Assembly (NCBI GenBank): GCA_938023035.1
Contig: CALIDI010000051.1
Location: 1 to 64,000, forward strand
Direction: 5' to 3'
DNA from: an uncultured Leptolyngbyaceae cyanobacterium
GTDB taxonomy: Bacteria > Cyanobacteriota > Cyanobacteriia > Leptolyngbyales > Leptolyngbyaceae
DNA length: 64,000 bases
Each line of letters begins with the position of its first letter. Position 1 is the stretch's first letter. The notes below the pieces were generated by a model that was not told the DNA's origin, did no database searches, and saw only the letters and a list, made by a program, of their open reading frames with translations. Of the stretch, positions 1-64,000 are shown one piece after another. Made by a program: the position numbers and the translations under genes.

Positions 1-541
1 CGGGGGTACTGGGAAACGGGGGTAGGGGATCGACCACCGGGTCAGCCGCAGGTTTTGCTTGAGGGCTAAGTGGAATGTTCTCAGGAGCAGGGGCGGGCTG
101 GGGCCGATCGCGAGGTGGGGAGGTGCGAGGTGGAGAAGCCGGGGTGGGAAACCCAGTTTCTGAGCGGGGGTGGGCGGTTGGCGGCGTGGGACGACGAGCG
201 GTTGGTGGCATGGAAGGGGAGAGGGCAGAGCTTTGTGATGCAGCCGGTTGCGGCTGGGGCGATCGCGCCTCTGGCCACCCCGTTGCCTGTCTTTGGGGCG
301 CGGGCCGTGCTGCCGCTGCCACCCCTCTGCTAGAGCTAGCAGGCGCACGACCATCAATAAAAGTCAACTCAATCGGAGCCGCATTCGGTGTCACTTTGAC
401 CGGTTGCACCCAATAGCGTTGTAACGCAATCAAACCCACCAAATGGAACAACATTGACCCAGTCACAACCGATACCCAAAACGAAGGCTGCCCCTTCGGT
501 CTACGATTTTGCTGATGTTCTAAAAAGTTGACGACGCTCAT
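1..541 (-). CDS. TonB-like proline-rich membrane protein (partial, C-terminus off the left edge)
   Basis: An open frame of 180 codons with no stop runs from an ATG at 541 to the window edge, so only the N-terminal part is seen. It starts with a short polar segment (about residues 1-20), followed by one hydrophobic segment (about 22-41, WVSVVTGSMLFHLVGLIALQ) and then a long region rich in Pro, Ala, Ser and Arg. This is the layout of energy-transducing TonB-family proteins: one inner-membrane anchor and a Pro-rich spacer across the periplasm. The diagnostic C-terminal TonB fold would lie outside the window, so the family call is inference. HIP1 octamers lie in the coding sequence. No strong Shine-Dalgarno is visible before the ATG. 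Other single-anchor Pro-rich proteins remain possible. Confidence 0.6.
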   Translation of the reverse strand, partial: MSVVNFLEHQQNRRPKGQPSFWVSVVTGSMLFHLVGLIALQRYWVQPVKVTPNAAPIELTFIDGRAPASSSRGVAAAARPAPQRQATGWPEARSPQPQPAASQSSALSPSMPPTARRPTPPTAHPRSETGFPTPASPPRTSPPRDRPQPAPAPENIPLSPQAKPAADPVVDPLPPFPSTP

Positions 542-975
542 AGGACAAAGCAAACCCTGCGATCAGCGAAAGTGCCAAGGCCATTAGGAATAAGAATTTT
601 GTCTCAGGGAACACAAGGGGCTTTCGCCTGCTCCATCCTAACTTGGAAGTGGAAACTCAGGCCGCTTCTATTTGGGAATTGCCGCACAGCGAGATCAAGG
701 CGTTGCGGTCTTCTGATTGCGGGTGACCGTCTCGCCCATCGCAGTTTGCACTTAATGCGATCGCCCATTTGCCCCAGTCTATTCGGGGTTAAGGGGGTAT
801 AGGCGCTGCCCCCGATAGGGTTGCCCCCAGCACCCGGCCTCCACCAGGTCGCTATGGCGATCAGTCTGGGTGGCCTTTTGCACCTGAACCTCATCCACGC
901 TAGAGGAAAAAGCCGTACTGTGAATAGTGCCCATTCTGCCCTGGGTAATCTATAAAATACTGACGAGGTGCATCG
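542..975. other. Gene-free spacer
   Basis: No convincing coding sequence is seen on either strand. The frames present are short, rich in Arg/Trp/Cys and have no recognisable motif. The stretch holds the 5' regions of the divergent TonB-like gene and the GH19 gene, so promoters for both should lie here, but no clear box could be assigned. Confidence 0.5.
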
Positions 976-1890
976 ATGACCACTCAACAATTAACAAATC
1001 AGCAACAAATTGATTTTTGGAGAATTCAAGCTTTTAATCGCCTGGAGGAACTGATTAAAAAAATTCCGGTTGGTGCGACCCCCCATGACCTCTTAATTGA
1101 TAGTTTAATTCGGGCTTTTAACCGCTTGCCCGCCCGCCCCGCAGATAAACCAGCCTATGCGGGCATTTTTGGTTCAACCGACCCAACCGTAGGCCGGGTG
1201 AAGGCCCTTAACCAATTAAAAGCGGCACGGGTGAACCTGACGGGCGCGCTAAATGATATTGATGCAGTGATTGATGATTTAATTCGTGCTCTAAGTGGGC
1301 TGCCGCCTCGTCCAGCGACGCGCCAACCCTATGCAGGCATCTTCCCAGAAGTGAGAATTGCGGTCTTAACCCCAGAAGATTTGCTGAGAATTGTGCCAGA
1401 GGCGCGCCGCAGCCGGGTAGTTGAGCTAGTTCCCCATCTCAATCAGACGATGATTGAGTTTGAGATTTCTACCCCGTTGCGGCAAGCCCACTTTTTGGCC
1501 CAGGTTGCCCATGAATCGGATCGGTTTAATGCACTGGAAGAATACGCCTCTGGCAGAGCCTATGAAGGGCGGCTCGACTTGGGCAATACCCAGCCTGGAG
1601 ATGGGGTACGTTATAAGGGTCGGGGCCTAATTCAGGTGACGGGTCGCGCCAACTATGCTGACTGTGGGCGAGCCTTAGGGGTAGATTTGATTAACAATCC
1701 ACAGCGGTTAGCGGATCCAGACTTGGCTTGTCGCAGTGCTGGCTGGTTTTGGAGTACCCGCAAGCTTAATCCAGATGCGGATAAGGATGATATTCGTACG
1801 ATCACGCGAGTGGTGAATGGCGGTTTTAATGGATTGCAAGACCGTTTGGAGTTACTGACCCATGCAAAACAGGTCTTCGGTCTTTCTTAG
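976..1890 (+). CDS. GH19-type chitinase/lysozyme-like hydrolase
   Basis: 304 residues. The C-terminal ~180 residues match the glycoside hydrolase family 19 fold (chitinase/endolysin type). Visible hallmarks are HFLAQVAHESDRFNALEEYAS with the catalytic-type Glu in HES (about residues 175-195), RYKGRGLIQVTGRANY (about 216-231), and the LADPDLACRSAGWFW helix. The enzyme probably cleaves chitin or peptidoglycan beta-1,4 links. The N-terminal ~130 residues contain two copies of a segment of about 22 residues (LIRA-LPxRPA-YAGIF; near 44-67 and 95-117), probably a linker or wall-binding module. There is no obvious signal peptide, as in phage-type endolysins. The ATG at 976 is preceded by GACGAGGTG. 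It stands alone, with a candidate terminator downstream. GH19 is confident; the true substrate is unknown. Confidence 0.85.
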   Translation: MTTQQLTNQQQIDFWRIQAFNRLEELIKKIPVGATPHDLLIDSLIRAFNRLPARPADKPAYAGIFGSTDPTVGRVKALNQLKAARVNLTGALNDIDAVIDDLIRALSGLPPRPATRQPYAGIFPEVRIAVLTPEDLLRIVPEARRSRVVELVPHLNQTMIEFEISTPLRQAHFLAQVAHESDRFNALEEYASGRAYEGRLDLGNTQPGDGVRYKGRGLIQVTGRANYADCGRALGVDLINNPQRLADPDLACRSAGWFWSTRKLNPDADKDDIRTITRVVNGGFNGLQDRLELLTHAKQVFGLS

Positions 1891-1950
1891 AAAGATCTTA
1901 GTTTTAGAAAGATTAACTTAGAAACAATAGTCTGCACACTTTTGCGCCGA

Positions 1951-1985
1951 ACCGCCCTGACTCTTAACGTTGTGGGGGCGGTTTT
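1951..1985 (+). terminator. Candidate intrinsic terminator after the GH19 gene
   Basis: Seven-base perfect inverted repeat ACCGCCC (1951-1957) / GGGCGGT (1976-1982) followed by a T run (1982-1985). The 18-base loop is long, so this is only a moderate candidate. It lies 60 bases after the GH19 stop codon. Confidence 0.4.
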
Positions 1986-2260
1986 GGTACCACAACGCGC
2001 AATCGCCATCGACGAGTTGACTCAAAGAGTCACGTGGATGTGATCCACAGGAAAGACAAGGGGCGAGAACGCCCACCCTCACCCCTGATTCTCAGGCAGC
2101 ACTCCCCATGGGCAAAGTCTGCTACCCACCTTGGTTGATTACAGTTTTGGGTTGCTACCAGTCAGAAATTGACACAGCCCTACGGCCATTCAGGAAACCT
2201 GTTTTGTCAGCCCCCTCTGGCCTTGTTCCCCTCGCTTGAATGCCTGTCACGGCTATCTCC

Positions 2261-2376
2261 CTGCTCTCAAACTTGGGAGCAGGGGGTTGATAAAGGGTGG
2301 AAGCCTCTCTCCCAAAACTGGGAGAGGGATTGAGGGCGAGGGTGTGTTGGCTGCTTGCACAGCAGGTTAATTGAGA
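2261..2376. repeat. Dispersed CTCTCCC/GGGAGAG repeat element
   Basis: Non-coding spacer between the convergent GH19 and CADD-like genes. It contains a GCTC/GGGAGC stem-loop and a perfect 7-bp stem CTCTCCC (2307-2313) / GGGAGAG (2320-2326) with a 6-base loop, followed by the run GGGATTGAGGGCGAGGGTG. Similar stem plus G/T-rich tail elements occur in other spacers of this window (10066-10201, 17161-17305, 26560-26656, 36535-36795, 59155-59336). The rest of 1891-2381 shows no gene. Confidence 0.55.
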
Positions 2377-2381
2377 CGGCC

Positions 2382-3083
2382 CTAGGCTGCGATCGCCGGT
2401 TTGAGATCTTGGCAGTAGGTATCGTAAACTCCATCCAGAAATTGCCAGAGGGCGGTGGCGGCAGCTTCGGCAGCGGTGAGGACCTCGGCCACTTTTTCAG
2501 GGGTATCTGCATACTGTTCGATCAGTTTGGCAGAGGTTTCTGTGTGATAAACATCCGCCTTTTGATGCACAGTGAAGAACTGGTAGTCCTCAGCGGTTTC
2601 CATGCCGTAAAACCGCCTTAAACCCTCAACTTTGACCCCAGCGATTTCAGGAATTTGAGATTCGTAGGCATAGAGGGCGGCCAAACCCGCATAGAAGGGT
2701 GCATTTAAGCAAAGATTTCGGAAGGTGCTGACTAGGTTTGCTGTTGTCGGTAGTGCAGGAGTAGCTTCTAACTCTGTGGGAGTGGCTCCTAGGGCAATCG
2801 CAAACCGCTGCCAAAGGGCGGGATGATTGTGTTCGCCCCGCTCTTCTTCAATCAGGTTTTCCAAGATTTCCTGCCGGATCGTGATCGCGCCAGGCACATC
2901 GAGAGTGTTAAAGTGAACGGCGCTGAGATAAGTAGGAAACGCCTGCACATTCTGAAAATACTGAATTGCATACTGCTTTAAGTGCTCACGGTTGAGCTTC
3001 CCTTCAGTCCACGCCACATAGAAGGGGTGTTTGAGCAGATGCTTGTGATTGACAACTGCGGCCAACTGTTCACGTAGGGTCAT
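2382..3083 (-). CDS. CADD/TENA-like iron-dependent oxygenase-fold protein
   Basis: 233 residues from the ATG at 3083, chosen because GGTGAGG lies just upstream; an earlier in-frame ATG at 3203 would add 40 unconserved residues. The helical protein resembles the TENA/THI-4/PqqC superfamily, closest in feel to the CADD-like group: LREQL near the start, HPFYVAWTEGKL, YAIQYFQNVQAFPTYLSAVH, LIEEERGEHNHPALW, and FFTVHQKADVYHTE. The Glu/His residues in EERGEHNH and in HQKADVYH fit a di-metal site. CADD proteins are linked to para-aminobenzoate formation in some bacteria; whether this protein does that is inference. It is divergent from ilvE with a 233-bp shared upstream region. Confidence 0.7.
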   Translation of the reverse strand: MTLREQLAAVVNHKHLLKHPFYVAWTEGKLNREHLKQYAIQYFQNVQAFPTYLSAVHFNTLDVPGAITIRQEILENLIEEERGEHNHPALWQRFAIALGATPTELEATPALPTTANLVSTFRNLCLNAPFYAGLAALYAYESQIPEIAGVKVEGLRRFYGMETAEDYQFFTVHQKADVYHTETSAKLIEQYADTPEKVAEVLTAAEAAATALWQFLDGVYDTYCQDLKPAIAA

Positions 3084-3316
3084 AGCCTCACCATTGTTGT
3101 TGTAAACGGATATCTGGGGTAAATCCCAGCCAATTATAGGGGAACAGTGTACCGCGTTCAGGTAGGATTGGTTGCTGTTAGACGAGACAGGATGAAAATG
3201 CATCGAACTGCTGTCGTCGGGGTTTATATTAGGAGGTATTTCCTTACTTCTGTCGCTACTGCCTCTCCGTAGAAGGAGCGCTTGCGGTTTTTTGGCTTTT
3301 TTAATTTATCGACACC

Positions 3317-4231
3317 ATGCACAACTTTTTGCCCATCGCTTATTTTCGCAACCAGTTTGTCCCTTTTGCCGAAGCCAACTTATCCATTGCGACCCATGCG
3401 CTGCACTATGGCACTGGGGCGTTTGGCGGGTTAAGGGGCATTCCTGACCCCCAGAATCCAGACCAAATCTTGCTGTTTCGGCTCGATCGCCACTGCCGTC
3501 GCCTTAGCTCTAGCGCCAAGTTTTTGCACTACGATCTGCCCGCTGATAAGATTCAGGGGTTAATTACGGAGTTTGTGCGACAAAATAAGCCCCAGGCTTC
3601 TTTTTATATCCGGCCCTTGGTTTACACCTCAGATTTGGGGATTTCGCCACGGTTACATAACATTGAGCATGATTTTTTTATCTACGGTATCGAACTGGGT
3701 GATTATCTCTCCCCCGATGGGGTCACCTGTCGGATTAGCTCCTGGGTCAGGCAGGAGGATCGCAGCTTTCCCCTTCGAGGTAAGATCTCAGGAGCCTATA
3801 TCACGTCTTCTCTGGCCAAGACCGAGGCGGTCGCTTCTGGGTTTGATGAGGCGATTTTGATGAATTCCCAGGGCAAGGTTTGCGAAGCTTCAGGGATGAA
3901 TATTTTTCTGGTGCGAGATGGACAATTGATAACGCCAGGGTTTGACCAAGATATTTTAGAGGGCATTACCCGCGATAGTGTGCTGGCGATCGCCCGGAAA
4001 CTGGGCATCCCTGTGGTTGAGCGAGCGGTGGATAAGTCAGAGCTGTTTATCGCCGATGAAGTGTTTTTGAGCGGCACGGCGGCAAAGGTGACCCCCATCC
4101 GTCAGATTGAGAACTATAAACTCCCTAGCGATCGCCCCATTACCGAAAAGCTCCGCCATCAGCTCACGGCAATTACGGAAAACCGTGACCCCGCCTATCA
4201 AGACTGGATCACGGCCATTCCGATCTATTAA
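3317..4231 (+). CDS. ilvE: Branched-chain amino acid aminotransferase
   Basis: 304 residues, a class IV PLP aminotransferase. It shows the family pattern HALHYGTGAFGGLRGI near residues 27-42, IRPLVYTSDLG, GAYITSSLAKTEAVASGFDEAILMNSQGKVCEASGMNIFLVRDG (the Lys in SLAKTEA is the expected PLP lysine; E-SGMNIF is the class signature) and GITRDSVLAIA. The enzyme interconverts Leu, Ile and Val with their 2-oxo acids in the cytoplasm. The ATG at 3317 gives the usual full length. D-amino acid transaminase and aminodeoxychorismate lyase share this fold, but length and the GTGAFGGLRG motif favour IlvE. It is transcribed divergently from the CADD-like gene. Confidence 0.9.
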   Translation: MHNFLPIAYFRNQFVPFAEANLSIATHALHYGTGAFGGLRGIPDPQNPDQILLFRLDRHCRRLSSSAKFLHYDLPADKIQGLITEFVRQNKPQASFYIRPLVYTSDLGISPRLHNIEHDFFIYGIELGDYLSPDGVTCRISSWVRQEDRSFPLRGKISGAYITSSLAKTEAVASGFDEAILMNSQGKVCEASGMNIFLVRDGQLITPGFDQDILEGITRDSVLAIARKLGIPVVERAVDKSELFIADEVFLSGTAAKVTPIRQIENYKLPSDRPITEKLRHQLTAITENRDPAYQDWITAIPIY

Positions 4232-4264
4232 ACGAATTTACTCACCAGGCTGGTTCATGAAAAC

Positions 4265-4687
4265 TCATTCTTTTTCATAGGGGCGGATATACTTTGCATT
4301 CGCTCGCACTAGGCAGATCTGGTCATTATTGCCAAGGCTAACTTTTAACCAGGGCTTGTTATTGCTGTCGTTGATCAGGGCAAACCCAGCGGGCGTAATG
4401 TTTGCTAGCAAAGCTTGATTGCGCTCATAACGATGCACCACATCCCACTTACCAAAGTTTGTCTCAAACTGAGCATCGGGGCGATACCACTCTTGGGGGG
4501 CCGACGCCGACCACCGACAGTTGACCCCTTTAGGGTCTGGATCAACGACAACCCAGTAACGGTGACTGGTGCGGTTATAATCTCCCGCTGGGTTGGTCGA
4601 GGGTAACTCGGTGGCCGCTTGAGCGGGTTGCACCAGGCAGAAGACAAAAACCAGTACGAAAATGGTACGCAAGATTTTTTGCAACAT
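4265..4687 (-). CDS. Small secreted protein of unknown function
   Basis: 140 residues from the ATG at 4687, chosen for the GGTGAGG Shine-Dalgarno upstream and because the protein then starts with a typical signal peptide: Lys/Arg, a hydrophobic core of about 15 residues (IFVLVFVFCLV) and an AQA-A cleavage site near residue 24. The mature part is about 115 residues with Asn- and Trp-rich stretches (YWVVVDPDPKGVNCRWSASA, WDVVHRYERNQALLANI) that suggest a small beta-rich, possibly SH3-like domain. I do not recognise a specific family. It is convergent with ilvE, with 33 bp between the stops. Confidence 0.65.
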   Translation of the reverse strand: MLQKILRTIFVLVFVFCLVQPAQAATELPSTNPAGDYNRTSHRYWVVVDPDPKGVNCRWSASAPQEWYRPDAQFETNFGKWDVVHRYERNQALLANITPAGFALINDSNNKPWLKVSLGNNDQICLVRANAKYIRPYEKE

Positions 4688-4997
4688 CGATAACCTCACC
4701 CCTGTTAGGTGGAATAAATCTTCAGTGAATGCCATCAAGAACGTCTGAGCACATGCAGCGTTTTCCCAAGCGAACAATGTCAACTTGAATGATAACGACC
4801 AAACCCACCCTAAAATTGCATATTTTTCCCTTAAAAAGGAGACATTTGGGGCTGGAGCAAGACTTAGCTACATCAGAGCAATGACTAATTCAGGATAAAC
4901 ACGGAGGAACTTTGAACGGGTGATCGGGCCTGAACCTGGTGAGGCAGGGTTAAATTCCTATCCAGCATTCCTTATGACTCAAACCTAATAGATGCTC

Positions 4998-5984
4998 TTA
5001 CTCCTCCACCCGATAGCCAAATTCCACTAAACGAGTGCGGGACTGCCGCCACTTGGGTTGTACTTTGACAAATAATTCCAGATAAACGTCTCCCATCAGG
5101 AGCTTTTGGATCTGCTGCCGGGCGGCACTGCCAATTGCTTTTAACATCGCCCCCCCTTTGCCAATCACAATCCCCTTTTGAGAGTCGCGCTCCACGTGGA
5201 TGGTAGCCCAAATCCGGGTGATGTGAGGCGCTTCTTCGACTCGATCAATCGCGATCGCCACCGCATGGGGGACTTCTTCACGGGTTAGTAAAAGAATCTG
5301 CTCTCGAATCAATTCGCCCATAATAAAGCGTTCTGGCTGATCGGTCACCAAATCCGGCGGGTAGTAATAGGGGCCGGGATCTAGCATCTGAATGAGTTGT
5401 GTTTGCAGCAGGTCTAGCCCGACGCCAGTCGTGGCTGAAAACTTCACAACGGGCCAGTGGCGTGATTGGGCTAGGTTGAAGTAAGACTGATCGAGAGGAT
5501 GGGAAAGCGCTGTGACTGACTCCGGCTCCACCGCCATCGGTGGTTGCAGGTCGGCCTTGTTAATACCCAGAATGACTGGCCCCTCAACTTCTTGTAGCAG
5601 TTCGGCGATGTAGCGATCGCCGCCGCCTAATTCCGTTGAGCCATCCACCACAAATAGCAAACCATCCACAGAGCGCATGGCAATCTGGGCATTTTTGACC
5701 AGCACTTCCCCCAGTTGGTGGTGGGGTTTATGAATACCGGGGGTATCGACAAAAATAATCTGGGCGATCGGGGTCGTAAGAATGCCACGCAACCGATTGC
5801 GGGTCGTTTGGGCGACGGGCGAAGTAATCGCAATTTTCTGCCCAACCAGTTGATTCATGAGGGTTGATTTGCCAACGTTGGGACGGCCAATCAGGCCAAT
5901 AAACCCAGAACGAAAGCCAGCAGGCGCGGGCGGAACTAGGCCCCCCGTCACGTCGGGAACAGGTAAGGCATTAAAGTCGCTCAT
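4998..5984 (-). CDS. era: GTPase Era
   Basis: 328 residues. Era is an essential GTPase that binds 16S rRNA and helps mature the 30S subunit. All G motifs are visible: G1 GRPNVGKST (about residues 33-41), G2 TTRNRLRG, G3 DTPG with VDTPGIHKPHH, G4 NKAD. The C-terminal KH domain shows the family pattern IWATIHVERDSQKGIVIGKGGAMLKAIGSAARQQI followed by LELFVKVQ and WR-S. The N-terminal ~20 residues (Pro/Val-rich) precede the G domain and are longer than in Escherichia coli. The start at 5984 is supported by a GGAG just upstream. Single gene; its upstream neighbour is divergent. Confidence 0.97.
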   Translation of the reverse strand: MSDFNALPVPDVTGGLVPPAPAGFRSGFIGLIGRPNVGKSTLMNQLVGQKIAITSPVAQTTRNRLRGILTTPIAQIIFVDTPGIHKPHHQLGEVLVKNAQIAMRSVDGLLFVVDGSTELGGGDRYIAELLQEVEGPVILGINKADLQPPMAVEPESVTALSHPLDQSYFNLAQSRHWPVVKFSATTGVGLDLLQTQLIQMLDPGPYYYPPDLVTDQPERFIMGELIREQILLLTREEVPHAVAIAIDRVEEAPHITRIWATIHVERDSQKGIVIGKGGAMLKAIGSAARQQIQKLLMGDVYLELFVKVQPKWRQSRTRLVEFGYRVEE

Positions 5985-6130
5985 TGGAGAAAAAACAAAC
6001 GAAGAACCCAGTTGATTTTAGCGAACGAGTCGTTGAGAATACGGAAATTCTTTCGATAGTTTGAGTCAAAGGGGGAAAAGTCTGTCTGCTGGGTCGGGAG
6101 AATTCCTGAATCGCCCTGAAGGATAGGCGT

Positions 6131-7936
6131 TTGGATGGTGTGAGGAACGAGAACAAAGTGAAACAGCTTGTGCCGTACTGGAAGTCTCCTTGGTGGAGGC
6201 GGGGCTTGGCCATCACCTGGGTTTTGTGGGTGGGGGGAATTGCTTTTTTATGGCAGTTAGGCGATACGGGGCTGTTTGATGAGACTGAGCCTGTTTTTGC
6301 AGAAACAGCCCGTCAAATGTTAGAGCGTCATGACTGGGGGACTCCCTATTTTAATAATCATGTGCGTTTTGATAAGCCGCCCCTGATGTACTGGTTGGTG
6401 GCGATCGGGTATCAACTGCTGGGGGTGAATGAGTGGGCGGCCCGTTTACCTTCGGCGCTAGCAGCAATTGCCCTGCTAAGTCTGTGTTTTTATAGTTTGC
6501 AACGCTTTGGCCCCAACCCCCTTTTGTTGCAGGCAGGGCAACTCTGGTTTCCCGCAATGGTGGGGGTAGCGATCGCCGCGTTTAATCCCCTGATGCTGGT
6601 GTGGGGGCGGGCTGGGGTTGCTGATATGCTTCTGGTCAGCACCCTGAGCGGGGCGCTGCTGGCTTTTTTTATTGGCTATAGCCAGCCCCATTGCCCTGCA
6701 AACCAGCGGCGATGGTATGCGATTTTTTATAGCCTGTTGGGGGTAGCCGTTCTGGCGAAGGGGCTGGTGGCGATCGCCCTGCCGGCCGTAATTTTGCCCA
6801 GTTTTTTGCTCTACTGCGGCAATGCTCGCCAGGTTTGGCGAGAGTTGCGCCCAGGTCGGGGGATCTGGCTTACCCTGGCGATCGCGGCTCCCTGGTTTGG
6901 GGTAATGATCACGACCCACGGCCAGTTCTTTATCGACAAGTTCTTCTTCTATCACCATGTGGAGCGCTTTACCAGCGTCATTAGCCGCCAGAAAGGCCCC
7001 TGGTATTACTACGTTGTCGTTGTCTTTCTGGGGTTTGCACCCTGGTCTGTGTTTTTGCCTGGTGCCATTCTGCGGCTGCGATTATGGCGACGGCACTGGT
7101 GGCAGCAGCGCTCCCGCCACCAGCAATTCGGGCTTTTTGCCGGGTTTTGGCTGATGGGAGTCTTTGGCTTCTTTAGCTTGGCGATGACCAAATTACCCAG
7201 TTATGTGCTGCCATTGATTCCCCCGGCGGCGATTTTGGTGGCGTTGGGCTGGGCTGAGTTGCAAATGATCCCGTTGCGATCGGGCTGGCAACGGCTCCAT
7301 TTGAGCTTGAGCAGTGGCTTCAATGTTTTGCTCTTTTTAGTACTGGCGGGCGTTTTTTGGGCCTTGCCAGCTCAACTGACCCAGCGACCATCCGAGTCTC
7401 GGTTTCTGCCCCTATTGTTAGGCGCCGATCTGCCCTTTCGGGGGATGGTTCTGGGTGTGGCGATCGCCCTTTCAATCCTGGTGCTCTGGCTTTGGCGCAA
7501 GTATTGGTTACTGTGGGTGCCAAACCTGAGCGGGATGGTAGCCCTGGTCGCTTTTGTGCTCTTACCCTTGTTAAGCGTCATTGATACCGAACGCCAGCAA
7601 CCCCTGCGCCAGCTAGCCCACAAGGCTACCGCTAATTTTCAACCGGGGGATGAATATGTGATGATGGGGCACCGTAAATCAAGTGTGGTTTTTTATGCGC
7701 GGCACAAGGTAAACTTTCTGCGCACACCTAACCACATTGAGCAATATGTGCAGATGGTCTCCTCCCAGTCGGGAGCCTTATTGATTATTGGTAAAACCGA
7801 TGAAATTGCCCGTCTGGCCCTACCTGGTGATGCCTATCAGGTTTTGGGTGAGGCTGGTCAATATCAGTTGATTCGGGCCGAGCGCCGAGCTTTTCAAGTC
7901 CATCCGGTTCAGGATTCAGAGGGTGGGGTGCGGTAA
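6131..7936 (+). CDS. GT39-family membrane glycosyltransferase (ArnT-like)
   Basis: About 600 residues with roughly 12 membrane segments. The first extracytoplasmic loop holds the family signature: DTGLFDETEPVFAETARQML, DWGTPYFN and RFDKPPLMYWL, the conserved acidic and RFDKPP elements of dolichyl-phosphate-mannose:protein mannosyltransferase/ArnT enzymes, which move a sugar from a polyprenyl-phosphate donor to lipid or protein on the outer side of the plasma membrane. The C-terminal ~110 residues are soluble. The start is uncertain: the frame opens with TTG at 6131, with GTG at 6140 and 6158 as alternatives; the membrane part starts shortly after. A second GT39 enzyme follows at 8300, but 360 bp apart and with little sequence in common. 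Confidence 0.85.
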   Translation: MDGVRNENKVKQLVPYWKSPWWRRGLAITWVLWVGGIAFLWQLGDTGLFDETEPVFAETARQMLERHDWGTPYFNNHVRFDKPPLMYWLVAIGYQLLGVNEWAARLPSALAAIALLSLCFYSLQRFGPNPLLLQAGQLWFPAMVGVAIAAFNPLMLVWGRAGVADMLLVSTLSGALLAFFIGYSQPHCPANQRRWYAIFYSLLGVAVLAKGLVAIALPAVILPSFLLYCGNARQVWRELRPGRGIWLTLAIAAPWFGVMITTHGQFFIDKFFFYHHVERFTSVISRQKGPWYYYVVVVFLGFAPWSVFLPGAILRLRLWRRHWWQQRSRHQQFGLFAGFWLMGVFGFFSLAMTKLPSYVLPLIPPAAILVALGWAELQMIPLRSGWQRLHLSLSSGFNVLLFLVLAGVFWALPAQLTQRPSESRFLPLLLGADLPFRGMVLGVAIALSILVLWLWRKYWLLWVPNLSGMVALVAFVLLPLLSVIDTERQQPLRQLAHKATANFQPGDEYVMMGHRKSSVVFYARHKVNFLRTPNHIEQYVQMVSSQSGALLIIGKTDEIARLALPGDAYQVLGEAGQYQLIRAERRAFQVHPVQDSEGGVR

Positions 7937-8299
7937 AGTCGTATGGATATACGTGTAGCGGTAGAAACTCAATTGAGAACGGGGTGTAGGAGTGAAACCC
8001 CTACCTGACGGCACTGCCCTCAGACATCCCGAACTCTTACTGGATTCGGCCAACTGGCGATCGCTGTGGTGAGAAAGCTTAGGATTGAGATGTAATAACC
8101 TGTCAAACTCACCACAAAGATACACAGGACACAAAGCAAGCTCTGGGTATCGGGTGGTTCTGTTCCAGGACGACATTATTAGTTCGTTCACACTCCTTAG
8201 GACAAAACTAAGTGCTCAACGGCCATGCTGGGTTGGCTTCCTGACTCGTCGTTGCTATGAGAAACAAGGCGATAGCTAGCTTGCAGGAAATATTGCTGA
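7937..8299. other. Gene-free spacer
   Basis: Spacer between the two GT39 genes. Short frames exist on both strands but none has a ribosome site plus recognisable sequence. No repeat of the dispersed family was seen here. AGGAAA upstream of 8300 serves the next gene. Confidence 0.4.
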
Positions 8300-9901
8300 A
8301 TGCCGATAAATCAGGGGCATGCCCCATCTTACAATCGCTGGTCTGCCATTCTGCTCCTGATGGGGTTGGCAGTTCGCATTGCGATCGCCGCTGTTCTTCC
8401 TGTTGGGTTTGATGAAGCGTACTACTACCTCTACACTCAGCATTTAGATTGGAGCTATTTTGACCATCCCCTGCTGGTGGCCCTGGCGACGGGCTTGGGG
8501 GTCTGGCTCACGGGGCAAGCTACCCCCTTTACCCTGCGCTGGGGTGCTTTGCTGTTGCATACGGGGGCTTTATGGTTGCTCTATCTCACCGGGAAGCGGT
8601 TGTTTACGGCCAGAGTTGGTTGGTTAACCCTGGCGATCGCCTCCTTGGTGCCCATTTTTATGGTGGGGTTTGGGGTGATGACCCTGCCCGATGCCCCATT
8701 AATGTTTTTCTGGTCAGCGACGCTTTACATCGCGGCGGGTGAGTTTTTCCCGCAGGCTTCTGAAGCTATCCCTTCTCCCTTGGCCTATCGCCCTGGGCCG
8801 CGCTTGGCACTACTGGGATTGCTGGTGGGGCTGGCCTGTCTGGGCAAGTACCACGGAGCCGCCTTAGGTTTTGGTTTGCTCGGTTTTTGCCTGACCCAGC
8901 GCCCCTACTGGCGGGTTTTTACCTCCCCCTGGCTTGTGGTGAGTGTGGGTTTATTTAGTCTAGCGATCGCCCCCATTTTAGTGTGGAATGCCCAGTACGA
9001 TTGGGTATCTCTCCGCTTTCAGTCAGGGCGTGCTATCCCCGCTCAGGGCTACCACCTGCTCGATTTGCTAGTCACTTGGCTCGCTGGTGTGGCCTATCTG
9101 TTTCCCAGTTTTGGGCTGCCCCTTTGGTGGGTCAGTGGCAAAGCACTGTGGCAGCAAATCCCAAGACCGCAGCGGCAGGGCAAGCCAGATCCCGCGATCG
9201 CCCTGTTGCTGTGGATGGCTCTACCTTTGATGCTCTTGTTTACCTTGATGGGGGGGTACCGTTCAATTTTGCCGACCTGGATTGCTCCCGGCTTTTGGAG
9301 TGCCACCTTCTTGCTAGGCGCAGCAGCCAGCCAGCTTTCTCGCCGCTGGGTGTGGCCATGGCTGGCAGGGTCAGCCGTTGCGATCGCCCCGATTTTGCTG
9401 CTAGCCCTACTGCACTTAAACCTCGGTATTTTTCAAAAACCCAGCCAATTTGCCCTGGCCGGGGGGTTTCTGCCTCCCGCTACCGATGCCTCGACCCAGC
9501 AAATCGCCATTCACCAACTCCGGGAGCAATTGGCACCCCTAAACCTGGCAGAGCAGGGAGACTTTTTATTTACCAACGATATTTTTTTAGCGGGTCAGGT
9601 AGCCCTGGCGATCGCTCCCCTGCCCCAACAGCCCATCACCTGCCTAGATCCCGATCCACGCGGGTTTGCCTTCTGGTCTACCGCCACCGAATGGGTTGGA
9701 CAACGAGGCTTGTTAATCACCCGACTCGAGCAGGCCGAGCAGGCGATCCGCCAATACCAGCCCTACTTTGCCACTTTTCAAAAATTGGCCGATTTACCCC
9801 TACAACGGGGCGGCGTAGTCGTGCAAACCCTTCAGATTTACCAGGCTGGGCCGTTGCTTCGGCCTTATCCACGCCCCTACGGCAAATCGCCCGCTAAATG
9901 A
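8300..9901 (+). CDS. GT39-family membrane glycosyltransferase
   Basis: 533 residues with about 10-12 hydrophobic segments. The first periplasmic loop reads FDEAYYYLYTQHLDWSYFDHPLLVA, the DEAYY-LY-HLDWSYFDHP signature of the PMT_2/GT39 subgroup found in many bacteria, with the acidic residues expected to act in catalysis. Later LPDAPLMFFWSATLY and LGKYHGAALGFG match the same subgroup. It should transfer sugar from a polyprenyl-phosphate carrier; the acceptor is not evident. ATG at 8300 with AGGAAA 10 bases upstream. GCGATCGC octamers recur along the gene. Confidence 0.85.
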   Translation: MPINQGHAPSYNRWSAILLLMGLAVRIAIAAVLPVGFDEAYYYLYTQHLDWSYFDHPLLVALATGLGVWLTGQATPFTLRWGALLLHTGALWLLYLTGKRLFTARVGWLTLAIASLVPIFMVGFGVMTLPDAPLMFFWSATLYIAAGEFFPQASEAIPSPLAYRPGPRLALLGLLVGLACLGKYHGAALGFGLLGFCLTQRPYWRVFTSPWLVVSVGLFSLAIAPILVWNAQYDWVSLRFQSGRAIPAQGYHLLDLLVTWLAGVAYLFPSFGLPLWWVSGKALWQQIPRPQRQGKPDPAIALLLWMALPLMLLFTLMGGYRSILPTWIAPGFWSATFLLGAAASQLSRRWVWPWLAGSAVAIAPILLLALLHLNLGIFQKPSQFALAGGFLPPATDASTQQIAIHQLREQLAPLNLAEQGDFLFTNDIFLAGQVALAIAPLPQQPITCLDPDPRGFAFWSTATEWVGQRGLLITRLEQAEQAIRQYQPYFATFQKLADLPLQRGGVVVQTLQIYQAGPLLRPYPRPYGKSPAK

Positions 9902-10512
9902 AGACAGTCCACTATCTTAGACGGATATAAATAGCTGAGCATCATTAAATTGACGCTGATTTCGGGGGTTAGAGGGAGTGGCACCCCCTGATTGGGGGTA
10001 CACCCATAGAGCCGTGATCGGTTTTCCGGAGAGCAGACAGTGGAGCAGACCACGGCATTAGTCTGACGGCCCTCCCCCCCACCCCTCTCCCAGAGCAGGA
10101 GAGGGGCTTTGATCGGGTTCTCCTTCTCCGATTCAGGGAGAAAGAGCCAGGGGATGAGGGTGGCGGAGGCTAGTCCAGAGATTGCCACCTTGCTGTACTA
10201 GTTTCAGGGAAGTGAACTCACCCCCTTTTGATCAACTTGCTCAGAAAGCGGAGGACACAACCAGGCGCATAGGTTTTGACCATCCTCCGGAGGAGAGGCA
10301 AAGGGAAGCGTACCCATGATTACAAGCATTTCCCCGCTACACCCCCTACTTTTTGATGGATACAGCAAGGGCAGCGTCCTTATGCTTCTATGATGAGGTG
10401 GAGCAACAAACCAGCAAAAGCCAAACTGGGTCTGCCATTTGTCAAAGAGGTTGGCTCCTTTGGGAGGTTGATAAATTCTGTGTTCCTTCGATAGGTGATT
10501 GGCAAAGACCTT
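9902..10512. repeat. Spacer with dispersed repeat element (core 10066-10201)
   Basis: Gene-free. The core contains the stem CTCTCCC...GGAGAGG near 10085-10106, a second stem built of CTCCTTCTCCGATTCAGGGAGAAAG, then GGATGAGGGTGGCGGAGGCTAG and ends with CCACCTTGCTGTACTAG (10185-10201). The same last 18 bases occur at 36777-36794 after a similar G-rich run, so the two spacers hold copies of one element. No coding capacity is convincing on either strand. Confidence 0.55.
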
Positions 10513-11310
10513 ATGCGTCAACCTTCTGTTTGCGTCATCGTTTCCTACTGGGTTGGGCATCCACGCCAGTTTCTCTATCGTTTGTTGCGACAAATGCAAC
10601 AGATGGATGCGGGCACTGCCTTTGACTTGGTGATTGTTTGCAATGGTGGCGATCGCCAGCCCCTGCAATTATCCAAACCGCTTCAGAAGCTGAAGCCAAC
10701 GGTACTAAACCGTGTGAATCAGGGCTATAACCTGGGGGCTTGGAATTATGGCTGGCAGGCGGCACCCGGTTATGACTACTACCTGTTTTTACAGGATGAA
10801 TGCTTTATCAAACGTCCGGGTTGGGTTGCAGAATTTGTTTTTCGGATGCAGCACGATGCCGGCATCGGTCTGCTGGGCGAAACCATCATGTGGGACAACA
10901 TGACCTGGGAGTATGTCCGCATTGCCACCGATCGCGACCTAGGCATTGACTGGTTCCCCGGTGAAGCGATGCATCCCCTGGACTTTTATCAACAGTATTT
11001 GAAGCAACGGGGCATTCCCCTAGGGGCGATTGCTGCCCATATCCAGACTTTAATCTGCTTTAGCAGTAGCTCGGTTTTGACTCAATTAGGTGGGCTGCTG
11101 GTGGGGACAACCTATCGAGAAGCTGTCGCCTGCGAAATTGGCCTGTCAGCACTGGTGCGGGCCAGGGGCTATCGCATTTCTAAGGTTAAAGACGCTCCTT
11201 ACACGCTGTTGGGCCATCGCCAGTGGACTTGGGGCGATCGCCTCAAGCGCCAATTGCGTCAAAGCACCGCTACTCTAGTGAAACAAATTCTGGGCAGAGC
11301 AACGCGCTAA
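10513..11310 (+). CDS. GT2-family glycosyltransferase
   Basis: 266 residues from the ATG at 10513 (a GTG at 10495 would add six). The start VCVIVSYWVGHP-QFLYRLLRQM and FDLVIVCNGG are the first two beta strands of a GT-A fold; LNRVNQGYNLGAWNYGW and YLFLQDECFIKRPGWV give the nucleotide-sugar site with an acidic DE pair in the place of DXD (about residues 95-97). The C-terminal region after residue 150 is less conserved. The enzyme is likely soluble and moves a sugar onto an unknown acceptor. A long inverted repeat follows at 11379-11425. Confidence 0.75.
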   Translation: MRQPSVCVIVSYWVGHPRQFLYRLLRQMQQMDAGTAFDLVIVCNGGDRQPLQLSKPLQKLKPTVLNRVNQGYNLGAWNYGWQAAPGYDYYLFLQDECFIKRPGWVAEFVFRMQHDAGIGLLGETIMWDNMTWEYVRIATDRDLGIDWFPGEAMHPLDFYQQYLKQRGIPLGAIAAHIQTLICFSSSSVLTQLGGLLVGTTYREAVACEIGLSALVRARGYRISKVKDAPYTLLGHRQWTWGDRLKRQLRQSTATLVKQILGRATR

Positions 11311-11378
11311 TTTTTCAAACTCCGGCTTTTTGCCTGCTGACTACCCTTTGGGATTTTGGACTTGTGCTGAGCTTATCG

Positions 11379-11425
11379 AATGCTTGGCGATTTTGGCTAG
11401 CAAAAGCCCTACAACGCCAAGCATT
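11379..11425. terminator. Long inverted repeat, possible terminator
   Basis: Perfect 11-bp inverted repeat AATGCTTGGCG (11379-11389) / CGCCAAGCATT (11415-11425) around a 25-base loop which itself can form a small GGCT/AGCC hairpin. It lies 69 bases after the GT2 stop. There is only a short T stretch after it, so terminator function is a guess; it may instead be a remnant of a mobile repeat. Confidence 0.4.
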
Positions 11426-11655
11426 TAATTGGGTATCTGCGCATTCTTTGGTTTAATCGGCATACCCTGCTTGTGTAGTATGGTAACAAATCAACCCTTC
11501 TGCTCTCCCCTCGGCTCCAGGAGATAGGGCGATCGCCAAGCGGCTGAGTCCGTGCCCCCAGCCAAGGGTTCTACCCTTGCACACCCTCCTCAATGAGATG
11601 GTGCTGGCAATATTTCCGGCATACTGAAAGGAGTATTCCTTGGCCCAATGCAACC

Positions 11656-12453
11656 ATGCCTCCCGACGCACCCCACCAACCCCAGCCTGGAGATGTTGTC
11701 CTAGGGGGAGAAACGGCTCTGCCAAAGGGCGTAGTCATTTTAGGTGGGTTTGCGGGCCTCAAGCAGCGCCTGCTTAGCCCCTACCCACAGCAGCGTAGCG
11801 CGGCGCTTAGCGAAGCACTACAGCATGGCCCTAAGGGAGTCAACTTGGTGTTGCGGGCCTTGCTCGATCCGCAGCCAGCGGTACGGGAGGTGGCCTATCA
11901 TCTGCTCAAAGACCGAACTGAACCCAAGGTGCAGCAGGCATTAGAACGTTATTATCAGCGGCAGTATTACGCCCAGCTCGAAAAACTGCTGAGCGCCCAC
12001 CAGTGGCAGGCCGCTGATCAGGAAACCAGAATTGTGATGTTGCGGGCCTTGGGGCTGGAATTTCAGCAAACCCTGCGGCCTGAGAAGATTCAGCAGTTGC
12101 CCTGTCAAGATTTACGTCTGATTGACCAGTTGTGGATAACCTACAGCCAGGGATGTTTTGGTTTCACCGTGCAGCGGGCTATCTGGCGCAAGTACGATCA
12201 GCGGTTTTGGAATAAGGCCGACGTTTGGAGTGCCTTTGCCGATCGCGTTGGTTGGCGAATTAATCACTTATTTCGAGAAAATCACTGGAAGAGTCAGCGT
12301 GAGTTAACCTTTAACCTGATGGCTCCTGTTGGTCATCTCCCCTTTCTTGGCGATGCCTGTGGTATTTTCACCATTGAAGCAATTTGCGATCGCCTGGATA
12401 GCTGTCAGTCGCGCTCAACCAAGCATCCAGAGAATCAGGATGGGGAAAAATGA
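11656..12453 (+). CDS. HEAT-like plus GUN4-domain protein
   Basis: 265 residues from the ATG at 11656; an in-frame ATG at 11593 would add 21 residues (WCWQYF...) that look non-native, and neither start has a good ribosome site. Residues ~25-95 form short paired helices (SAALSEALQHGPKGVNLVLRALLDPQPAVREVAYHLLKD) like HEAT repeats. Residues ~105-245 match GUN4: LLSAHQWQAADQETRIVMLRALG, PCQDLRLIDQLWITYSQGCFGFTVQRAIW and LMAPVGHLP. GUN4 domains bind tetrapyrroles; the stand-alone protein assists Mg-chelatase, but GUN4 modules are also joined to regulatory domains, so chelatase work should not be assumed. The PLD gene follows 28 bp downstream and may be co-transcribed. Confidence 0.75.
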   Translation: MPPDAPHQPQPGDVVLGGETALPKGVVILGGFAGLKQRLLSPYPQQRSAALSEALQHGPKGVNLVLRALLDPQPAVREVAYHLLKDRTEPKVQQALERYYQRQYYAQLEKLLSAHQWQAADQETRIVMLRALGLEFQQTLRPEKIQQLPCQDLRLIDQLWITYSQGCFGFTVQRAIWRKYDQRFWNKADVWSAFADRVGWRINHLFRENHWKSQRELTFNLMAPVGHLPFLGDACGIFTIEAICDRLDSCQSRSTKHPENQDGEK

Positions 12454-12481
12454 ACGGTCTTGTGCCCCCTGAGGAGGCCCT

Positions 12482-14119
12482 ATGCGCAAGCAAGCAAGTA
12501 ATGGTGCGATCGCCGTACAGGCCATAGCAGGTACCTATGTGGTTCTGCTCGGTATGGATATTGCCGAGGCCCACAGTGCCGGGGTGCTAGGATTTGCGAT
12601 CGAACGCACTGACCATACCGAAGACGAACGCTACTGGCTGCGGGGGTTTAAGACCTTCGCCGAAACCGATCCGGGGATGCCTCCTGGCAGTTTAGTTTCA
12701 ACGCTAGAGCATCCTGTACAGGCCTTTCTCTGGGGAGACTTTACCGCAAAACCCCACCATGATTACACCTACCGAATTGTGGCTCTGCGGGGTAAGCCCA
12801 AAAATCTAGAGCAGGCAGAAACTGTAGAAGTGCGGGTACAAACCGAAGATGAAAGTAGGGGTAACCATGCTGTTTATTTCAACCGGGGGGTAGCCGGTTC
12901 CCAGGCCTATGCCCGCCGCTTTGGCAACCAGCCACCGGGTCAGGTGCCCCGTCGCCAGGCCTGGCGCTGGCTCTCACGTGGGCTAGAAGAAGCGATGCTT
13001 GACTTTATCCGTCAGGCAAAGGGAAAACGTTATGGGCTTCGAGCCGCCGTTTACGAATTTCAATACCAACCGGCCCTAATTGCCTTTGCCCAGGCGGCCG
13101 TAACAGGGGCAGACGTCAAGATTATCTTTGATGGGCGACTGAATAGTCAGAATGTCCCTAATCAGGCAAACCGTCGGGCGATCGCCGATGTTGGCATTGA
13201 AGCGCTCACCCTACCCCGCGAAGAAAATCGTAGCTATATTTCCCACAACAAATTCATCATCTTACTGGAGAATGGAGAACCTACCCAAGTTTGGACCGGT
13301 TCCACTAACTTCACCATGGGGGGAATTTTTGGCCAGTCCAATGTTGGGCATATCGTGCGCGATCGCGCCGTGGCCACCCAATTCATGGAATACTGGCTCA
13401 CCCTCAGCACCGACCCCCCGGCCAAAACCCTGCGCCACTGGAATGAAAACCATACTCCTGTGCCTGTGCCAACTCCATCCCCCAACCAAACAACAGTGCT
13501 GTTTAGCCCCCGTTCTAGCCTGGAAGCTTTGGAATGGTATGCCCAACAGGTGGCCACAGCAAAAAAGGCCATCTTCTTTACAGCCGCTTTTGGGGTAAGT
13601 GCCTCAATGAGCGCCATCTTGACCCAGCCGAGCAACTGTCTGCGCTATGTATTGCTCGAAAAAGAGGGGGGCAACATGGAGAGCCTTCGCCGTGACCCCA
13701 ACAACCGCATCGCCGTTGGCGGATTGCGGAAAGAAGATGCCTACCATCGAGTCCTGCGCGAAACCCTCACCGGCCTCAACCGCCATGTCCGGTTTGTTCA
13801 TACCAAATACCTTTTGATTGATCCCCTCAGCGACAATCCACTGACGATTACCGGCTCCGCTAACTTTAGCAATGCCTCGACCAAAAATAACGACGAAAAT
13901 ATGTTGTTGATTCAGGGAGACAAATGGGTGGCCGATATTTACCTGGGCGAGTTCATTCGCCTGTTTAATCACTACTACTACCGCTATGTCGTGCAGGAAG
14001 AAGAACAGGGGCACCCCTATCATCTGACTCCCGATGACACTTGGCTCCAGTCCTACTACCGGCCCGGCACGCCCCGCTATCAGGAACGACTGTACTTTGC
14101 TGGTACAGAAAAACCCTGA
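12482..14119 (+). CDS. Double phospholipase D-domain protein
   Basis: 545 residues. Two PLD-superfamily halves are visible. The first site reads HNKFIILL...WTGSTNFT (His at about residue 255); it has the His, Lys and GSTN elements but Leu/Glu where the usual Asp lies. The second reads HTKYLLIDP...TGSANFS (His about 440), a full HxK(x)4D motif. PLD enzymes use the two His residues for phosphodiester cleavage of lipid or nucleic acid; which substrate is used here cannot be told. The N-terminal ~130 residues look like a beta-sandwich (fibronectin-like, YTYRIVALRGKPKNLEQAE). No signal peptide. ATG at 12482 has a strong GAGGAGG upstream. It follows the GUN4 gene closely. Confidence 0.8.
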   Translation: MRKQASNGAIAVQAIAGTYVVLLGMDIAEAHSAGVLGFAIERTDHTEDERYWLRGFKTFAETDPGMPPGSLVSTLEHPVQAFLWGDFTAKPHHDYTYRIVALRGKPKNLEQAETVEVRVQTEDESRGNHAVYFNRGVAGSQAYARRFGNQPPGQVPRRQAWRWLSRGLEEAMLDFIRQAKGKRYGLRAAVYEFQYQPALIAFAQAAVTGADVKIIFDGRLNSQNVPNQANRRAIADVGIEALTLPREENRSYISHNKFIILLENGEPTQVWTGSTNFTMGGIFGQSNVGHIVRDRAVATQFMEYWLTLSTDPPAKTLRHWNENHTPVPVPTPSPNQTTVLFSPRSSLEALEWYAQQVATAKKAIFFTAAFGVSASMSAILTQPSNCLRYVLLEKEGGNMESLRRDPNNRIAVGGLRKEDAYHRVLRETLTGLNRHVRFVHTKYLLIDPLSDNPLTITGSANFSNASTKNNDENMLLIQGDKWVADIYLGEFIRLFNHYYYRYVVQEEEQGHPYHLTPDDTWLQSYYRPGTPRYQERLYFAGTEKP

Positions 14120-14139
14120 AAAGGCGGCCTAAAATCAGA

Positions 14140-14171
14140 CGAGTCCAGAAATTTCTGTCTTGCTGGACTCG
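14140..14171 (+). terminator. Stem-loop after the PLD gene
   Basis: Perfect 9-bp stem CGAGTCCAG (14140-14148) / CTGGACTCG (14163-14171) with a 14-base loop, 20 bases after the PLD stop codon. There is no T run, so it could be a 3' stabilising hairpin rather than a strict intrinsic terminator. Confidence 0.45.
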
Positions 14172-14252
14172 CTCGAAGTGGGGCGTTTCCCAAAGAAACA
14201 AAACTTGAGATCTGGACTCAGACAAACTGGATCTTGTCCACCAACCCTCGTT

Positions 14253-14419
14253 GACTGACAAAACTTGTTTCGCTGGCGGCTGGAGGGCGCGCCGATAGAG
14301 GCAAAACCTGCGCAGACGGGTTTTCGGTAGGGCTTTCGGTAAGAGTCGAGAGTCAGTGGAGGCCGATTTTGTTAGGGTAGCAGCGGTTTCAACCGCCTGG
14401 TACCTAGGTTTTGTCAGTC
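14253..14419. repeat. MITE-like element with 12-bp inverted ends
   Basis: Perfect inverted repeats GACTGACAAAAC (14253-14264) and GTTTTGTCAGTC (14408-14419) enclose about 143 bp without a gene. Outside both ends the sequence CCAACCCT occurs in direct orientation (14241-14248 and 14430-14437). Inside, GCGGTTTCAACCGC forms a short hairpin (about 14382-14395). This looks like a small non-autonomous mobile or repeated extragenic element. No coding sequence is seen in the whole 14120-14550 spacer. Confidence 0.45.
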
Positions 14420-14550
14420 CATCAGCCACCAACCCTACGATTGCCTCAAACGAAGCACACTACTCTGGGTGCCTGTAAAAACGGGGTTATCTCCAGACTG
14501 GCGATTGCGGCTACCACCCTACGATCGCCTTGACGATTTGCTAACGTGGA

Positions 14551-14808
14551 ATGGTAAATCTATCAGACAGGCTTAAGCCAAGAAGAGGCTGGCTTCAATT
14601 CGTTTCGATACTGGGGACGAGTGCCTACGAGTTATATGTTCTACGAGTGAGTGAAAGACCGGAAATGTGGAGATCTGAGATTGTAGCGGCCATCGATAGA
14701 CTTCGAGATTATCGGCAATGGCAAAGCTTAGCCTGTAATTTTAAGCCTGTCACTTTAAATCAAAATCAGGAGAGCCGATTGAAACTTTTGGGTCGAACGG
14801 CTGTCTAA
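14551..14808 (+). CDS. Doubtful small hypothetical protein
   Basis: 85 codons beginning at an ATG with no clear ribosome site. The product is basic and Arg/Leu-rich (WRSEIVAAIDRLRDYRQWQSLA) and matches nothing I recognise. It could be a short remnant or chance frame. It is listed because the surrounding 14420-15114 stretch has no better candidate. Confidence 0.2.
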   Translation: MVNLSDRLKPRRGWLQFVSILGTSAYELYVLRVSERPEMWRSEIVAAIDRLRDYRQWQSLACNFKPVTLNQNQESRLKLLGRTAV

Positions 14809-15114
14809 TAATCGAAGGTTGCTCTGGCAACGATCTGGCTTTGGCGATAGACAACTGGGGGCATTGTCTAAGCAAACGATCTGTTGCTTGAAGCGCGACG
14901 CTTGATCTAGGGCCGTAATTGGGTTAGAGTCCCTAACCGAGCGGTGACTTACGTCCTAAGCTAGGGTGAACTCCGACCTGGCCTCTTGCTTTCCCCAGCG
15001 ATCGCGATTGCCCCCTCCTCTCACATCTTCATGAGTGCTCAGGTGTGAATCACCTGGTTTTTGTAAGATTAGCTTGCAGTTAAGAGAATCGATTCCCCCA
15101 CCACCAAACGACCT
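14809..15114. other. Gene-free spacer upstream of the HtrA gene
   Basis: No coding sequence with support on either strand, and no dispersed repeat. It should hold the promoter of the protease gene. Confidence 0.4.
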
Positions 15115-16362
15115 ATGACAAGACCAACCGACAATCGTAGCCAAATTCGTAAATCTCAGTGGCAAAAGCCAGTCACCTACGTTCTTCTGCCTTTTTTAGG
15201 AGCAGGGGTTGCGATTCTGGGGGGGCGCTGGCTCAACTCATCAGCCGTGGCGCCTCAGGCGGCCCTGGTGCAGCTTACTAATCCGGTGGCGGTGGCGCAA
15301 GCTCCTAGTCGGGGTGGGGCGATCGCCGCCACGGTTGACCCTAATTTTATTGTGAATGCGGTGGAGCGCACTGGCCCCGCTGTGGTGCGGATTAATGCTT
15401 CTCGCACGGTGCGTTCGCGTCGCCCGGCTATTTTTGATGATCCCTTCTTCCGCGACTTCTTTGGTGAAGTCCCGAATCAGCAACCCCGCACCCGCGTAGA
15501 GCGGGGCACTGGTTCTGGGTTCATCATCAAGTCAGATGGTGTGATTTTGACCAATGCTCATGTGGTAGAAGGGGCGGATACTGTGTCGGTGACACTGAAG
15601 GATGGTCGCGAGCTTGAGGGCCGGGTGGTTGGCACCGATTCCCTTACGGATGTTGCTGTGATCAAGGTCAATGCCAGCAACCTACCCACGGTGGCGATGG
15701 GCAATTCAGAGATGCTGCGCCCGGGGGAATGGGCGATCGCGATCGGTAACCCCCTGGGGTTAGACAATACCGTTACCGTTGGCATCATCAGCGCTACTGG
15801 GCGGCGTAGTGCCGAGGTGCGTGTTCCTGACAAGCGGGTAAGCTTTATTCAAACTGATGCGGCGATTAATCCTGGTAACTCTGGTGGCCCTCTGCTCAAC
15901 CAGCGTGGAGAAGTGATTGGTATGAATACGGCGATTATCGGTGGTGCTCAGGGTTTAGGCTTTGCTATCCCGATCAATACGGCGCAAAACATTGCTAACC
16001 AGTTGATTACCAAAGGCCGGGTTGATCATCCCTACCTGGGGGTGCAGATGGCTACACTGACACCAGAACTACGCCAGCGCATCAACAACGACCCCGAAGC
16101 CCCGTTTAAGATTAACGAAGCCCAGGGCGTACTAATTGTACGCATCATGCAGAACTCGCCAGCCGCACGGGCGGGTCTGCGCGTTGGGGATGTCATTCAA
16201 ACCATTGACGGACGGGCCATTAAGTCTGCCGATGAAGTCACCCAAGCGGTAGAGCGCAGCTCGGTTGGTGGACGCTTAGAACTAGGTTTGAGGCGCAATG
16301 GGCAATCGATTAAACTGGCGGTTAGCCCTGGAGCCTTCCCCGCTCAAACCGCGCAAAACTAA
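15115..16362 (+). CDS. HtrA/DegP-type serine protease (HhoA/HhoB/HtrA group)
   Basis: 415 residues. A basic N-terminus and one hydrophobic segment (about 20-37) place the protein in the periplasm or thylakoid lumen, membrane-anchored or cleaved. The trypsin-like domain has the full triad: His149 (LTNAHVVEG), Asp179 ([11 protein letters not shown]) and Ser256 ([10 protein letters not shown]). One PDZ domain follows (about 300-400: [35 protein letters not shown]). Cyanobacteria usually have three such paralogues, HtrA, HhoA and HhoB, acting in protein quality control under heat and light stress; I cannot tell which this is. The ATG at 15115 lacks a clear Shine-Dalgarno. Confidence 0.92.
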
Positions 16363-16502
16363 GGTGGGTAGTTGGGGTTGAGGATTGAGGGATTGGGAAG
16401 GCAAGTTTTGAATTTTGGATAGCTTTGCGCTTCCTCCAGGTTATTCTGAGTTTTGGGCTTTGCTTTCCCCGTTCCTTTATTCTCCTACTCCGTTTTTCTC
16501 CT

Positions 16503-17060
16503 ATGCCCCAACAGCGTCCTATCCTTCAGGTTGGTCATCCCATCTTGCGGCAGACGGCTGAGGCGATCGCTGATTTGCCGGATGTCTCGATTGATCAATT
16601 AGTTGCGGATCTGATTCACACACTCACAGCCAGTCATGGCGTTGGTATTGCGGCCCCGCAGGTCGCAGCTTCGGTACGCCTGGTGATTGTGGCCTCTCGT
16701 CCTAATTCCCGCTATCCCAATGCGCCCATGATGGCACCAGTGGCCATGATCAATCCGCAGATCATGGCCTATTCTGATCAGCAAGAATGGGGCTGGGAAG
16801 GCTGCTTAAGTGTGCCAGGTTTGCGTGGGTTCGTGCCCCGTTATCAGCAAATTGAGGTGCAATATCTGACCCCCAAGGGTGAGCAAAAGCAAGAGATCCT
16901 AACAGGTTTTGTTGCCCGCATCTTTCAACATGAGTGGGATCACTTGAATGGCCTGCTTTTCCTGGATCGGGTAAAAGCAGCCCACCACCTCATTACGGAA
17001 GAAGCCTTTCAAGCGCAGATGAATCAATTGGTTGGGGCTGCGGCTAAAGTACTGGCTTGA
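16503..17060 (+). CDS. def: Peptide deformylase
   Basis: 185 residues from the ATG at 16503. The frame extends upstream to 16425, but that part (RFLQVILSFGLCF) is not part of the family and overlaps spacer. Three deformylase motifs are present: motif I HGVGIAAPQV, motif II EGCLSVPGLRG with the metal-binding Cys, and motif III QHEWDHLNG with two metal-binding His and the catalytic Glu. The enzyme removes the formyl group from nascent N-terminal Met. It sits 140 bp after the protease gene on the same strand. Confidence 0.95.
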   Translation: MPQQRPILQVGHPILRQTAEAIADLPDVSIDQLVADLIHTLTASHGVGIAAPQVAASVRLVIVASRPNSRYPNAPMMAPVAMINPQIMAYSDQQEWGWEGCLSVPGLRGFVPRYQQIEVQYLTPKGEQKQEILTGFVARIFQHEWDHLNGLLFLDRVKAAHHLITEEAFQAQMNQLVGAAAKVLA

Positions 17061-17160
17061 CCCCGCTGCTTTGACGGGTTGACCCGGTTATTTAGTCGCT
17101 CCTGTGTCGTGCTCTCGCTGATTTCATTCCCATCCCTTAGACTTTGAGATAGAGAGCATG

Positions 17161-17305
17161 TCACCTTTGCAGGCCCTCATCCCCCTTCTCCTAACCTGAG
17201 AGAAGGTAGGTCGAGCCACCTCAAAGTTCCTCTGCTAAATTTGGAGAGGGCTCAAAGCAATCCGGGCATACCAGAAAAGGGTGAGGGCAAAAGTGACATG
17301 CACCC
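17161..17305. repeat. Dispersed repeat element, ATGCAC-ended type
   Basis: Spacer of 297 bp between def and the sensor kinase. It begins TCACCTTTGCAGGCCCTCATCCCCC and ends AAAAGTGACATGCACCCC; its two ends are shared with the copy at 59155-59336 (start) and with copies at 26560-26656, 43825-43950 and 59155-59336 (ATGCAC end). Internal C-rich and G-rich stretches can pair. No gene. Confidence 0.6.
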
Positions 17306-17357
17306 CTGAAATATCTGGTCTGGCCTCCATGCTCTGGTTAAGGCTCCCTTTTCAGAT

Positions 17358-20300
17358 ATGCTCAACCGCATTGGTGACTATCTTGGGCAACGGTTTGATC
17401 GGCTGTCCCTGGGCACTGTCTTGGGAGTGATTTCAGTTGTGCAGGTGGCGAGCGTTGCCGGGCTGGTTGGTTATTTCTCCCAGCGGGATGGGCAACGTGC
17501 TGTGAATGAGACGGTTCAACAACTTCGTGCCGAAATCTCTAACCAAATTCAGCAAAAGCTCACCAGTTATTTGGCGATTCCAGAGTCGATTAATCAACTC
17601 AATGCCGAGGCTGTCTTGCAAGGTCAGCTAAAAACACAAGACCGGACCAGTGAGCGGTACCTCTGGCATCAAATGCAAGTGTTTCCCCGGGCGAGTTGGA
17701 TCTATTACGGAGCGGCAAAGGATGGCTCGTTTGTGGGAGTCAAGCGTCTCTCCAATCAGCAGCTTCAAATCGCGATTAACGATGCCACGAATCAGTTTCA
17801 GTCTTCTTACTATCGGGCAGATTCTCAGGGGCGGCGGGGGCCGCAGGAACAGTTTATTCCCGGTCGCTATGATGCTCGCCGTCGCCCTTGGTATGAGGGG
17901 GCGATCGCAACCCCTCGAAACAGTTACATCAGCCCGATTTACCCTGATCATAGCCAGCCTCAACTGATTCTGAGCTTTACCCTGGCTGTTTCGACTCCTG
18001 CTGGTGAAGTGTTAGGGGTCACTGGGGTAGACTACTCCCTACGGGATATTGGCCACTTTCTCAAGCAGTTGCGCATTGGCAAGTCGGGGCAGGCTTTTAT
18101 CATCGAGCGCTCTGGGTTACTGATCGCCGACTCAACCGCAACCCTCCCCTACCGCTTGCAGGGTAACGACATTCAGCGGATGGCGGTTGTTCGTAGCCCG
18201 AATGACTTGGTGCGCAAGGTGGCACAGCAATTACACGCACGCTACCCGCTGGAGACCCTCCAAACCCCCGTTGAGTTTGAATTTCAACAGCAAGGGCAGC
18301 GTTTCTTTACGACGGTTGTGCCTTATCAATATCGGGAAATTGACTGGCTCGTTGTAGTCACGATTCCAGAAGCCGATTTTATGGCACAAATTCAAGCCAA
18401 TCATCGCCAAACCCTGCTGATCTGTCTGGGGACAGTGGTTGTGGCGGCTGCAATCAGCTATCAGTTGGCGCGCTGGCTGACTCGCCCCCTCCAGGAGTTG
18501 ACCCAATCGGCGATCGCGCTGCGGGCAACGAAGTCGTTTGCCCTGGCCAGCAGCGACCCGGTGGCTCCGCCGCCTCTAGCCATTAAGGGATCGGCAGAAG
18601 TCCGTACCCTGACCCATTCCTTCAACCAGATGAGTCAGCAATTGCGAACAACCCTGGCAAGCCTCGAGCAACGTGTGCAAGAGCGGACGGCGGCCCTACA
18701 GCAGGAAATCGCCGAGCGTGAACGTGCTCTGACTGACCTGCAACAGGCTCAGGCCGAACTTGCCGCCAGTGAAGAGCGCTGGCAACTGGCTCTGCAAGGA
18801 AATAACGATGGCATCTGGGATATCGATCTGATCACGGGCAAAAGTTTTTACTCTACCCGCTGGAAGGAGATGCTGGGGTATCAAGACGCAGAAGTGAGCA
18901 ATGCTTATAAAGAATGGATTCTGCGTGTGCATCCCGATGATCTAGACAGAGTGATGCAGGCAAATCAAGAGCATTTGCAAGGGCTAACCCCCTTCTATCA
19001 GGTTGAATATCGCTTGCGATGTAAGGATGGCTCCTATAAATGGATTTTGTCGCGGGGCAAAGCCCTCTGGAATCGTGCTGGCATTGCCATTCGCATGGTA
19101 GGTTCCCATACCGACATCACCGATCGTAAACGAGCAGAAGAAGAACTGCGGCGGAATGCCACGATTCTAGAGATTGCCCAAACAGTCGCCCATATCGGCA
19201 GTTGGGAGATTGACTGTCGGACGGATGAGCGCCTTTGGTCGAGGCAAATGTTTGAGATTTTTGGGTTGCCGCCCCGACCCAGTGCTCCCAGTTATGCCGA
19301 GCTGTTAGCCTGCATTCACCCAGAGGATCGGTTCTGCTGGCAACGGGCCTTTTCTCAATTGCAGAACCATGGCACTCACTACGAGTTGGATCTGCGCATC
19401 CTACGGCCCAATGGGGAAGTTCGGTACGTTGACGTTCGGGGTAAGGCGGTTTGTGATGCTCAAGGAGCCATTATCCGGTTGGAGGGCACTGCTCTAGATA
19501 TTAGCGATCGCAAACGCCGGGAAGAATCTCTCCGTCTCATTGTTGAGGGCACTGCCGCAACCACTGGGGGCAAGTTTTTTCAGGCTTGCGTGCGTTATCT
19601 CGCTGAGATTCTACAAGTCCGCTACGCCCTGGTCACCCAACGCCTTGAGACAGCCCCCGATCGGGTGCGCACCCTTTCCTTTTGGGTCGGAGATGGCTGG
19701 AGTGAACCCATCGAGTACAGTTTGGCACAAACCCCCTGCGAAGGAGTCATCGCTGGCAAAACCTGCTATTACCCTAATCATGTCCCAGAATTATTTCCAG
19801 AGGATCGTGAACTAATCGAAATGGGGGTTGTCAGCTATCTGGGCATTCCCCTGGTAGATGCAACTGGCCAGGTTTTGGGTCATCTTGCAGTGCTAGATGT
19901 CAAGCCGATGCAAAGTGATCCGACACGAGAGTTGATTTTGCGCATCTTTGCTGCGCGAACCGGCGCAGAGCTGGAGCGCCAGTTTACCCAAGAAGCTCTA
20001 GAGATGGCTAAAAAAGCCGCTGAAACGGCCAGCCAGGCTAAAAGCCGGTTTCTGGCCAATATGAGTCATGAATTGCGCACACCGTTTAACGCCATTCTTG
20101 GCTACACCCAACTGCTTTTGCGCGATGCCCCCCAAAACTCCACCCAATATCATTACCTGGAGATTATCAACAACAATAGTGAGAACCTGCTGCAACTGAT
20201 CAACAGTGTCCTGGATATGTCGAAGATTGAGGCGGGGCAGATCACCCTGACCGAAACCGAATTTGATTTCTACTTTTTGTTGGAGTCAATTGAAGAGCTA

Positions 20301-21488
20301 TTGCAAATGAAGGCCGCTGCCAAAGGGCTATTTCTGGTCGTCGATTTGGCTCCCAGTGTGCCCCAGTACCTGCGAGCCGACGAAGGGAAACTGCGCCAGG
20401 TCTTGATTAATCTGTTAGGAAATGCGATCAAGTTTACTGAGACCGGTGGGGTCGCCCTGCGGGTTGGTTACCAACCCCCTGCTGACAAAGATACGCGCCC
20501 TTGGTTGCGAGTCGAGGTCGAAGATACTGGCCCTGGCATTGCCGACCCTGAAATTGAGCGCCTGTTTGATGTCTTTGTCCAAGCGGAAGCCGGCCAAAAA
20601 GCACGGGAGGGGGCGGGTCTGGGGCTGGCGATCGCCCGCCAGTTTGTTACTTTAATGGGTGGACACATTACCGCCAGCAGTACCCCTGGGCAAGGTTCTA
20701 CCTTTCGGTTTGAACTTCCGATTCGCTTGGCGAATGTAACCAGTGTTCATCCGCGCCTAAAACCTCAGCCTCACCTGCGATTGGCTCCAGGGCAACCCTC
20801 CTATCGCATTCTGGTGGTCGAAGATAAACAAGACAACCGCGAGTTACTGGTCAGGTTGCTGGAGTTGGCGGGCTTTCAAACGCAAGCAGCAGCCAATGGC
20901 GAAGCCGCGATCGCGCTCTGGCAATGCTGGCAACCCCACCTAATTTGGATGGATTTGCGCATGCCCGTGATGGATGGCTACGAGGCCACACGCCAAATTC
21001 GTGCGAGAGAAGCCGCTGTATCATCTGTGGTTAGGGACGCCAGTCCAGCCGCTGAGCCACCCCCGTCTGCTGTTAAAATCATCGCCCTGACAGCCAGTAT
21101 CTACGACAATGAGCATGAGCATATCCTGAAAGCAGGCTGTGATGCCTACCTGCGCAAACCCTTTCGGCCAGAGACAATTTATGAAACGATGGCTCAATTT
21201 TTGGGCGTACAGTACGAAGTCATTGCCTCCAGCGATGCATCGGTCTCACGGGAGCCAATTGCCATGCTCAATCACTCCCAAATAGTAAGCGCACTAGCAA
21301 CCTTGCCATCGCCCTGGCTAGCCCAGTTCAAGCAGAGTGCCACCCAACTGGATGAAGACACGACTTTAGACTTAATTCAGCAAATTCCCCCTGACCAAAC
21401 CGTGCTGGCACAGACCTTAATAGACTTGGTTAAGAATGTTCGCTTTGATGCCATTATTCATCTCATCAACCAGGTAATTTCGGGATGA
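17358..21488 (+). CDS. Hybrid sensor histidine kinase (Cache-HAMP-PAS-PAS-GAF-HisKA-HATPase-REC)
   Basis: 1376 residues. Order of domains: TM segment about 20-40; periplasmic Cache-type sensor about 45-345 (WIYYGAAKDGSFVGV, YDARRRPWYEGA, ISPIYPDHSQPQLILSFTLAV); TM about 350-372; HAMP 372-440; coiled linker; two PAS domains with PAC ends (about 470-600, 600-725); GAF about 730-870; HisKA with FLANMSHELRTPFNAILGY (about 895-915); HATPase with NLLGNAIKFTETGG and EVEDTGPGI; receiver with phospho-acceptor Asp in MDLRMPVMDGYEATRQI; and a helical C-tail of about 70 residues (LATLPSPWLAQFKQSATQLD) common in cyanobacterial hybrid kinases. The Cache fold suggests sensing of a small extracellular ligand. 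The next gene starts inside its stop codon (ATGA), so the two are coupled. Confidence 0.93.
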   Translation: MLNRIGDYLGQRFDRLSLGTVLGVISVVQVASVAGLVGYFSQRDGQRAVNETVQQLRAEISNQIQQKLTSYLAIPESINQLNAEAVLQGQLKTQDRTSERYLWHQMQVFPRASWIYYGAAKDGSFVGVKRLSNQQLQIAINDATNQFQSSYYRADSQGRRGPQEQFIPGRYDARRRPWYEGAIATPRNSYISPIYPDHSQPQLILSFTLAVSTPAGEVLGVTGVDYSLRDIGHFLKQLRIGKSGQAFIIERSGLLIADSTATLPYRLQGNDIQRMAVVRSPNDLVRKVAQQLHARYPLETLQTPVEFEFQQQGQRFFTTVVPYQYREIDWLVVVTIPEADFMAQIQANHRQTLLICLGTVVVAAAISYQLARWLTRPLQELTQSAIALRATKSFALASSDPVAPPPLAIKGSAEVRTLTHSFNQMSQQLRTTLASLEQRVQERTAALQQEIAERERALTDLQQAQAELAASEERWQLALQGNNDGIWDIDLITGKSFYSTRWKEMLGYQDAEVSNAYKEWILRVHPDDLDRVMQANQEHLQGLTPFYQVEYRLRCKDGSYKWILSRGKALWNRAGIAIRMVGSHTDITDRKRAEEELRRNATILEIAQTVAHIGSWEIDCRTDERLWSRQMFEIFGLPPRPSAPSYAELLACIHPEDRFCWQRAFSQLQNHGTHYELDLRILRPNGEVRYVDVRGKAVCDAQGAIIRLEGTALDISDRKRREESLRLIVEGTAATTGGKFFQACVRYLAEILQVRYALVTQRLETAPDRVRTLSFWVGDGWSEPIEYSLAQTPCEGVIAGKTCYYPNHVPELFPEDRELIEMGVVSYLGIPLVDATGQVLGHLAVLDVKPMQSDPTRELILRIFAARTGAELERQFTQEALEMAKKAAETASQAKSRFLANMSHELRTPFNAILGYTQLLLRDAPQNSTQYHYLEIINNNSENLLQLINSVLDMSKIEAGQITLTETEFDFYFLLESIEELLQMKAAAKGLFLVVDLAPSVPQYLRADEGKLRQVLINLLGNAIKFTETGGVALRVGYQPPADKDTRPWLRVEVEDTGPGIADPEIERLFDVFVQAEAGQKAREGAGLGLAIARQFVTLMGGHITASSTPGQGSTFRFELPIRLANVTSVHPRLKPQPHLRLAPGQPSYRILVVEDKQDNRELLVRLLELAGFQTQAAANGEAAIALWQCWQPHLIWMDLRMPVMDGYEATRQIRAREAAVSSVVRDASPAAEPPPSAVKIIALTASIYDNEHEHILKAGCDAYLRKPFRPETIYETMAQFLGVQYEVIASSDASVSREPIAMLNHSQIVSALATLPSPWLAQFKQSATQLDEDTTLDLIQQIPPDQTVLAQTLIDLVKNVRFDAIIHLINQVISG

Positions 21489-22759
21489 GCAATTCTTTCT
21501 CCAACCCCTTTAAAGGCGACATCCTGATTGTCGATGATGAGCTAGATAATCTTAGCCTGCTGGCGACAACCCTGGTTAACCAGGGTTACAAGGTGCGTAA
21601 AGCGATTAATGGCGAAATGGCTCTGTTAGGGGCTGAAGCGGCCCCTCCCGATTTGATTTTGCTCGATGTCCGCATGCCCCAGATGGATGGTTATGAAGTC
21701 TGTCAACAGTTAAGGGCAAAAGAAAAAACGCGCCAGATTCCTGTCATCTTTCTGACGGTTTTAGATGAAGTCACCGATAAGGTAAGGGGCTTTCAAGTAG
21801 GTGGCACTGATTACCTGACCAAGCCCTTTCAAGCCGAGGAGGTGGTCGCGCGAGTTGAGCATCAGATTATGATTCGGCGGTTACAAGAGCGCTTAGAACA
21901 GCAGAACGCAAACCTCTTGGAAGTCAATCAACAACTGCTACAGGCAAATGCCCAACTCCTAGAGGAAATTACTGAACGCAAGCAACTGGAGGCTGAACGA
22001 GAGCAACTCTTGCAATCAGAGCAGACTGCCAATCGTGCTAAGGATGAATTCTTGGCAGCCGTTTCCCATGAGTTGCGCACACCGCTGACCAATATGAAGA
22101 TGGCAATTCAGATGCTGCGGCTGGCGACTGAACCGGTTCAGCGCGATCGCTATCTGAATATTCTAGAAACGGAATGCCAGCGCGAGATTCAACTGGTGAA
22201 TGAGCTGCTAGACTTGCAGCGGATTGAGTCAGGGGCGATTCCACTGAATCTGGAGGCGATTCGCTTGCAGGATGTTCTATCGGCGATCGCACCAGCCTTT
22301 GTGGAGCGAGCCAAGGCAAACCAGCAGCACTTCTCGCTGCACATCCCGGAAGAGCTTCCCCCGATTCATTCTGATGCCAACTACCTCGAACGCATTGTTT
22401 CAGAACTCTTGAATAATGCCTGTAAATATACGCCGACAGGCGGTGAGATTTGCGTGCTGGCTCATCCCCTGCCACCCCAGACCGAAGCATCTTCTGCACC
22501 AAGTCAGATCGAGCTGGTGGTCAACAATACCAGCTTGGAAATTCCCCCCCAAGAATTGGCCCGTATCTTTGATCGATTCTATCGCCTGCACCGCCATCAT
22601 CCCTCGGTGCAGGCAGGTACGGGACTGGGGCTGACCCTGGTTAAGCGCCTGGTCGAGTTGTTGCAGGGGCAGATTCAAGCCCGTTGTCACAACGGTCAGG
22701 TATCGTTTGCGATCGCCTTACCAAAGCACCCAACCAGTACGATGCTCCAAGAAGCTTAA
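21485..22759 (+). CDS. Response regulator-histidine kinase fusion
   Basis: 424 residues. An N-terminal receiver (about 10-130) has the acidic pair VDDE, phospho-Asp in LLDVRMPQMDGYEV, and a Lys in TDYLTKPFQAEEV. A coiled-coil (LEQQNANLLEVNQQLLQANAQLLEEITERKQLEAE) leads to HisKA with FLAAVSHELRTPLTNMKMA and an HATPase with ELLNNACKYTPTGGEI, DRFYRLHRHHPSVQAGTGLGLTL. This REC-HK order is common in cyanobacteria; such proteins often receive phosphate from an upstream hybrid kinase. Its ATG overlaps the previous stop by 4 bp, which fits the two forming one relay. No output DNA-binding domain is present, so further partners are expected elsewhere. Confidence 0.93.
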   Translation: MSNSFSNPFKGDILIVDDELDNLSLLATTLVNQGYKVRKAINGEMALLGAEAAPPDLILLDVRMPQMDGYEVCQQLRAKEKTRQIPVIFLTVLDEVTDKVRGFQVGGTDYLTKPFQAEEVVARVEHQIMIRRLQERLEQQNANLLEVNQQLLQANAQLLEEITERKQLEAEREQLLQSEQTANRAKDEFLAAVSHELRTPLTNMKMAIQMLRLATEPVQRDRYLNILETECQREIQLVNELLDLQRIESGAIPLNLEAIRLQDVLSAIAPAFVERAKANQQHFSLHIPEELPPIHSDANYLERIVSELLNNACKYTPTGGEICVLAHPLPPQTEASSAPSQIELVVNNTSLEIPPQELARIFDRFYRLHRHHPSVQAGTGLGLTLVKRLVELLQGQIQARCHNGQVSFAIALPKHPTSTMLQEA

Positions 22760-22767
22760 GCCCTGCG

Positions 22768-23037
22768 ATGGCGGTCGCTGAGCGCACCATCGCGATCGTG
22801 AGTCAGAAAACCTATCCAGCATGGGCAGTTGAGCACTGGGTTTTGCCCGAAACTGTCTGCCCAATTTTCTGTCCCCGAGGTACGATCCCCGGCTGGATTT
22901 GTGTTGAATCAGATCGCTATCGCCAGGGTTGCTGCGTGTATTGGGAGGTTGGGGAAACGGTTGTTTGGCCCTCTGCGATCGGGCGCGCTCCAGAAAATTG
23001 GGATTACGTCAAGATGGTGCCCCCCAGCAGCCGTTGA
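22768..23037 (+). CDS. Possible small hypothetical protein
   Basis: 89 codons from the ATG at 22768, 8 bp after the kinase stop, ending 34 bp inside the 3' end of the opposite-strand recG. The product (SQKTYPAWAVEHWVLPETV, GTIPGWICVESDRYRQGCCVYWEVGETVVWP) has a plausible beta-rich composition rather than that of a chance frame, but I recognise no family. No clear ribosome site is visible; coupling to the upstream kinase is possible. Confidence 0.35.
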   Translation: MAVAERTIAIVSQKTYPAWAVEHWVLPETVCPIFCPRGTIPGWICVESDRYRQGCCVYWEVGETVVWPSAIGRAPENWDYVKMVPPSSR

Positions 23038-25487
23038 TAGCGGTGGTGTAGCTCCGCTTGCAGCGCTGGCGACTGGCTCAGGGTTTTATCTTCGGCCAGG
23101 ATGGTTTCAGCAGCCGTGCGGGCTAGCTCTAACACGGCCTGATCTTCTACCAAGCTGGCCAAGGCAAAATCGGGTAGGCCTGATTGGCGCATGCCCAACA
23201 CTTCTCCTGGCCCGCGAAAGCGCAAATCCATTTCGGCGATAAAAAAGCCATCCTGGGACTGTTCCAGCACTTGTAACCGTTGCCGGGCAGTTTCGGTTTT
23301 AGCATTACTCATTAACAGACAAAAGGATTGAGCACCCCCACGCCCGACTCTCCCGCGCAACTGGTGTAATTGCGCGAGACCAAAGCGATCGCTGTGTTCA
23401 ATTAACATGACGGTGGCATTGGGGACATCTACCCCCACCTCCACCACTGTGGTCGAAACCAGGATTTGGGTCTGGTTATCGCGAAAGTGCTGAATCGCGG
23501 TATCTTTTTCTGCCGTTGTCATGCGGCCATGGAGCAAGCCCACTCGAAATTCAGGAAAGACCTGGTCTTGTAGTTCCTGATATGCGGCGATCGCCGACTT
23601 CAAATCGACTTTCTCTGACTCCTCTACTAGCGGCAAAACCACGTAGGCCTGGCGCCCTTGGGCCACCTCCCGCCGAATTAAATCATAGGCTTGCAGGCGA
23701 TCGCGGCCAGTGAGCACCGTTGTTTGAATGGGTTTACGTCCGGGGGGCAGTTCATCAATCTGGCTGACATCCAGATCCCCATGGAGCGTTAGGGCCAGCG
23801 TCCGGGGAATAGGCGTTGCTGTCATTGTTAACACATGGGGATTTTGTCCCTTTTGCTGAAGTTTGGCCCGTTGTTCTACCCCAAAGCGATGCTGCTCATC
23901 AATCACGACTAATCCCAACGCCTGAAAATTAACCGAGTCTTGAATCAGGGCATGGGTGCCTACCAATAGGGGCAGTTCGCCCGTTGCCAACTGGGTATGA
24001 ATCGCGCGACGTTTTGCCGCTTTGGTTGAACCGGTTAGCAATTCAATGGGTAGATGTAACAGGTTAAACCAGCCCACCATCTTACGGTAATGCTGCTCAG
24101 CCAGTACCTCTGTAGGAGCCATAATTGCCGCCTGAAAGCCTGCCTGAATTGCGGCTAGACAGGCAATCACTGCGACCACCGTCTTACCTGAACCGACATC
24201 TCCTTGCACTAAGCGGTTCATGGGGAGTGGCTGACGCAAATCTGTGAGAATCTCATTCACAACGCGCTGCTGGGCACAGGTGAGGGTAAAGGGCAGCAGT
24301 TGATAGAACTGATCAATCAATTTTCCAGTGGGGGCCAGCACCGCAGCCGTCTGAGTTTGTCGCTGCTCTTGTCGGCGTTTGAGCAGGCCCAGTTGCAGAT
24401 AGAAAAATTCATCAAAAATCAGACGACGACGGGCCTGCTCCAGAGTGGTGGCATCCGCAGGAAAGTGAATGTGGGTGATCGCTGCCTGGTTCCCGATTAA
24501 CCCATAGGCTTCGCGCAGGGCTTTGGGGAGGCCCTCTTGAATTTGGGTCACTGCCGGTAAAGCGGCTACCACTGCTCGTCGCACCAGATCACCCCCTACC
24601 CCCTCGGTGAGAGGGTAAACTGGCACAATGCGTCCGACTGTGAGGGAATCAATCGCGCCTCCTGCCTGGCCAAGAACCTCTATCTGCGGGTCTTCTAGCG
24701 TCATGCCATATTTGCTGCGTTTGACTAAGCCAGATGCCGCGATCGTCGCCCCTGGGATGTACAGCCGTTTTTGCTGCTCTTGCCACCCCCGGTTGGTGTA
24801 GCGGTTACCTGCATAGAAGCGACTCAGCTTAATTTGGCCAGTGCGATCGCTCACCAGCAGATCTAAAATGGCGAGCTTGCAATTGCGGGGGCTGGTGAAG
24901 CAACTACAACGCTTCACCGTCGCAATGAGAGTCACGGTTTCGCCTTCGGTGAGGTTGCGAATATCCACCTGGCGAGCATAGTCAATGTGGTCGCGGGGAT
25001 AGTAGTAAAGTAAATCCCGCACGGTGTACAGCCCCAACTTAGCCAGCTTTTCCGCATTTTTGGGGCCAATCCCCGGTAGGTAAGTCAGCGCCTGATCCAG
25101 GGTGAGGCGAGGGGTTGCGGCGGCTGTGACGGGGGCCACATGAGGTGTCACCTCAGTTCTGGAACTAGGAGTAGGTGCTGGGTTGCGTTGCAGTGGGGCT
25201 GTATCTGACTGTTCCAGCGATCGCCGCACCTGAAACAAAAACCGCCGCGTTTCCGCGACCAGATGTTGACGTTGAGCAAAGGTCTTTTCTGAATAGGTGA
25301 GATACGCTTGGCCAAGCGACTGCCAGCGCTCCCGATCCAGATTGGGGAGCGATTCGGGTACTTGGCTAAGCGTCGAGCTAAGGAACTCACTAAACCGTTG
25401 GTGTTTCCCCTCCAGGTCATTAAACCCTCGCTCTGCCTCAACAGAGAGCGCTTTTTGGAGCCGGAGCCAGTCAGGTGTCGTTACCAT
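23004..25487 (-). CDS. recG: ATP-dependent DNA helicase RecG
   Basis: 827 residues, longer than Escherichia coli RecG (~690) by an N-terminal extension of about 130 residues typical of cyanobacteria. Visible elements: a helix-hairpin-like PGIGPKNAEKLAKLGLYTVRDLLYYYPRDHIDY start, OB-fold wedge domain (TVKRCSCFTSPRNCKLAILDLLVSD, FYAGNRYTNRGW), Walker A GDVGSGKTVVA (near residue 430), DEQH box (near 527), TMTATPIPRTLALT, and the C-terminal WEIAQ-like motif QDGFFIAEMDLRFRGPGEVLG. RecG remodels stalled forks and branch-migrates junctions. The hypothetical gene upstream ends 3 bp before its ATG, so the two are probably co-transcribed. Confidence 0.97.
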   Translation of the reverse strand: MVTTPDWLRLQKALSVEAERGFNDLEGKHQRFSEFLSSTLSQVPESLPNLDRERWQSLGQAYLTYSEKTFAQRQHLVAETRRFLFQVRRSLEQSDTAPLQRNPAPTPSSRTEVTPHVAPVTAAATPRLTLDQALTYLPGIGPKNAEKLAKLGLYTVRDLLYYYPRDHIDYARQVDIRNLTEGETVTLIATVKRCSCFTSPRNCKLAILDLLVSDRTGQIKLSRFYAGNRYTNRGWQEQQKRLYIPGATIAASGLVKRSKYGMTLEDPQIEVLGQAGGAIDSLTVGRIVPVYPLTEGVGGDLVRRAVVAALPAVTQIQEGLPKALREAYGLIGNQAAITHIHFPADATTLEQARRRLIFDEFFYLQLGLLKRRQEQRQTQTAAVLAPTGKLIDQFYQLLPFTLTCAQQRVVNEILTDLRQPLPMNRLVQGDVGSGKTVVAVIACLAAIQAGFQAAIMAPTEVLAEQHYRKMVGWFNLLHLPIELLTGSTKAAKRRAIHTQLATGELPLLVGTHALIQDSVNFQALGLVVIDEQHRFGVEQRAKLQQKGQNPHVLTMTATPIPRTLALTLHGDLDVSQIDELPPGRKPIQTTVLTGRDRLQAYDLIRREVAQGRQAYVVLPLVEESEKVDLKSAIAAYQELQDQVFPEFRVGLLHGRMTTAEKDTAIQHFRDNQTQILVSTTVVEVGVDVPNATVMLIEHSDRFGLAQLHQLRGRVGRGGAQSFCLLMSNAKTETARQRLQVLEQSQDGFFIAEMDLRFRGPGEVLGMRQSGLPDFALASLVEDQAVLELARTAAETILAEDKTLSQSPALQAELHHRYQRLLGGTILT

Positions 25488-25490
25488 TGT

Positions 25491-26363
25491 TTACTCATCG
25501 TACCAGCCAGCACGCCAGGCCGCCTGAGCTTCAGCGATCGCTCGTTCTCGTTGTTTTTTCTGATAATCCCGTCCGAGATTCCTCAACTGCGCCAATAGCT
25601 GTCGAATGCGATTGCGGGCAGTACCGACAGCAACATCAGCAAACTCAATTTCGGCCAGCCGTAGGTTAACCGCAATAATATGCAGCAAGTTATGGGGTTT
25701 TGAGTCCTCTGACGCACTGCCTTCTCCTTCACTATCTTTGCGCGTTTCGACTAAAAGATTGAGCAAATTAGGTTTGCCTGACCCCACTTCGCCCGATTCC
25801 GCCTTAGTGGCGGCTTCCAGTAACGGCTCTGGCAAATTGCCTGGTAACACGCCGGCCTGTTGCAGGGTGCGATTGACCGCATAGGAAACGGTCTGTAGTT
25901 CGGTCGCGATCGCTTGTTCTAGACTGTGTTGCCATTGGGCCAAACGAGGTGGGTCTAGCCGGGGTTGCTTTTTATCCTGAACTTGAGAGGCCGGGGCGAT
26001 CGTCGTGTCAGCCTGCCCTTCTGCCCCTTCCACTGCCGGCTCGGCTAACAGCGGATCCACACCTGGCTCAACCTCTGCCGTAGGCGGATAAAGCTGCGCT
26101 AGCAATTCTTCCCGAGTCTGGTTCGCAATTTGCCGCAGAATCCGCTGTAACTCTTGTCGCTGGCCAAAGGAAAGCGCCAGAAACCGCTCTGGATAGCCCT
26201 CGGTACAAACTGAATAACAAGCCATGATGAGCTGCTGCTGCACTGCCGCGCCCAGCACATTGAGATAATCGCCATAGGCCGCTTGTAGATCCTCTGAGAG
26301 TTGCACAACCGACTGATGGATCGCCGCCAGATCCTGCTCAATTTGTGCCAGTGAAGCAACCAT
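25491..26363 (-). CDS. Conserved cyanobacterial-type hypothetical protein
   Basis: 290 residues from the ATG at 26363, preceded by AGGTTT; an upstream in-frame start at 26546 would add a Cys/Gly-rich segment encoded by repeat DNA and is unlikely. The N-terminal 100 residues are helical (IEQDLAAIHQSVVQLSEDLQAAYGDYLNVLGAAVQQQLIMACY), then a low-complexity acidic/Pro-Ala linker (about 100-140) and a helical C-terminal part ending in RNLGRDYQKKQRERAIAEAQAAWRAGWYDE. I know no function. Its stop lies 3 bp before recG, which hints at a link with recombination, but adjacency is the only evidence. Confidence 0.75.
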   Translation of the reverse strand: MVASLAQIEQDLAAIHQSVVQLSEDLQAAYGDYLNVLGAAVQQQLIMACYSVCTEGYPERFLALSFGQRQELQRILRQIANQTREELLAQLYPPTAEVEPGVDPLLAEPAVEGAEGQADTTIAPASQVQDKKQPRLDPPRLAQWQHSLEQAIATELQTVSYAVNRTLQQAGVLPGNLPEPLLEAATKAESGEVGSGKPNLLNLLVETRKDSEGEGSASEDSKPHNLLHIIAVNLRLAEIEFADVAVGTARNRIRQLLAQLRNLGRDYQKKQRERAIAEAQAAWRAGWYDE

Positions 26364-26559
26364 AAACCTGTCAAAGAACGCCACAGACAAAAGCACCAGG
26401 GCTTTATTGTACCTGCCCTGCCCCTGCAATGGCAGAGGTTGATGACAAATAACAAAAGGGGGGCATCCCCCTTTTGCGAGTTGCCCCACCCCGCAGGAAG
26501 GGCAGAGCGCTACATCTCCTACCCCCTTTCTCCCCAAATGAGCCAAGGGGAATCGGACT

Positions 26560-26656
26560 TAAAGTTCTTCTCCCTCCTTAGGAGAGAGATTGAGGAGGAG
26601 AGAGATTGAGGGGGGTGCTTGCTTCCCGCAGGGTGGGTTACGAAACTAGGATGCAC
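26560..26656. repeat. Dispersed repeat element, ATGCAC-ended type
   Basis: Spacer between narB (3' end) and the hypothetical gene (5' side). It has tandem GGAGAGAGATTGAGG motifs (around 26581-26610) and ends GCTTGCTTCCCGCAGGGT, then GGTTACGAAACT-GGATGCAC (26617-26656). The last ~40 bases are nearly the same as 59292-59335. GAAACT/AGTTTC around the ATGCAC forms a small hairpin just beyond the narB stop and might help end the transcript. Confidence 0.6.
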
Positions 26657-26665
26657 TTGCAGTTT

Positions 26666-28930
26666 CTAACTGGGCAGGGGATGGAGCGATGCCAAAGCAT
26701 TATCGCTAACGCTCATGTCAATCGATACACTAGAGACGGGCGCTAATTGCACCGCGCAGGCCTTGAGTTCTGGCTGTTTTGAATCGGGGCAGCGCTCAGG
26801 GTGGGTCAATGCATTGGCTTCGGCTTGGTCAGCCCAGAGACTCCCCCAATGCATGGGCACAAATACCGTCCCTGGGGCGATCGCGGTGGTAACTTTGGCC
26901 AAGAAGCGGGCATACCCCCGCCGCGATCGCACTTCTACTAGCGTCTCTGGTTGAATTCCTCGTTTTTCGGCATCGCGGGGATGAATTTCAATCCAGGGAT
27001 GGGAATACATTTGCTGGATTTTGGGGATGCGCCCAGTCCGGGTTTGGGTATGCCAGTGGCCGTAGAGTCTGCCTGTTGTCAGCACTAGAGGAAACTCAGG
27101 GTCAGGGGGTTCTGCCAAGCCACGGGAGTGGTAAGCCCCAAATCGGGCTTTACCGTCGGGGGTATGAAATTTCCAATCGGTATAGAGTCGTTTGGCAGGA
27201 TGTTCTGCTTGAGGGCGATGCAACAACCAGTGTAGCCATCCCCTGGGTTGGGGGGTAGCCGCGATCGGCTCTGCTTCTTCAGGACAGGGCCACTGCAACG
27301 GCCCCTCTTTTCGCAGGCGATCGTGACTCATCCCAGACATATCGCAGGGTCGCCCTCGAGTCAGTTGGACAAACTCATCAAACACTTCACCCACGGCGTT
27401 AAAGTTAAACTGATTCGCAAAGCCTAAGCGTCGCCCCACTTCGGCAAAAATGACCCAATCGGGGCGGGCTTCTCCTAGGGGGGTGCGAAATTGGTTGCAG
27501 AGGGTAACGCGCCGTTCTGAATTGGTCACAACTCCTGGTGCTTCGCTCCACTGGGCGGCTGGCAGCAGAACATGGGCGTAGGCTGAGGTTTCGGTAGGGT
27601 AGTAGGCATCCTGGTAAATGGTAAAGGGCGATCGCCGCAAGGCCGCTTTGGTTCGTTCTAAGTCAGGCATGCTAACCACAGGGTTGGTTGCGGCAATCCA
27701 CAACAGACCCACAGCTTCTTGCTCCAGGCCTATGATCATGTCCCAGGCGGTGCGTCCGGGAGTGGGCGAGATTTGCCCTGGTGCCAACCCCCAAAACTGC
27801 TCGACCTCCGCTCGATGTTGGTCATTCGTCACGAATCGATAACCGGGCAAGAGATGACTCAAACCGCCCGCTTCCCTGCCGCCCATGGCATTAGGCTGGC
27901 CGGTTAAAGAAAACGGCCCGGCCCCTGGTTTACCGATTTGCCCAGTCAGTAGGTGTAGGTTAATCAGACTCCGCACCTTAGCAGTACCCTCTGAAGACTG
28001 ATTTAGCCCCATCGACCAGAGAGACAGCACCCGCTTTGACTCTCCCCAGAGGGCAGCGGCGGTTTCCAAATCATCTATGGAAATGCCACAACGATCCGCT
28101 ACGAGTGCAGGGGTATAGCTCTGTACTACCTCTGCCAGTTCTGGAAACCCGGTGGTGCATTCTTCAATAAAGGCTTCATCTAAATAGCCCCACTGCATCA
28201 GCAAAAAGGCAATGCCATTCAACAGGTCAATATCCGTACCAGGGCGAATGGCCAAATGTAAGTCGGCCACCGCGGCGGTTTCGGTGCGTCGGGGATCGAC
28301 CACAATTAACTTGACGTAAGCATTTTTTTTATGGTGCTTGCGCAACCGATTGAAGATGATGGGATGGCATTCAGCCGTGTTCGTGCCGATCAAGAAGGCA
28401 CAGTCGGTCAAATCTAAGTCCTCGTAGCAGCAAGGGGGGCCGTCTGCGCCAAAACTCTGGACGTAACCCGCGACTGCTGAAGACATACAAAGGCGCGAAT
28501 TGGCATCAAAATTATTCGTGCCGAGGCAGCCCTTCATCAGTTTTTGGGCCACATAGTAGTCTTCTGTGTTGAATTGGCCAGAGCCATACAAGCAGAGGGC
28601 ATCGGCTCCTTGGGTCAGTCGCACGGTCTGAATGCATTCCACAATCCGGTTGAGGGCTTCATCCCAACTGACTCGTCGAAAGGGTTCATCGAGGGAGTCA
28701 CGCAGCATGGGGTAAAGCAACCGATCCTTATGTAACGCTTCGGCAATGGTCGCCCCTTTGACGCAGACCATGCCGCGACTGGAGGGATGGCCGCGATCGC
28801 CCCTGACCTGCCAGATAGGGGTACCTTCCTTATCGCGGTTAACGGCCTTACCTGGCAGCGCTGGGGGCAAAACCTCTAGCCCACAGCCAACACCGCAGTA
28901 AGGGCATAGGGTTTTAATCGGCTCGATCAT
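26666..28930 (-). CDS. narB: Ferredoxin-dependent assimilatory nitrate reductase
   Basis: 754 residues, a molybdopterin (bis-MGD) oxidoreductase of the NarB/NasA type that reduces nitrate to nitrite in the cytoplasm with ferredoxin. The N-terminus carries a 4Fe-4S site: Cys9, Cys12, Cys16 and Cys56 (CPYCGVGC ... MVCVKG). Further family features are [29 protein letters not shown] (Cys in the Mo-ligand position), [10 protein letters not shown] and the C-terminal molydopterin-dinucleotide-binding domain [17 protein letters not shown] ... FVPMHWG. It is the last gene of the nirA operon, 56 bp after nrtD. Confidence 0.96.
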
Positions 28931-28986
28931 GGACTAATAGGAAATGAATGGTAGGAAATGAATGGGAAAAGATTGGCCCTCTGCCC

Positions 28987-29820
28987 TTACTCATGGTGGG
29001 CATAGCGGCTGTAGAGAAAGTCAAGGGCCTGGTTGCGCAGGGTGTAGTAGTAGGGGTCTTCCATCAGCCGGGCGCGATCGCGGGGGCGAGGAAAGGGCAC
29101 GGCCATGATCTCACCAATGCGGGCATGGGGGCCATTCGTCATCATCACAATCCGATCAGCCAAAAATAGGGCTTCATCAATATCATGGGTAATCATCATG
29201 ACGGTGACCTGGTGCTCGGTCCAGATTTTAAGCAGCTCTTCCTGTAACTCTTCTTTAGTAATGGCATCCAATGCACCAAAGGGTTCATCCAGAATCAATA
29301 CCTGCGGTCGAATCGAAAGGGCACGGGCGATCGCCACCCGCTGCTTCATGCCACCTGAGAGTTGGCCGGGCTTTTTGTGCATCGCCTCTTCCAAGCCCAC
29401 CATAGCCAGGTGTTCCCGAACAATTTCCAGCTTTTCGCGCCGGGGCCGCTCGGGTTGCACCGCATCCACGGCCAGATAGACATTCTCAAAAGCGGTCTTC
29501 CAGGGTAGCAGGGCATAGTTTTGAAACACCACCATCCGGTCTGGGCCGGGGCGCGTAATGCGCTGGCCTTGCAGTCGCACTTCGCCAGTCGTGGGCTGAG
29601 CAAAACCAGACACCATATTCAACAGTGTGGTTTTGCCACAACCCGAGTGGCCAATCACGCAGACAAACTCGCCTTCCTGCACGGTCAGGGTGATATCTTC
29701 CATCACGGTGAAGGGGCCATTTGCCGTCGGGTACACCTTGGAAATACCATCTAGTTCAAGATAGGGATCCCCTGGTTTGGCTAGGGCTGACTTTGGGCTG
29801 GTTAAGATTTGGGCTGTCAT
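28987..29820 (-). CDS. nrtD: Nitrate/nitrite ABC transporter ATPase
   Basis: 277 residues, one ABC ATPase domain: Walker A GHSGCGKTT, Q-loop QNYALLPW, signature LSGGMKQRVAIARA, Walker B VLILDEPFGALD, switch His in MMITHDIDEAL. It resembles the N-terminal half of the adjacent NrtC strongly but lacks the C-terminal NrtA-like part. With NrtC it powers uptake of nitrate and nitrite through NrtB. It ends 56 bp before narB and starts 207 bp after nrtC. Confidence 0.95.
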   Translation of the reverse strand: MTAQILTSPKSALAKPGDPYLELDGISKVYPTANGPFTVMEDITLTVQEGEFVCVIGHSGCGKTTLLNMVSGFAQPTTGEVRLQGQRITRPGPDRMVVFQNYALLPWKTAFENVYLAVDAVQPERPRREKLEIVREHLAMVGLEEAMHKKPGQLSGGMKQRVAIARALSIRPQVLILDEPFGALDAITKEELQEELLKIWTEHQVTVMMITHDIDEALFLADRIVMMTNGPHARIGEIMAVPFPRPRDRARLMEDPYYYTLRNQALDFLYSRYAHHE

Positions 29821-30027
29821 AAGTTTAGAAGGGCTAAGGATTAAGGAGCAAAAGTAAGTAAACCAAGCGCGCGCGTTGAGGCAATCCGTTGTTGATTTCT
29901 AATGAAGCCAATGAAATGAAGCCAATAAAAGTGGGAAGAAGTCGGAGCAGGATGGCATTAGGAGCAGAGGTTACTTCAGCAGGGTCAGATTATCTTGAGT
30001 AGCAATCGCTGATTGCGAAAGATAGGG

Positions 30028-32034
30028 CTAAGCAGATGGGGATGCTGTAGCATCGAGGATGATTTCTTCAATGCGAAGCGGACGGTGGATAGTAAACCGA
30101 TTGAGATAACCAATCGGATCATTGGGATCAAATACCATTCCATCAAAAAGTTGGAAGGGATCGTGGTCTGGCTTGGCATCAGGCAGACCCAGTTGACGCG
30201 CAGCTTCGCCGTAAATATCCAGCCGGCGATTCCGCTCTAATACCTCCACCCAGTTTTTGGGGAAGGGCGTCATGCCCCAGCGGGCCAGTTGTGTCAAAAT
30301 CCACAGCCCCTCGGCACGTGTGGGGCAGGTGCTATGCTCCACATAGAATTGGTTAAAGCGATAATGCATCTTCGCTTCTTCCCCCGTGCCTTTGTTGTAG
30401 GGATCTAAAAAGCCCATGCGGGTGTAAGCCGGGTCGGTACCGACGTATTCTGGACGGCAGAGAATTTCTAAAATTTCTTGGCGGTTGCGGCGATCGTCAC
30501 AGTATTCACAGGCTTCGATCAGGGCTTTTACCAGGGCGATCGTGGTCTGGGGGTATTGGTTCACCCAGTCTTCGCGCAGGCCCAGGACTTTTTCGGGGTG
30601 ACCCGACCAGAGTTCTAGGGTGCTGGCAATCACCACACCCAGATTTTCGTAAACCGCGCGGGCATTCCACGGTTCTCCCACACAGTAGCCATCAATGCTG
30701 TTGGCAATTAGGTTAGAAACCATCTGCGCTGGAGGAATGACGGCCAAATTCACATCCTGGTCGGGATCGATGCCTCCTGATGCCAGCCAGTAGCGCAGAA
30801 GTAAGTTTTGCATAGAGGCGGGATGCACCATGCCAAAGGTATGCACCTTATCGGCAGTGCGGTTGATCATGGCCTTGAGATCGGGCAGCGATCGCACCCC
30901 CTGGTCATAAATATCCCGATCTAGGGTAATAGCATCGCCATTGCGCGATAGTACCATGCCAGTCACCATTGGCACGGGCGACTTGTCTCCCATGCCCAGG
31001 GTCAGGGCCAGGGGCATACCAGCGACCATCATGGCCCCGTCTAGGCGACCACTCACGACTCCGTCGGCGATCGCCTTCCAGCTTGGTTCGCGGTTGAGGG
31101 TAACTTCTTCTAAACCATACTTGGCAAAAAGGCCCTTTTCCTTGGCCACTGCCAGGGGTGCACAATCAGTCAAGGGAATCAAGCCCAACTCTAGATTGAT
31201 TTTTTCCAGGCCATGGCGAGCAATCGCTACCACTTTTTGAGCGGCCCGCTTCTTAGCCCGTTTCTGCTGGTTCAAGAAGTAAATCATTTCATTGCGCAGA
31301 GCGTAATAACTGGGGTGTTTGACCACCTCCATGCGCTGGCGAGGGCGGGGAATGGGAACGTCGATAATTTGACCGATGTGAGCTTCTGGGCCATTGGTGA
31401 GCATGACAATGCGATCGGAAAGCAGCAAGGCCTCATCTACATCGTGGGTCACCATAACGCAGGTGATTTGGCTCTCCTGGCAAATCTGCATCAGTTGTTC
31501 TTGTAGATTGCCGCGGGTCAGTGCATCCAGGGCACCGAAGGGTTCATCTAACAGCAACACCTTAGGCCGAATCGAAAGTGCCCGGGCGATCGCCACCCGT
31601 TGCTTCATCCCCCCCGACAATTGTCCCGGTTTTTTATCCGCGGCAGGGCGCAAGCCTACCAAGTTAATGTGGTGCTCGACAATGCTGCGCCGTTCTGCTG
31701 CCGGCAAGTTCTTCATCACCTTATCTACCGCTAGGGCAATGTTTTGGCGCACGGTCAGCCATGGCAACAGCGAATAATGTTGAAACACCACCATTCGATC
31801 AGGCCCCGGTTGGCGCACCTGTCTTCCCTCTAGCACGACACCGCCTACGGTTGGCTGATCTAACCCAGCAATGATATTCAGCAGAGTCGATTTTCCACAA
31901 CCAGAGTGCCCAATGAGGGAAACAAATTCACCCTGACGGATTTTAAGATCAACATTTTTGAGCGCAATATAATGACCCCCATTCGGTAAGTCAAAAACCC
32001 GATCAATATGATCAACTTCAACAAAGGCAGGCAT
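30028..32034 (-). CDS. nrtC: Nitrate ABC transporter ATPase with regulatory substrate-binding domain
   Basis: 668 residues, unusual for an ABC ATPase and diagnostic of NrtC. Residues ~1-255 are the ATPase (GHSGCGKSTLL, LSGGMKQRVAIARALS, LLLDEPFGALDALT, VMVTHDVDEALL). Residues ~280-660 form a copy of the NrtA-type nitrate-binding domain (LGLIPLTDCAPLAVAKEKGLFAKYGLEEV, VGEPWNARAVYENLG, LVKALIEACEYC). In Synechococcus this domain mediates inhibition of uptake by ammonium; that role is inferred here from family knowledge. It lies between nrtB and nrtD in the operon. Confidence 0.96.
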   Translation of the reverse strand: MPAFVEVDHIDRVFDLPNGGHYIALKNVDLKIRQGEFVSLIGHSGCGKSTLLNIIAGLDQPTVGGVVLEGRQVRQPGPDRMVVFQHYSLLPWLTVRQNIALAVDKVMKNLPAAERRSIVEHHINLVGLRPAADKKPGQLSGGMKQRVAIARALSIRPKVLLLDEPFGALDALTRGNLQEQLMQICQESQITCVMVTHDVDEALLLSDRIVMLTNGPEAHIGQIIDVPIPRPRQRMEVVKHPSYYALRNEMIYFLNQQKRAKKRAAQKVVAIARHGLEKINLELGLIPLTDCAPLAVAKEKGLFAKYGLEEVTLNREPSWKAIADGVVSGRLDGAMMVAGMPLALTLGMGDKSPVPMVTGMVLSRNGDAITLDRDIYDQGVRSLPDLKAMINRTADKVHTFGMVHPASMQNLLLRYWLASGGIDPDQDVNLAVIPPAQMVSNLIANSIDGYCVGEPWNARAVYENLGVVIASTLELWSGHPEKVLGLREDWVNQYPQTTIALVKALIEACEYCDDRRNRQEILEILCRPEYVGTDPAYTRMGFLDPYNKGTGEEAKMHYRFNQFYVEHSTCPTRAEGLWILTQLARWGMTPFPKNWVEVLERNRRLDIYGEAARQLGLPDAKPDHDPFQLFDGMVFDPNDPIGYLNRFTIHRPLRIEEIILDATASPSA

Positions 32035-32184
32035 AACTGTAGAGAAGATAAAAGAACTTGAGCAGTCGGAAAGATATTCGAAACTCTGACAGTCGATCTA
32101 ATAGAGCTTAGTGATCTAACAGAGCTTAGCAAAGATTAAAATAGAGACGGTGCATCAACTCAAATGTCAAATGCATGACTTCAG

Positions 32185-33036
32185 TTAGTGATCAGCCGCA
32201 ACAAAACTGGCGATCGCTCCCACCAGGCGATCTAACAGAAAACCGATCATACCGATGTAAAACAGAGCCAAAATCACCTCACTCAGGTTGCCGCTGTTAT
32301 AAGAGTTCCAGATAAAGAAGCCAATCCCGGTGTCACCCCGCAACATCTCAGCGGCCACAATCGCTAACCACGCCAAACCGATTCCCAGACGTAAACCCGT
32401 CAGCATGTAGGGCACAATCGATGGCAACAGAATACTGAAGAAATACTCCTTGCCAGACAGGCGCAGCACCTTTGCCACATTTTTATAGTCCTGAGGCATT
32501 TGTTGGACTCCAACCGCAGTGTTGTAGATAATCGGCCAAATAGCTGTGACAAAGATAATAAAAATTCCTGCCGGGCCAGAGTCTCTAAAAATCGCCAGGG
32601 CAATCGGCAACCAAGCCAGGGGTGGCACCGTACGCAACACCTGAAACATCGGATCGACGGCTCGATACAGCAATCTGCTGGCCCCGACTAAAACCCCAAC
32701 GAAGATACCGACCATTGCGGCGAGGGAATAGCCAATGCTCACCCGAATCAAACTCGCGATCGCCTGCCAGCCCAAGCCGACATCCCCACCACTAAGGCCA
32801 TTCAGCCCCCAAGCCTGATTGCCCACATAAAATGGGCAAATAATGAGAGGATCCCACGTCTCACGAATCACCTGGATTGGCCCTGGCAACGATTGAGTCA
32901 CCGCCGAGAATAGCTCCCAACAAATGAGCGCCACCACCAAGGCTGCACTAGGCGCGATGACATTACGGCCATTTTTTTTGAAGTAGGTTGCAAAGTTAAA
33001 GCGGGGGAGTCGGTTTCGACCGGCTACAGTTGCCAT
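32185..33036 (-). CDS. nrtB: Nitrate ABC transporter permease
   Basis: 283 residues with about six membrane segments. The EAA-type cytoplasmic loop is visible (VPYMLTGLRLGIGLAWLAIVAAEML preceded by LSGKEYFFSILLPSI), and the segment RTVPPLAWLPIALAIF is typical of the NrtB/SsuC/TauC family. The protein forms the membrane channel of the NrtABCD transporter. ATG at 33036. Nitrate rather than taurine or sulfonate is supported by its position inside the nirA operon. Confidence 0.95.
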   Translation of the reverse strand: MATVAGRNRLPRFNFATYFKKNGRNVIAPSAALVVALICWELFSAVTQSLPGPIQVIRETWDPLIICPFYVGNQAWGLNGLSGGDVGLGWQAIASLIRVSIGYSLAAMVGIFVGVLVGASRLLYRAVDPMFQVLRTVPPLAWLPIALAIFRDSGPAGIFIIFVTAIWPIIYNTAVGVQQMPQDYKNVAKVLRLSGKEYFFSILLPSIVPYMLTGLRLGIGLAWLAIVAAEMLRGDTGIGFFIWNSYNSGNLSEVILALFYIGMIGFLLDRLVGAIASFVAADH

Positions 33037-33251
33037 GGTGATTGATCCTTAATACTGCGTGATATTGCGTGCGGAATGAATGTTCGTCTGCAAAAGCATG
33101 AGCCTGAACTGGCCGATTTTATAGAGGGAGCTACCCAACCTCACTCCTTGGGGTTGTGGGAGAGGGGGCCATGGGTGGAAGCCAACCATTGAGGCAAAGC
33201 CCATGCCACCGCAATCCACCAACAACCCCAAGAACTTTTCTGGGCAGACAA

Positions 33252-34586
33252 CTACGCCTTGATTGCCTTAATCGCGAGGCTATTGAGGTAAGCTTCTGGG
33301 TTTTCTGGGTCAAACTTAACTCCGTCAAAAAAGGTTTCAATCCCCCTAGAAGTGCTCTTAGGAATTGCCGCTTCCTGACCAATCGCCTTCGCTGCTTCTT
33401 TCCACATATCTTCGCGATTGACTTTAGCAATCAACGCTTTGGCATCCAGATCCATCGGCAAATACCCCCAGCGCTTATCTTCGGTAATAAACCAGAGGTC
33501 ATGACTTTGATAGGGGTAGGAGGCCCCCCCATCTATCCAGAACTTCATCATGTGGGGGCTATTTTCGACGACCTTGTCAACGCCGTAGTTAAAGGTGCCC
33601 TTGGCCCGCTCAACAATATCTTTGGCTGGGGCCTTAAAGTATTGCGTCGGCGACACAATTTTCGCCATTTCCTCCTTATTCTCAAGTTTGTCACACCACA
33701 TTTGGGCTTCTAAAACCGCCATCAACAAAGCCTTAGCGGCTTTCGGATGTTTATCAACCCAATCCGCCCGCATGCTGAAGGCTTTTTCTGGATGGTTGTT
33801 CCACAATTCACCTGTGGTTAAGGCAGTGTAGCCAATCCCCTGATTCACAAGCTGAGCGTTCCATGGCTCACCTACGCAAAAGGCTTCCATTTGGCCTTCC
33901 TTCATGTTGGCTACCATCTGCGGTGGGGGAATCACAATCAGGGTGGCATCCCGGTTGGGGTCAACACCACCAGCGGCTAACCAATAGCGCATCCAAAGGT
34001 CATGGGTGCCGCCGGGAAAGGTGACAGCACATTTCGTGTCCTTACCGGTGGCTTTGACCTTGGCAAAGGCATCTTTCAATCGGCTGCTGCTCTTCACATC
34101 CAGCTTCATATCCTTGTAGCTGCTGGCAACAGAAATACACTGGCCATCTAAATTCAGGCGCGCCAGAATATACATTGGCACTGGCTGGGCGTTGGTGATT
34201 GCGCCAGTGGTCATCAGGTAGGGCATTGGTGTGAGGATGTGGGCACCGTCAATCCCACCCCCTTGGGAGCCGGTTACCAGGTTGTCGCGGGTGGCAGCCC
34301 AGGAGGTTTGTTTCACCACGCGGACATTTTTCATGCCGTATTTGTCGAAGAGACCTTTCTCTTTGGCAATGATCAGAGGAGAAGCGTCGGTCAGAGCAAT
34401 AAAGCCGAGGGTCGCGGTATCGGTTTCCGGGGTATCGCCTTCGCTGACATTGACTGCCGCTGTCGAACCTGTGCCACTATTGCCAGAGGATTTGACGCTG
34501 GAGGTGCATCCGTTCGTCAGTAGGGTGCCCGCAGCGGTAACCCCTGCGATGGTGATGAACTTCCGGCGAGAAAAGTTGCTTGCCAT
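33252..34586 (-). CDS. nrtA: Nitrate/nitrite-binding lipoprotein
   Basis: 444 residues from the ATG at 34586; the longer frame to 34745 is upstream leader. The N-terminus has a twin-arginine-like SRRKF and a lipobox ending TLLTNGC (Cys27), so the mature protein is lipid-anchored on the outer face of the plasma membrane. A Ser/Gly/Thr linker follows, and then the CmpA/NrtA-type binding fold: LGFIALTDASPLIIAKEKGLFDKYGM, GGIDGAHILTPMPY, FPGGTHDLWMRYWLAAGG, CVGEPWNAQLV. The same fold occurs as the C-terminal half of NrtC. It is the first transporter gene, downstream of nirA. Confidence 0.96.
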   Translation of the reverse strand: MASNFSRRKFITIAGVTAAGTLLTNGCTSSVKSSGNSGTGSTAAVNVSEGDTPETDTATLGFIALTDASPLIIAKEKGLFDKYGMKNVRVVKQTSWAATRDNLVTGSQGGGIDGAHILTPMPYLMTTGAITNAQPVPMYILARLNLDGQCISVASSYKDMKLDVKSSSRLKDAFAKVKATGKDTKCAVTFPGGTHDLWMRYWLAAGGVDPNRDATLIVIPPPQMVANMKEGQMEAFCVGEPWNAQLVNQGIGYTALTTGELWNNHPEKAFSMRADWVDKHPKAAKALLMAVLEAQMWCDKLENKEEMAKIVSPTQYFKAPAKDIVERAKGTFNYGVDKVVENSPHMMKFWIDGGASYPYQSHDLWFITEDKRWGYLPMDLDAKALIAKVNREDMWKEAAKAIGQEAAIPKSTSRGIETFFDGVKFDPENPEAYLNSLAIKAIKA

Positions 34587-34759
34587 AGGTGAGACTGTCC
34601 TGCTTTTTCCTAATAGGTTCTGAATCAGTTCTGAGTTGAGTGGGTGACTGAATGAAGCGGCGATCGCCAGCAGCCAGTCACCCTGAAATACACGACTTAC
34701 CCGCATGGGTACACAAGCCAAGTTGTGCGTGCACCATCGTCGCAACCCCGCTGAGGCGA

Positions 34760-36310
34760 CTAGCCAACCGGAGTCGAAACCCTGGGACTCGCCCCAAAAT
34801 GTTGTGTGAGCAAATCTTTGAGTACGGGCTTGAGGTCTTCACAGGGAATCCCCTTCATCACACAGGTGCCCAGTTCGGCATCTTTACCAACCTTGCCCCC
34901 CATGTAAATATCCACCCCCTCAACGGTTTTGCCATCTTTGCGCACCTTCGTGCCCATCATGCCTATATCGGCCACCTGGGGTTGCCCACAGGAGTTGGGG
35001 CAGCCCGTCCAATGCACCCGCACGGGTTTGGGGCAATCCAACTCTGCTTCTAGCTCCGTAATTAGGGCTAGGGCACGATTTTTGGTTTCAATCAGGGCAA
35101 AATTACAAAACTGATTGCCCGTGCAAGAAACGAGTGCCCGTGTCAAGTTGCCTGGTTCCAGCGTAAATTTTTGCAGCAATGGCTCCTGTAACAGCACAGC
35201 CACACGGGAGTCGGGCACGTTGGGGATGATTACATTTTGCTCAACAGTGAGGCGTAATTCACCGTTTCCATAAACATCAGCCAACCGGGCCAGGTCAAAC
35301 ATGTCCGGGGCATAGAGCCGCCCGATGGGTACATGCAAGCCGACGTAGTTTAACCCTGGTTGCCGTTGCTTATGAACCCCCAAGTGGTCACGCTTATCCC
35401 AGAGAATTTCATCCTTCGCGGCGGCAGGTTGGAGAGGGCGGCCTAACTGCTGCTCAACCGCTGCCCGAAATTTTTCCAGACCCCATTCGTCAATCAGCCA
35501 CATAAGGCGAGCCTTTTGGCGATTGGCACGCAACCCATGGTCGCGATATACCACCAAGATTGCTTCGCACAGGTCTACCACTTCTTCTGGAGGTACCCAG
35601 GCATTTAGGGGAATAGCCGCTGCACAGCGCTTAGCAGAGAAAAAGCCACCAACTAAAACATTAAAGCCAAACACCTCATTCTGAAAGGCTGGTACAAAGG
35701 CAATGTCGTTGATTTCGGCATGAACGGAGTTATCCCGACAACCAGCGATCGCAATGTTGAACTTACGCGGCAAGTTAGTAAACGCCGGATTTCCTTCCCC
35801 GCGATTAGTGATTCGATCTTGTACCTGCTGCACTAGCTCGCGTGTATCATAGAGTTCATCTCCATCGAGACCGGCAACAGGAGACCCGGTGATATTGCGC
35901 ACGTTATCCATGCCCGACTGCACACTAGTCAGGCCTGCTTGATGCAGACGTTGAAAAATATCGGGCAAGTCCTCGATTCGAATGCCGCGCAGTTGTAAAT
36001 TTTGACGTGTTGTGATGTCAGCATTACCCTCTTCTCCGTAACGCTGCACAATCTCTGCTAGTACACGCAACTGTTCACTGCGAATCACTCCATTGGGTAG
36101 CCGCAATCGCATCATGAACTTACCAGGGGTTACTGGGCGAAAAAATACCCCCAACCATTTAAGACGGTAGTCGCGATCTGCTTCATCCATCGCCTCCCAA
36201 CCTATCCTGGCAAAGTGCTCAATCTCTGCCTTAACCGCCAACCCATCCTTCTCAGCCTTAATCTTTTCAAATTTATTAAGACTAGCTGCTGTGGGGAGAG
36301 TCCCAGTCAT
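34760..36310 (-). CDS. nirA: Ferredoxin-nitrite reductase
   Basis: 516 residues from the ATG at 36310, chosen for AGAGGAC upstream; an in-frame start at 36352 is less likely. NirA reduces nitrite to ammonium with six electrons from ferredoxin. Two ferredoxin-like repeats and two catalytic parts are seen: LRLPNGVIRSEQLR, TTRQNLQLRGI, and the four Cys of the 4Fe-4S/siroheme centre in CTGNQFCNFALIETKNRA and VHWTGCPNSCGQPQVADIG. No ferredoxin-domain extension is present at the C-terminus. This is the first gene of the nirA-nrtABCD-narB operon and has an NtcA-type promoter about 110 bp upstream. Confidence 0.97.
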   Translation of the reverse strand: MTGTLPTAASLNKFEKIKAEKDGLAVKAEIEHFARIGWEAMDEADRDYRLKWLGVFFRPVTPGKFMMRLRLPNGVIRSEQLRVLAEIVQRYGEEGNADITTRQNLQLRGIRIEDLPDIFQRLHQAGLTSVQSGMDNVRNITGSPVAGLDGDELYDTRELVQQVQDRITNRGEGNPAFTNLPRKFNIAIAGCRDNSVHAEINDIAFVPAFQNEVFGFNVLVGGFFSAKRCAAAIPLNAWVPPEEVVDLCEAILVVYRDHGLRANRQKARLMWLIDEWGLEKFRAAVEQQLGRPLQPAAAKDEILWDKRDHLGVHKQRQPGLNYVGLHVPIGRLYAPDMFDLARLADVYGNGELRLTVEQNVIIPNVPDSRVAVLLQEPLLQKFTLEPGNLTRALVSCTGNQFCNFALIETKNRALALITELEAELDCPKPVRVHWTGCPNSCGQPQVADIGMMGTKVRKDGKTVEGVDIYMGGKVGKDAELGTCVMKGIPCEDLKPVLKDLLTQHFGASPRVSTPVG

Positions 36311-36421
36311 CGCAATGTCCTCTGAAGAATAAAACTTGGTGCACCTAGACAATCACCACTAGAGCCAGAAACTGACTCCAACTGCATCGCCAAACCAAAC
36401 TGAACGATGACGATAAAAATA

Positions 36422-36463
36422 AGATTAAAGGTGAGGCCCTGCCAGATTCGTAGCAGTTGTTAC
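36422..36463 (-). promoter_or_regulatory. NtcA-activated nirA operon promoter
   Basis: On the minus strand the box GTA-ACAACTGC-TAC (36463-36450; GTA-N8-TAC) is followed, after exactly 22 bases, by TAATCT (36427-36422), which fits the -10 consensus TAN3T. NtcA-activated class II promoters have this box in place of a -35 element, 22-23 nt from the -10. The transcript start would be near 36415, leaving a leader of about 105 nt to the nirA ATG. The site predicts induction of the whole operon when 2-oxoglutarate is high. Confidence 0.85.
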
Positions 36464-36534
36464 AAAGTATTTCAAGTTATGACTTTTTTGCATCAGAGAT
36501 ATGCATTTTTAGAATTTATGGCGTTACTGAACAA

Positions 36535-36795
36535 AGAGATAGCCTTCGTCTCTTTTCTCGAATGCCCTTCAGGGCTATACCCTTCATCCTTTGGGAGAAG
36601 AGAGTGAGAAATCCGATTCTCTCTTCCCTGAGGAGGGGCGAGTAGACTAAAGCATCGGTCTGTCTGCCTTCACCCCCACCCAACTCTCCTGCTTTGAGAG
36701 AGGAGCTTCAATGTTCCCTTCTCCCATCGAGCGAGGAGGGTAGGGGGTGAGGGTGGCTTAGACAGGTCTAGAAATTTCCACCTTGCTGTACTAGG
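36535..36795. repeat. Dispersed repeat element between nirA and pheA
   Basis: Gene-free spacer of about 770 bp between divergent nirA and pheA. The stretch has paired GAGA/TCTC arms (ATAGCCTTCGTCTCTTTTCTCG, GGGAGAAGAGAG, GAGAGAGGAGC), G-rich runs (AGGGGGTGAGGGTGGCTTAG) and ends CCACCTTGCTGTACTAG (36778-36794), as at 10185-10201. No coding sequence of note. The pheA and nirA promoters flank it. Confidence 0.55.
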
Positions 36796-37085
36796 GTGAA
36801 GGTGAATCGGGTGATTCTGATCCAGGGTTCAGCAACGTCGAATTTCTGATCGTCATGATTTGGGTTCATCTCGTTCACCGTTATTCAAGCATTGAACCAA
36901 TGCACGGAATGTTCATAATGTGCACTTTAAGTACTTTAAGTAAGGAGGGAAAAACCAGGCTTTGTCAGCGTTTCACCACTTGATTGGGGGTTCTAAAGGC
37001 CGTAGAAAAACCGGATCGCTGTAGCAGAATGCTGGATTCAGCACTGAAGAGTATGATAATTTTCTAGCCGTTGAGAGAAGCGCCT

Positions 37086-37925
37086 ATGGCTGTATCGATC
37101 GCCCATTTAGGGCCAGCAGGCACCAATGCCGAGGCCGCTGCCCTGCTTTATGCCGACTGGTTAGAGCGGCAAAAGCGCCAAGCTTTACTCTGCCCTTACC
37201 CCAGCATTACTCAGAGTTTGCGGGCAGCGGCCCTAGGGCAGGTGAATGTGGCGGTTGTACCGGTTGAGAACTCGGTTGAAGGCAGTGTTACGACGACTCT
37301 AGATGCCCTCTGGCGGTTTGATGCTCTGCAAATTCAGGGGGCGTTGATTTTACCGATCGCCCATGTGTTGATTTCCCGCGCTGAGCAGTTGTCTGCCCTG
37401 CAAGCCATTTATTCGCACCCCCAGGCGCTGGCTCAGTGCCAGATTTGGTTAGAAAACTATCTGCCGGAGGTGCCGCTCATTCCGACAAACTCGACCACAG
37501 AGGCGCTGCAACACTTAGAGGATGACCCTACCATTGGGGCGATCGCCTCTCAACGGGCAGCCCAACTGTATCAACTGCCGGTTTTAGCCAGCTCGATTAA
37601 TGACCATCCCGATAACTGCACCTGTTTTTGGGTGTTGAGCCTAGACCCCTCCCCTGGGGGCGATCGCACCTCCCTGGCCTTTAGTGTGCAGGATCGTCCC
37701 GGTGCCCTGGTCAAACCGTTGCAGGTTTTGGCTGAGCAGAACATCAACATGAGCCGGATTGAGTCGCGGCCCACCAAAAAGTTGTTAGGGGAATACCTAT
37801 TTTTTATGGATATCGAAGCCAATGCCACCGATGCAGCGATGCAAATTGCACTGGCATCTCTGCGCCAGCACACAGAAACCCTCAAAATTTTTGGTAGCTA
37901 TGGCATTCTCAGTTCCTCAGCCTGA
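37086..37925 (+). CDS. pheA: Prephenate dehydratase
   Basis: 279 residues from the ATG at 37086, with GAGAGAAG upstream (a TTG at 37071 would add five). The enzyme decarboxylates and dehydrates prephenate to phenylpyruvate in phenylalanine synthesis. The periplasmic-binding-like catalytic domain shows HLGPAGTNAEAAAL and VPVENSVEGSV; the C-terminal ACT domain shows SLAFSVQDRPGALVKPLQVLAEQNINMSRIESRP, with GAL and ESRP for Phe feedback binding. Oddity: the invariant Thr-Arg-Phe motif reads Thr179-Cys180-Phe181 (DNCTCFWVL). The Arg-to-Cys change could harm activity, or be a sequencing error. Otherwise full length and intact. Confidence 0.93.
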   Translation: MAVSIAHLGPAGTNAEAAALLYADWLERQKRQALLCPYPSITQSLRAAALGQVNVAVVPVENSVEGSVTTTLDALWRFDALQIQGALILPIAHVLISRAEQLSALQAIYSHPQALAQCQIWLENYLPEVPLIPTNSTTEALQHLEDDPTIGAIASQRAAQLYQLPVLASSINDHPDNCTCFWVLSLDPSPGGDRTSLAFSVQDRPGALVKPLQVLAEQNINMSRIESRPTKKLLGEYLFFMDIEANATDAAMQIALASLRQHTETLKIFGSYGILSSSA

Positions 37926-37985
37926 CGCTGATCTCTCTAGGGTCTACAATCAGCTTGTTGTGATTTGCCCCACTGCCTAGCTTTT

Positions 37986-38756
37986 ATGAAACCCGCTCAG
38001 TCTGCCTTAGCCCTTGATCGCCCGCGCCAGATTGTGACCGTTGTTGCCATTCTGGGTTCCTTTGTGGTCAATACCCTATCAAATATCTATCCGCTCAATG
38101 GTGCGAATATAGGGCAGATTTCCAATACGCGCTTTGCCGATGTGCTGATTACACCCGCCAACTATGCCTTTGCCATCTGGGGGCTGATTTACCTGGGTTT
38201 AATTGGCTTTCTCGTCTACCAGTTTTTGCCGACAGCGAAACAGCATCCCCGCCTTGCTCCGATCAGCTACCTGCTGGTGCTCGCTTGCCTAGCCCAATCG
38301 CTCTGGATTTATCTATTTCAATTGCTGGCCTTTGGCTGGTCGGTGTTGGCCATGCTGGTGATTTTGTCGGGCTTGATTGGGATTTATCAAATCCTCGGAA
38401 AGCTGCCAAGAATGCGCCCCTGGCAGGAAAAATGGCTGTTACGTTACCCTTTTAGCATTTATCTGGGGTGGATTGCGATCGCCACGGTAGTAAATGTTGC
38501 CACTGCCCTCTACGATGCGCAGTGGAATGGCTGGGGTTTAACTCCTGTCACCTGGACTGTGGGAATGTTAGTGGTGAGTAGTGTGATTCCGGTGAGCTTG
38601 TTGTTGCAACGGCGGGATGTAGCGCTGGCGCTGGTATTTGTCTGGGCCTTTGTGGCGATCGCGCTCAAGCGCAGTGACAACCTACCAATTTTTGCCACCG
38701 CCCTGGGGCTTGCCCTACTGATTGCTGGCCTAAGTGCCTGGAAACTGCGCCCCTAG
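37986..38756 (+). CDS. TspO/MBR-related polytopic membrane protein
   Basis: 256 residues from the ATG at 37986 (the frame opens earlier at 37965 without support). About seven hydrophobic segments, rich in Trp: FAIWGLIYLGLIGFLVYQFLP, SLWIYLFQLLAFGWSVL, YLGWIAIATVVNVATAL, WTVGMLVVSSVIPVSLLL, LVFVWAFVAIALKR. It resembles the tryptophan-rich sensory/TspO-related proteins that are common in cyanobacteria and longer than classical five-segment TspO; a tetrapyrrole or stress role is inference. It follows pheA by 60 bp on the same strand. Confidence 0.55.
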   Translation: MKPAQSALALDRPRQIVTVVAILGSFVVNTLSNIYPLNGANIGQISNTRFADVLITPANYAFAIWGLIYLGLIGFLVYQFLPTAKQHPRLAPISYLLVLACLAQSLWIYLFQLLAFGWSVLAMLVILSGLIGIYQILGKLPRMRPWQEKWLLRYPFSIYLGWIAIATVVNVATALYDAQWNGWGLTPVTWTVGMLVVSSVIPVSLLLQRRDVALALVFVWAFVAIALKRSDNLPIFATALGLALLIAGLSAWKLRP

Positions 38757-38880
38757 CTTTGACTGGTTGCCTCGGTATCAAGGGTTGCTCAACCCCTTCA
38801 CCAAGTAATTGGCAAATTGTTGGCAAAGCTCAATCAATCAATCCAAAATTGAACAGAAAAGCGGCCTCTCTGGAGGGAGA

Positions 38881-39327
38881 ATGACGGATCCAGCAGCATT
38901 AACGGCCAGTGCGATCGCCACCCTGGCCTGCCAAAAGTTCCTTGAAGCCGGGGCGGGGGAACTGGCCAAGAAATTTTCCACAGAGGCGATCGCCAAAATG
39001 GAGACACTGCTAGAGCGCATCTGGGCGAAGCTGATGGGCAAGCCGCGTGTGGAAGAAGTGAAAGTCGCGATCGATCGCACCCACAAAATCACCCCAGAGC
39101 AGGTGAACCAGATTGCCGCCTACTTGCAGGTGGCGATGGATGAAGACCCCCAGTTTGCCAACGACATCCGGCGGCTGGCCCAGGAAATCAATGCAGGCAA
39201 GCTGGTGGATCAGAGCCACATGACCCAAAATAGCATCGGCGGTCAGGCCAAGGGCTGGCAAACCAAGGTCGAAGGGGGCACGGCTTATATTGGCGACATT
39301 CACATCAATCAGCAGCCCCCTCAATGA
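38881..39327 (+). CDS. Small helical protein paired with an NB-ARC gene
   Basis: 148 residues from the ATG at 38881, preceded directly by GGAGGGAGA. Residues 1-50 are an Ala/Leu-rich helical region (ALTASAIATLACQKFLEAGAGELAKKFSTEAI), then a helical region to about 110, and a C-terminal Gly/Trp-rich motif GWQTKVEGGTAYIGDIHINQ. The next gene, which overlaps it by 4 bp (ATGA), starts with a copy of this motif. The set-up resembles small N-terminal adapter proteins encoded with STAND/NB-ARC NTPases in conflict or immunity loci; function is not known. Confidence 0.65.
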   Translation: MTDPAALTASAIATLACQKFLEAGAGELAKKFSTEAIAKMETLLERIWAKLMGKPRVEEVKVAIDRTHKITPEQVNQIAAYLQVAMDEDPQFANDIRRLAQEINAGKLVDQSHMTQNSIGGQAKGWQTKVEGGTAYIGDIHINQQPPQ

Positions 39328-39689
39328 ACCAGCAAAATATTCACGACCAGGGCAAAGGCTGGCAGACCGAAGTCAAAGGGGGCACGGCCTATGTCGGTGA
39401 AATCCATATCAACCAGCCCCATCGCGACGCCCTCCCCGCTGGCATTCCCAAAAATCTCCCCCGCTCTGGCACGATCGCCTTTGTCGGACGGCAGCAGGCT
39501 CTGACCGACCTCCACCACTGGGTGCAGCGCGATCCCATCGCGATCACCGCCATTCAGGGCATGGGGGGCATCGGTAAAACAGAACTCGCCCTCCAATACT
39601 CTGTGGAGCCGCCAACCTATAGCCCATCGAACCTAATTGTCAAAACGAGGTGCACCTCCATCAAGGAACTCTGTTCTCTCCCGGTCTGA
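39324..39689 (+). pseudogene. Truncated NB-ARC/STAND NTPase
   Basis: Starts at an ATG overlapping the previous stop (ATGA). Residues 1-32 repeat the Gly/Trp-rich motif GKGWQTEVKGGTAYVGEIHINQ of its neighbour; residues ~45-93 are the beginning of an NB-ARC NTPase: RSGTIAFVGRQQALTDLHHW and Walker A GMGGIGKTELALQYS (79-93). After residue 93 (near base 39603) homology stops: the frame goes through unrelated VEPPTYSPSNLIVKTRC and ends at 39689, only ~50 bp from the pyrD stop. A normal protein would have several hundred more residues (Walker B, winged helix, TPR or WD repeats). The gene is therefore broken, probably by deletion or insertion at about 39603. Confidence 0.75.
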
Positions 39690-39721
39690 AATGTTTAAGC
39701 GATTGGCAATAACATCCTGAG

Positions 39722-40855
39722 CTACCGATGCGCGCTGCCGATCGCCTCTGAAATGTGAGCCATCCCCTGTTGTTCTAGCCGTTTGAGTAGGCCTTGTAAC
39801 ACCTGGCGCACCATCCCAGGGCCTTCATAAATCCACCCAGTATAAACCTGTACCAGGGTCGCGCCCGCCGCAATTTTTTCCCAGGCATCCGCTGCTGTAA
39901 AAATACCGCCAACCCCAATGATCGGGAGTTGGCCACGGGTTTCTTTCCAGATAAAGTGAATCACCTCGGTCGCCCGTTGGCGCAGGGGGGCACCGCTGAT
40001 TCCCCCCGCCTCTGCCTCAACGGGTTGCCCTGTCGCCGCAATGACCTGGGTCTTTAGCCCGGTGCGGGCGGTTGTCGTATTCGTGGCAATAATACCCGCC
40101 AGTTGATAACGCTGGGCCAAATCGAGCACGGCGGCAATAGCCTCCCACTCCAAGTCTGGTGCAATTTTGACGAGCAGCGGCTTGTGATGGGTATTGGCCT
40201 GTTGCAGAGCCGCCAAAATCGGTTCTAGGGATGCCGCCGCCTGTAGCGATCGCAACCCCGGTGTATTGGGAGAACTGACATTCACCACAAAATAGCTGCC
40301 CCACTCCTGTAAAAGCTTGAAACTGCCCACATAATCGCTAACCGCTGCCTCTAAAGGGGTGACCTTAGACTTTCCTAAATTGATTCCTAGGGGAATCGGC
40401 GGCACTTGCCCCTGCCAGCGCGCCTGCAAACGGGCCTGCATCTGGGCCGCCCCCTGGTTGTTAAACCCCATGCGGTTGAGCACAGCCTCATCTTCTAGCA
40501 GACGAAATAACCGGGGTTGTGGGTTGCCCGGCTGGGGCTGGAGGGTGACCGTACCCAACTCCGCAAAGCCAAAGCCAAAACTTGCCCAAACCCCCGCCGC
40601 CGCTCCATTCTTATCAAACCCAGCCGCCAGCCCTAAGGGATTGGGAAACGGTAACGCCCAAAGCTGTTGCTCCAGCCGCGGATCCCTATATCCATAAGCT
40701 TGCCGCAGTTGCTTTTGCAACCATTGACTCCAGGGTTGGTCAAAGGATTGCTCCAACCCCGTTAAAATCGCCATTGCTTCGTTATGAAGCCATTCTGGAT
40801 CGGCCCTTAACCCTGAAAATAAAATTGGACGAATGACCCGTTTATAAAGGCCCAT
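39722..40855 (-). CDS. pyrD: Dihydroorotate dehydrogenase (quinone, class 2)
   Basis: 377 residues from the ATG at 40855 with AAGGAG upstream; the longer frame to 41002 runs through tandem repeat DNA. The enzyme oxidises dihydroorotate to orotate in pyrimidine synthesis and passes electrons to quinone. Class 2 features: an amphipathic N-terminal helix (YKRVIRPILFSGLRADPEWLHN), FPNPLGLAAGFDKNG, FGFAELGTVTLQPQPGNPQPRLFRL, NRMGFNNQGA, VVNVSSPNTPGLR with the catalytic Ser, and PIIGVGGIFTAADAWEKIAAGA. It is convergent with the broken NB-ARC gene. Confidence 0.96.
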   Translation of the reverse strand: MGLYKRVIRPILFSGLRADPEWLHNEAMAILTGLEQSFDQPWSQWLQKQLRQAYGYRDPRLEQQLWALPFPNPLGLAAGFDKNGAAAGVWASFGFGFAELGTVTLQPQPGNPQPRLFRLLEDEAVLNRMGFNNQGAAQMQARLQARWQGQVPPIPLGINLGKSKVTPLEAAVSDYVGSFKLLQEWGSYFVVNVSSPNTPGLRSLQAAASLEPILAALQQANTHHKPLLVKIAPDLEWEAIAAVLDLAQRYQLAGIIATNTTTARTGLKTQVIAATGQPVEAEAGGISGAPLRQRATEVIHFIWKETRGQLPIIGVGGIFTAADAWEKIAAGATLVQVYTGWIYEGPGMVRQVLQGLLKRLEQQGMAHISEAIGSAHR

Positions 40856-40917
40856 TTTTTCTCCTTGAGAATGCAAATGGGTTACAACCTCTAGCTGAAT
40901 CATGATCTGATCACAAT

Positions 40918-40955
40918 TTATCCAGATTATCCAGTTATCCAGATTATCCAGAGGA
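40918..40955. repeat. Short tandem repeat, TTATCCAG units
   Basis: The unit TTATCCAG(A) recurs four times in about 38 bp (TTTATCCAGATTATCCAG, then TTATCCAGATTATCCAG). It is upstream of the pyrD start, in the region where a longer pyrD frame would wrongly place coding sequence. No further meaning can be read. Confidence 0.6.
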
Positions 40956-41057
40956 TGAGGTCGATACCCGATTGAGCGCTGGGCATCGTGAGGTTTCTCC
41001 ACCCTAAAATCGCAAATTCAAGACAGTATGCGCTTAGGATAAATTACACCCATTCGC

Positions 41058-41312
41058 TCAATTATGGCGATCGCTGTCGCCTAGCTGTTTCCTCTTGAGA
41101 AGAGGCAATACCGCTACTTGATCGAATGCTTTGTGCTGCGGGGCTTTGTTTCGCCAAGATCGCAAAGCCAAAATTGACAGTGGTACGAGGCTCGCAGAGA
41201 CCCCCAGAATCATTGCTGTCGTTGAGAAACCATGAACGGCGATCGCAAACGCTAATTTTTGTGCTAAAACTCTACGGACAAGGATCACTCTACCCCTGGT
41301 GTAGACTGTCAT
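41058..41312 (-). CDS. Possible small membrane protein
   Basis: 84 codons from the ATG at 41312, which has AGGTG six bases upstream. The product has one hydrophobic stretch (LAFAIAVHGFSTTAMILGVSASLVPLSILAL) between basic ends. I recognise no family, and it lies in the 5' region of nrdJ, so it may be a chance frame. The rest of 40856-41363 shows no gene. Confidence 0.3.
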   Translation of the reverse strand: MTVYTRGRVILVRRVLAQKLAFAIAVHGFSTTAMILGVSASLVPLSILALRSWRNKAPQHKAFDQVAVLPLLKRKQLGDSDRHN

Positions 41313-41363
41313 CTTTAGCACCTAGATCTAGCCCTCATACCCCTCGCAAGGCAAAACGCTGCT

Positions 41364-43694
41364 ATGGTTCAAGAACTTCATCAACTGCGTCCAATCACTG
41401 ACTCAACCCCCAGTCGGCAGGCAACCGTGGCCACCGAGCCAACACTGCAATTTCCTAAAACAGCACCCACGGCCAACCCAGTGTTTTACCGCACCTACAG
41501 TCGCCGTCAGGGCAATGCCCGCGAATCCCTGGCGGCTGTGATTCAGCGAGCTACCGAGGGCCTAGTTGAAGTCGGAAAGCTAACACCCGCCGAAGCCGAT
41601 TTGCTGCGGCAAATGCAGCAAGGGTTAAAGAGCTTACCCTCCGGGCGTTGGCTTTGGGTCGGTGGCACCGACTGGATTCGTAAACCCGAAAACTTCTCAG
41701 GGGCCTATAACTGCACCAGCACAAATGTCATCGACTGGCGAGCCTTTGGGTTGATGATGGATTTGGCCATGATGGGCTGTGGTACCGGTGCCGTTCTAGA
41801 ACCTCGCTACATCACACAATTGCCCACGATTTGCAATCGGCTGACCGTGAACTTGGCAGGAGTGTTAGGCACTACCCCAGTCGCCCAAAGGCAGGAAGAG
41901 ACCGACGTCACAGTGGTTGGTCAGCAGGTGCAGATTCGGGTTGGTGATAGCCGCCAGGGTTGGGTGCAGTCTTACCAAGCCCTGCTTGAACTTTCCTCAG
42001 ATCCACGCTTTGCCGGAGAAGTGCAGGTAACTGTTAATTTAGATCACGTTCGCGCTGAGGGCGAAATCCTCAAAGGGTTTGGCGGTGTTGCCAACCCCAT
42101 TCGTCTGCCAGGACTCTACGAACGCTGTGCGCGAATTTTGAACCGGGCGGTTGGGCGACAACTCACGTCGGTGGAGTGTTGTCTGCTGATTGATGAAGCT
42201 GCCGCCACAGTGGTTGCTGGCAATATTCGCCGATCAGCAGGGATGCGGCAGGGCCTAAGTAGCGATGAGGCTTTTGCTGTCGCCAAGGAAAACCTGTGGC
42301 AACAGGACGAAGCGGGTAACTGGCGTATTGACCCCGATCGAGATGTGCTGCGGATGGCGAATCATACCCGCGTCTACCATCACAAACCGACTGAGCAGGA
42401 ATGTATCGATGCTGTACGCAAGCAGTTTTACTCCGGTGAAGGTGCCATTCAGTACGCACCAGAGGCGATCGCCCGGTCTAACTGCGACATTCTCACTACA
42501 ACTGAGCGGCGTCTTGCCTTTCTAAGGGCTTATATCAATGGGCAGGCCCAGGAATGGCTCCAGCAGCACTATCCCCAAATGCCTGCCGATGAGCGCGAGC
42601 ATCGTCTGCAACGCTATGGGCTAAACCCTTGTGGAGAGATTCTCGGTGCCGATTTTCATTGCAACCTAGCCGAAGTTCACCTGAATCAGCTCGATCCTCA
42701 GGATGAAGCAGGTCAAACGGCTGCGTTTCGTGCCGGGGCACTATCCGTCGCGGCCCTGCTTAACCATCGATTTGTTGAACCACGCTACCAAAAATCTCGG
42801 GAGCTAGATCCGATTGTGGGCGTTTCTTTCACCGGTTTGTTTGATTTCTTTGTTCATGCCTTTGGGGTCGAGTGGTTACGCTGGTGGCAGGCGGGTCGGC
42901 CTGATACCCCGACAGGCTTAGCTTTTAAGCAAAAAGAACGGGCCTACCTCAGTCGCTGGAAGGCGATCGTCCATGAGACTGTTTGGGACTATTGCGATCG
43001 CCATGGCCTCAAGCGCCCCAACCGGTGCACCACCGTTCAGCCCGCTGGCACCAAGTCACTGCTAACAGGGGCCTCTCCTGGTTGGCATCCGCCCAAAGCT
43101 CAACGGTTCATTCGCCGGATCACCTTCCGCAAAAACGATCCCGTGGCCCTTGCCTGTCTAGACTATGGCTATAACGTGGTGCCCTCTCAATCCGATAAGG
43201 ATGAAACCGGTAACCTGCTCACCGATCCCTTTGACCCCCGTTGCACCGAATGGCTGGTCGAAATTCCCGTTGAGGTTTCCTGGGCCAATCTTGCCGGTGC
43301 TGATGAAATTGCAATTGAGAAATTTTCGGCCCTGGCTCAGTTTGACTTCTACATGCAGGTACAAACCTACTACACTGCCCATAACACCAGCGCCACCATC
43401 GAACTCACGGAGGCCGAAATCGAACCCTTAGGGCAACGCATTGCTCAGGCGATCGCAAACAACGAAGGCTATATCAGCGCTGCCCTCCTCGCTCGTTTTG
43501 ATGCCCCTTTCCCTCGCTTACCCTTTGAGAAAATTGATCGGCAGACCTATCTACAGTTGCAGCAGGAGGTGCAGCAGCGGCAACGCCTCAGCGACTTCTA
43601 CCTTGCCCTGAGCCAGTACGACCAGGGCTTTAGCCTGGCAGAAGGGCCAGCCGGCTGCGATAGCGACAAGTGCATGCTGCCAGAAACAAAGTAA
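41364..43694 (+). CDS. nrdJ: Adenosylcobalamin-dependent ribonucleoside-triphosphate reductase (class II)
   Basis: 776 residues, near the size of the monomeric Lactobacillus-type enzyme. It makes deoxyribonucleotides using B12, without a small subunit. Seen: YRTYSRR near the start, SGAYNCTSTNVIDW with one redox Cys, GCGTGAVLEP, NIRRSAGMRQG, the catalytic loop NPCGEIL (Cys of the thiyl radical), PAGTKSLLTGASPGWHPP, and a C-terminal CDSDKC pair to pass electrons from thioredoxin. Sites that often carry inteins in cyanobacterial reductases are continuous here. ATG at 41364. Single gene. Confidence 0.95.
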   Translation: MVQELHQLRPITDSTPSRQATVATEPTLQFPKTAPTANPVFYRTYSRRQGNARESLAAVIQRATEGLVEVGKLTPAEADLLRQMQQGLKSLPSGRWLWVGGTDWIRKPENFSGAYNCTSTNVIDWRAFGLMMDLAMMGCGTGAVLEPRYITQLPTICNRLTVNLAGVLGTTPVAQRQEETDVTVVGQQVQIRVGDSRQGWVQSYQALLELSSDPRFAGEVQVTVNLDHVRAEGEILKGFGGVANPIRLPGLYERCARILNRAVGRQLTSVECCLLIDEAAATVVAGNIRRSAGMRQGLSSDEAFAVAKENLWQQDEAGNWRIDPDRDVLRMANHTRVYHHKPTEQECIDAVRKQFYSGEGAIQYAPEAIARSNCDILTTTERRLAFLRAYINGQAQEWLQQHYPQMPADEREHRLQRYGLNPCGEILGADFHCNLAEVHLNQLDPQDEAGQTAAFRAGALSVAALLNHRFVEPRYQKSRELDPIVGVSFTGLFDFFVHAFGVEWLRWWQAGRPDTPTGLAFKQKERAYLSRWKAIVHETVWDYCDRHGLKRPNRCTTVQPAGTKSLLTGASPGWHPPKAQRFIRRITFRKNDPVALACLDYGYNVVPSQSDKDETGNLLTDPFDPRCTEWLVEIPVEVSWANLAGADEIAIEKFSALAQFDFYMQVQTYYTAHNTSATIELTEAEIEPLGQRIAQAIANNEGYISAALLARFDAPFPRLPFEKIDRQTYLQLQQEVQQRQRLSDFYLALSQYDQGFSLAEGPAGCDSDKCMLPETK

Positions 43695-43824
43695 AAACCA
43701 AAAGAATCTTTCTCTATTCAAGGTGAGACTACAGTAAGCGGTATTCGAAGAAGCCAGGCTTAATCCGCTAACAAGTTGGATAGCACCATAAAAAGAGAAA
43801 GAGAGAGGGACTTTGAATCTGGCT

Positions 43825-43950
43825 CCCCTTAGTTCCTTTTGAGAAAAGGGGTATGGCCATAACGGTCATTTAAGCGGCATTTAAGCAAGGGGAATGAAGA
43901 GCTTTGCTCTTCCCGCGGGGTGGGGAAACTGATAAAAGTGAGATGCACCC
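43825..43950. repeat. Dispersed repeat element, ATGCAC-ended type
   Basis: Spacer between the convergent nrdJ and yceD genes. It has a CCTTTTGAGAAAAGG stem, GCTTTGCTCTTCCCGCGGGGTGGGGAAACT and ends AAAAGTGAGATGCACCC, as the copies at 17161-17305 and 59155-59336 do. No gene in 43695-44005. Confidence 0.5.
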
Positions 43951-44005
43951 TGCGGGTTTCGGGTGGTTGTTAGTTGTCTGACAAAGTTTGAAAACTCTGG
44001 CCGTT

Positions 44006-44518
44006 TTAGTTTTTACCGTTTAATTGCTGTCGCAACGCCTCCAGAGAAGCCCAGCGTCGATCAACTTCACTCGAGGCTTGACTCGTTTCAGTGACTTGAA
44101 TCCCAGGGCAATTTTGATCACAGAGCTGGCGGTGGGGAGTCTCCAGGCATAGCTGTTCATACAGCCAAGTGGTGGGATCAAAGTATCCATCCGGTGGTAG
44201 AGTCTCAACTAGCTCATCGCCACTAGAAATCTCTTGGTCAAAGGGAAAAATGTCAGCTTCTTCCTGCTCTTCTAACCAGATTAACTCCGTTGGTTGAATC
44301 GCCAACCGATAGTTATACTGCTGCAAACAACGATGACAGGTAAGGGTCAAAATGGTTTCAGCGATCGCGCTTACTTCCAAATAGGTTTTGCAATGTCTGA
44401 TCTGAAGCTGCCCCCGCACGGGTGTAAGCGTTTCCAGCCCAGGAATAGCCTGATCAAAGGCCAGCGTTTCCGTTTGTTGAGGGGCCCTGGTTAGCTGGGG
44501 AATGTAAATCTTTTTCAT
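44006..44518 (-). CDS. yceD: YceD family protein (DUF177)
   Basis: 170 residues. The N-terminus KKIYIPQLTRAPQQTETLAFDQAIPGLETLTPVRGQLQIRH and the centre LTLTCHRCLQQYNYRLAIQPTELIW match the YceD/DUF177 family, with the CxxC pair in CHRC and a second pair at the C-terminus (LCLETPHRQLCDQNCPG) that may bind zinc. YceD proteins are linked to 23S rRNA in plants and bacteria; the biochemical job is not fixed. It is downstream of jag in the rpmH-yidC group, 240 bp apart. Confidence 0.85.
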   Translation of the reverse strand: MKKIYIPQLTRAPQQTETLAFDQAIPGLETLTPVRGQLQIRHCKTYLEVSAIAETILTLTCHRCLQQYNYRLAIQPTELIWLEEQEEADIFPFDQEISSGDELVETLPPDGYFDPTTWLYEQLCLETPHRQLCDQNCPGIQVTETSQASSEVDRRWASLEALRQQLNGKN

Positions 44519-44624
44519 ACTATCGCCTATCCTTTGCCTCTACGGTGCTCATCTAAGGAACAAGGATTCCATAGTAAGAAACATCCCTACAGAGGTCATA
44601 ACAAAATCGCTCCGCAGTCTCTGC

Positions 44625-44662
44625 GGATCTGTGGTAGCCCTCTGGATCTGTGGTAGCCCTCT
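44625..44662. repeat. Two-copy 19-bp tandem repeat
   Basis: GGATCTGTGGTAGCCCTCT occurs twice head to tail (44625-44643 and 44644-44662) in the spacer between yceD and jag. It looks like a recent local duplication. Confidence 0.8.
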
Positions 44663-44758
44663 AAGTCTTTCAGGTGATTGAATCGATCATGCTAGCTCTC
44701 TGGCTGCCGTCAAAAATAACACCTAGAAGCCCTCTGAGCAAGGCGCGATCGCGGTGAA

Positions 44759-45259
44759 CTAGGCTTCTTCCCGCGACACTCGGCGAATCACCAAACGGCG
44801 ATTTGGCTCCTGGCCACGACTGATCGTCTCGATGTCTTCATAAGCCTTCAGTAGGGTATGAACCTGGCGACGCTCTGCTGAAGAAAGAGACTTTAACTCA
44901 TACTCCGCACCCGTTTGGCGAACCCGCTCCGCCGCTTGCTCTGCCATCGCTTTCAGCTCTTCGTAGCGTTGCACTCGATAGCCTGCCAATTCGATCGTAT
45001 AGGCTCCCTGCTGATCTGGCTGCAAACCTAAATTCAAAATCGCATTCGCCAAATACTGAATCGAATCCAGAACCTCACCCCCGGCACCGAGTAGTATCTG
45101 AATTTGCTCCGAGGTCAGATACGCATCTGAAATCGTTAGCCAATCACTATCTTCACCAAAGGGTGGGGCTGGGTTCAGCTCTACCGCAGCATCTAGGCCA
45201 ACTAAATGCAGAAGTTCAATCAACCACTGTCTTCCCCGCTCTGCATGAGTTTCATCCAT
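44759..45259 (-). CDS. Jag-type single-stranded RNA-binding protein (KH-R3H)
   Basis: 166 residues from the ATG at 45259; the longer frame to 45430 lies inside yidC. A KH domain in the first half (LISDAYLTSEQIQILLGAGGEVLDSIQYLANAIL with the conserved GAGGEVLDSIQ loop) is followed by an R3H domain (about 110-165: LKAMAEQAAERVRQTGAEYELKSLSSAERRQVHTLLKAYEDIETISRGQEPNRRLVI). Such proteins (KhpB/EloR, Jag) bind RNA and are often encoded after yidC. Its start lies 4 bp after the yidC stop codon, so translation is probably coupled. Confidence 0.88.
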   Translation of the reverse strand: MDETHAERGRQWLIELLHLVGLDAAVELNPAPPFGEDSDWLTISDAYLTSEQIQILLGAGGEVLDSIQYLANAILNLGLQPDQQGAYTIELAGYRVQRYEELKAMAEQAAERVRQTGAEYELKSLSSAERRQVHTLLKAYEDIETISRGQEPNRRLVIRRVSREEA

Positions 45260-45263
45260 AGGT

Positions 45264-46412
45264 CTAACTCTGTGCCTTCTTCTTAGAACGAGTCGGTTCA
45301 AAAGGTAGGGCATCTTTTCCAGCTCTCGCTTCGCTGGCCTTAGCCTCTGCCTCAACAATTTTTTGAATCTCCTCAGGAAGCGGCTCTCGCGAAAGAATGA
45401 AGGTCTGGAGAGTCTGAAAAATGTTGGCAATGACCATATACATCAGCACTCCAGCAGGCAACGGGAAGAAGAAGAACATGCCAGAAAACAAAATTGGCGT
45501 AATCTTATTGACTGTATTCTGATTGGGATTATCGGAACTTCCCCCCTGGCCCGATAATAACTGGTTGACGTAGATGCTGATCCCAAAGAACAGGATCATG
45601 CCCACAATATCCCAATGGATTGAGCCATCGGGATCAACGGCTCCGACTCGTCCGAGCTTATCGATAAACAAAAATCCTTTGTTGGCCGCCAACCCAGGAA
45701 TCAAAACCTTCAGGGACACATCACCGGGCTGGAGTGCTTCAATGGTGCCGTCTTCACTAACTCTAACGCGCTCTGCTCCATTCACCACCTCATAGCGAGG
45801 TGTAAGGTCAGAATCGGGGTATTGACGGGTCAACTCGCTAAAAGGCTTTCCATCTTGAGACTGAAACTCTAAATGAGTCTTGTCACCCACACCTAGCTTT
45901 GTCCCAGAGGGTGCGATCGCCACAATCGAAGAATGGATTCCATCTGCCAGATAAATGTTTTGTGCCTTGGTGACATAGGCCTGGGGTTGCACCTGCTCAA
46001 TTTGCTCCCTAGGTAAAATCTGAAAGTTAATCGTATAAGGCACATCAGAAAAGGGCGACCCTCGGAGAGTAGCAAACAAAGCAAACAAAATTGGCATCTG
46101 TAGCAAGAGGGGAAAACACCCCGCTAGGGGATTGCCAAACTCTTGCATAATTTTGGCCATTTCTTCCTGCTGCTTGGCAGGGTCATTCTTGTAGCGCTCG
46201 CGGATCTCCTGCTGACGCTTCTGCATCATGGGCTGGACGACCTTCATTCGGCGCATATTGCGAATCGAACCTGCACTCAAGGGATACAACGCAAACCGAA
46301 TCACCAAGGTCAATGCCACAATTGCCAGACCATAGCTGGGCACAATCCCGTAGAAGAAATCCAGGATTGGCAACATGACATTATTTGAAAGAAACCCAAC
46401 ACCAAAATCCAT
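45264..46412 (-). CDS. yidC: Membrane protein insertase YidC/Oxa1
   Basis: 382 residues from the ATG at 46412. Cyanobacterial YidC: five core membrane segments, first [27 protein letters not shown] with the conserved Arg of the hydrophilic groove, then [64 protein letters not shown] and [34 protein letters not shown] periplasmic/lumenal loop of about 150 residues lies between the second and third core segments. It inserts membrane proteins, including thylakoid ones. Encoded in the rpmH-rnpA-PH-yidC-jag group. Confidence 0.96.
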
Positions 46413-46647
46413 GCGCTGAATCCGCCTCAAGTACTCACAATTAGACACTACTTCTGAGCGATTAGTGCACTACCGCAAGGAAGCACTCCCCATTAAGAGA
46501 GTGACTGTTCACCCAACAATAAGCTCGTCATCGCCAATACGAACTAAACCCGGAGGAGTGCACCTCAGATTCGCTCTATGGCTCTAGGATAGAGAAACTC
46601 CAAGCCGCAAATACACCATGCCCAGTCTAGCGGTTTTACTGACCAAG

Positions 46648-47040
46648 TTACTGCCCTATTCCACCGCTGACTGACTTGGCTTGAGGGGAAATCCGCTCAT
46701 TGATGTAGTTAAAAACATCCCGAAACTTTGGCACAGAGCGCATTTCCAAGCGACTACCATCCTTTAAAGTAACCACCATATCGCCCCACAAACCTAACCC
46801 CCTAGGGATGGTCACAACTTTGGCAATTTCGCCATAAACAATGTCTGAGCGATCGCGCCCCATCCAACCACCCGTCACCGAAATTCGCCGACTGGTAATG
46901 CGGTAGCGCAACCATAACGCCCGCACAATGCTGCCAACGGTCAAGGGCAGGCAAATAACTGTAAACCCTAACAAAATATTTAAAATCAGGTCACCAATGT
47001 GGGGGCCACCTTCATAAAAAACATCTTCACGAATGCCCAT
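46648..47040 (-). CDS. PH-domain membrane protein (bPH_2/YdbS-like)
   Basis: 130 residues. One or two hydrophobic segments (IGDLILNILLGFTVICLPLTVGSIVRALWL) are followed by a bacterial PH domain: YRITSRRISVTGGWMGRDRSDIVYGEIAKVVTIPRG and MVVTLKDGSRLEMRSVPKFRDVFNYI. Its start overlaps rnpA by 14 bp. The job is unknown; its place between rnpA and yidC suggests a membrane role linked to protein insertion. Confidence 0.8.
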   Translation of the reverse strand: MGIREDVFYEGGPHIGDLILNILLGFTVICLPLTVGSIVRALWLRYRITSRRISVTGGWMGRDRSDIVYGEIAKVVTIPRGLGLWGDMVVTLKDGSRLEMRSVPKFRDVFNYINERISPQAKSVSGGIGQ

Positions 47041-47428
47041 TGAGCACCTCAGCCTTGATTAATAACTGCTCTAATTCTCGCAGAAATTGCCTGTAATCGC
47101 ACTGGATCGCTGGAGGGTGTACGATTACCACCAGATCCCAACCAGGAAAAATGCGTGGCAGAAGTTGCTGTAAGGCGGCCCGAAGTTGCCGCTTAATTTT
47201 GTTACGCACAACGGCTCGCTTGCTCACTTTTAACCCCACGGCTATACCAAACCGACTGGTTAGGATATTGCTGGAGTGGGAAGGGGAAGATTCAGCAGAG
47301 TTGAGAAGCGTAGCTTGACGCCGCAAGATCCGCAGAGTCATTACACTAGATCTATGGCGATCGCCGCTTTGATAGACCAAACTAAAGTCTTTGCGGCTTC
47401 TTAGCCGGTGCTGCTTGGGCAATGCCAC
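47027..47428 (-). CDS. rnpA: Ribonuclease P protein component
   Basis: 133 residues. The family features LPKQHRLRSRKDFSLVYQSGDRHRS at the start and FGIAVGLKVSKRAVVRNKIKRQLRAALQQL (the RNR motif with Lys/Arg) are visible. RnpA binds the RNase P RNA and aids 5' trimming of tRNA. It is longer than in Escherichia coli by a Ser-rich insert (RRQATLLNSAESSPSHSS). Encoded between rpmH and the PH-domain gene. Confidence 0.95.
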   Translation of the reverse strand: MALPKQHRLRSRKDFSLVYQSGDRHRSSVMTLRILRRQATLLNSAESSPSHSSNILTSRFGIAVGLKVSKRAVVRNKIKRQLRAALQQLLPRIFPGWDLVVIVHPPAIQCDYRQFLRELEQLLIKAEVLNGHS

Positions 47429-47449
47429 GACCGACAGCCTTTGCCCCCG

Positions 47450-47590
47450 TTAAGCTACGGCTAGCCGATGCCGTCCTTTACGGCGACGGGCCTTGATGAC
47501 ACGTCGCCCAGTGTAGGTGCGCATCCGAGCACGAAAGCCCGATGTCCGACGGCGTTTACGGCGAGTGCCGCCAAGTGTGCGTTGGGTCAT
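47450..47590 (-). CDS. rpmH: Ribosomal protein L34
   Basis: 46 codons from the ATG at 47590 to the stop at 47450-47452. The product begins [21 protein letters not shown] (first 20 shown as [20 protein letters not shown]) and continues with [21 protein letters not shown], the full L34 pattern. It was found by reading the strand opposite rnpA's upstream region. L34 belongs to the 50S subunit. rnpA starts 21 bp later, which is the usual bacterial order rpmH-rnpA. Confidence 0.97.
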
Positions 47591-47749
47591 AGTTGTGTCT
47601 CCCCTTTTAGTGAAACCGCTTGAGTTCAGTGCAAAAAGTCACGGTCTTTTATCGTAACATTTGCGTCCTAACTAGCCAAGGGCTGCCTAGCAGACTGACA
47701 AGTTCCGTTAAAGTAGAGAGTGTGTGAATAACTCAGGAATGTTAAGTCC

Positions 47750-48370
47750 ATGACGGCCATAGCCAAAGTGAAATCAACCCAGGGGCGATCGCCCCTAACC
47801 CTGGCAGCAAAAGTGTTTCACTGGGTCAACGTGGGCAGCTTATTCATCATGATTGCCAGCGGCCTTCAGATCTACAACGCAAACCCAGTCTTTGGTGGGC
47901 GCGCAGGTTGGCACTTTCCCTTTGTGGGTTTGCTAGGTGGCTGGCTGGCGGGCGGGCGACACTGGCACTTTGCTGGGATGTGGCTATTTTCGCTCAATCT
48001 GCTCTGGTATGGCGTTTATATTCTGGCGACTCGCCGCTGGCGGCACCGCTATGTCGGAGCAAATGATCTCAAAGCCCTGCAATTGAGTAAAAATCCCAAG
48101 CGCCGGATTTATGCTTGGCACCGGGTTGTTTATACTGCGATTGTTCCAGTGCTGTTGCTGGCTCTATTGAGCGGCATTGGCATGTATAAACCGGCCCAGT
48201 TTGATTGGATTGTGAACTTGTTTGGCGATTGGTTTGCCCTGCGAGTGGTGCATTTTCTGACCGTTCCTGCGGTCTTGATTTTTACCTGGGTGCACTCCTT
48301 GCTGGCCCTGAAAGCAGGGGGTGATCGCCTGATTCAGGCCATGGTGCCCTGGCCATTGTCAAAGTCGTAG
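47750..48370 (+). CDS. Cytochrome b561-type membrane subunit
   Basis: 206 residues with four to five membrane segments and His residues in the right places for haem b: KVFHWVNVGSLFIMIASGLQIYN, GGRHWHFAGMWLFSLNLLWYGVYIL, YAWHRVVYTAIVPVLLLALLSGIGMY, LRVVHFLTVPAVLIFTWVHSLLAL. It belongs to the Ni-Fe hydrogenase/thiosulfate-reductase cytochrome b family. The next gene, 129 bp downstream, is a sulfite-oxidase-like molybdoenzyme, so this is probably its quinone-linked electron partner. ATG at 47750. Confidence 0.85.
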   Translation: MTAIAKVKSTQGRSPLTLAAKVFHWVNVGSLFIMIASGLQIYNANPVFGGRAGWHFPFVGLLGGWLAGGRHWHFAGMWLFSLNLLWYGVYILATRRWRHRYVGANDLKALQLSKNPKRRIYAWHRVVYTAIVPVLLLALLSGIGMYKPAQFDWIVNLFGDWFALRVVHFLTVPAVLIFTWVHSLLALKAGGDRLIQAMVPWPLSKS

Positions 48371-48499
48371 CCCTTGCTTCTAATCACGGTTGATGGGCCG
48401 ATGGGGCGTAGGTTTTGAAGTTTGAAATTCTGGCTTCATCCGATTAACTGACGTTTCCACGGCTTTACTTCCTAACTCTCCTCTTTCTCCTCGATTCTG

Positions 48500-49261
48500 A
48501 TGTCCTCTGATTTACCCCCGCCTTCCACGAACCTGCCTGAGGATGAAGGGTTGCCGCGCCGCAGTTTTCTTCGGTTTGCAGGTTACACCGCCTTTGGCTG
48601 GATTGCCACTGCTACCGGGCTAACCCTGTTAGAAAGCCCGATTAACACGCTGTTTGAGCCAATCAACCAGCGTGTAGAAGCGATGATTTTCAACCCACAA
48701 CGGTTGATCCCCGAATTTCCGCTAACGGCCATTGAACCGGATAAGCTTATCGTCAATTCTTTTCGGTTGACACCAATTCTTGACCCGATTACCTTTCGGC
48801 TAGAAATTACCGGAGCAGTAGCCAATCCTGTTAGCCTTAGCCTGCAAGAGATACAGCGATTTCCTAAGGTTTCGATGGTCATTCGGCATGTCTGTGTCGA
48901 AGGCTGGGCGGCAATTGTGCAATGGGGTGGAGTGCGTCTGGCGGATCTGTTGCAACTCGCTCAACTCAAACCAACCGCGCGTTATGTCTACTTTGAATCA
49001 GCCGATGGTTATTTTGGTAGCTGGGATTTGGCTTCAGCCACCCATCCCCAAACTCTATTAGCCTATGAAAAGAATGGATCGCCCTTGCCTGTTGAGAACG
49101 GAGCGCCATTGCGACTAGCGTCTCCGTTGAAACTGGGTTACAAGCAGAGCAAATGGGTAACCCGCATTGTGATCACAGAAGATTTTTTGCGTGCCCAAAA
49201 CAACCAACTCATGAAGGGCTATTGGGAAGACTTAGGGTACGAGTGGTACGCTGGATTATAG
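48500..49261 (+). CDS. Molybdopterin-dependent oxidoreductase (sulfite oxidase/MsrP-like)
   Basis: 253 residues. The N-terminus has a twin-arginine sequence PRRSFLRFAG followed by a hydrophobic stretch, so it is exported through Tat, possibly still anchored. The body is the sulfite-oxidase fold with the Mo-binding Cys in IRHVCVEGWAAIVQWGGVRL, PVENGAPLRLASPLKLGYKQSKWV and FGSWDLASATHPQTLLAYEKNGSPLP. MsrP of Escherichia coli repairs methionine sulfoxide with a membrane haem protein MsrQ; the cytochrome b upstream is not MsrQ-like in detail, so the true substrate is open. Confidence 0.88.
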   Translation: MSSDLPPPSTNLPEDEGLPRRSFLRFAGYTAFGWIATATGLTLLESPINTLFEPINQRVEAMIFNPQRLIPEFPLTAIEPDKLIVNSFRLTPILDPITFRLEITGAVANPVSLSLQEIQRFPKVSMVIRHVCVEGWAAIVQWGGVRLADLLQLAQLKPTARYVYFESADGYFGSWDLASATHPQTLLAYEKNGSPLPVENGAPLRLASPLKLGYKQSKWVTRIVITEDFLRAQNNQLMKGYWEDLGYEWYAGL

Positions 49262-49262
49262 C

Positions 49263-49868
49263 TCAGGGTTGCAGGGTTAACTTCCATTCCCCTACTTCAC
49301 GGTTCCATTCAGGGGCGGGAGTTTCACCAATCACGTAGGGACCCCAATAACGCCGGGAACCATCCTGGGCGAAGGCTGTAATAATATCGCCGGGCTTTAC
49401 CTTTACGGCTTTGCCTGGCAGTGAAACAATCAACCCGCGCAGACTACCCTCTTGGGGAGCAAAATCCCAGTGGGCGGGTAAATCAAAGGGACTTCCAGCA
49501 GAGTTTGAATTGGTCTCGGCTCGGCGTCTCAAAACAGCAATCCTAACTGGAAAATCGGTGGGGTTGCTAATGCGCAAAGCTCCTTCCTGAGCCGCGATCG
49601 CAGCGGCGCTTGGGGTATTCTGAGTTGCTGGGGGAGAACCAACAGGAGCGACTTTAGTAGCTGGAGCAACAGCAGGCTCCACTGGAAGAGTAGAGGGTGA
49701 AGGTAACGGATCAGCTTCCGGAAAAGGAGTGATTTTTTCTGACCGGGGTTGGTTTAACCAAAACCACTGGCTTAGAATAAAGCCACCGGCTCCTGCTGCT
49801 GCGATCAGCAGAAGCACAATACTACCGACGAACCAGGATATTTTTGATTTGAAAAATTTCGCAGTCAT
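49263..49868 (-). CDS. Hypothetical membrane-anchored protein
   Basis: 201 residues: one N-terminal membrane segment (FVGSIVLLLIAAAGAGGFILSQ), a Pro/Ala-rich linker (about 45-95), then a folded domain of about 105 residues (GALRISNPTDFPVRIAVLRRR, PAHWDFAPQEGSLRGLIVSLPGKAVKVKPGDIITAFAQDGSRRYWGPYVIGE). I do not recognise the family. It is convergent with the molybdoenzyme gene; the stops are 1 bp apart. Confidence 0.7.
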   Translation of the reverse strand: MTAKFFKSKISWFVGSIVLLLIAAAGAGGFILSQWFWLNQPRSEKITPFPEADPLPSPSTLPVEPAVAPATKVAPVGSPPATQNTPSAAAIAAQEGALRISNPTDFPVRIAVLRRRAETNSNSAGSPFDLPAHWDFAPQEGSLRGLIVSLPGKAVKVKPGDIITAFAQDGSRRYWGPYVIGETPAPEWNREVGEWKLTLQP

Positions 49869-49974
49869 ACCTATCTAAAGCGCCCACTTCTAATATAGCC
49901 ATATCAAGCTTTCCGATCGGAACAATGCCATTACTGGGCAATTTTTGCCCAGATTTAATAGAAACTTTGATCCC

Positions 49975-50304
49975 ATGCAGGATACTCGCTTCAATACACT
50001 CATCAGCCGTACTGGCGATCGCCTTAACGAGTGGTTACAGAATCCCTGGCGACGCTGGTCGGTCATTATCATTAGTCTTCTGTTTGGCTTTTATCTGGGT
50101 ACTGCCATTTCTACAATTGCCGGGCAACGAGCCATTCTCGATGTAGCAGTGGCCGCAGTGGTTGTTGGCTTTACTGAGCTGGTGAGTATTCTTGCGTATC
50201 GCCGGCTCACTGGCAAGCGGGCATTCATTGTCGATAGCCTGAATGCTGTCAAAATTGGGTTGATTTACAACATGACGGTGGAGGCTTTCAAGCTGGGATC
50301 TTAA
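49975..50304 (+). CDS. Ycf20-family protein (DUF565)
   Basis: 109 residues from the ATG at 49975; a TTG at 49945 would add ten. Sequence QDTRFNTLISRTGDRLNEWLQNPWRRWSVIIISLLFGFYLGTAIST and FTELVSILAYRRL, SLNAVKIGLIYNMTVEAFKLG matches Ycf20/DUF565, found in plastids and cyanobacteria. It has two membrane segments. Family function is not settled; plant homologues affect heat dissipation in photosynthesis. Confidence 0.8.
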   Translation: MQDTRFNTLISRTGDRLNEWLQNPWRRWSVIIISLLFGFYLGTAISTIAGQRAILDVAVAAVVVGFTELVSILAYRRLTGKRAFIVDSLNAVKIGLIYNMTVEAFKLGS

Positions 50305-50508
50305 ACCCCCAGCAGTTACCACCCTGGTCGTATCACGTCGAACTTTCAAGCGCAACCCTTGAACAATGTCCAGGCAATGCTTAGGAAGACAATCAACCCT
50401 CTCATTGAAGTTAGCATCGCCATGGGCTGGAATGGCACCATCACAAACAAATTTAGGAGAAAACCTGATGTTTAAAAAAGTGGGTTGAACGGTGTTTTAC
50501 CGGCTTTA

Positions 50509-50877
50509 TTACTGTACTCGCTTTTTTGCCAACAACTGATCCTCAAGGGCGGCGATACGGTTATAAGCAGCGGTTAACTGCGCCGTCAATCGTTGAATTT
50601 GAATTTCGGGTGCAAGGGGGCGATCGCCGCGATGGCTATCGACACCATCATCGTCGAGCAAAATATCTTTATGCTCCGAAACACCCTCTAAGCCGCTGTG
50701 GTTAAAGGTCGAACGGTAGCTCATAGATCGCTGATCAGACCGCTTAATTTGCTCGGCACCAAAGCGGCATTCAGACACGACATCCGTCATAGAACTACTC
50801 AGTTGTTCAATCCGACGGGTCAATTCTTCAACCTTGCGAGTGAGAACACTGATTTGCTCATGTAGACTATCCATCAC
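50509..50877 (-). CDS. Hypothetical coiled-coil protein
   Basis: 122 residues (the second Met, at 50874, could be the start). Coiled-coil helices at both ends (LHEQISVLTRKVEELTRRIEQLSSSM and IQRLTAQLTAAYNRIAALEDQLLAKK) with a polar, acidic centre. No family is recognised. The HIP1 octamer in the gene fits native DNA. Confidence 0.6.
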   Translation of the reverse strand: MMDSLHEQISVLTRKVEELTRRIEQLSSSMTDVVSECRFGAEQIKRSDQRSMSYRSTFNHSGLEGVSEHKDILLDDDGVDSHRGDRPLAPEIQIQRLTAQLTAAYNRIAALEDQLLAKKRVQ

Positions 50878-51346
50878 GGTAATTGACCCAAGTTTTAACG
50901 ACTTTGTCCCTATTTATCTTAAGGAATGTTATAGATGATCTGGCGTTTACTCCTGAATCATTTAACCTTTGTTTTGACAGGTAATTTAAAACCCGCTGAA
51001 GATACAGACGCTTAATATTTTCGACTAATATTTTTGACAAAAAATAGCGGCTTTGGCGGGGGAAATCATCCCCTAGGTTATGGCTCTTGATTCTTGAGAT
51101 GGAATGGGTTTGATGCGGTTCTGATCATATTTGAATATCCTACTGTGCTAACCAAACGGTTGCTGTCAAGAAATAGAAAGAGCGACTGTTTTATGCCGTT
51201 TGGTCAAAATGAGTAGGGGAGGTACTGACTTAAAAATGCGGACTTTCCTGTGTGCTCAACATTTTGATGGGCAGCCGGTAGACGCAGTGGTTTGGCAGCG
51301 CCCTATGAACCGTGAGCATCTGCATCGACAAGCCAGAAACAAGGCT
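50878..51346. other. Gene-free, AT-rich spacer
   Basis: Between two minus-strand genes. AT content rises around 50930-51050. The only frame (plus, 51200-51448) overlaps the export gene and has no clear features. No dispersed repeat was identified. Confidence 0.4.
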
Positions 51347-52451
51347 TTACAAATTATCTTTATGAGCGGCCAGCAGCGTCAACCTGATCCGAGGTTGGCT
51401 GATCAGAGGTTCATACCGTCGGGAAATTTCTGCTGTAGCCTGGCGTAATGTTTTCCCCTCTAAATAGAGGCGACCAATTAAGGGCAGGCTAATATCTCCA
51501 TTCGTTAGTACTGTATGCTCTCCGCTGTATTCAGGAAAATGGGTTAGCTCAAATCGCAGGAGATCGCCCGCGGTTAAGCGAGCCTGACTTTTAGAATGGC
51601 GAGAATAATGAAGTTCCAATGGCATTGCTGTGCCTGGAGATACGGGCTGATCAGATTTTACTGAAGCGCTGGCTTCCACCAGGGTAAAACTCACGGGCAA
51701 AGCCATTGGGCTACTCTCCTGTAGGGTTGATAGTTTGCTAACCTTGGTTTTTCCGAGGGTATGTCGTGCCTGTAGGAGGCGATAAATCAGGCTGGCGGCG
51801 TCGGCCCGTGTCGGCATAGAAAAATACTCAAGCAGATCCTGGTAGGCGATCGCCGCTTCCAGATTAGCCTTTTTCAACATCTGGTTAAATTGAGCAGCAG
51901 TAATCCTGGCATCTGGGTGAAACTGACCATCCCCCATACCCGCTACAATTCTCCGAGCATTAAGGGCAAGAATTTCTCCCTCGGCCCAATGTCCAACCAC
52001 GTCCGAAAAGGGTTGACTTTGAGCCTGTAAGGAGATAGGCCGACTGAAACCCTTATTACTGGGCCATGGCCACAAGTTGAATCGATTCTGGCGCAGCCAC
52101 TCTAGACCATGGCTGGAGGAGGGCGACCGCATGATCGACTGACAACGGCAATGCGATTTCCTCTGGAGGGGCAGGGGAAATCTTCAGTTCAGAAGCATTA
52201 GCTTGTAGCGCCAGAGCCTGACTAATGACGTGGCTAAATTGATAGGTCATGATGGTTTCTAAATCCACCGTGGTTTTGAGCCAGTGCAGTGACATCCGTG
52301 ACATTATCAGCGGCTGAGGCAAATCGGCCTGCAACGGTGCTGCTGGCTCAAACCCCAAGGGAGCTTCAGTTTCTCCTGAATTGGCTAAATTTTGGGCAGC
52401 AATCACTGCAAGGGTGGTTACGGCAACCAATGAAACTTGAGAAACCCGCAT
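51347..52451 (-). pseudogene. SLH-domain polysaccharide-export-like protein, split by frameshift
   Basis: Two overlapping minus-strand frames read as one gene. The upstream frame (52451-52056, 131 codons) has a signal peptide (SLVAVTTLAVIAAQNLA) and ends shortly after a helix PWSRVAAPESIQLVAMAQ. The downstream frame (52132-51347) has a start region of chance-like sequence, then an SLH domain (QSQPFSDVVGHWAEGEILALNARRIVAGMGDGQFHPDARITAAQFNQML) and a Wza/poly-export N-terminal domain (LTAGDLLRFELTHFPEY, VLTNGDISLPLIGRLYLEGKTLRQATAEISRRYEPLI). The signal is in one frame and the body in another, joined by a +1 shift within 52056-52132. Either a pseudogene, a sequencing error or two separate proteins. 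Confidence 0.6.
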
Positions 52452-52685
52452 AAAATTTGGATCTTGATTGGTTTAGGCTGTTGCTAGAACAAAGCTGCCT
52501 ATCCCTACAAGGATTAAATCAGCAGTCAGGAGAAAATGAACTTTCTCCTCCAAAGCTATATAAACGTGATGGATCTTGAAACTCTGGTTAACCAGGCAGC
52601 CACCTGTTTGCTCTGGGTACCCGGTGCAAGTTGTCATGGGTACGCTTGTCAACCCAGAGGTTTCACCCCGCGCAGGAAGGCAGAT

Positions 52686-54107
52686 TTACTCCAATAAATC
52701 ATCGGCTTCTTTGCTAGCCGGGGGTGGGGCCTCTGCGGGTTCTACCTCGAGGTCGCGCATGTCCGATTCAGCCTCAGAGTCAATGCGACGAATTTGCACC
52801 TGGTGGAGTCGTGGGCCCTCCATGGAAATAATCGTGAAATCATGGTCGGCATAACGCAACTGCTCTCCCGGTTGGGGAATTTTTTGCAATTGATAAATTA
52901 AAAAACCTGCCAGAGTTAGGTAATCGTCAGTCAGGGGTAAATCGAGGTTCAACTGTTCGTTTAGCTCTTCGAGATCGATTTGGGCCTGCACCATAAAGGT
53001 TTGATCATCGAGAATTTGTACTGTTGGGTCTTCGGGGCTGATGGGTTCTGCTGTATTTCCTAAGATTTCGGCGATTAAGTCTTCGATCGTAATCAGGCCA
53101 GCGGTGCCACCGTATTCATCTACAACCATTGTCATGGCCTGCCGCGATCGCTGCATTTGTGGCAACAGTTCACCCAAGAGGGTGTTTTCTAGAACAAACC
53201 GGACTGGGCGAATCCAAGGCTGAATTGGGCTATCTAACTCCAGGCTGCCAGCGGCTAGAGGCTCTGCCAACTCCTTAAAATGCAGAACCCCCCGCACGTC
53301 ATCCAGAGATTCGCCAATGACTGGGTAGCGACTGTGACCCGAATCTGCGACTTCAGCGAGGACATCACGCCACGTTGCCTCATAGGGAATCGCCACAATA
53401 CTGGGTCGGGGGATCATCACCTCAGCAGCCGTCACTTCCCCAAACTCAAACACGTTGCGCAAAAGCTCGCGCTCTTCTGCCTCTAAACCAGTCGATTCAG
53501 TCGAGGCGGCGATGATTCGCTGTAACTCCTCTGGGGTCAACTGGTCATACCAGCCTTCGGGGTCGTAGCGAATCCCAAAGCTGCGCAATAACAGCCGAGT
53601 TGATTGATTTAGGATACAGATAAATGGACTAAATAAACGGGCGATCGCCAAACTGGGTGCCCCTAAAAAGCGAGCCAACTCTTCTGCGTAGATCAGAGCC
53701 ACTGCCTTCGGGCAAAGTTCACCCAACACAATTTGCAAATAAGCCAGCAGAAAAAAGGTTGCCGGAATCGCCAGGGAGTGGGATACCCATTGGGCATTTG
53801 CCAAAGGCAGAGGAATCAACCCCAGCCAATAGCGCATGACATCGACGAGGGCACTTTCACCAATCCAACCTAGGGCCAGGCTTGCCAGAGTGATCCCCAT
53901 TTGGGTGGTTGAAAGCAGGCGATCAATACTGCGCTGCAAATCCTGTACCGTCTTTGCCTGGACATCCCCCGCATCCACCAACTGGTTGATGCGCGATCGC
54001 CGCACAGCAACCATTGAAAACTCTGCAGTCACAAAAAAACCGTTAATGGCAATTAATGCAAAAACGGCCAATAAACGGGCGATAGTCTCCTGCCAAAAAA
54101 ATTCCAT
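52686..54107 (-). CDS. CNNM/CorC-type hemolysin-family membrane protein
   Basis: 473 residues from the ATG at 54107; the frame extends to a TTG at 54149. An N-terminal DUF21 membrane domain of three to four segments (LLAVFALIAINGFFVTAEFSMVAVRRSRI, TQMGITLASLALGWIG, FFLLAYLQIVLGELCPKAVAL) is followed by two CBS domains (about 205-330; VMIPRPSIVAIPYEA, ESLDDVRGVLHFKEL) and a CorC/HlyC domain (VVDEYGGTAGLITIEDLIAEILG; DDYLTLAGFLIYQL). Such proteins handle Mg2+ or Co2+ efflux. The C-tail is acidic. Confidence 0.88.
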   Translation of the reverse strand: MEFFWQETIARLLAVFALIAINGFFVTAEFSMVAVRRSRINQLVDAGDVQAKTVQDLQRSIDRLLSTTQMGITLASLALGWIGESALVDVMRYWLGLIPLPLANAQWVSHSLAIPATFFLLAYLQIVLGELCPKAVALIYAEELARFLGAPSLAIARLFSPFICILNQSTRLLLRSFGIRYDPEGWYDQLTPEELQRIIAASTESTGLEAEERELLRNVFEFGEVTAAEVMIPRPSIVAIPYEATWRDVLAEVADSGHSRYPVIGESLDDVRGVLHFKELAEPLAAGSLELDSPIQPWIRPVRFVLENTLLGELLPQMQRSRQAMTMVVDEYGGTAGLITIEDLIAEILGNTAEPISPEDPTVQILDDQTFMVQAQIDLEELNEQLNLDLPLTDDYLTLAGFLIYQLQKIPQPGEQLRYADHDFTIISMEGPRLHQVQIRRIDSEAESDMRDLEVEPAEAPPPASKEADDLLE

Positions 54108-54255
54108 AGGGGCAAGTAGGGTGATCACGCAGAAGCTAAACCACGTCAAGCCTAAAACCTGCGGCTTCTCTACAGATAAACCTTGCGGCTTAGACTCAAA
54201 CTAAGGTTTACCGTTTGTCCGGTAACCAACCCATCCAAAAAACTCCATTTTATTT

Positions 54256-54924
54256 TTATTGGTGCCCGACTGGAATGTTCGGAAGCTGTAACTGCACGCG
54301 CTGGTTAGGATAATCTGCTAAGCCTAACGTTAACCGCCCAGCTTGTTCGACCAGTTCTGCCGGGACTGTTACTGTACCAGAAAATAACTCCCCAGTGGGA
54401 GGCAATTCTGCCGGTAAACCTTGGGCCGTTGCCGGAATCACCGCGCCCTTATCATCGTTAACGCTCAGAAAAGAGTCGTTATAGACGAATCGAACCGCTG
54501 CCTCTCCCGTATTTTTGAGGTTGACCTTCATGAGCAACATGTCGCCCTGCTGTTTCACCGACTCGACTTCTAAAAACACTCCAAAGGTCTGCACAGAAAT
54601 CGGTAATTTAACCGCTGCCACCTTGTTAACGACTTTGGTTATTGCAGGAGATGGGGATGCAATAGCCGCTGGTGCACCACTACTGGCCGCCCCACTCATC
54701 CGGGCCTTGGCTGCTGCAATCAGAGCCTCTTCCTGGAGAATAACAACTTCTTCTTTGCGAGGGGCATTCTGAGCAGTTGGATTGGTAGGGCGAGTATCGG
54801 GCTGGGTAATGCCCTTGAGCGCCTCTCGCCCCACGACTAATCCCCAGGCAGCACTAACAACTCCGGCTCCAAACATCAGTGCCAGCAAACTAAGGGTAAG
54901 AGCGACGGTCGAATTAATTTTCAT
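54256..54924 (-). CDS. Hypothetical exported protein
   Basis: 222 residues from the ATG at 54924; the longer frame to 55050 would overlap a tRNA gene and is rejected. An N-terminal signal or anchor (STVALTLSLLALMFGAGVVSAAWGL) is followed by a Pro/Ala-rich helical linker and a folded beta-rich domain (ISVQTFGVFLEVESVKQQGDMLLMKVNLKNTGEAAVRFVYNDSF, GTVTVPAELVEQAGRLTLGLADYPNQRVQLQLP) that looks like a DUF4352-type immunoglobulin fold. The function is unknown. Confidence 0.65.
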   Translation of the reverse strand: MKINSTVALTLSLLALMFGAGVVSAAWGLVVGREALKGITQPDTRPTNPTAQNAPRKEEVVILQEEALIAAAKARMSGAASSGAPAAIASPSPAITKVVNKVAAVKLPISVQTFGVFLEVESVKQQGDMLLMKVNLKNTGEAAVRFVYNDSFLSVNDDKGAVIPATAQGLPAELPPTGELFSGTVTVPAELVEQAGRLTLGLADYPNQRVQLQLPNIPVGHQ

Positions 54925-54983
54925 AGGAGTTACAGAAGGCAAACAAAGGGAATTGAGTCGAATCAAGCTAAAATGTAGCGTGA

Positions 54984-55056
54984 CCAGGGTTGGCCGAGCG
55001 GTTGAGGCAGCGAACTCATAATTCGCGTCAGGCAGGTTCAACTCCTGCACCCTGGA
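54984..55056 (+). tRNA. tRNA with CAU anticodon, probably tRNA-Ile2 (lysidine)
   Basis: A 73-nt cloverleaf: acceptor CCAGGGT (54984-54990) pairs with ACCCTGG (55049-55055), discriminator A56. The D stem is GCC/GGC, anticodon stem GCGAA/TTCGC with loop CTCATAA (anticodon CAT), and T stem GCAGG/CCTGC with loop TTCAACT. CAU could mean Met or modified Ile2. The AACTCATAATT core is that of chloroplast trnI-CAU, not of the initiator (GGGCTCATAACCC), so the lysidine-modified Ile2 is favoured. 3' CCA is not encoded. Confidence 0.9.
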
Positions 55057-55428
55057 TTAACGGTCACTTCAGATTAAACTCAGTCCAGTTTGAAGGCGAT
55101 CGCTTCTTATAAAGACCTGATTATTGAGCACGAGCTGGACATGGTTTAACTTTTATGAGTTGATTCTAGTCCAACTTTTTCGCAGTCAAGCTAGATTTAG
55201 AATCTTTTCGTGCTTTTCAGCGATCCAAAACTGACCGTCTACTGGGTTAGTCTGGATGAAGAACCCAGGAGGTTAAGAATACAGCCGATCCCCAATAGAT
55301 TCCCAATTGACTTTCCACGAATCTGGTTCTTTTCTACTGCCCAAAATTCTTACAGAAAGCCTGCGGAATTAGAGCCAAAACTGGTGCAGTCTAAAGAAGA
55401 AGCAAAATATTGGAGTGATCAAACCATC

Positions 55429-55764
55429 ATGTCTCGGTTGATTGGCGTTTTACTGTTGCTGGTGGGTCTTTACTTTTTGGGTCAGAACATTATTTTCTCG
55501 ACGATGATCTACCCTCCGTTCTTTTGGCGCAGTCTCCCTGCCCTGGGTTCTGCGCTGGCGATCGCAGCGGGAGTCGTCTGCCTCATCTTTTATCCGCGTC
55601 AAACGGGTTCTTGGGGTTGGGTTTTGTTGGTCGGCGGCGTGGTCATCGTGTTTATCAGCGGTGGCGTTATGCTGCGGCCCACCAGCCTGTGGAACTTCTT
55701 TATTGGGCTAACGACCCTGGCGGTGGGTTTTAAGCTGGTGACCAATCGTCGTCGCCTGTTTTAA
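55429..55764 (+). CDS. Hypothetical small membrane protein
   Basis: 111 residues from the ATG at 55429 with GGAG upstream; the frame is open from a GTG at 55210, but that part is polar and its start has less support. Three to four hydrophobic segments (RLIGVLLLLVGLYFLGQNIIFS, SLPALGSALAIAAGVVCLIFY, WGWVLLVGGVVIVFISGGVM, FFIGLTTLAVGFKLV). No known family. Its end overlaps the miaA 3' end by 35 bp. Confidence 0.6.
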   Translation: MSRLIGVLLLLVGLYFLGQNIIFSTMIYPPFFWRSLPALGSALAIAAGVVCLIFYPRQTGSWGWVLLVGGVVIVFISGGVMLRPTSLWNFFIGLTTLAVGFKLVTNRRRLF

Positions 55765-56758
55765 GTGCGATCGTCGTTGCTAACGTCTTTCCAGCTTTTT
55801 GCAGATATTGCCACACCTGCTCCAGCAAATCGGGGGCATCGGCATCAAACCAAACAATAGTTGGGTCTGCACGAAACCAGGTGCGCTGGCGTTTGGCAAA
55901 TTGGCGCGTGTGTAGAACGGTCAGGGCTTGGGCCTGGGCTAGGGAGCATTCTCCTGCCAGATATTGCTTCAGTTCAGCGTACCCTAACGTATTGAGCAGC
56001 GGTAAATCAAAGCCGTAGGTTTTTCCCAGATGGTTGACCTCTGCGAGCAGCCCCCGTTCGATCATCTCCTGGGTGCGCTTTTGGATGCGATCGCCCAAGG
56101 CTTCTGAGCTTTGACAATCCAGGCCAATTTGTAGAATTGGATAGGTCGGCGGCTGCTCCCCCTGTTGCTCTGAGGCCGGTCGTCCGGTGACGTAAAACAC
56201 CTCTAGCGATCGCAGGGTGCGGGTGGCATCATTGGCATGAATCCGCTGGGCCGAGAGGGGATCCACCCGGCGCAAGAGGTCGTAGCAGTGAGGTTGCCCC
56301 AACACTGCTAGCTGCGATCGCAGTTGGGGTTGGGGCGCAACGGGGGGAATTTTTAGTCCTCGGGTCACAGCGCGAATATATAACCCGGTACCACCGACCA
56401 ATAGCATCGGCACCAATGCAACTTCGGATGTTTTAGTGGGCGTCACCGCTGCAACGCCCGCTTCCATTGCTGCCCTACACAGGCTCTGAATCACAGTCTG
56501 GGCCTGGGCCTGGTATTCTGCCACTGTCAAGGTTTCTGTCGGCTCACACAGATCGATGAGATAATGGGGCACCTGCTGCTGCTCTTGTCGCGTCGGCTTG
56601 GCTGTGCCAATATCAAAGCCGCGATAGACCTGGCGCGAGTCGGCACTGAGAATGGCACTATGGAGCCGTTGGGCTAGGGCGATCGCCAACCCCGACTTGC
56701 CCGTGGCCGTGGCCCCACAAATTACAATTAAAAATGGTACAAAGGTATTCAAAATCAT
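55730..56758 (-). CDS. miaA: tRNA dimethylallyltransferase
   Basis: 342 residues. MiaA adds an isopentenyl group to A37 of tRNAs that read UNN codons. The P-loop GATATGKSGLAIALAQRL (about residues 15-32), SADSRQVYRGFDIGTAKPT, VPHYLIDLCEPTETLTVAEYQ, VGGTGLYIRAVTRGL and FAKRQRTWFRADPTIVWFD are all family marks. The N-terminus is a few residues longer than the Escherichia coli protein. It is oriented away from gyrB, with 172 bp between the two starts. Confidence 0.95.
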   Translation of the reverse strand: MILNTFVPFLIVICGATATGKSGLAIALAQRLHSAILSADSRQVYRGFDIGTAKPTRQEQQQVPHYLIDLCEPTETLTVAEYQAQAQTVIQSLCRAAMEAGVAAVTPTKTSEVALVPMLLVGGTGLYIRAVTRGLKIPPVAPQPQLRSQLAVLGQPHCYDLLRRVDPLSAQRIHANDATRTLRSLEVFYVTGRPASEQQGEQPPTYPILQIGLDCQSSEALGDRIQKRTQEMIERGLLAEVNHLGKTYGFDLPLLNTLGYAELKQYLAGECSLAQAQALTVLHTRQFAKRQRTWFRADPTIVWFDADAPDLLEQVWQYLQKAGKTLATTIALKTGDDDWSPA

Positions 56759-56930
56759 TAAAATAAACTGGTTCGAGAGCGGGAAGATGAAAAAGCAGAT
56801 TCATCCCCTTGTCGAATATTTTAGGAGAGGCTGCTAAAATCGCTTGAGAGCCTTTCGTGCTAGAATTTTGAGTGGATTTGTTGTTTTGCGGTTATAACGG
56901 CTTAAACTGCCAGTTTGATGGAGCTATCCC

Positions 56931-58868
56931 ATGGCGAATGATTATGGTGCAGAACAGATTCAAGTCCTGGAAGGAATTGAGCATGTTCGTAAACGCCCAG
57001 GAATGTACATCGGCAGTACAGGACCACGGGGACTGCATCACCTAGTTTACGAGGTTGTTGACAATTCCGTCGATGAAGCGTTGGCGGGGTACTGCAAAAA
57101 TATTCAAGTTACAATCAACCCCAATGGCTCTGTCTCTGTCGTTGATGATGGGCGGGGTATTCCCACTGGTGTTCATCCCCGCACGGGCAAATCAGCTCTA
57201 GAAACGGTGCTGACGGTACTAGGGGCCGGGGGAAAATTTGGCGGGGGCGGGTATAAGGTAACAGGTGGTTTGCATGGGGTGGGGGTTTCGGTTGTGAATG
57301 CCCTGTCCCAATGGTTAGAAGCAACGGTGTGGCGCGAAGGCAAAATTCATACCCAGCGATTTGAACGGGGAGTGCCTGTTGCCCCGATGACGGTTGAGCC
57401 AGGAGGAGGCGATCGCACCGGCACCGCGATTACCTTCATGCCAGATGACACTATTTTCACCACGGGAATCGAGTTTGACTACAACACGCTCGCTGGCCGC
57501 TTGCGGGAGCTGGCCTTTCTCAACGGCGGAGTCAAAATCACCTTCACGGATGAGCGTCTGGAACTGCTCAAATCTGAAGAACCCAGGGTTGAAACCTACT
57601 ACTACGAAGGTGGCATCCGTGAATATGTTGGCTACATTAACTCTGACAAGCAAGCCCTGCACGAAGAGGTGATTTATATCCAGGGAGAACGCAACAACGT
57701 TCAGGTGGAGGTAGCTTTACAGTGGTGTGCTGACGCCTATACCGATAACCTGTTTGGCTTTGCCAACAATATTCGTACCATTGATGGCGGCACTCACCTA
57801 GAAGGTCTTAAGACTGTGTTGACCCGCACCATGAACGCTACGGCTCGCAAGCGTAACAAGCTTAAGGAAAATGAGTCAAACCTAGCAGGGGAAAATATTC
57901 GTGAGGGATTGACAGCGGTCGTTTCTGTTAAGGTGCCCGACCCAGAATTTGAGGGACAAACGAAGACTAAGTTGGGCAATACCGAGGTGCGCGGCATTGT
58001 GGATTCTCTGGTTGGGGAGGTGCTGAATGAGTATCTGGAGTTTCACCCTAATATTGCCGATGCCATTCTCGAAAAAGCGATTCAAGCCTTTAAAGCGGCG
58101 GAAGCCGCTCGTCTGGCTCGGGAGCAGGTGCGACGCAAATCAGTTTTAGAATCGTCCACCCTACCTGGCAAGTTAGCCGATTGTAGTTCCCGAGATCCCA
58201 GCGAGTCGGAGATTTTCATTGTCGAAGGGGACTCCGCTGGTGGTTCGGCCAAGCAGGGGCGCGATCGCCGCTTTCAAGCCATTTTGCCGTTACGGGGCAA
58301 GATCCTCAATATTGAGAAAACCGACGACTTTAAGATTTACAAAAATACAGAAATTCAAGCCTTGATTACGGCGCTGGGGTTAGGCATCAAAGGCGAAGAG
58401 TTTGATGCATCTAATCTGCGCTATCACCGCATCATCATCATGACCGATGCCGATGTCGATGGGGCACATATTCGCACGTTACTGCTCACCTTTTTCTATC
58501 GCTACCAGCGGGATATGGTTGATCAAGGCTATGTTTACATTGCTTGCCCACCTCTTTATAAGGTGGAGCGGGGCCGCAATCACTACTACTGCTACAGCGA
58601 TCGCGAACGCGATCAGCGCATCGCCTCCTTTGGCGAAAATGCTAAGGTAGAAATCCAGCGGTTCAAAGGTCTGGGAGAAATGATGCCCCAGCAACTCTGG
58701 GAAACCACAATGAACCCAGAGTCACGCACGCTCAAGCGGGTTGAGATCGAGGATGCCGCCGAAGCCGATCGCATCTTTACGATTCTTATGGGTGATCGGG
58801 TCGCTCCCCGACGGGAGTTTATTGAAACCAATGCGCCGAAACTGGCCCTAGCCGACCTGGATATTTAG
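56931..58868 (+). CDS. gyrB: DNA gyrase subunit B
   Basis: 645 residues, the short cyanobacterial/Gram-positive form without the large insertion of Escherichia coli GyrB. ATPase domain: [56 protein letters not shown]. Toprim: [29 protein letters not shown] and [22 protein letters not shown] (acidic DAD Mg site). C-terminal tail: [22 protein letters not shown]. With GyrA (not in this window) it supercoils DNA. A terminator follows. Confidence 0.98.
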
Positions 58869-58908
58869 GTATTGGCTATTTAAGTAGCAGAGACCCTGTT
58901 TACAGACG

Positions 58909-58938
58909 AAAGGATGGGAATGAATAACCATCCTTTTC
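58909..58938 (+). terminator. Intrinsic terminator after gyrB
   Basis: Nine-base perfect stem AAAGGATGG (58909-58917) / CCATCCTTT (58928-58936) with a 10-base loop and T-rich tail (TTTTCT). It is 41 bases after the gyrB stop codon. Confidence 0.7.
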
Positions 58939-59769
58939 TAGGACAACGGGGCAAAAACTCGTTACCGATGCAGGCATCTTGAATACTTCGTTGTGAAGGT
59001 GTCATCATGAATTCCGCATAGCGGCACCAGTATCTGGGAATAATTTGCAAGATTAAGCATCAATCTTGATAGAGCAATCGATGAGATTGTTCGGACAATC
59101 AAACGTCTTAGCAGTTTTGATAGAAATGTCTTTCAGTCCTAAAGCTTTCATTGAGAGCCTATCACCTTCACAGGCCCTCATCCCCCATCCTCTTCTCCCA
59201 ACCTAGGAGAAGGAGCGCCGAGCCATCTCAAAGTCTCTCTCCCACCCCCCCTTAGCCCCCCAGACAGGGGAAGGGAGAGAGAATTAAGGTTTAGCTTGCT
59301 TCCCGCAGGGTAGGTTACGAAACTGGCATGCACTCTGAGCGATTGTCAGAAGAGAAAGCATACTGGCTGTAGCCAACATTAGCCCATTGGCAATGTTGGC
59401 AAGGCAGAAAACTGTAAAGCTATGTAAATGTACTGAAAATGAAGAATATTTGTGCAGTCTTTGTCAAGACCAGAAAACAGCCGAACAATCGGCTCAGCCC
59501 AGGTTTTAGCTCAATTTAAGTAATTGAAGTAGGGAATCCGCTTCCGTTACAAATAGGCATTTTCTGTTCCCTTGCCCAAAAAATGAGGCGATCGCTCAGT
59601 ATGTTTTCGAGGGATATAAACTTTCCATGACGCAGATTCCGTGTTTGCGACAGTTTTTTTTCTCCGATAAGCGCCTATCTTAAGACAGTGAAGGCTAAAC
59701 CGATAGCAGGTTGCTACGGAAATGGCCCAACAAATTCCTATCCTTCTAGTCGCAAAGGGAATTAAAACA
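58939..59769. repeat. Spacer before gvpA with ATGCAC-ended dispersed repeat (59155-59336)
   Basis: Gene-free. The repeat starts TCACCTTCACAGGCCCTCATCCCCC (shared with 17161) and ends GCTTGCTTCCCGCAGGGT, then GGTTACGAAACTGGCATGCAC (shared with 26617-26656). Between lie TCTCTCCC...GGGAGAGAG arms. The 59340-59769 part contains the gvpA upstream region: AT-rich, no clear -35/-10 could be fixed. Confidence 0.6.
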
Positions 59770-59988
59770 ATGGCTGTTGAAAAAGTAAACTCCTCTTCAA
59801 GTTTGGCTGAAGTTATTGATCGGATTTTGGATAAGGGTATCGTGATTGATGCCTGGGTTCGGGTTTCTCTCGTCGGCATTGAACTCTTGGCCGTTGAAGC
59901 TCGTGTTGTGATTGCCTCTGTTGAGACCTACCTCAAGTATGCAGAAGCTGTGGGCTTAACCACCCAAGCCGCTGTGCCTGCTGCCTAG
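59770..59988 (+). CDS. gvpA: Gas vesicle structural protein GvpA
   Basis: 72 residues from the ATG at 59770; the frame extends upstream to 59722, but GvpA always starts with the sequence seen here ([22 protein letters not shown]). It is the main shell protein: [54 protein letters not shown] is nearly the cyanobacterial consensus. It forms the ribbed wall of gas vesicles. Only one copy is in the window. AGGGAA lies upstream. Confidence 0.98.
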
Positions 59989-60502
59989 TTAAACCCTTAG
60001 TGGGAGGTAGAAAACCCACATTAGAAATGGCTGGCAAAAATAGGAGTTTTGGACCTTCTCCTCAAGTTTTGACCGGAGCATCTCCTTCATCGTCTGGCTT
60101 TTCTATCTCCCTTTTATTTTTTTCAATCTTTATACTCTCCAAAAGTGACGATAACCTCTTTACGCCCCAGTTTTAACGGGAATTATTCCTTTACTCTTTC
60201 AAAAAATTGGTTGAAATACTTGCCACTGAATTTTTCTTGGATCGCCTTAAAATCGCCACCATCCCAGGATGATAGGTTGCGGCTGTAGCCAAGCGCAGAC
60301 AGCACGTCACACCACCTGAATAAATCCGGTGCCTTAGCCATTCCCGTTCTAAGAATTGGTTTGGTAGCTTGATCCTAGCTGTCTGGGTTGAGTCAGCATG
60401 ATTATATTGTTGTTAGTTTTCAACTTCCAAAAATAAGTCTTGATAGATCATCAGAGCGATCGCTTTCTTCTCTATCTACCTTCATTCAAGGAGTTTTCAA
60501 AG
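59989..60502. other. Gene-free spacer between gvpA and gvpC
   Basis: Contains a weak GTGGG/CCCAC hairpin at 60000-60021 just after gvpA, which might cut the transcript and explain a GvpA excess, then an AT-rich run. No gene is seen. Confidence 0.4.
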
Positions 60503-61588
60503 ATGTCTCTTTACCACTCCTGGCAGCAGTCACGACAGCAGAGAAATCAAACTGTTCGAGCGTTTCTGGCGACAGCACAGCAACAACGTCAGATTACAGC
60601 GACACAACTGCGGGATGATTTGACCCTATTTCGAGAAATCCTAGCTCAGCAAGATCAGATGCGGCGGGAAAACGCCCAGCAATTGCAACAGCAGTTACAG
60701 CAATTCAAAACCGCGTTGCAGACAGATATTCAGACCTTTTTAACCTCAACGGCTAGCCAACGCCGGGCAGAGGCTCAACAACTAGCGCAGGATTTAGCTG
60801 CTTTTCGGCAATCACTCCAAGCCGAGGTGGCCGATCTCCGTCAGGATTTGCAGTTGGAATTGGCCGTCAATCAGGAAGGGGTGAATCAATTTTTAAGCCA
60901 GTGTCACGCCCAACGCAAGACCCTGCACTTACAAACCACCCAAGCATTGGCTGAATTTGTCGATAACCTGCGTTTAGAGGTGCAAACCTATCTGACCGCG
61001 ACTCAATCGGCCCGGCAAGAGATGGCTACGCAACTGCGCCAAACGTTGGCTCAAAGTTGGGCAAAGCGTACCGCAGAGATGCAAACTCTATTTGACCAGT
61101 TGGGACAATTTCGAGGAGAGTTAGGGCAATTTCGGAGCAATTTACGGCAGCAAGTCTGGGGAACTGCTGTTCCGCTTGTGGCTAGACCCACGCAGGTGGT
61201 AGCAAAGCCCAAAATGACCAAACCTCCCACGCTGGCTGTGCCTAAGCCGGTTTCGAGCAAGCCTGAAAAAGCTAGCCTGCCAACATCCTCTAGGTCGCTA
61301 GCTGCTGCTATACCAACGAAGCCAACTGGTATCTCTACCCCTGTCGGAGGTTCGCCGCATGGAGGAACAATCGCTGTGGCCCCTGCCCCTACGCCTACTC
61401 CCCTTTCTTACGAAAAGGCTGTTTACAACCACATCCACAAAACGAGTGGTGCCCGACTGACTGAGATTGAGGCGGCTCTGGAGATAAATCGCATTCAAGC
61501 AGTAGATGCCCTGCGATCGCTGATTAAGAAAGGCCTGATTACCCAGCGCGATCGCATCTATCTTGTCCAAGAACCCATCCTCTCCTGA
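60503..61588 (+). CDS. gvpC: Gas vesicle protein GvpC with C-terminal winged-helix domain
   Basis: 361 residues from the ATG at 60503 with AAGGAG upstream. Imperfect 33-residue-type repeats of amphipathic helix begin with F/Y-L at residues 21, 79, 130 and 163 (pattern FL...R...L...L..F...L). GvpC binds the outside of the GvpA shell and stiffens it. A Pro/Ala/Lys linker (about 225-300) and a C-terminal domain (300-361) follow, in which AVYNHIHKTSGARLTEIEAAL-INRIQAVDALRSLIKKGLITQRDRIYLV fits a winged helix; GvpN ends with a like domain. Known Anabaena GvpC (about 193 residues) lacks this extension. The repeats are degenerate, so the GvpC name rests on position and repeat pattern. Confidence 0.85.
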   Translation: MSLYHSWQQSRQQRNQTVRAFLATAQQQRQITATQLRDDLTLFREILAQQDQMRRENAQQLQQQLQQFKTALQTDIQTFLTSTASQRRAEAQQLAQDLAAFRQSLQAEVADLRQDLQLELAVNQEGVNQFLSQCHAQRKTLHLQTTQALAEFVDNLRLEVQTYLTATQSARQEMATQLRQTLAQSWAKRTAEMQTLFDQLGQFRGELGQFRSNLRQQVWGTAVPLVARPTQVVAKPKMTKPPTLAVPKPVSSKPEKASLPTSSRSLAAAIPTKPTGISTPVGGSPHGGTIAVAPAPTPTPLSYEKAVYNHIHKTSGARLTEIEAALEINRIQAVDALRSLIKKGLITQRDRIYLVQEPILS

Positions 61589-61664
61589 GCCTGGGTGACA
61601 TTGAACTCACAACATCTAGCTCACAATCCTAATCTTGCCCATTTCATTTAGTGAGGTTTTACCC

Positions 61665-62951
61665 GTGACCACGATTCTTCGAGCCAGCCCCCGCCGATTT
61701 GTCAGCACCCCCACCGTAGATCGAGTGATTGCCCGCGCTCTACGCTACTTGCAGTCGGGCTACTCTGTTCATTTGCGTGGCCCGGCGGGCACTGGTAAAA
61801 CGACCCTGGCCTTACACCTAGCTGATTTACTTGCCCGTCCTATCATGCTGGTTTATGGAGATGATGAATTCAAAACCTCTGACCTGATTGGCAATCAGTT
61901 AGGGTATACCCGCAAAAAGGTGGTAGACAACTTTATTCATAGCGTTGTCAAAGTGGAGGATGAGCTGCGCCAGAATTGGGTAGATTCCCGTCTAACCCTG
62001 GCCTGCCGTGAAGGTTTCACCCTGGTGTACGACGAATTTAATCGTTCTCGCCCGGAGGTGAATAATGTGCTGCTGTCAGCTTTGGAAGAAAAGCTCCTGG
62101 TATTGCCACCCAGCAACAACCGCAGTGAATATATCCGGGTCAACCCTCATTTTCGTGCTATTTTTACCTCCAACCCCGAAGAGTACGTTGGGGTTCACGC
62201 TACACAAGATGCTCTGCTAGATCGGTTGATAACCATTAACATCCCCGAACCGGATGAACTAACTCAGCAAGAAATTCTCGTGCAAAAGACAGAAATTCAG
62301 CGGCCAGATGCCCTTTTGATTGTGCGCTTGGTCAAGGAATTTCGCCAACGCACAAATAGTGAGAAGGTTTCAGGCCTGCGTGCTTGCTTGATGATTGCCA
62401 AAATTTGCCATGATCATGCGATTCAGGTGAACGCTGGTAGCCAGGAATTTCGTGATGTCTGCTGTGATGTTTTACTTTCCCGTGCTGAAGTGCCACTGAA
62501 GACAGCTACCACGACGCTTTGGGAACTGCTGAATGGGGCAATTGGGGTAGGTTTAGGTCATTCAGAACGCCTGAATGAGCCTTACCCGGAAACAATCGCG
62601 CAACCGGTGCTGCCGAATCACAGTGCATCCCTGCTGCCGATTGGCGAAGAAACGACAACCGTGATTGCCGAACCTGCGATGGCAGAATCCGTTCAAGAAA
62701 TTGCAGAGTTAGCACCCCCAGAAACCGTGGCGACGGTGGCAGAACCCCGGGTTTCAGAGGCTCCTCCTACCCCTCCTAAGGAAGTTGTTCTCCGCTTTCT
62801 CAAACAGGCAGAGGGCGTCCGGTTAGCCGAAATTGAACAGGCTTTGAATCTGGATCGGTTTCAGACGGTAGATTCCCTGAGGCTCTTACTCAAAGAAGGG
62901 CTGGTCGAACAACGCAACCGCTTTTACTTTGCGAAGGAGATGGCATCATGA
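61665..62951 (+). CDS. gvpN: Gas vesicle AAA+ ATPase GvpN with C-terminal winged-helix domain
   Basis: 428 residues from the GTG at 61665 (GTGAGG upstream); a TTG at 61635 would add ten. The N-terminus [21 protein letters not shown] matches GvpN. MoxR-type AAA+: Walker [15 protein letters not shown] (about 45-60), Walker [25 protein letters not shown], sensor [19 protein letters not shown]. GvpN is thought to help load or assemble shell protein. A Pro/Ala/Glu-rich linker (about 310-370) leads to the last ~55 residues [51 protein letters not shown], similar to the GvpC C-terminus. Its stop overlaps the gvpJ start (ATGA). Confidence 0.93.
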
Positions 62952-63304
62952 GTACGGCAACGCTCTCACCTCGAGATGGCGATCGCACCATTCGCACAGC
63001 CACCCCTGGTTCGACCCTGGCGGACGTGCTAGAGCGGGTACTTGACAAGGGTCTTGTGATTGCGGGGGATATTTCAGTATCAGTCGCCGACACCGAACTG
63101 CTCAACATCCGCATTCGATTGTTGATTTCTTCTGTAGATAAAGCCCGAGAGATTGGCATCAACTGGTGGGAAAACAATCCCCACTTCAGCGCTCAAACCC
63201 GTGAATTGGTGGAAACCAATCGGCAACTCCTGCAAAGAATCGATACGCTGGAAACAGAACTGCGTGAATTACGCCAGCTTGCCCCTGTGCGACCCACTAT
63301 CTAG
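62948..63304 (+). CDS. gvpJ: Gas vesicle protein GvpJ
   Basis: 118 residues, a GvpA paralogue with a longer C-terminus. [60 protein letters not shown] matches the GvpA fold with the GvpJ signature end, then a coiled coil ([25 protein letters not shown]). GvpJ is a minor component at the vesicle tip/nucleation. Start overlaps gvpN by 4 bp, so they are translationally coupled. Confidence 0.92.
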
Positions 63305-63363
63305 CATAAAACTGTTTAGCATAAAACTGTCTGGCATGGAACTGTCTGGCATGGAACTGTACA
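63304..63363. repeat. Four-unit 15-bp tandem repeat
   Basis: Units of 15 bp (GCATAAAACTGTTTA, GCATAAAACTGTCTG, GCATGGAACTGTCTG, GCATGGAACTGTACA) run head to tail immediately after the last base of the gvpJ stop codon. Because 15 is divisible by three, the array is open in one frame. It ends next to the transposase remnant. Confidence 0.9.
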
Positions 63364-63365
63364 GC

Positions 63366-63485
63366 CTAGAAAAGCCTTTTGATCCCGAAGATGATGGCTG
63401 CGAATGACTGGATGGCACGGTTATCAAAGCGATAATCAAAGGCCGATCTAGAGTGGCAGCAATAGTAGCGTTTGGGGAGATTTAG
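63366..63485 (-). mobile_element. Remnant of a DDE transposase (IS4/IS5-like) C-terminus
   Basis: On the minus strand a frame open from 63512 ends at a TAG (63366-63368) and reads LPKRYYCCHSRSAFDYRFDN then RAIQSFAAIIFGIKRLF. The FDYRFDNRAIQSFAAII tail is the kind of C-terminus found in DDE transposases of cyanobacterial insertion sequences. Only about 40 codons remain, with no catalytic triad, so this is a dead remnant, inserted between gvpJ and gvpK. The family assignment is by memory of the pattern, not a search. Confidence 0.6.
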
Positions 63486-63630
63486 GTGGGGAGCGCGATC
63501 GCGAGCGATCAGTCACCAGCGACTTCGTCCATGGTTCTTATCTTCCATCCAAGCTGGAATAGGGGCTATTATCAGTTAGCGCGATCGCCTGGGTGCACCT
63601 TAGTCCATCCGCCCTGTTCACCAACAATCT

Positions 63631-64000
63631 GTGGATCCAGACTTACCCGTTCAAAGGATTTCGACCCCCGTTAGAAGCAATCGCGAGGCGGGGCTAGCTC
63701 CCCTATTGTTAACCGTGATTGATCTGGTGCGGCAATTAATGGAGGCTCAGGTGATCCGGCGAATGGAAGCCGAACTCCTAACCGAGGACGAGCTGGAGCG
63801 GGCGGCTGAGAGCTTGCGTAAGCTGGAAGAGCAGGTGATTCGCCTCTGTGAGATCTTTGAGATTGACCCGAAAGATTTGAACATTGACTTGGGCGAGTTT
63901 GGTACCCTGCTTCCTAAAGCGGGTGGCTATTATCCGGGTGAACCTGCGGCTACTCCAACGATTTTAGAATTGTTGGATCGACTATTGAATACGGGCGTAG
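63631..64000 (+). CDS. gvpK: Gas vesicle protein GvpK (partial, off the right edge)
   Basis: The frame is open from the stop at 63601-63603 to the edge; there is no ATG, the only early start codon being GTG at 63631, with no clear ribosome site. The product shows the GvpK pattern: LAPLLLTVIDLVRQLMEAQVIRRMEAELLTEDELERAAESLRKLEEQVIRLCEIFEIDPKDLNIDLGEFGTLLP. After YYPGEPAATP it continues with TILELLDRLLNTGV, a GvpA-like motif, with no stop before the edge. GvpK is a minor assembly factor. The insertion-sequence remnant just upstream may have removed the original start region. Confidence 0.85.
   Translation, partial: MDPDLPVQRISTPVRSNREAGLAPLLLTVIDLVRQLMEAQVIRRMEAELLTEDELERAAESLRKLEEQVIRLCEIFEIDPKDLNIDLGEFGTLLPKAGGYYPGEPAATPTILELLDRLLNTGV

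Follow-up and report, generated by a model that had tools for sequence, protein, structure and literature searches.

Why should two dissimilar gas-vesicle proteins, the coat protein GvpC and the AAA+ ATPase GvpN, end in what looks like the same small domain, and what might that domain do? The question is raised by the end of a 64,000-nucleotide stretch of DNA from an uncultured Leptolyngbyaceae cyanobacterium (hereafter the window), which is a cyanobacterial gas-vesicle cluster in the order gvpA, gvpC, gvpN, gvpJ, gvpK. A first-pass annotation of this DNA had pointed out the likeness of the two C-terminal tails.

The gas-vesicle cluster

The cluster contains the following features.

59770-59988, forward strand: gvpA, shell protein; ORF opens at 59722, probable start at 59770 from MAVEKV
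60503-61588, forward strand: gvpC, between gvpA and gvpN; 361 aa, 40.4 kDa, with a C-terminal winged-helix-like tail
61130-61162, forward strand: motif FRSNLRQQVWG in GvpC, corresponding to the FRQDLFVSIFG-type motif at which classical GvpC ends
61163-61408, forward strand: GvpC linker, rich in Pro/Thr/Ala/Ser, about 82 aa
61409-61570, forward strand: GvpC tail domain, residues 303-356, winged-helix-like
61665-62951, forward strand: gvpN, AAA+ ATPase, 428 aa; ORF opens at TTG 61635
61698-62483, forward strand: AAA+ part of GvpN, TIGR02640 match
62484-62774, forward strand: GvpN stretch from AAA+ part to tail, about 97 aa, mostly Glu/Ala/Thr/Pro/Leu-rich linker
62775-62933, forward strand: GvpN tail domain, residues 371-423, predicted winged helix H1-S1-H2-H3-S2-S3
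62948-63304, forward strand: gvpJ, overlapping the gvpN stop codon
63631-64000, forward strand: gvpK, with a C-terminal GvpA-type Gas_vesicle domain; continues past the window to contig position 64134

GvpA matches Gas_vesicle at 60.8 bits and, within residues 17-86 of the long ORF, PRK09371 at 137 bits, and GvpN exceeds the curated cut-off of TIGR02640 (394.8 versus 266.8 bits). The GvpN start appears better placed at GTG 61665 than at TTG 61635, because the former fits the MTT(V)L start of relatives; this start gives the 428-residue protein implied by the earlier residue numbering, and the coordinates of the first-pass annotation proved right. The C-terminus of GvpK in the window (L006:4632-5135) is a second, GvpA-type domain (GvpK 107 bits, Gas_vesicle 53 bits), and in several relatives the gvpK frame gives a weak GvpJ match at the same C-terminal place. 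The genome of the window (G000) also encodes two GvpF/GvpL homologues on contigs C26 and C43 (L109, L110), away from gvpACNJK, so that its assembly has the gas-vesicle genes on more than one contig.

Comparison of the GvpC and GvpN tails

The GvpC and GvpN tails share 45% identity over 66 residues (BLASTP E 5e-13), and an hhalign comparison of 15 GvpC tails with 14 GvpN tails gave a probability of 99.9 and an E-value of 1.3e-31. By Smith-Waterman alignment, the last 62 residues of the two proteins scored 128, against 22.4 +/- 4.2 (maximum 42) in 2000 shuffles (z 25), bearing out the resemblance originally noticed by eye in the sequence. The GvpC and GvpN linkers scored 37 against 31.4 +/- 5.8 in 500 shuffles; because the linkers score about as shuffled sequence while the tails match, the likeness is confined to the domain, and low complexity was rejected as its source. 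These comparisons confirm, at the level of sequence, that GvpC and GvpN terminate in homologous domains of ~55 residues. No third tail copy was found in the genome of the window by single-protein or profile search. With two copies in that genome, the idea of a general DNA-binding family spread through it is not supported.

Predicted fold of the tails

AlphaFold2 was given two separate alignments, one of 15 GvpC tails and one of 14 GvpN tails. The GvpN tail was predicted as a textbook winged helix (order H1-S1-H2-H3-S2-S3, pLDDT 86.7), whereas the GvpC tail showed the same three helices with no confident wing (pLDDT 72.2), so that the winged-helix-like fold suggested earlier is confident for GvpN and reduces to three helices and an uncertain wing for GvpC. 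Both models were compared with known structures by VIA-align, and the GvpN model also by Foldseek. In VIA-align, 287 of 999 chains matched the GvpN tail model at Z 8, with 4ija_B at Z 10.4, the best value (rmsd 1.2, 58 residues), and none of 761 chains matched the GvpC tail model at this level (best 7.5); Foldseek returned no PDB match for the GvpN tail model at E <= 0.001 (best 1.4e-3). A sequence search of the PDB found weak relatives alone, headed by a viral Zalpha domain (E 0.0028). Among Pfam families, TrmB scored 26.7 on the isolated GvpC tail (cut-off 25.6) and 22.0 on it within the whole protein, and HTH_27 scored 22.4 on the isolated GvpN tail (cut-off 22.2) and 17.9 within the whole protein. 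The fold predicted for the tails, with confidence for GvpN, is that of MarR/TrmB/Zalpha-type winged helices, to which their sequence similarity is weak, and of RPA32C, for which a structure with a bound protein partner is listed (4mqv); being generic, this fold is uninformative on function.

Because the top families and chains (TrmB, HTH_27, MarR, Zalpha) are nucleic-acid-binding winged helices, the tails might contact DNA or RNA, either to anchor vesicles and GvpN at the nucleoid or to control gvp expression. Among 46 GvpC tails, Leu25, Glu29, Arg36, Asp56, Arg57 and Tyr59 (tail-alignment numbering) are invariant and the wing mostly reads QRDRxY, the near invariance of its Arg-Asp-Arg speaking for such contacts. 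The recognition helix points the other way: Asn and Tyr of Zalpha contact Z-DNA, and where the matched Zalpha chain has S, N, R and Y, GvpC tails mostly have F/V/I, V, D and R. The mean net charge is +0.5 for GvpC tails (-5 to 4) and -0.5 for GvpN tails (-7 to 6). A recognition helix and a roughly zero net charge that appear unlike those of a typical DNA-reading helix lean against nucleic acid, as does the nature of GvpC as a coat protein, and we consider this role improbable.

Identity of the tailed GvpC

The window GvpC matches classical GvpC by phmmer at E 8e-5, and a match at E <= 1e-3 was obtained in 13 of 19 tailed loci. On the TIGR02641 repeat model, its body scores 14.8 bits (cut-off 18.8); when the tails were removed from nine tailed relatives, three passed (L079, L080, L106), three fell just below the cut-off (L097, L102, L108) and three gave no match (L095, L099, L104). 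The PF01304 GvpC repeat had no match in the window GvpC at E <= 1 and matched one of eight other tailed GvpCs, below its cut-off (20.3 versus 21). The window GvpC shows a periodicity of 33 (z 5.0), and period 51 scores higher (z 5.6).

The motif found at the end of classical GvpC, FRxxLxxx[VI][WFI]G, is present in the window GvpC and in 14 of the 19 tailed GvpCs, where it is followed by 99-190 residues comprising linker and tail (five have no match to the pattern); shuffled GvpC bodies gave a mean of 0.005 matches by chance. Classical GvpC of the Anabaena and Microcystis type has a repeat body and this end motif without linker or tail. At all 26 loci of a clade with untailed GvpC, described below, the protein ends 0-5 residues past the motif, in agreement with the earlier view that classical GvpC lacks the domain. 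Untailed GvpCs beyond the clade end 17-36 residues past the motif (L091 twice, L111, L122), which is absent from L090. Because the classical end motif is kept before linker and tail, the tail is, judging from this layout, a module added onto an otherwise ordinary GvpC.

The likeness has a precedent in Planktothrix, reported in 2017: the C-terminus of GvpC40 from non-planktic strains, a ~40 kDa protein with four degenerate repeats, has a 28-residue stretch 64% identical to GvpN and a 60-residue stretch 78% similar to Geitlerinema GvpC (PMC5259702). The window GvpC resembles GvpC40 in size (40.4 versus ~40 kDa) and in its GvpN-like C-terminal stretch. The available part of that account concerns one genus and names no fold or role, and the window protein comes from another family. 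Our literature search, with most subscription papers outside its scope, found no published fold, survey or role for the tail. The core of the resemblance was therefore already on record for one genus, and what is new here is the predicted fold, the breadth, the pairing and the pattern of loss.

Distribution of the tails

Within the order, 33 of 42 genomes encode a GvpN that exceeds the cut-off, and each of these contains exactly two tail copies; the nine genomes without GvpN contain none. At each of the 30 loci fetched from the 33, the tail is present on GvpN as well as on its upstream ORF, a count based on 60 profile rows, two per locus, and on GvpN rows retrieved with phmmer. Among named genomes, a scan gave 14 loci, mostly from Leptolyngbyaceae or their neighbours, with a tailed GvpC in 14 and a tailed GvpN in 13, the exception being L104, where a tailed GvpC is accompanied by a tailless GvpN frame of 388 residues. 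Both proteins are tailed in L103 of Stenomitos frigidus ULC18 and in L102 of Oculatella sp. LEGE 06141. Relatives thus carry the pair, in every one of the 33 order genomes that have GvpN and in 13 of the 14 named relatives.

To the phylum as a whole we applied an even draw of 386 genomes, of which 56 have GvpN, at 58 loci. Calling tails at E < 1e-3, both proteins are tailed at 19 loci, GvpN alone at eight (L083, L085-L089, L122, L146), neither at 31 and GvpC alone at none, a both-or-neither association with a Fisher p of 2e-9 when kinship is ignored. At nine of the 31 loci with neither (L084 twice, L092, L093, L094, L117-L120) no classical GvpC was recognised, and the call there means an untailed GvpN and no tailed neighbour; the contig of L094 has just 3634 bases. 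The GvpC tail is missing in the surveyed Nostoc-like relatives. Genome G301 combines a cluster in which both proteins are tailed with a second one that has a classical GvpC and a faint GvpN tail.

Gene order varies among these loci. L075-L078 are permuted, with gvpN-gvpJ-gvpK first and gvpA, then a short tailed GvpC, ~5 kb downstream of gvpN; the tailed GvpC there follows the sole recognised gvpA. In L118 (G139), gvpN and gvpA lie on one strand and gvpJ and gvpK on the other, and GvpN is fast-evolving, with an end branch of 0.98. L084 (G358) has two gvpN-gvpJ pairs 4 kb apart and no recognised gvpC; nearby are a repetitive coiled-coil gene and a gene whose product, judged by eye, resembles a double P-loop ATPase of the ArsA type. 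At least two gvpA copies (two to eight) lie near 19 of 39 untailed rows (e.g. L132-L134, L089, L146, L122) and near none of 19 tailed rows. By independent pairs, untailed GvpC and repeated gvpA gave a median p of 1, some stretches ending at contig ends; the repetition of gvpA is possibly linked to planktonic life and not to the tail itself.

Outside gvp loci in the 386 genomes, the tail profile, for which the best 15 candidates or fewer per genome were scored at first look, matched proteins in at least 44 genomes of family f31, which lack GvpN, and at least two helicases. Two of the 44 f31 matches were inspected and are iron-dependent repressor domains over their cut-off; the two helicases are of the DEAD-box type and match the RecQ zinc-binding domain below its cut-off. 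Apart from these, the matches listed lie in gvp loci, and the tail subfamily looks dedicated to gas vesicles.

History of the tails

A quick tree of 85 GvpN AAA domains (58 survey rows and 27 order rows) places 26 rows in a clade with untailed GvpC (SH-aLRT 100), comprising all seven rows of f6, a family that seems Microcystis-like, 18 of the 22 of f7, and L083. The state of the GvpN tail changes at least four times within this clade and not once among the 46 rows with tailed GvpC. Parsimony itself is blind to direction; we favour losses, since by eye the ends of L051 and L055 resemble truncated remnants. On the GvpC side, a second, fresh loss is seen in L122, which lacks the tail and most of the linker that its sister L121 keeps. 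The two GvpCs (39.5 kDa, tailed, in L121; 28.6 kDa, untailed, in L122) have the sizes of GvpC40 and GvpC28 of non-planktic and planktic Planktothrix, as far as the accessible portion of PMC5259702 describes them. Other deep rows of the tree lack both tails, which would fit either gain or loss at the root. Tree-based independent pairs for the association of tail states numbered three on starred branches, too few, with a median p of 0.5.

On a tree of their own, the GvpC and GvpN tails mostly separate, the free tree requiring seven changes against a shuffled mean of 33, and a constraint placing each in one clade was not rejected (p-AU 0.83). The duplicated module suggested at the outset thus fits a single old duplication behind the two tails, which we regard as possible.

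Conservation and covariation

The 54 GvpN tails are freer than the 46 GvpC tails: at equal AAA divergence, median differences over core columns are 0.18, 0.29 and 0.46 for the GvpC tail and 0.29, 0.51 and 0.62 for the GvpN tail. The GvpN linker, measured in the 54 GvpNs from the AAA match to the last 62 residues, spans 25-206 residues (median 76). The stricter conservation of the GvpC tail would suit a GvpN ring that grips this tail as a handle, the GvpN tail acting as a competing pseudo-substrate (autoinhibition); so would the finding that in the tree sample every tailless GvpN accompanies an untailed GvpC, with L104, which is not in the tree, as an exception. Nothing here indicates an AAA ring acting on a winged helix, and we judge this mechanism highly improbable.

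Distances between GvpC and GvpN tails correlate (partial r 0.30, p 0.0005; 0.27, p 0.001 in a second computation). The GvpN tail correlates with the GvpC body at 0.285, and the tail-tail value falls to 0.19 (p 0.003) when the body is controlled for; co-evolution specific to the tails is not established, the tail-tail correlation being no stronger than that between GvpN tail and GvpC body. Faster decay of retained GvpN tails where GvpC is untailed was not seen in seven rows of the untailed clade.

Proposed role of the tails

We propose, with a probability of roughly 55%, that the tails are a docking module coupling GvpN to the GvpC coat and bringing the ATPase to the shell for growth. A duplicated winged-helix domain would here be used for protein docking: GvpC on the vesicle shell would have its own tail pointing outward at the end of a flexible linker, further copies would be presented by the GvpN ring on linkers of its own, and the tails would meet directly or bridged, bringing the ATPase to the GvpC-covered shell, where it would act during rib growth. 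Four elements of this picture are inferred: protein as the ligand of the domain, GvpN and GvpC as the partners, a ring form of GvpN in this system, and a use of the contact in growth. Docking is the simplest reading because a homologous domain stands on both proteins, on long linkers, and it is supported by the paired presence of the tails, by the constancy of the GvpN-tail state among the 46 rows with tailed GvpC against at least four changes in the untailed clade, by a tail subfamily that looks dedicated to gas vesicles, and by the recognition-helix residues and near-zero mean charge described above.

Precedents also support it. The CcmM scaffold of the beta-carboxysome carries SSUL modules, whose fold differs from the winged helix. 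Rubisco activase, like GvpN an AAA+ ATPase, carries them too, and in the available description they serve its recruitment to the pre-carboxysome matrix of that other protein organelle (PMC8580825). In Halobacterium, GvpN is described as binding the ~60-residue C-terminal portion of GvpC, which itself self-associates and has a zinc-finger motif (PMC9372576, PMC9501494), so that haloarchaeal GvpC, as portrayed in the accessible text, has a repeat body followed, as in tailed GvpC, by a small C-terminal portion, theirs binding GvpN. The tail profile gave no match to GvpC or GvpN of Halobacterium and Haloplanus, or to GvpN and the preceding ORF of three proteobacterial plasmids (10 proteins from 5 of 25 plasmid records, best E 0.096). 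Kinship of the tail to the haloarchaeal C-terminal portion was not found by profile; given this and the zinc-finger motif there, the comparison concerns working and not descent.

The same haloarchaeal system suggests another arrangement, in which each tail docks separately on a third protein, for example of GvpF/GvpL type, in assembly complexes and not for recruitment to the coat: in the available accounts, GvpL is a binding partner of GvpN and also of the GvpC C-terminus in Halobacterium, GvpF/GvpL homologues are encoded on other contigs of the present genome, and homologous domains are a simple means to share one site. Nothing in the present data points to such a partner, and we hold this arrangement to be unlikely.

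Several observations count against docking of GvpN on GvpC. Eight loci have a tail on GvpN alone and L104 shows the reverse; independent contrasts are few, covariation is not tail-specific and retained GvpN tails are not faster; the conserved Arg-Asp-Arg of the wing is also explicable by nucleic-acid contact; and the GvpC tail is weakly modelled, at pLDDT 72 and with its wing missing, with no Foldseek match of the GvpN model at E <= 0.001.

What the coupling would achieve can be pictured in a further way. GvpN-less mutants form bicones without elongation, and the part played by assembly proteins and GvpN ATP hydrolysis in GvpA insertion was called unclear in 2024, in the accessible text of PMC11445434. 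A review, as available, relays the proposal for haloarchaea that GvpN or GvpO interrupts the GvpC mesh at the place of GvpA insertion (PMC9501494). Drawing on this, GvpC tails might mesh over the shell and the GvpN tail substitute for them, opening the coat at GvpA insertion; by swapping its own tail for that of GvpC, GvpN would set where and how much the vesicle grows, and permanently planktonic lineages would have lost the lock. If true, this would be direct molecular mimicry through a homologous domain on both partners; we offer it as a doubtful elaboration.

Implications

The tailed proteins are genuine, and form a widespread variant of gas-vesicle proteins already known. With homologous domains on both GvpN and the coat protein, a concrete handle is available, two separable domains of ~60 residues, by which the GvpN-GvpC link becomes testable. 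The distribution suggests that lineages with classical untailed GvpC, including the kinds usually studied, lack a part of the system that many of their relatives possess, and the tail is a possible outward docking site for vesicle engineering.
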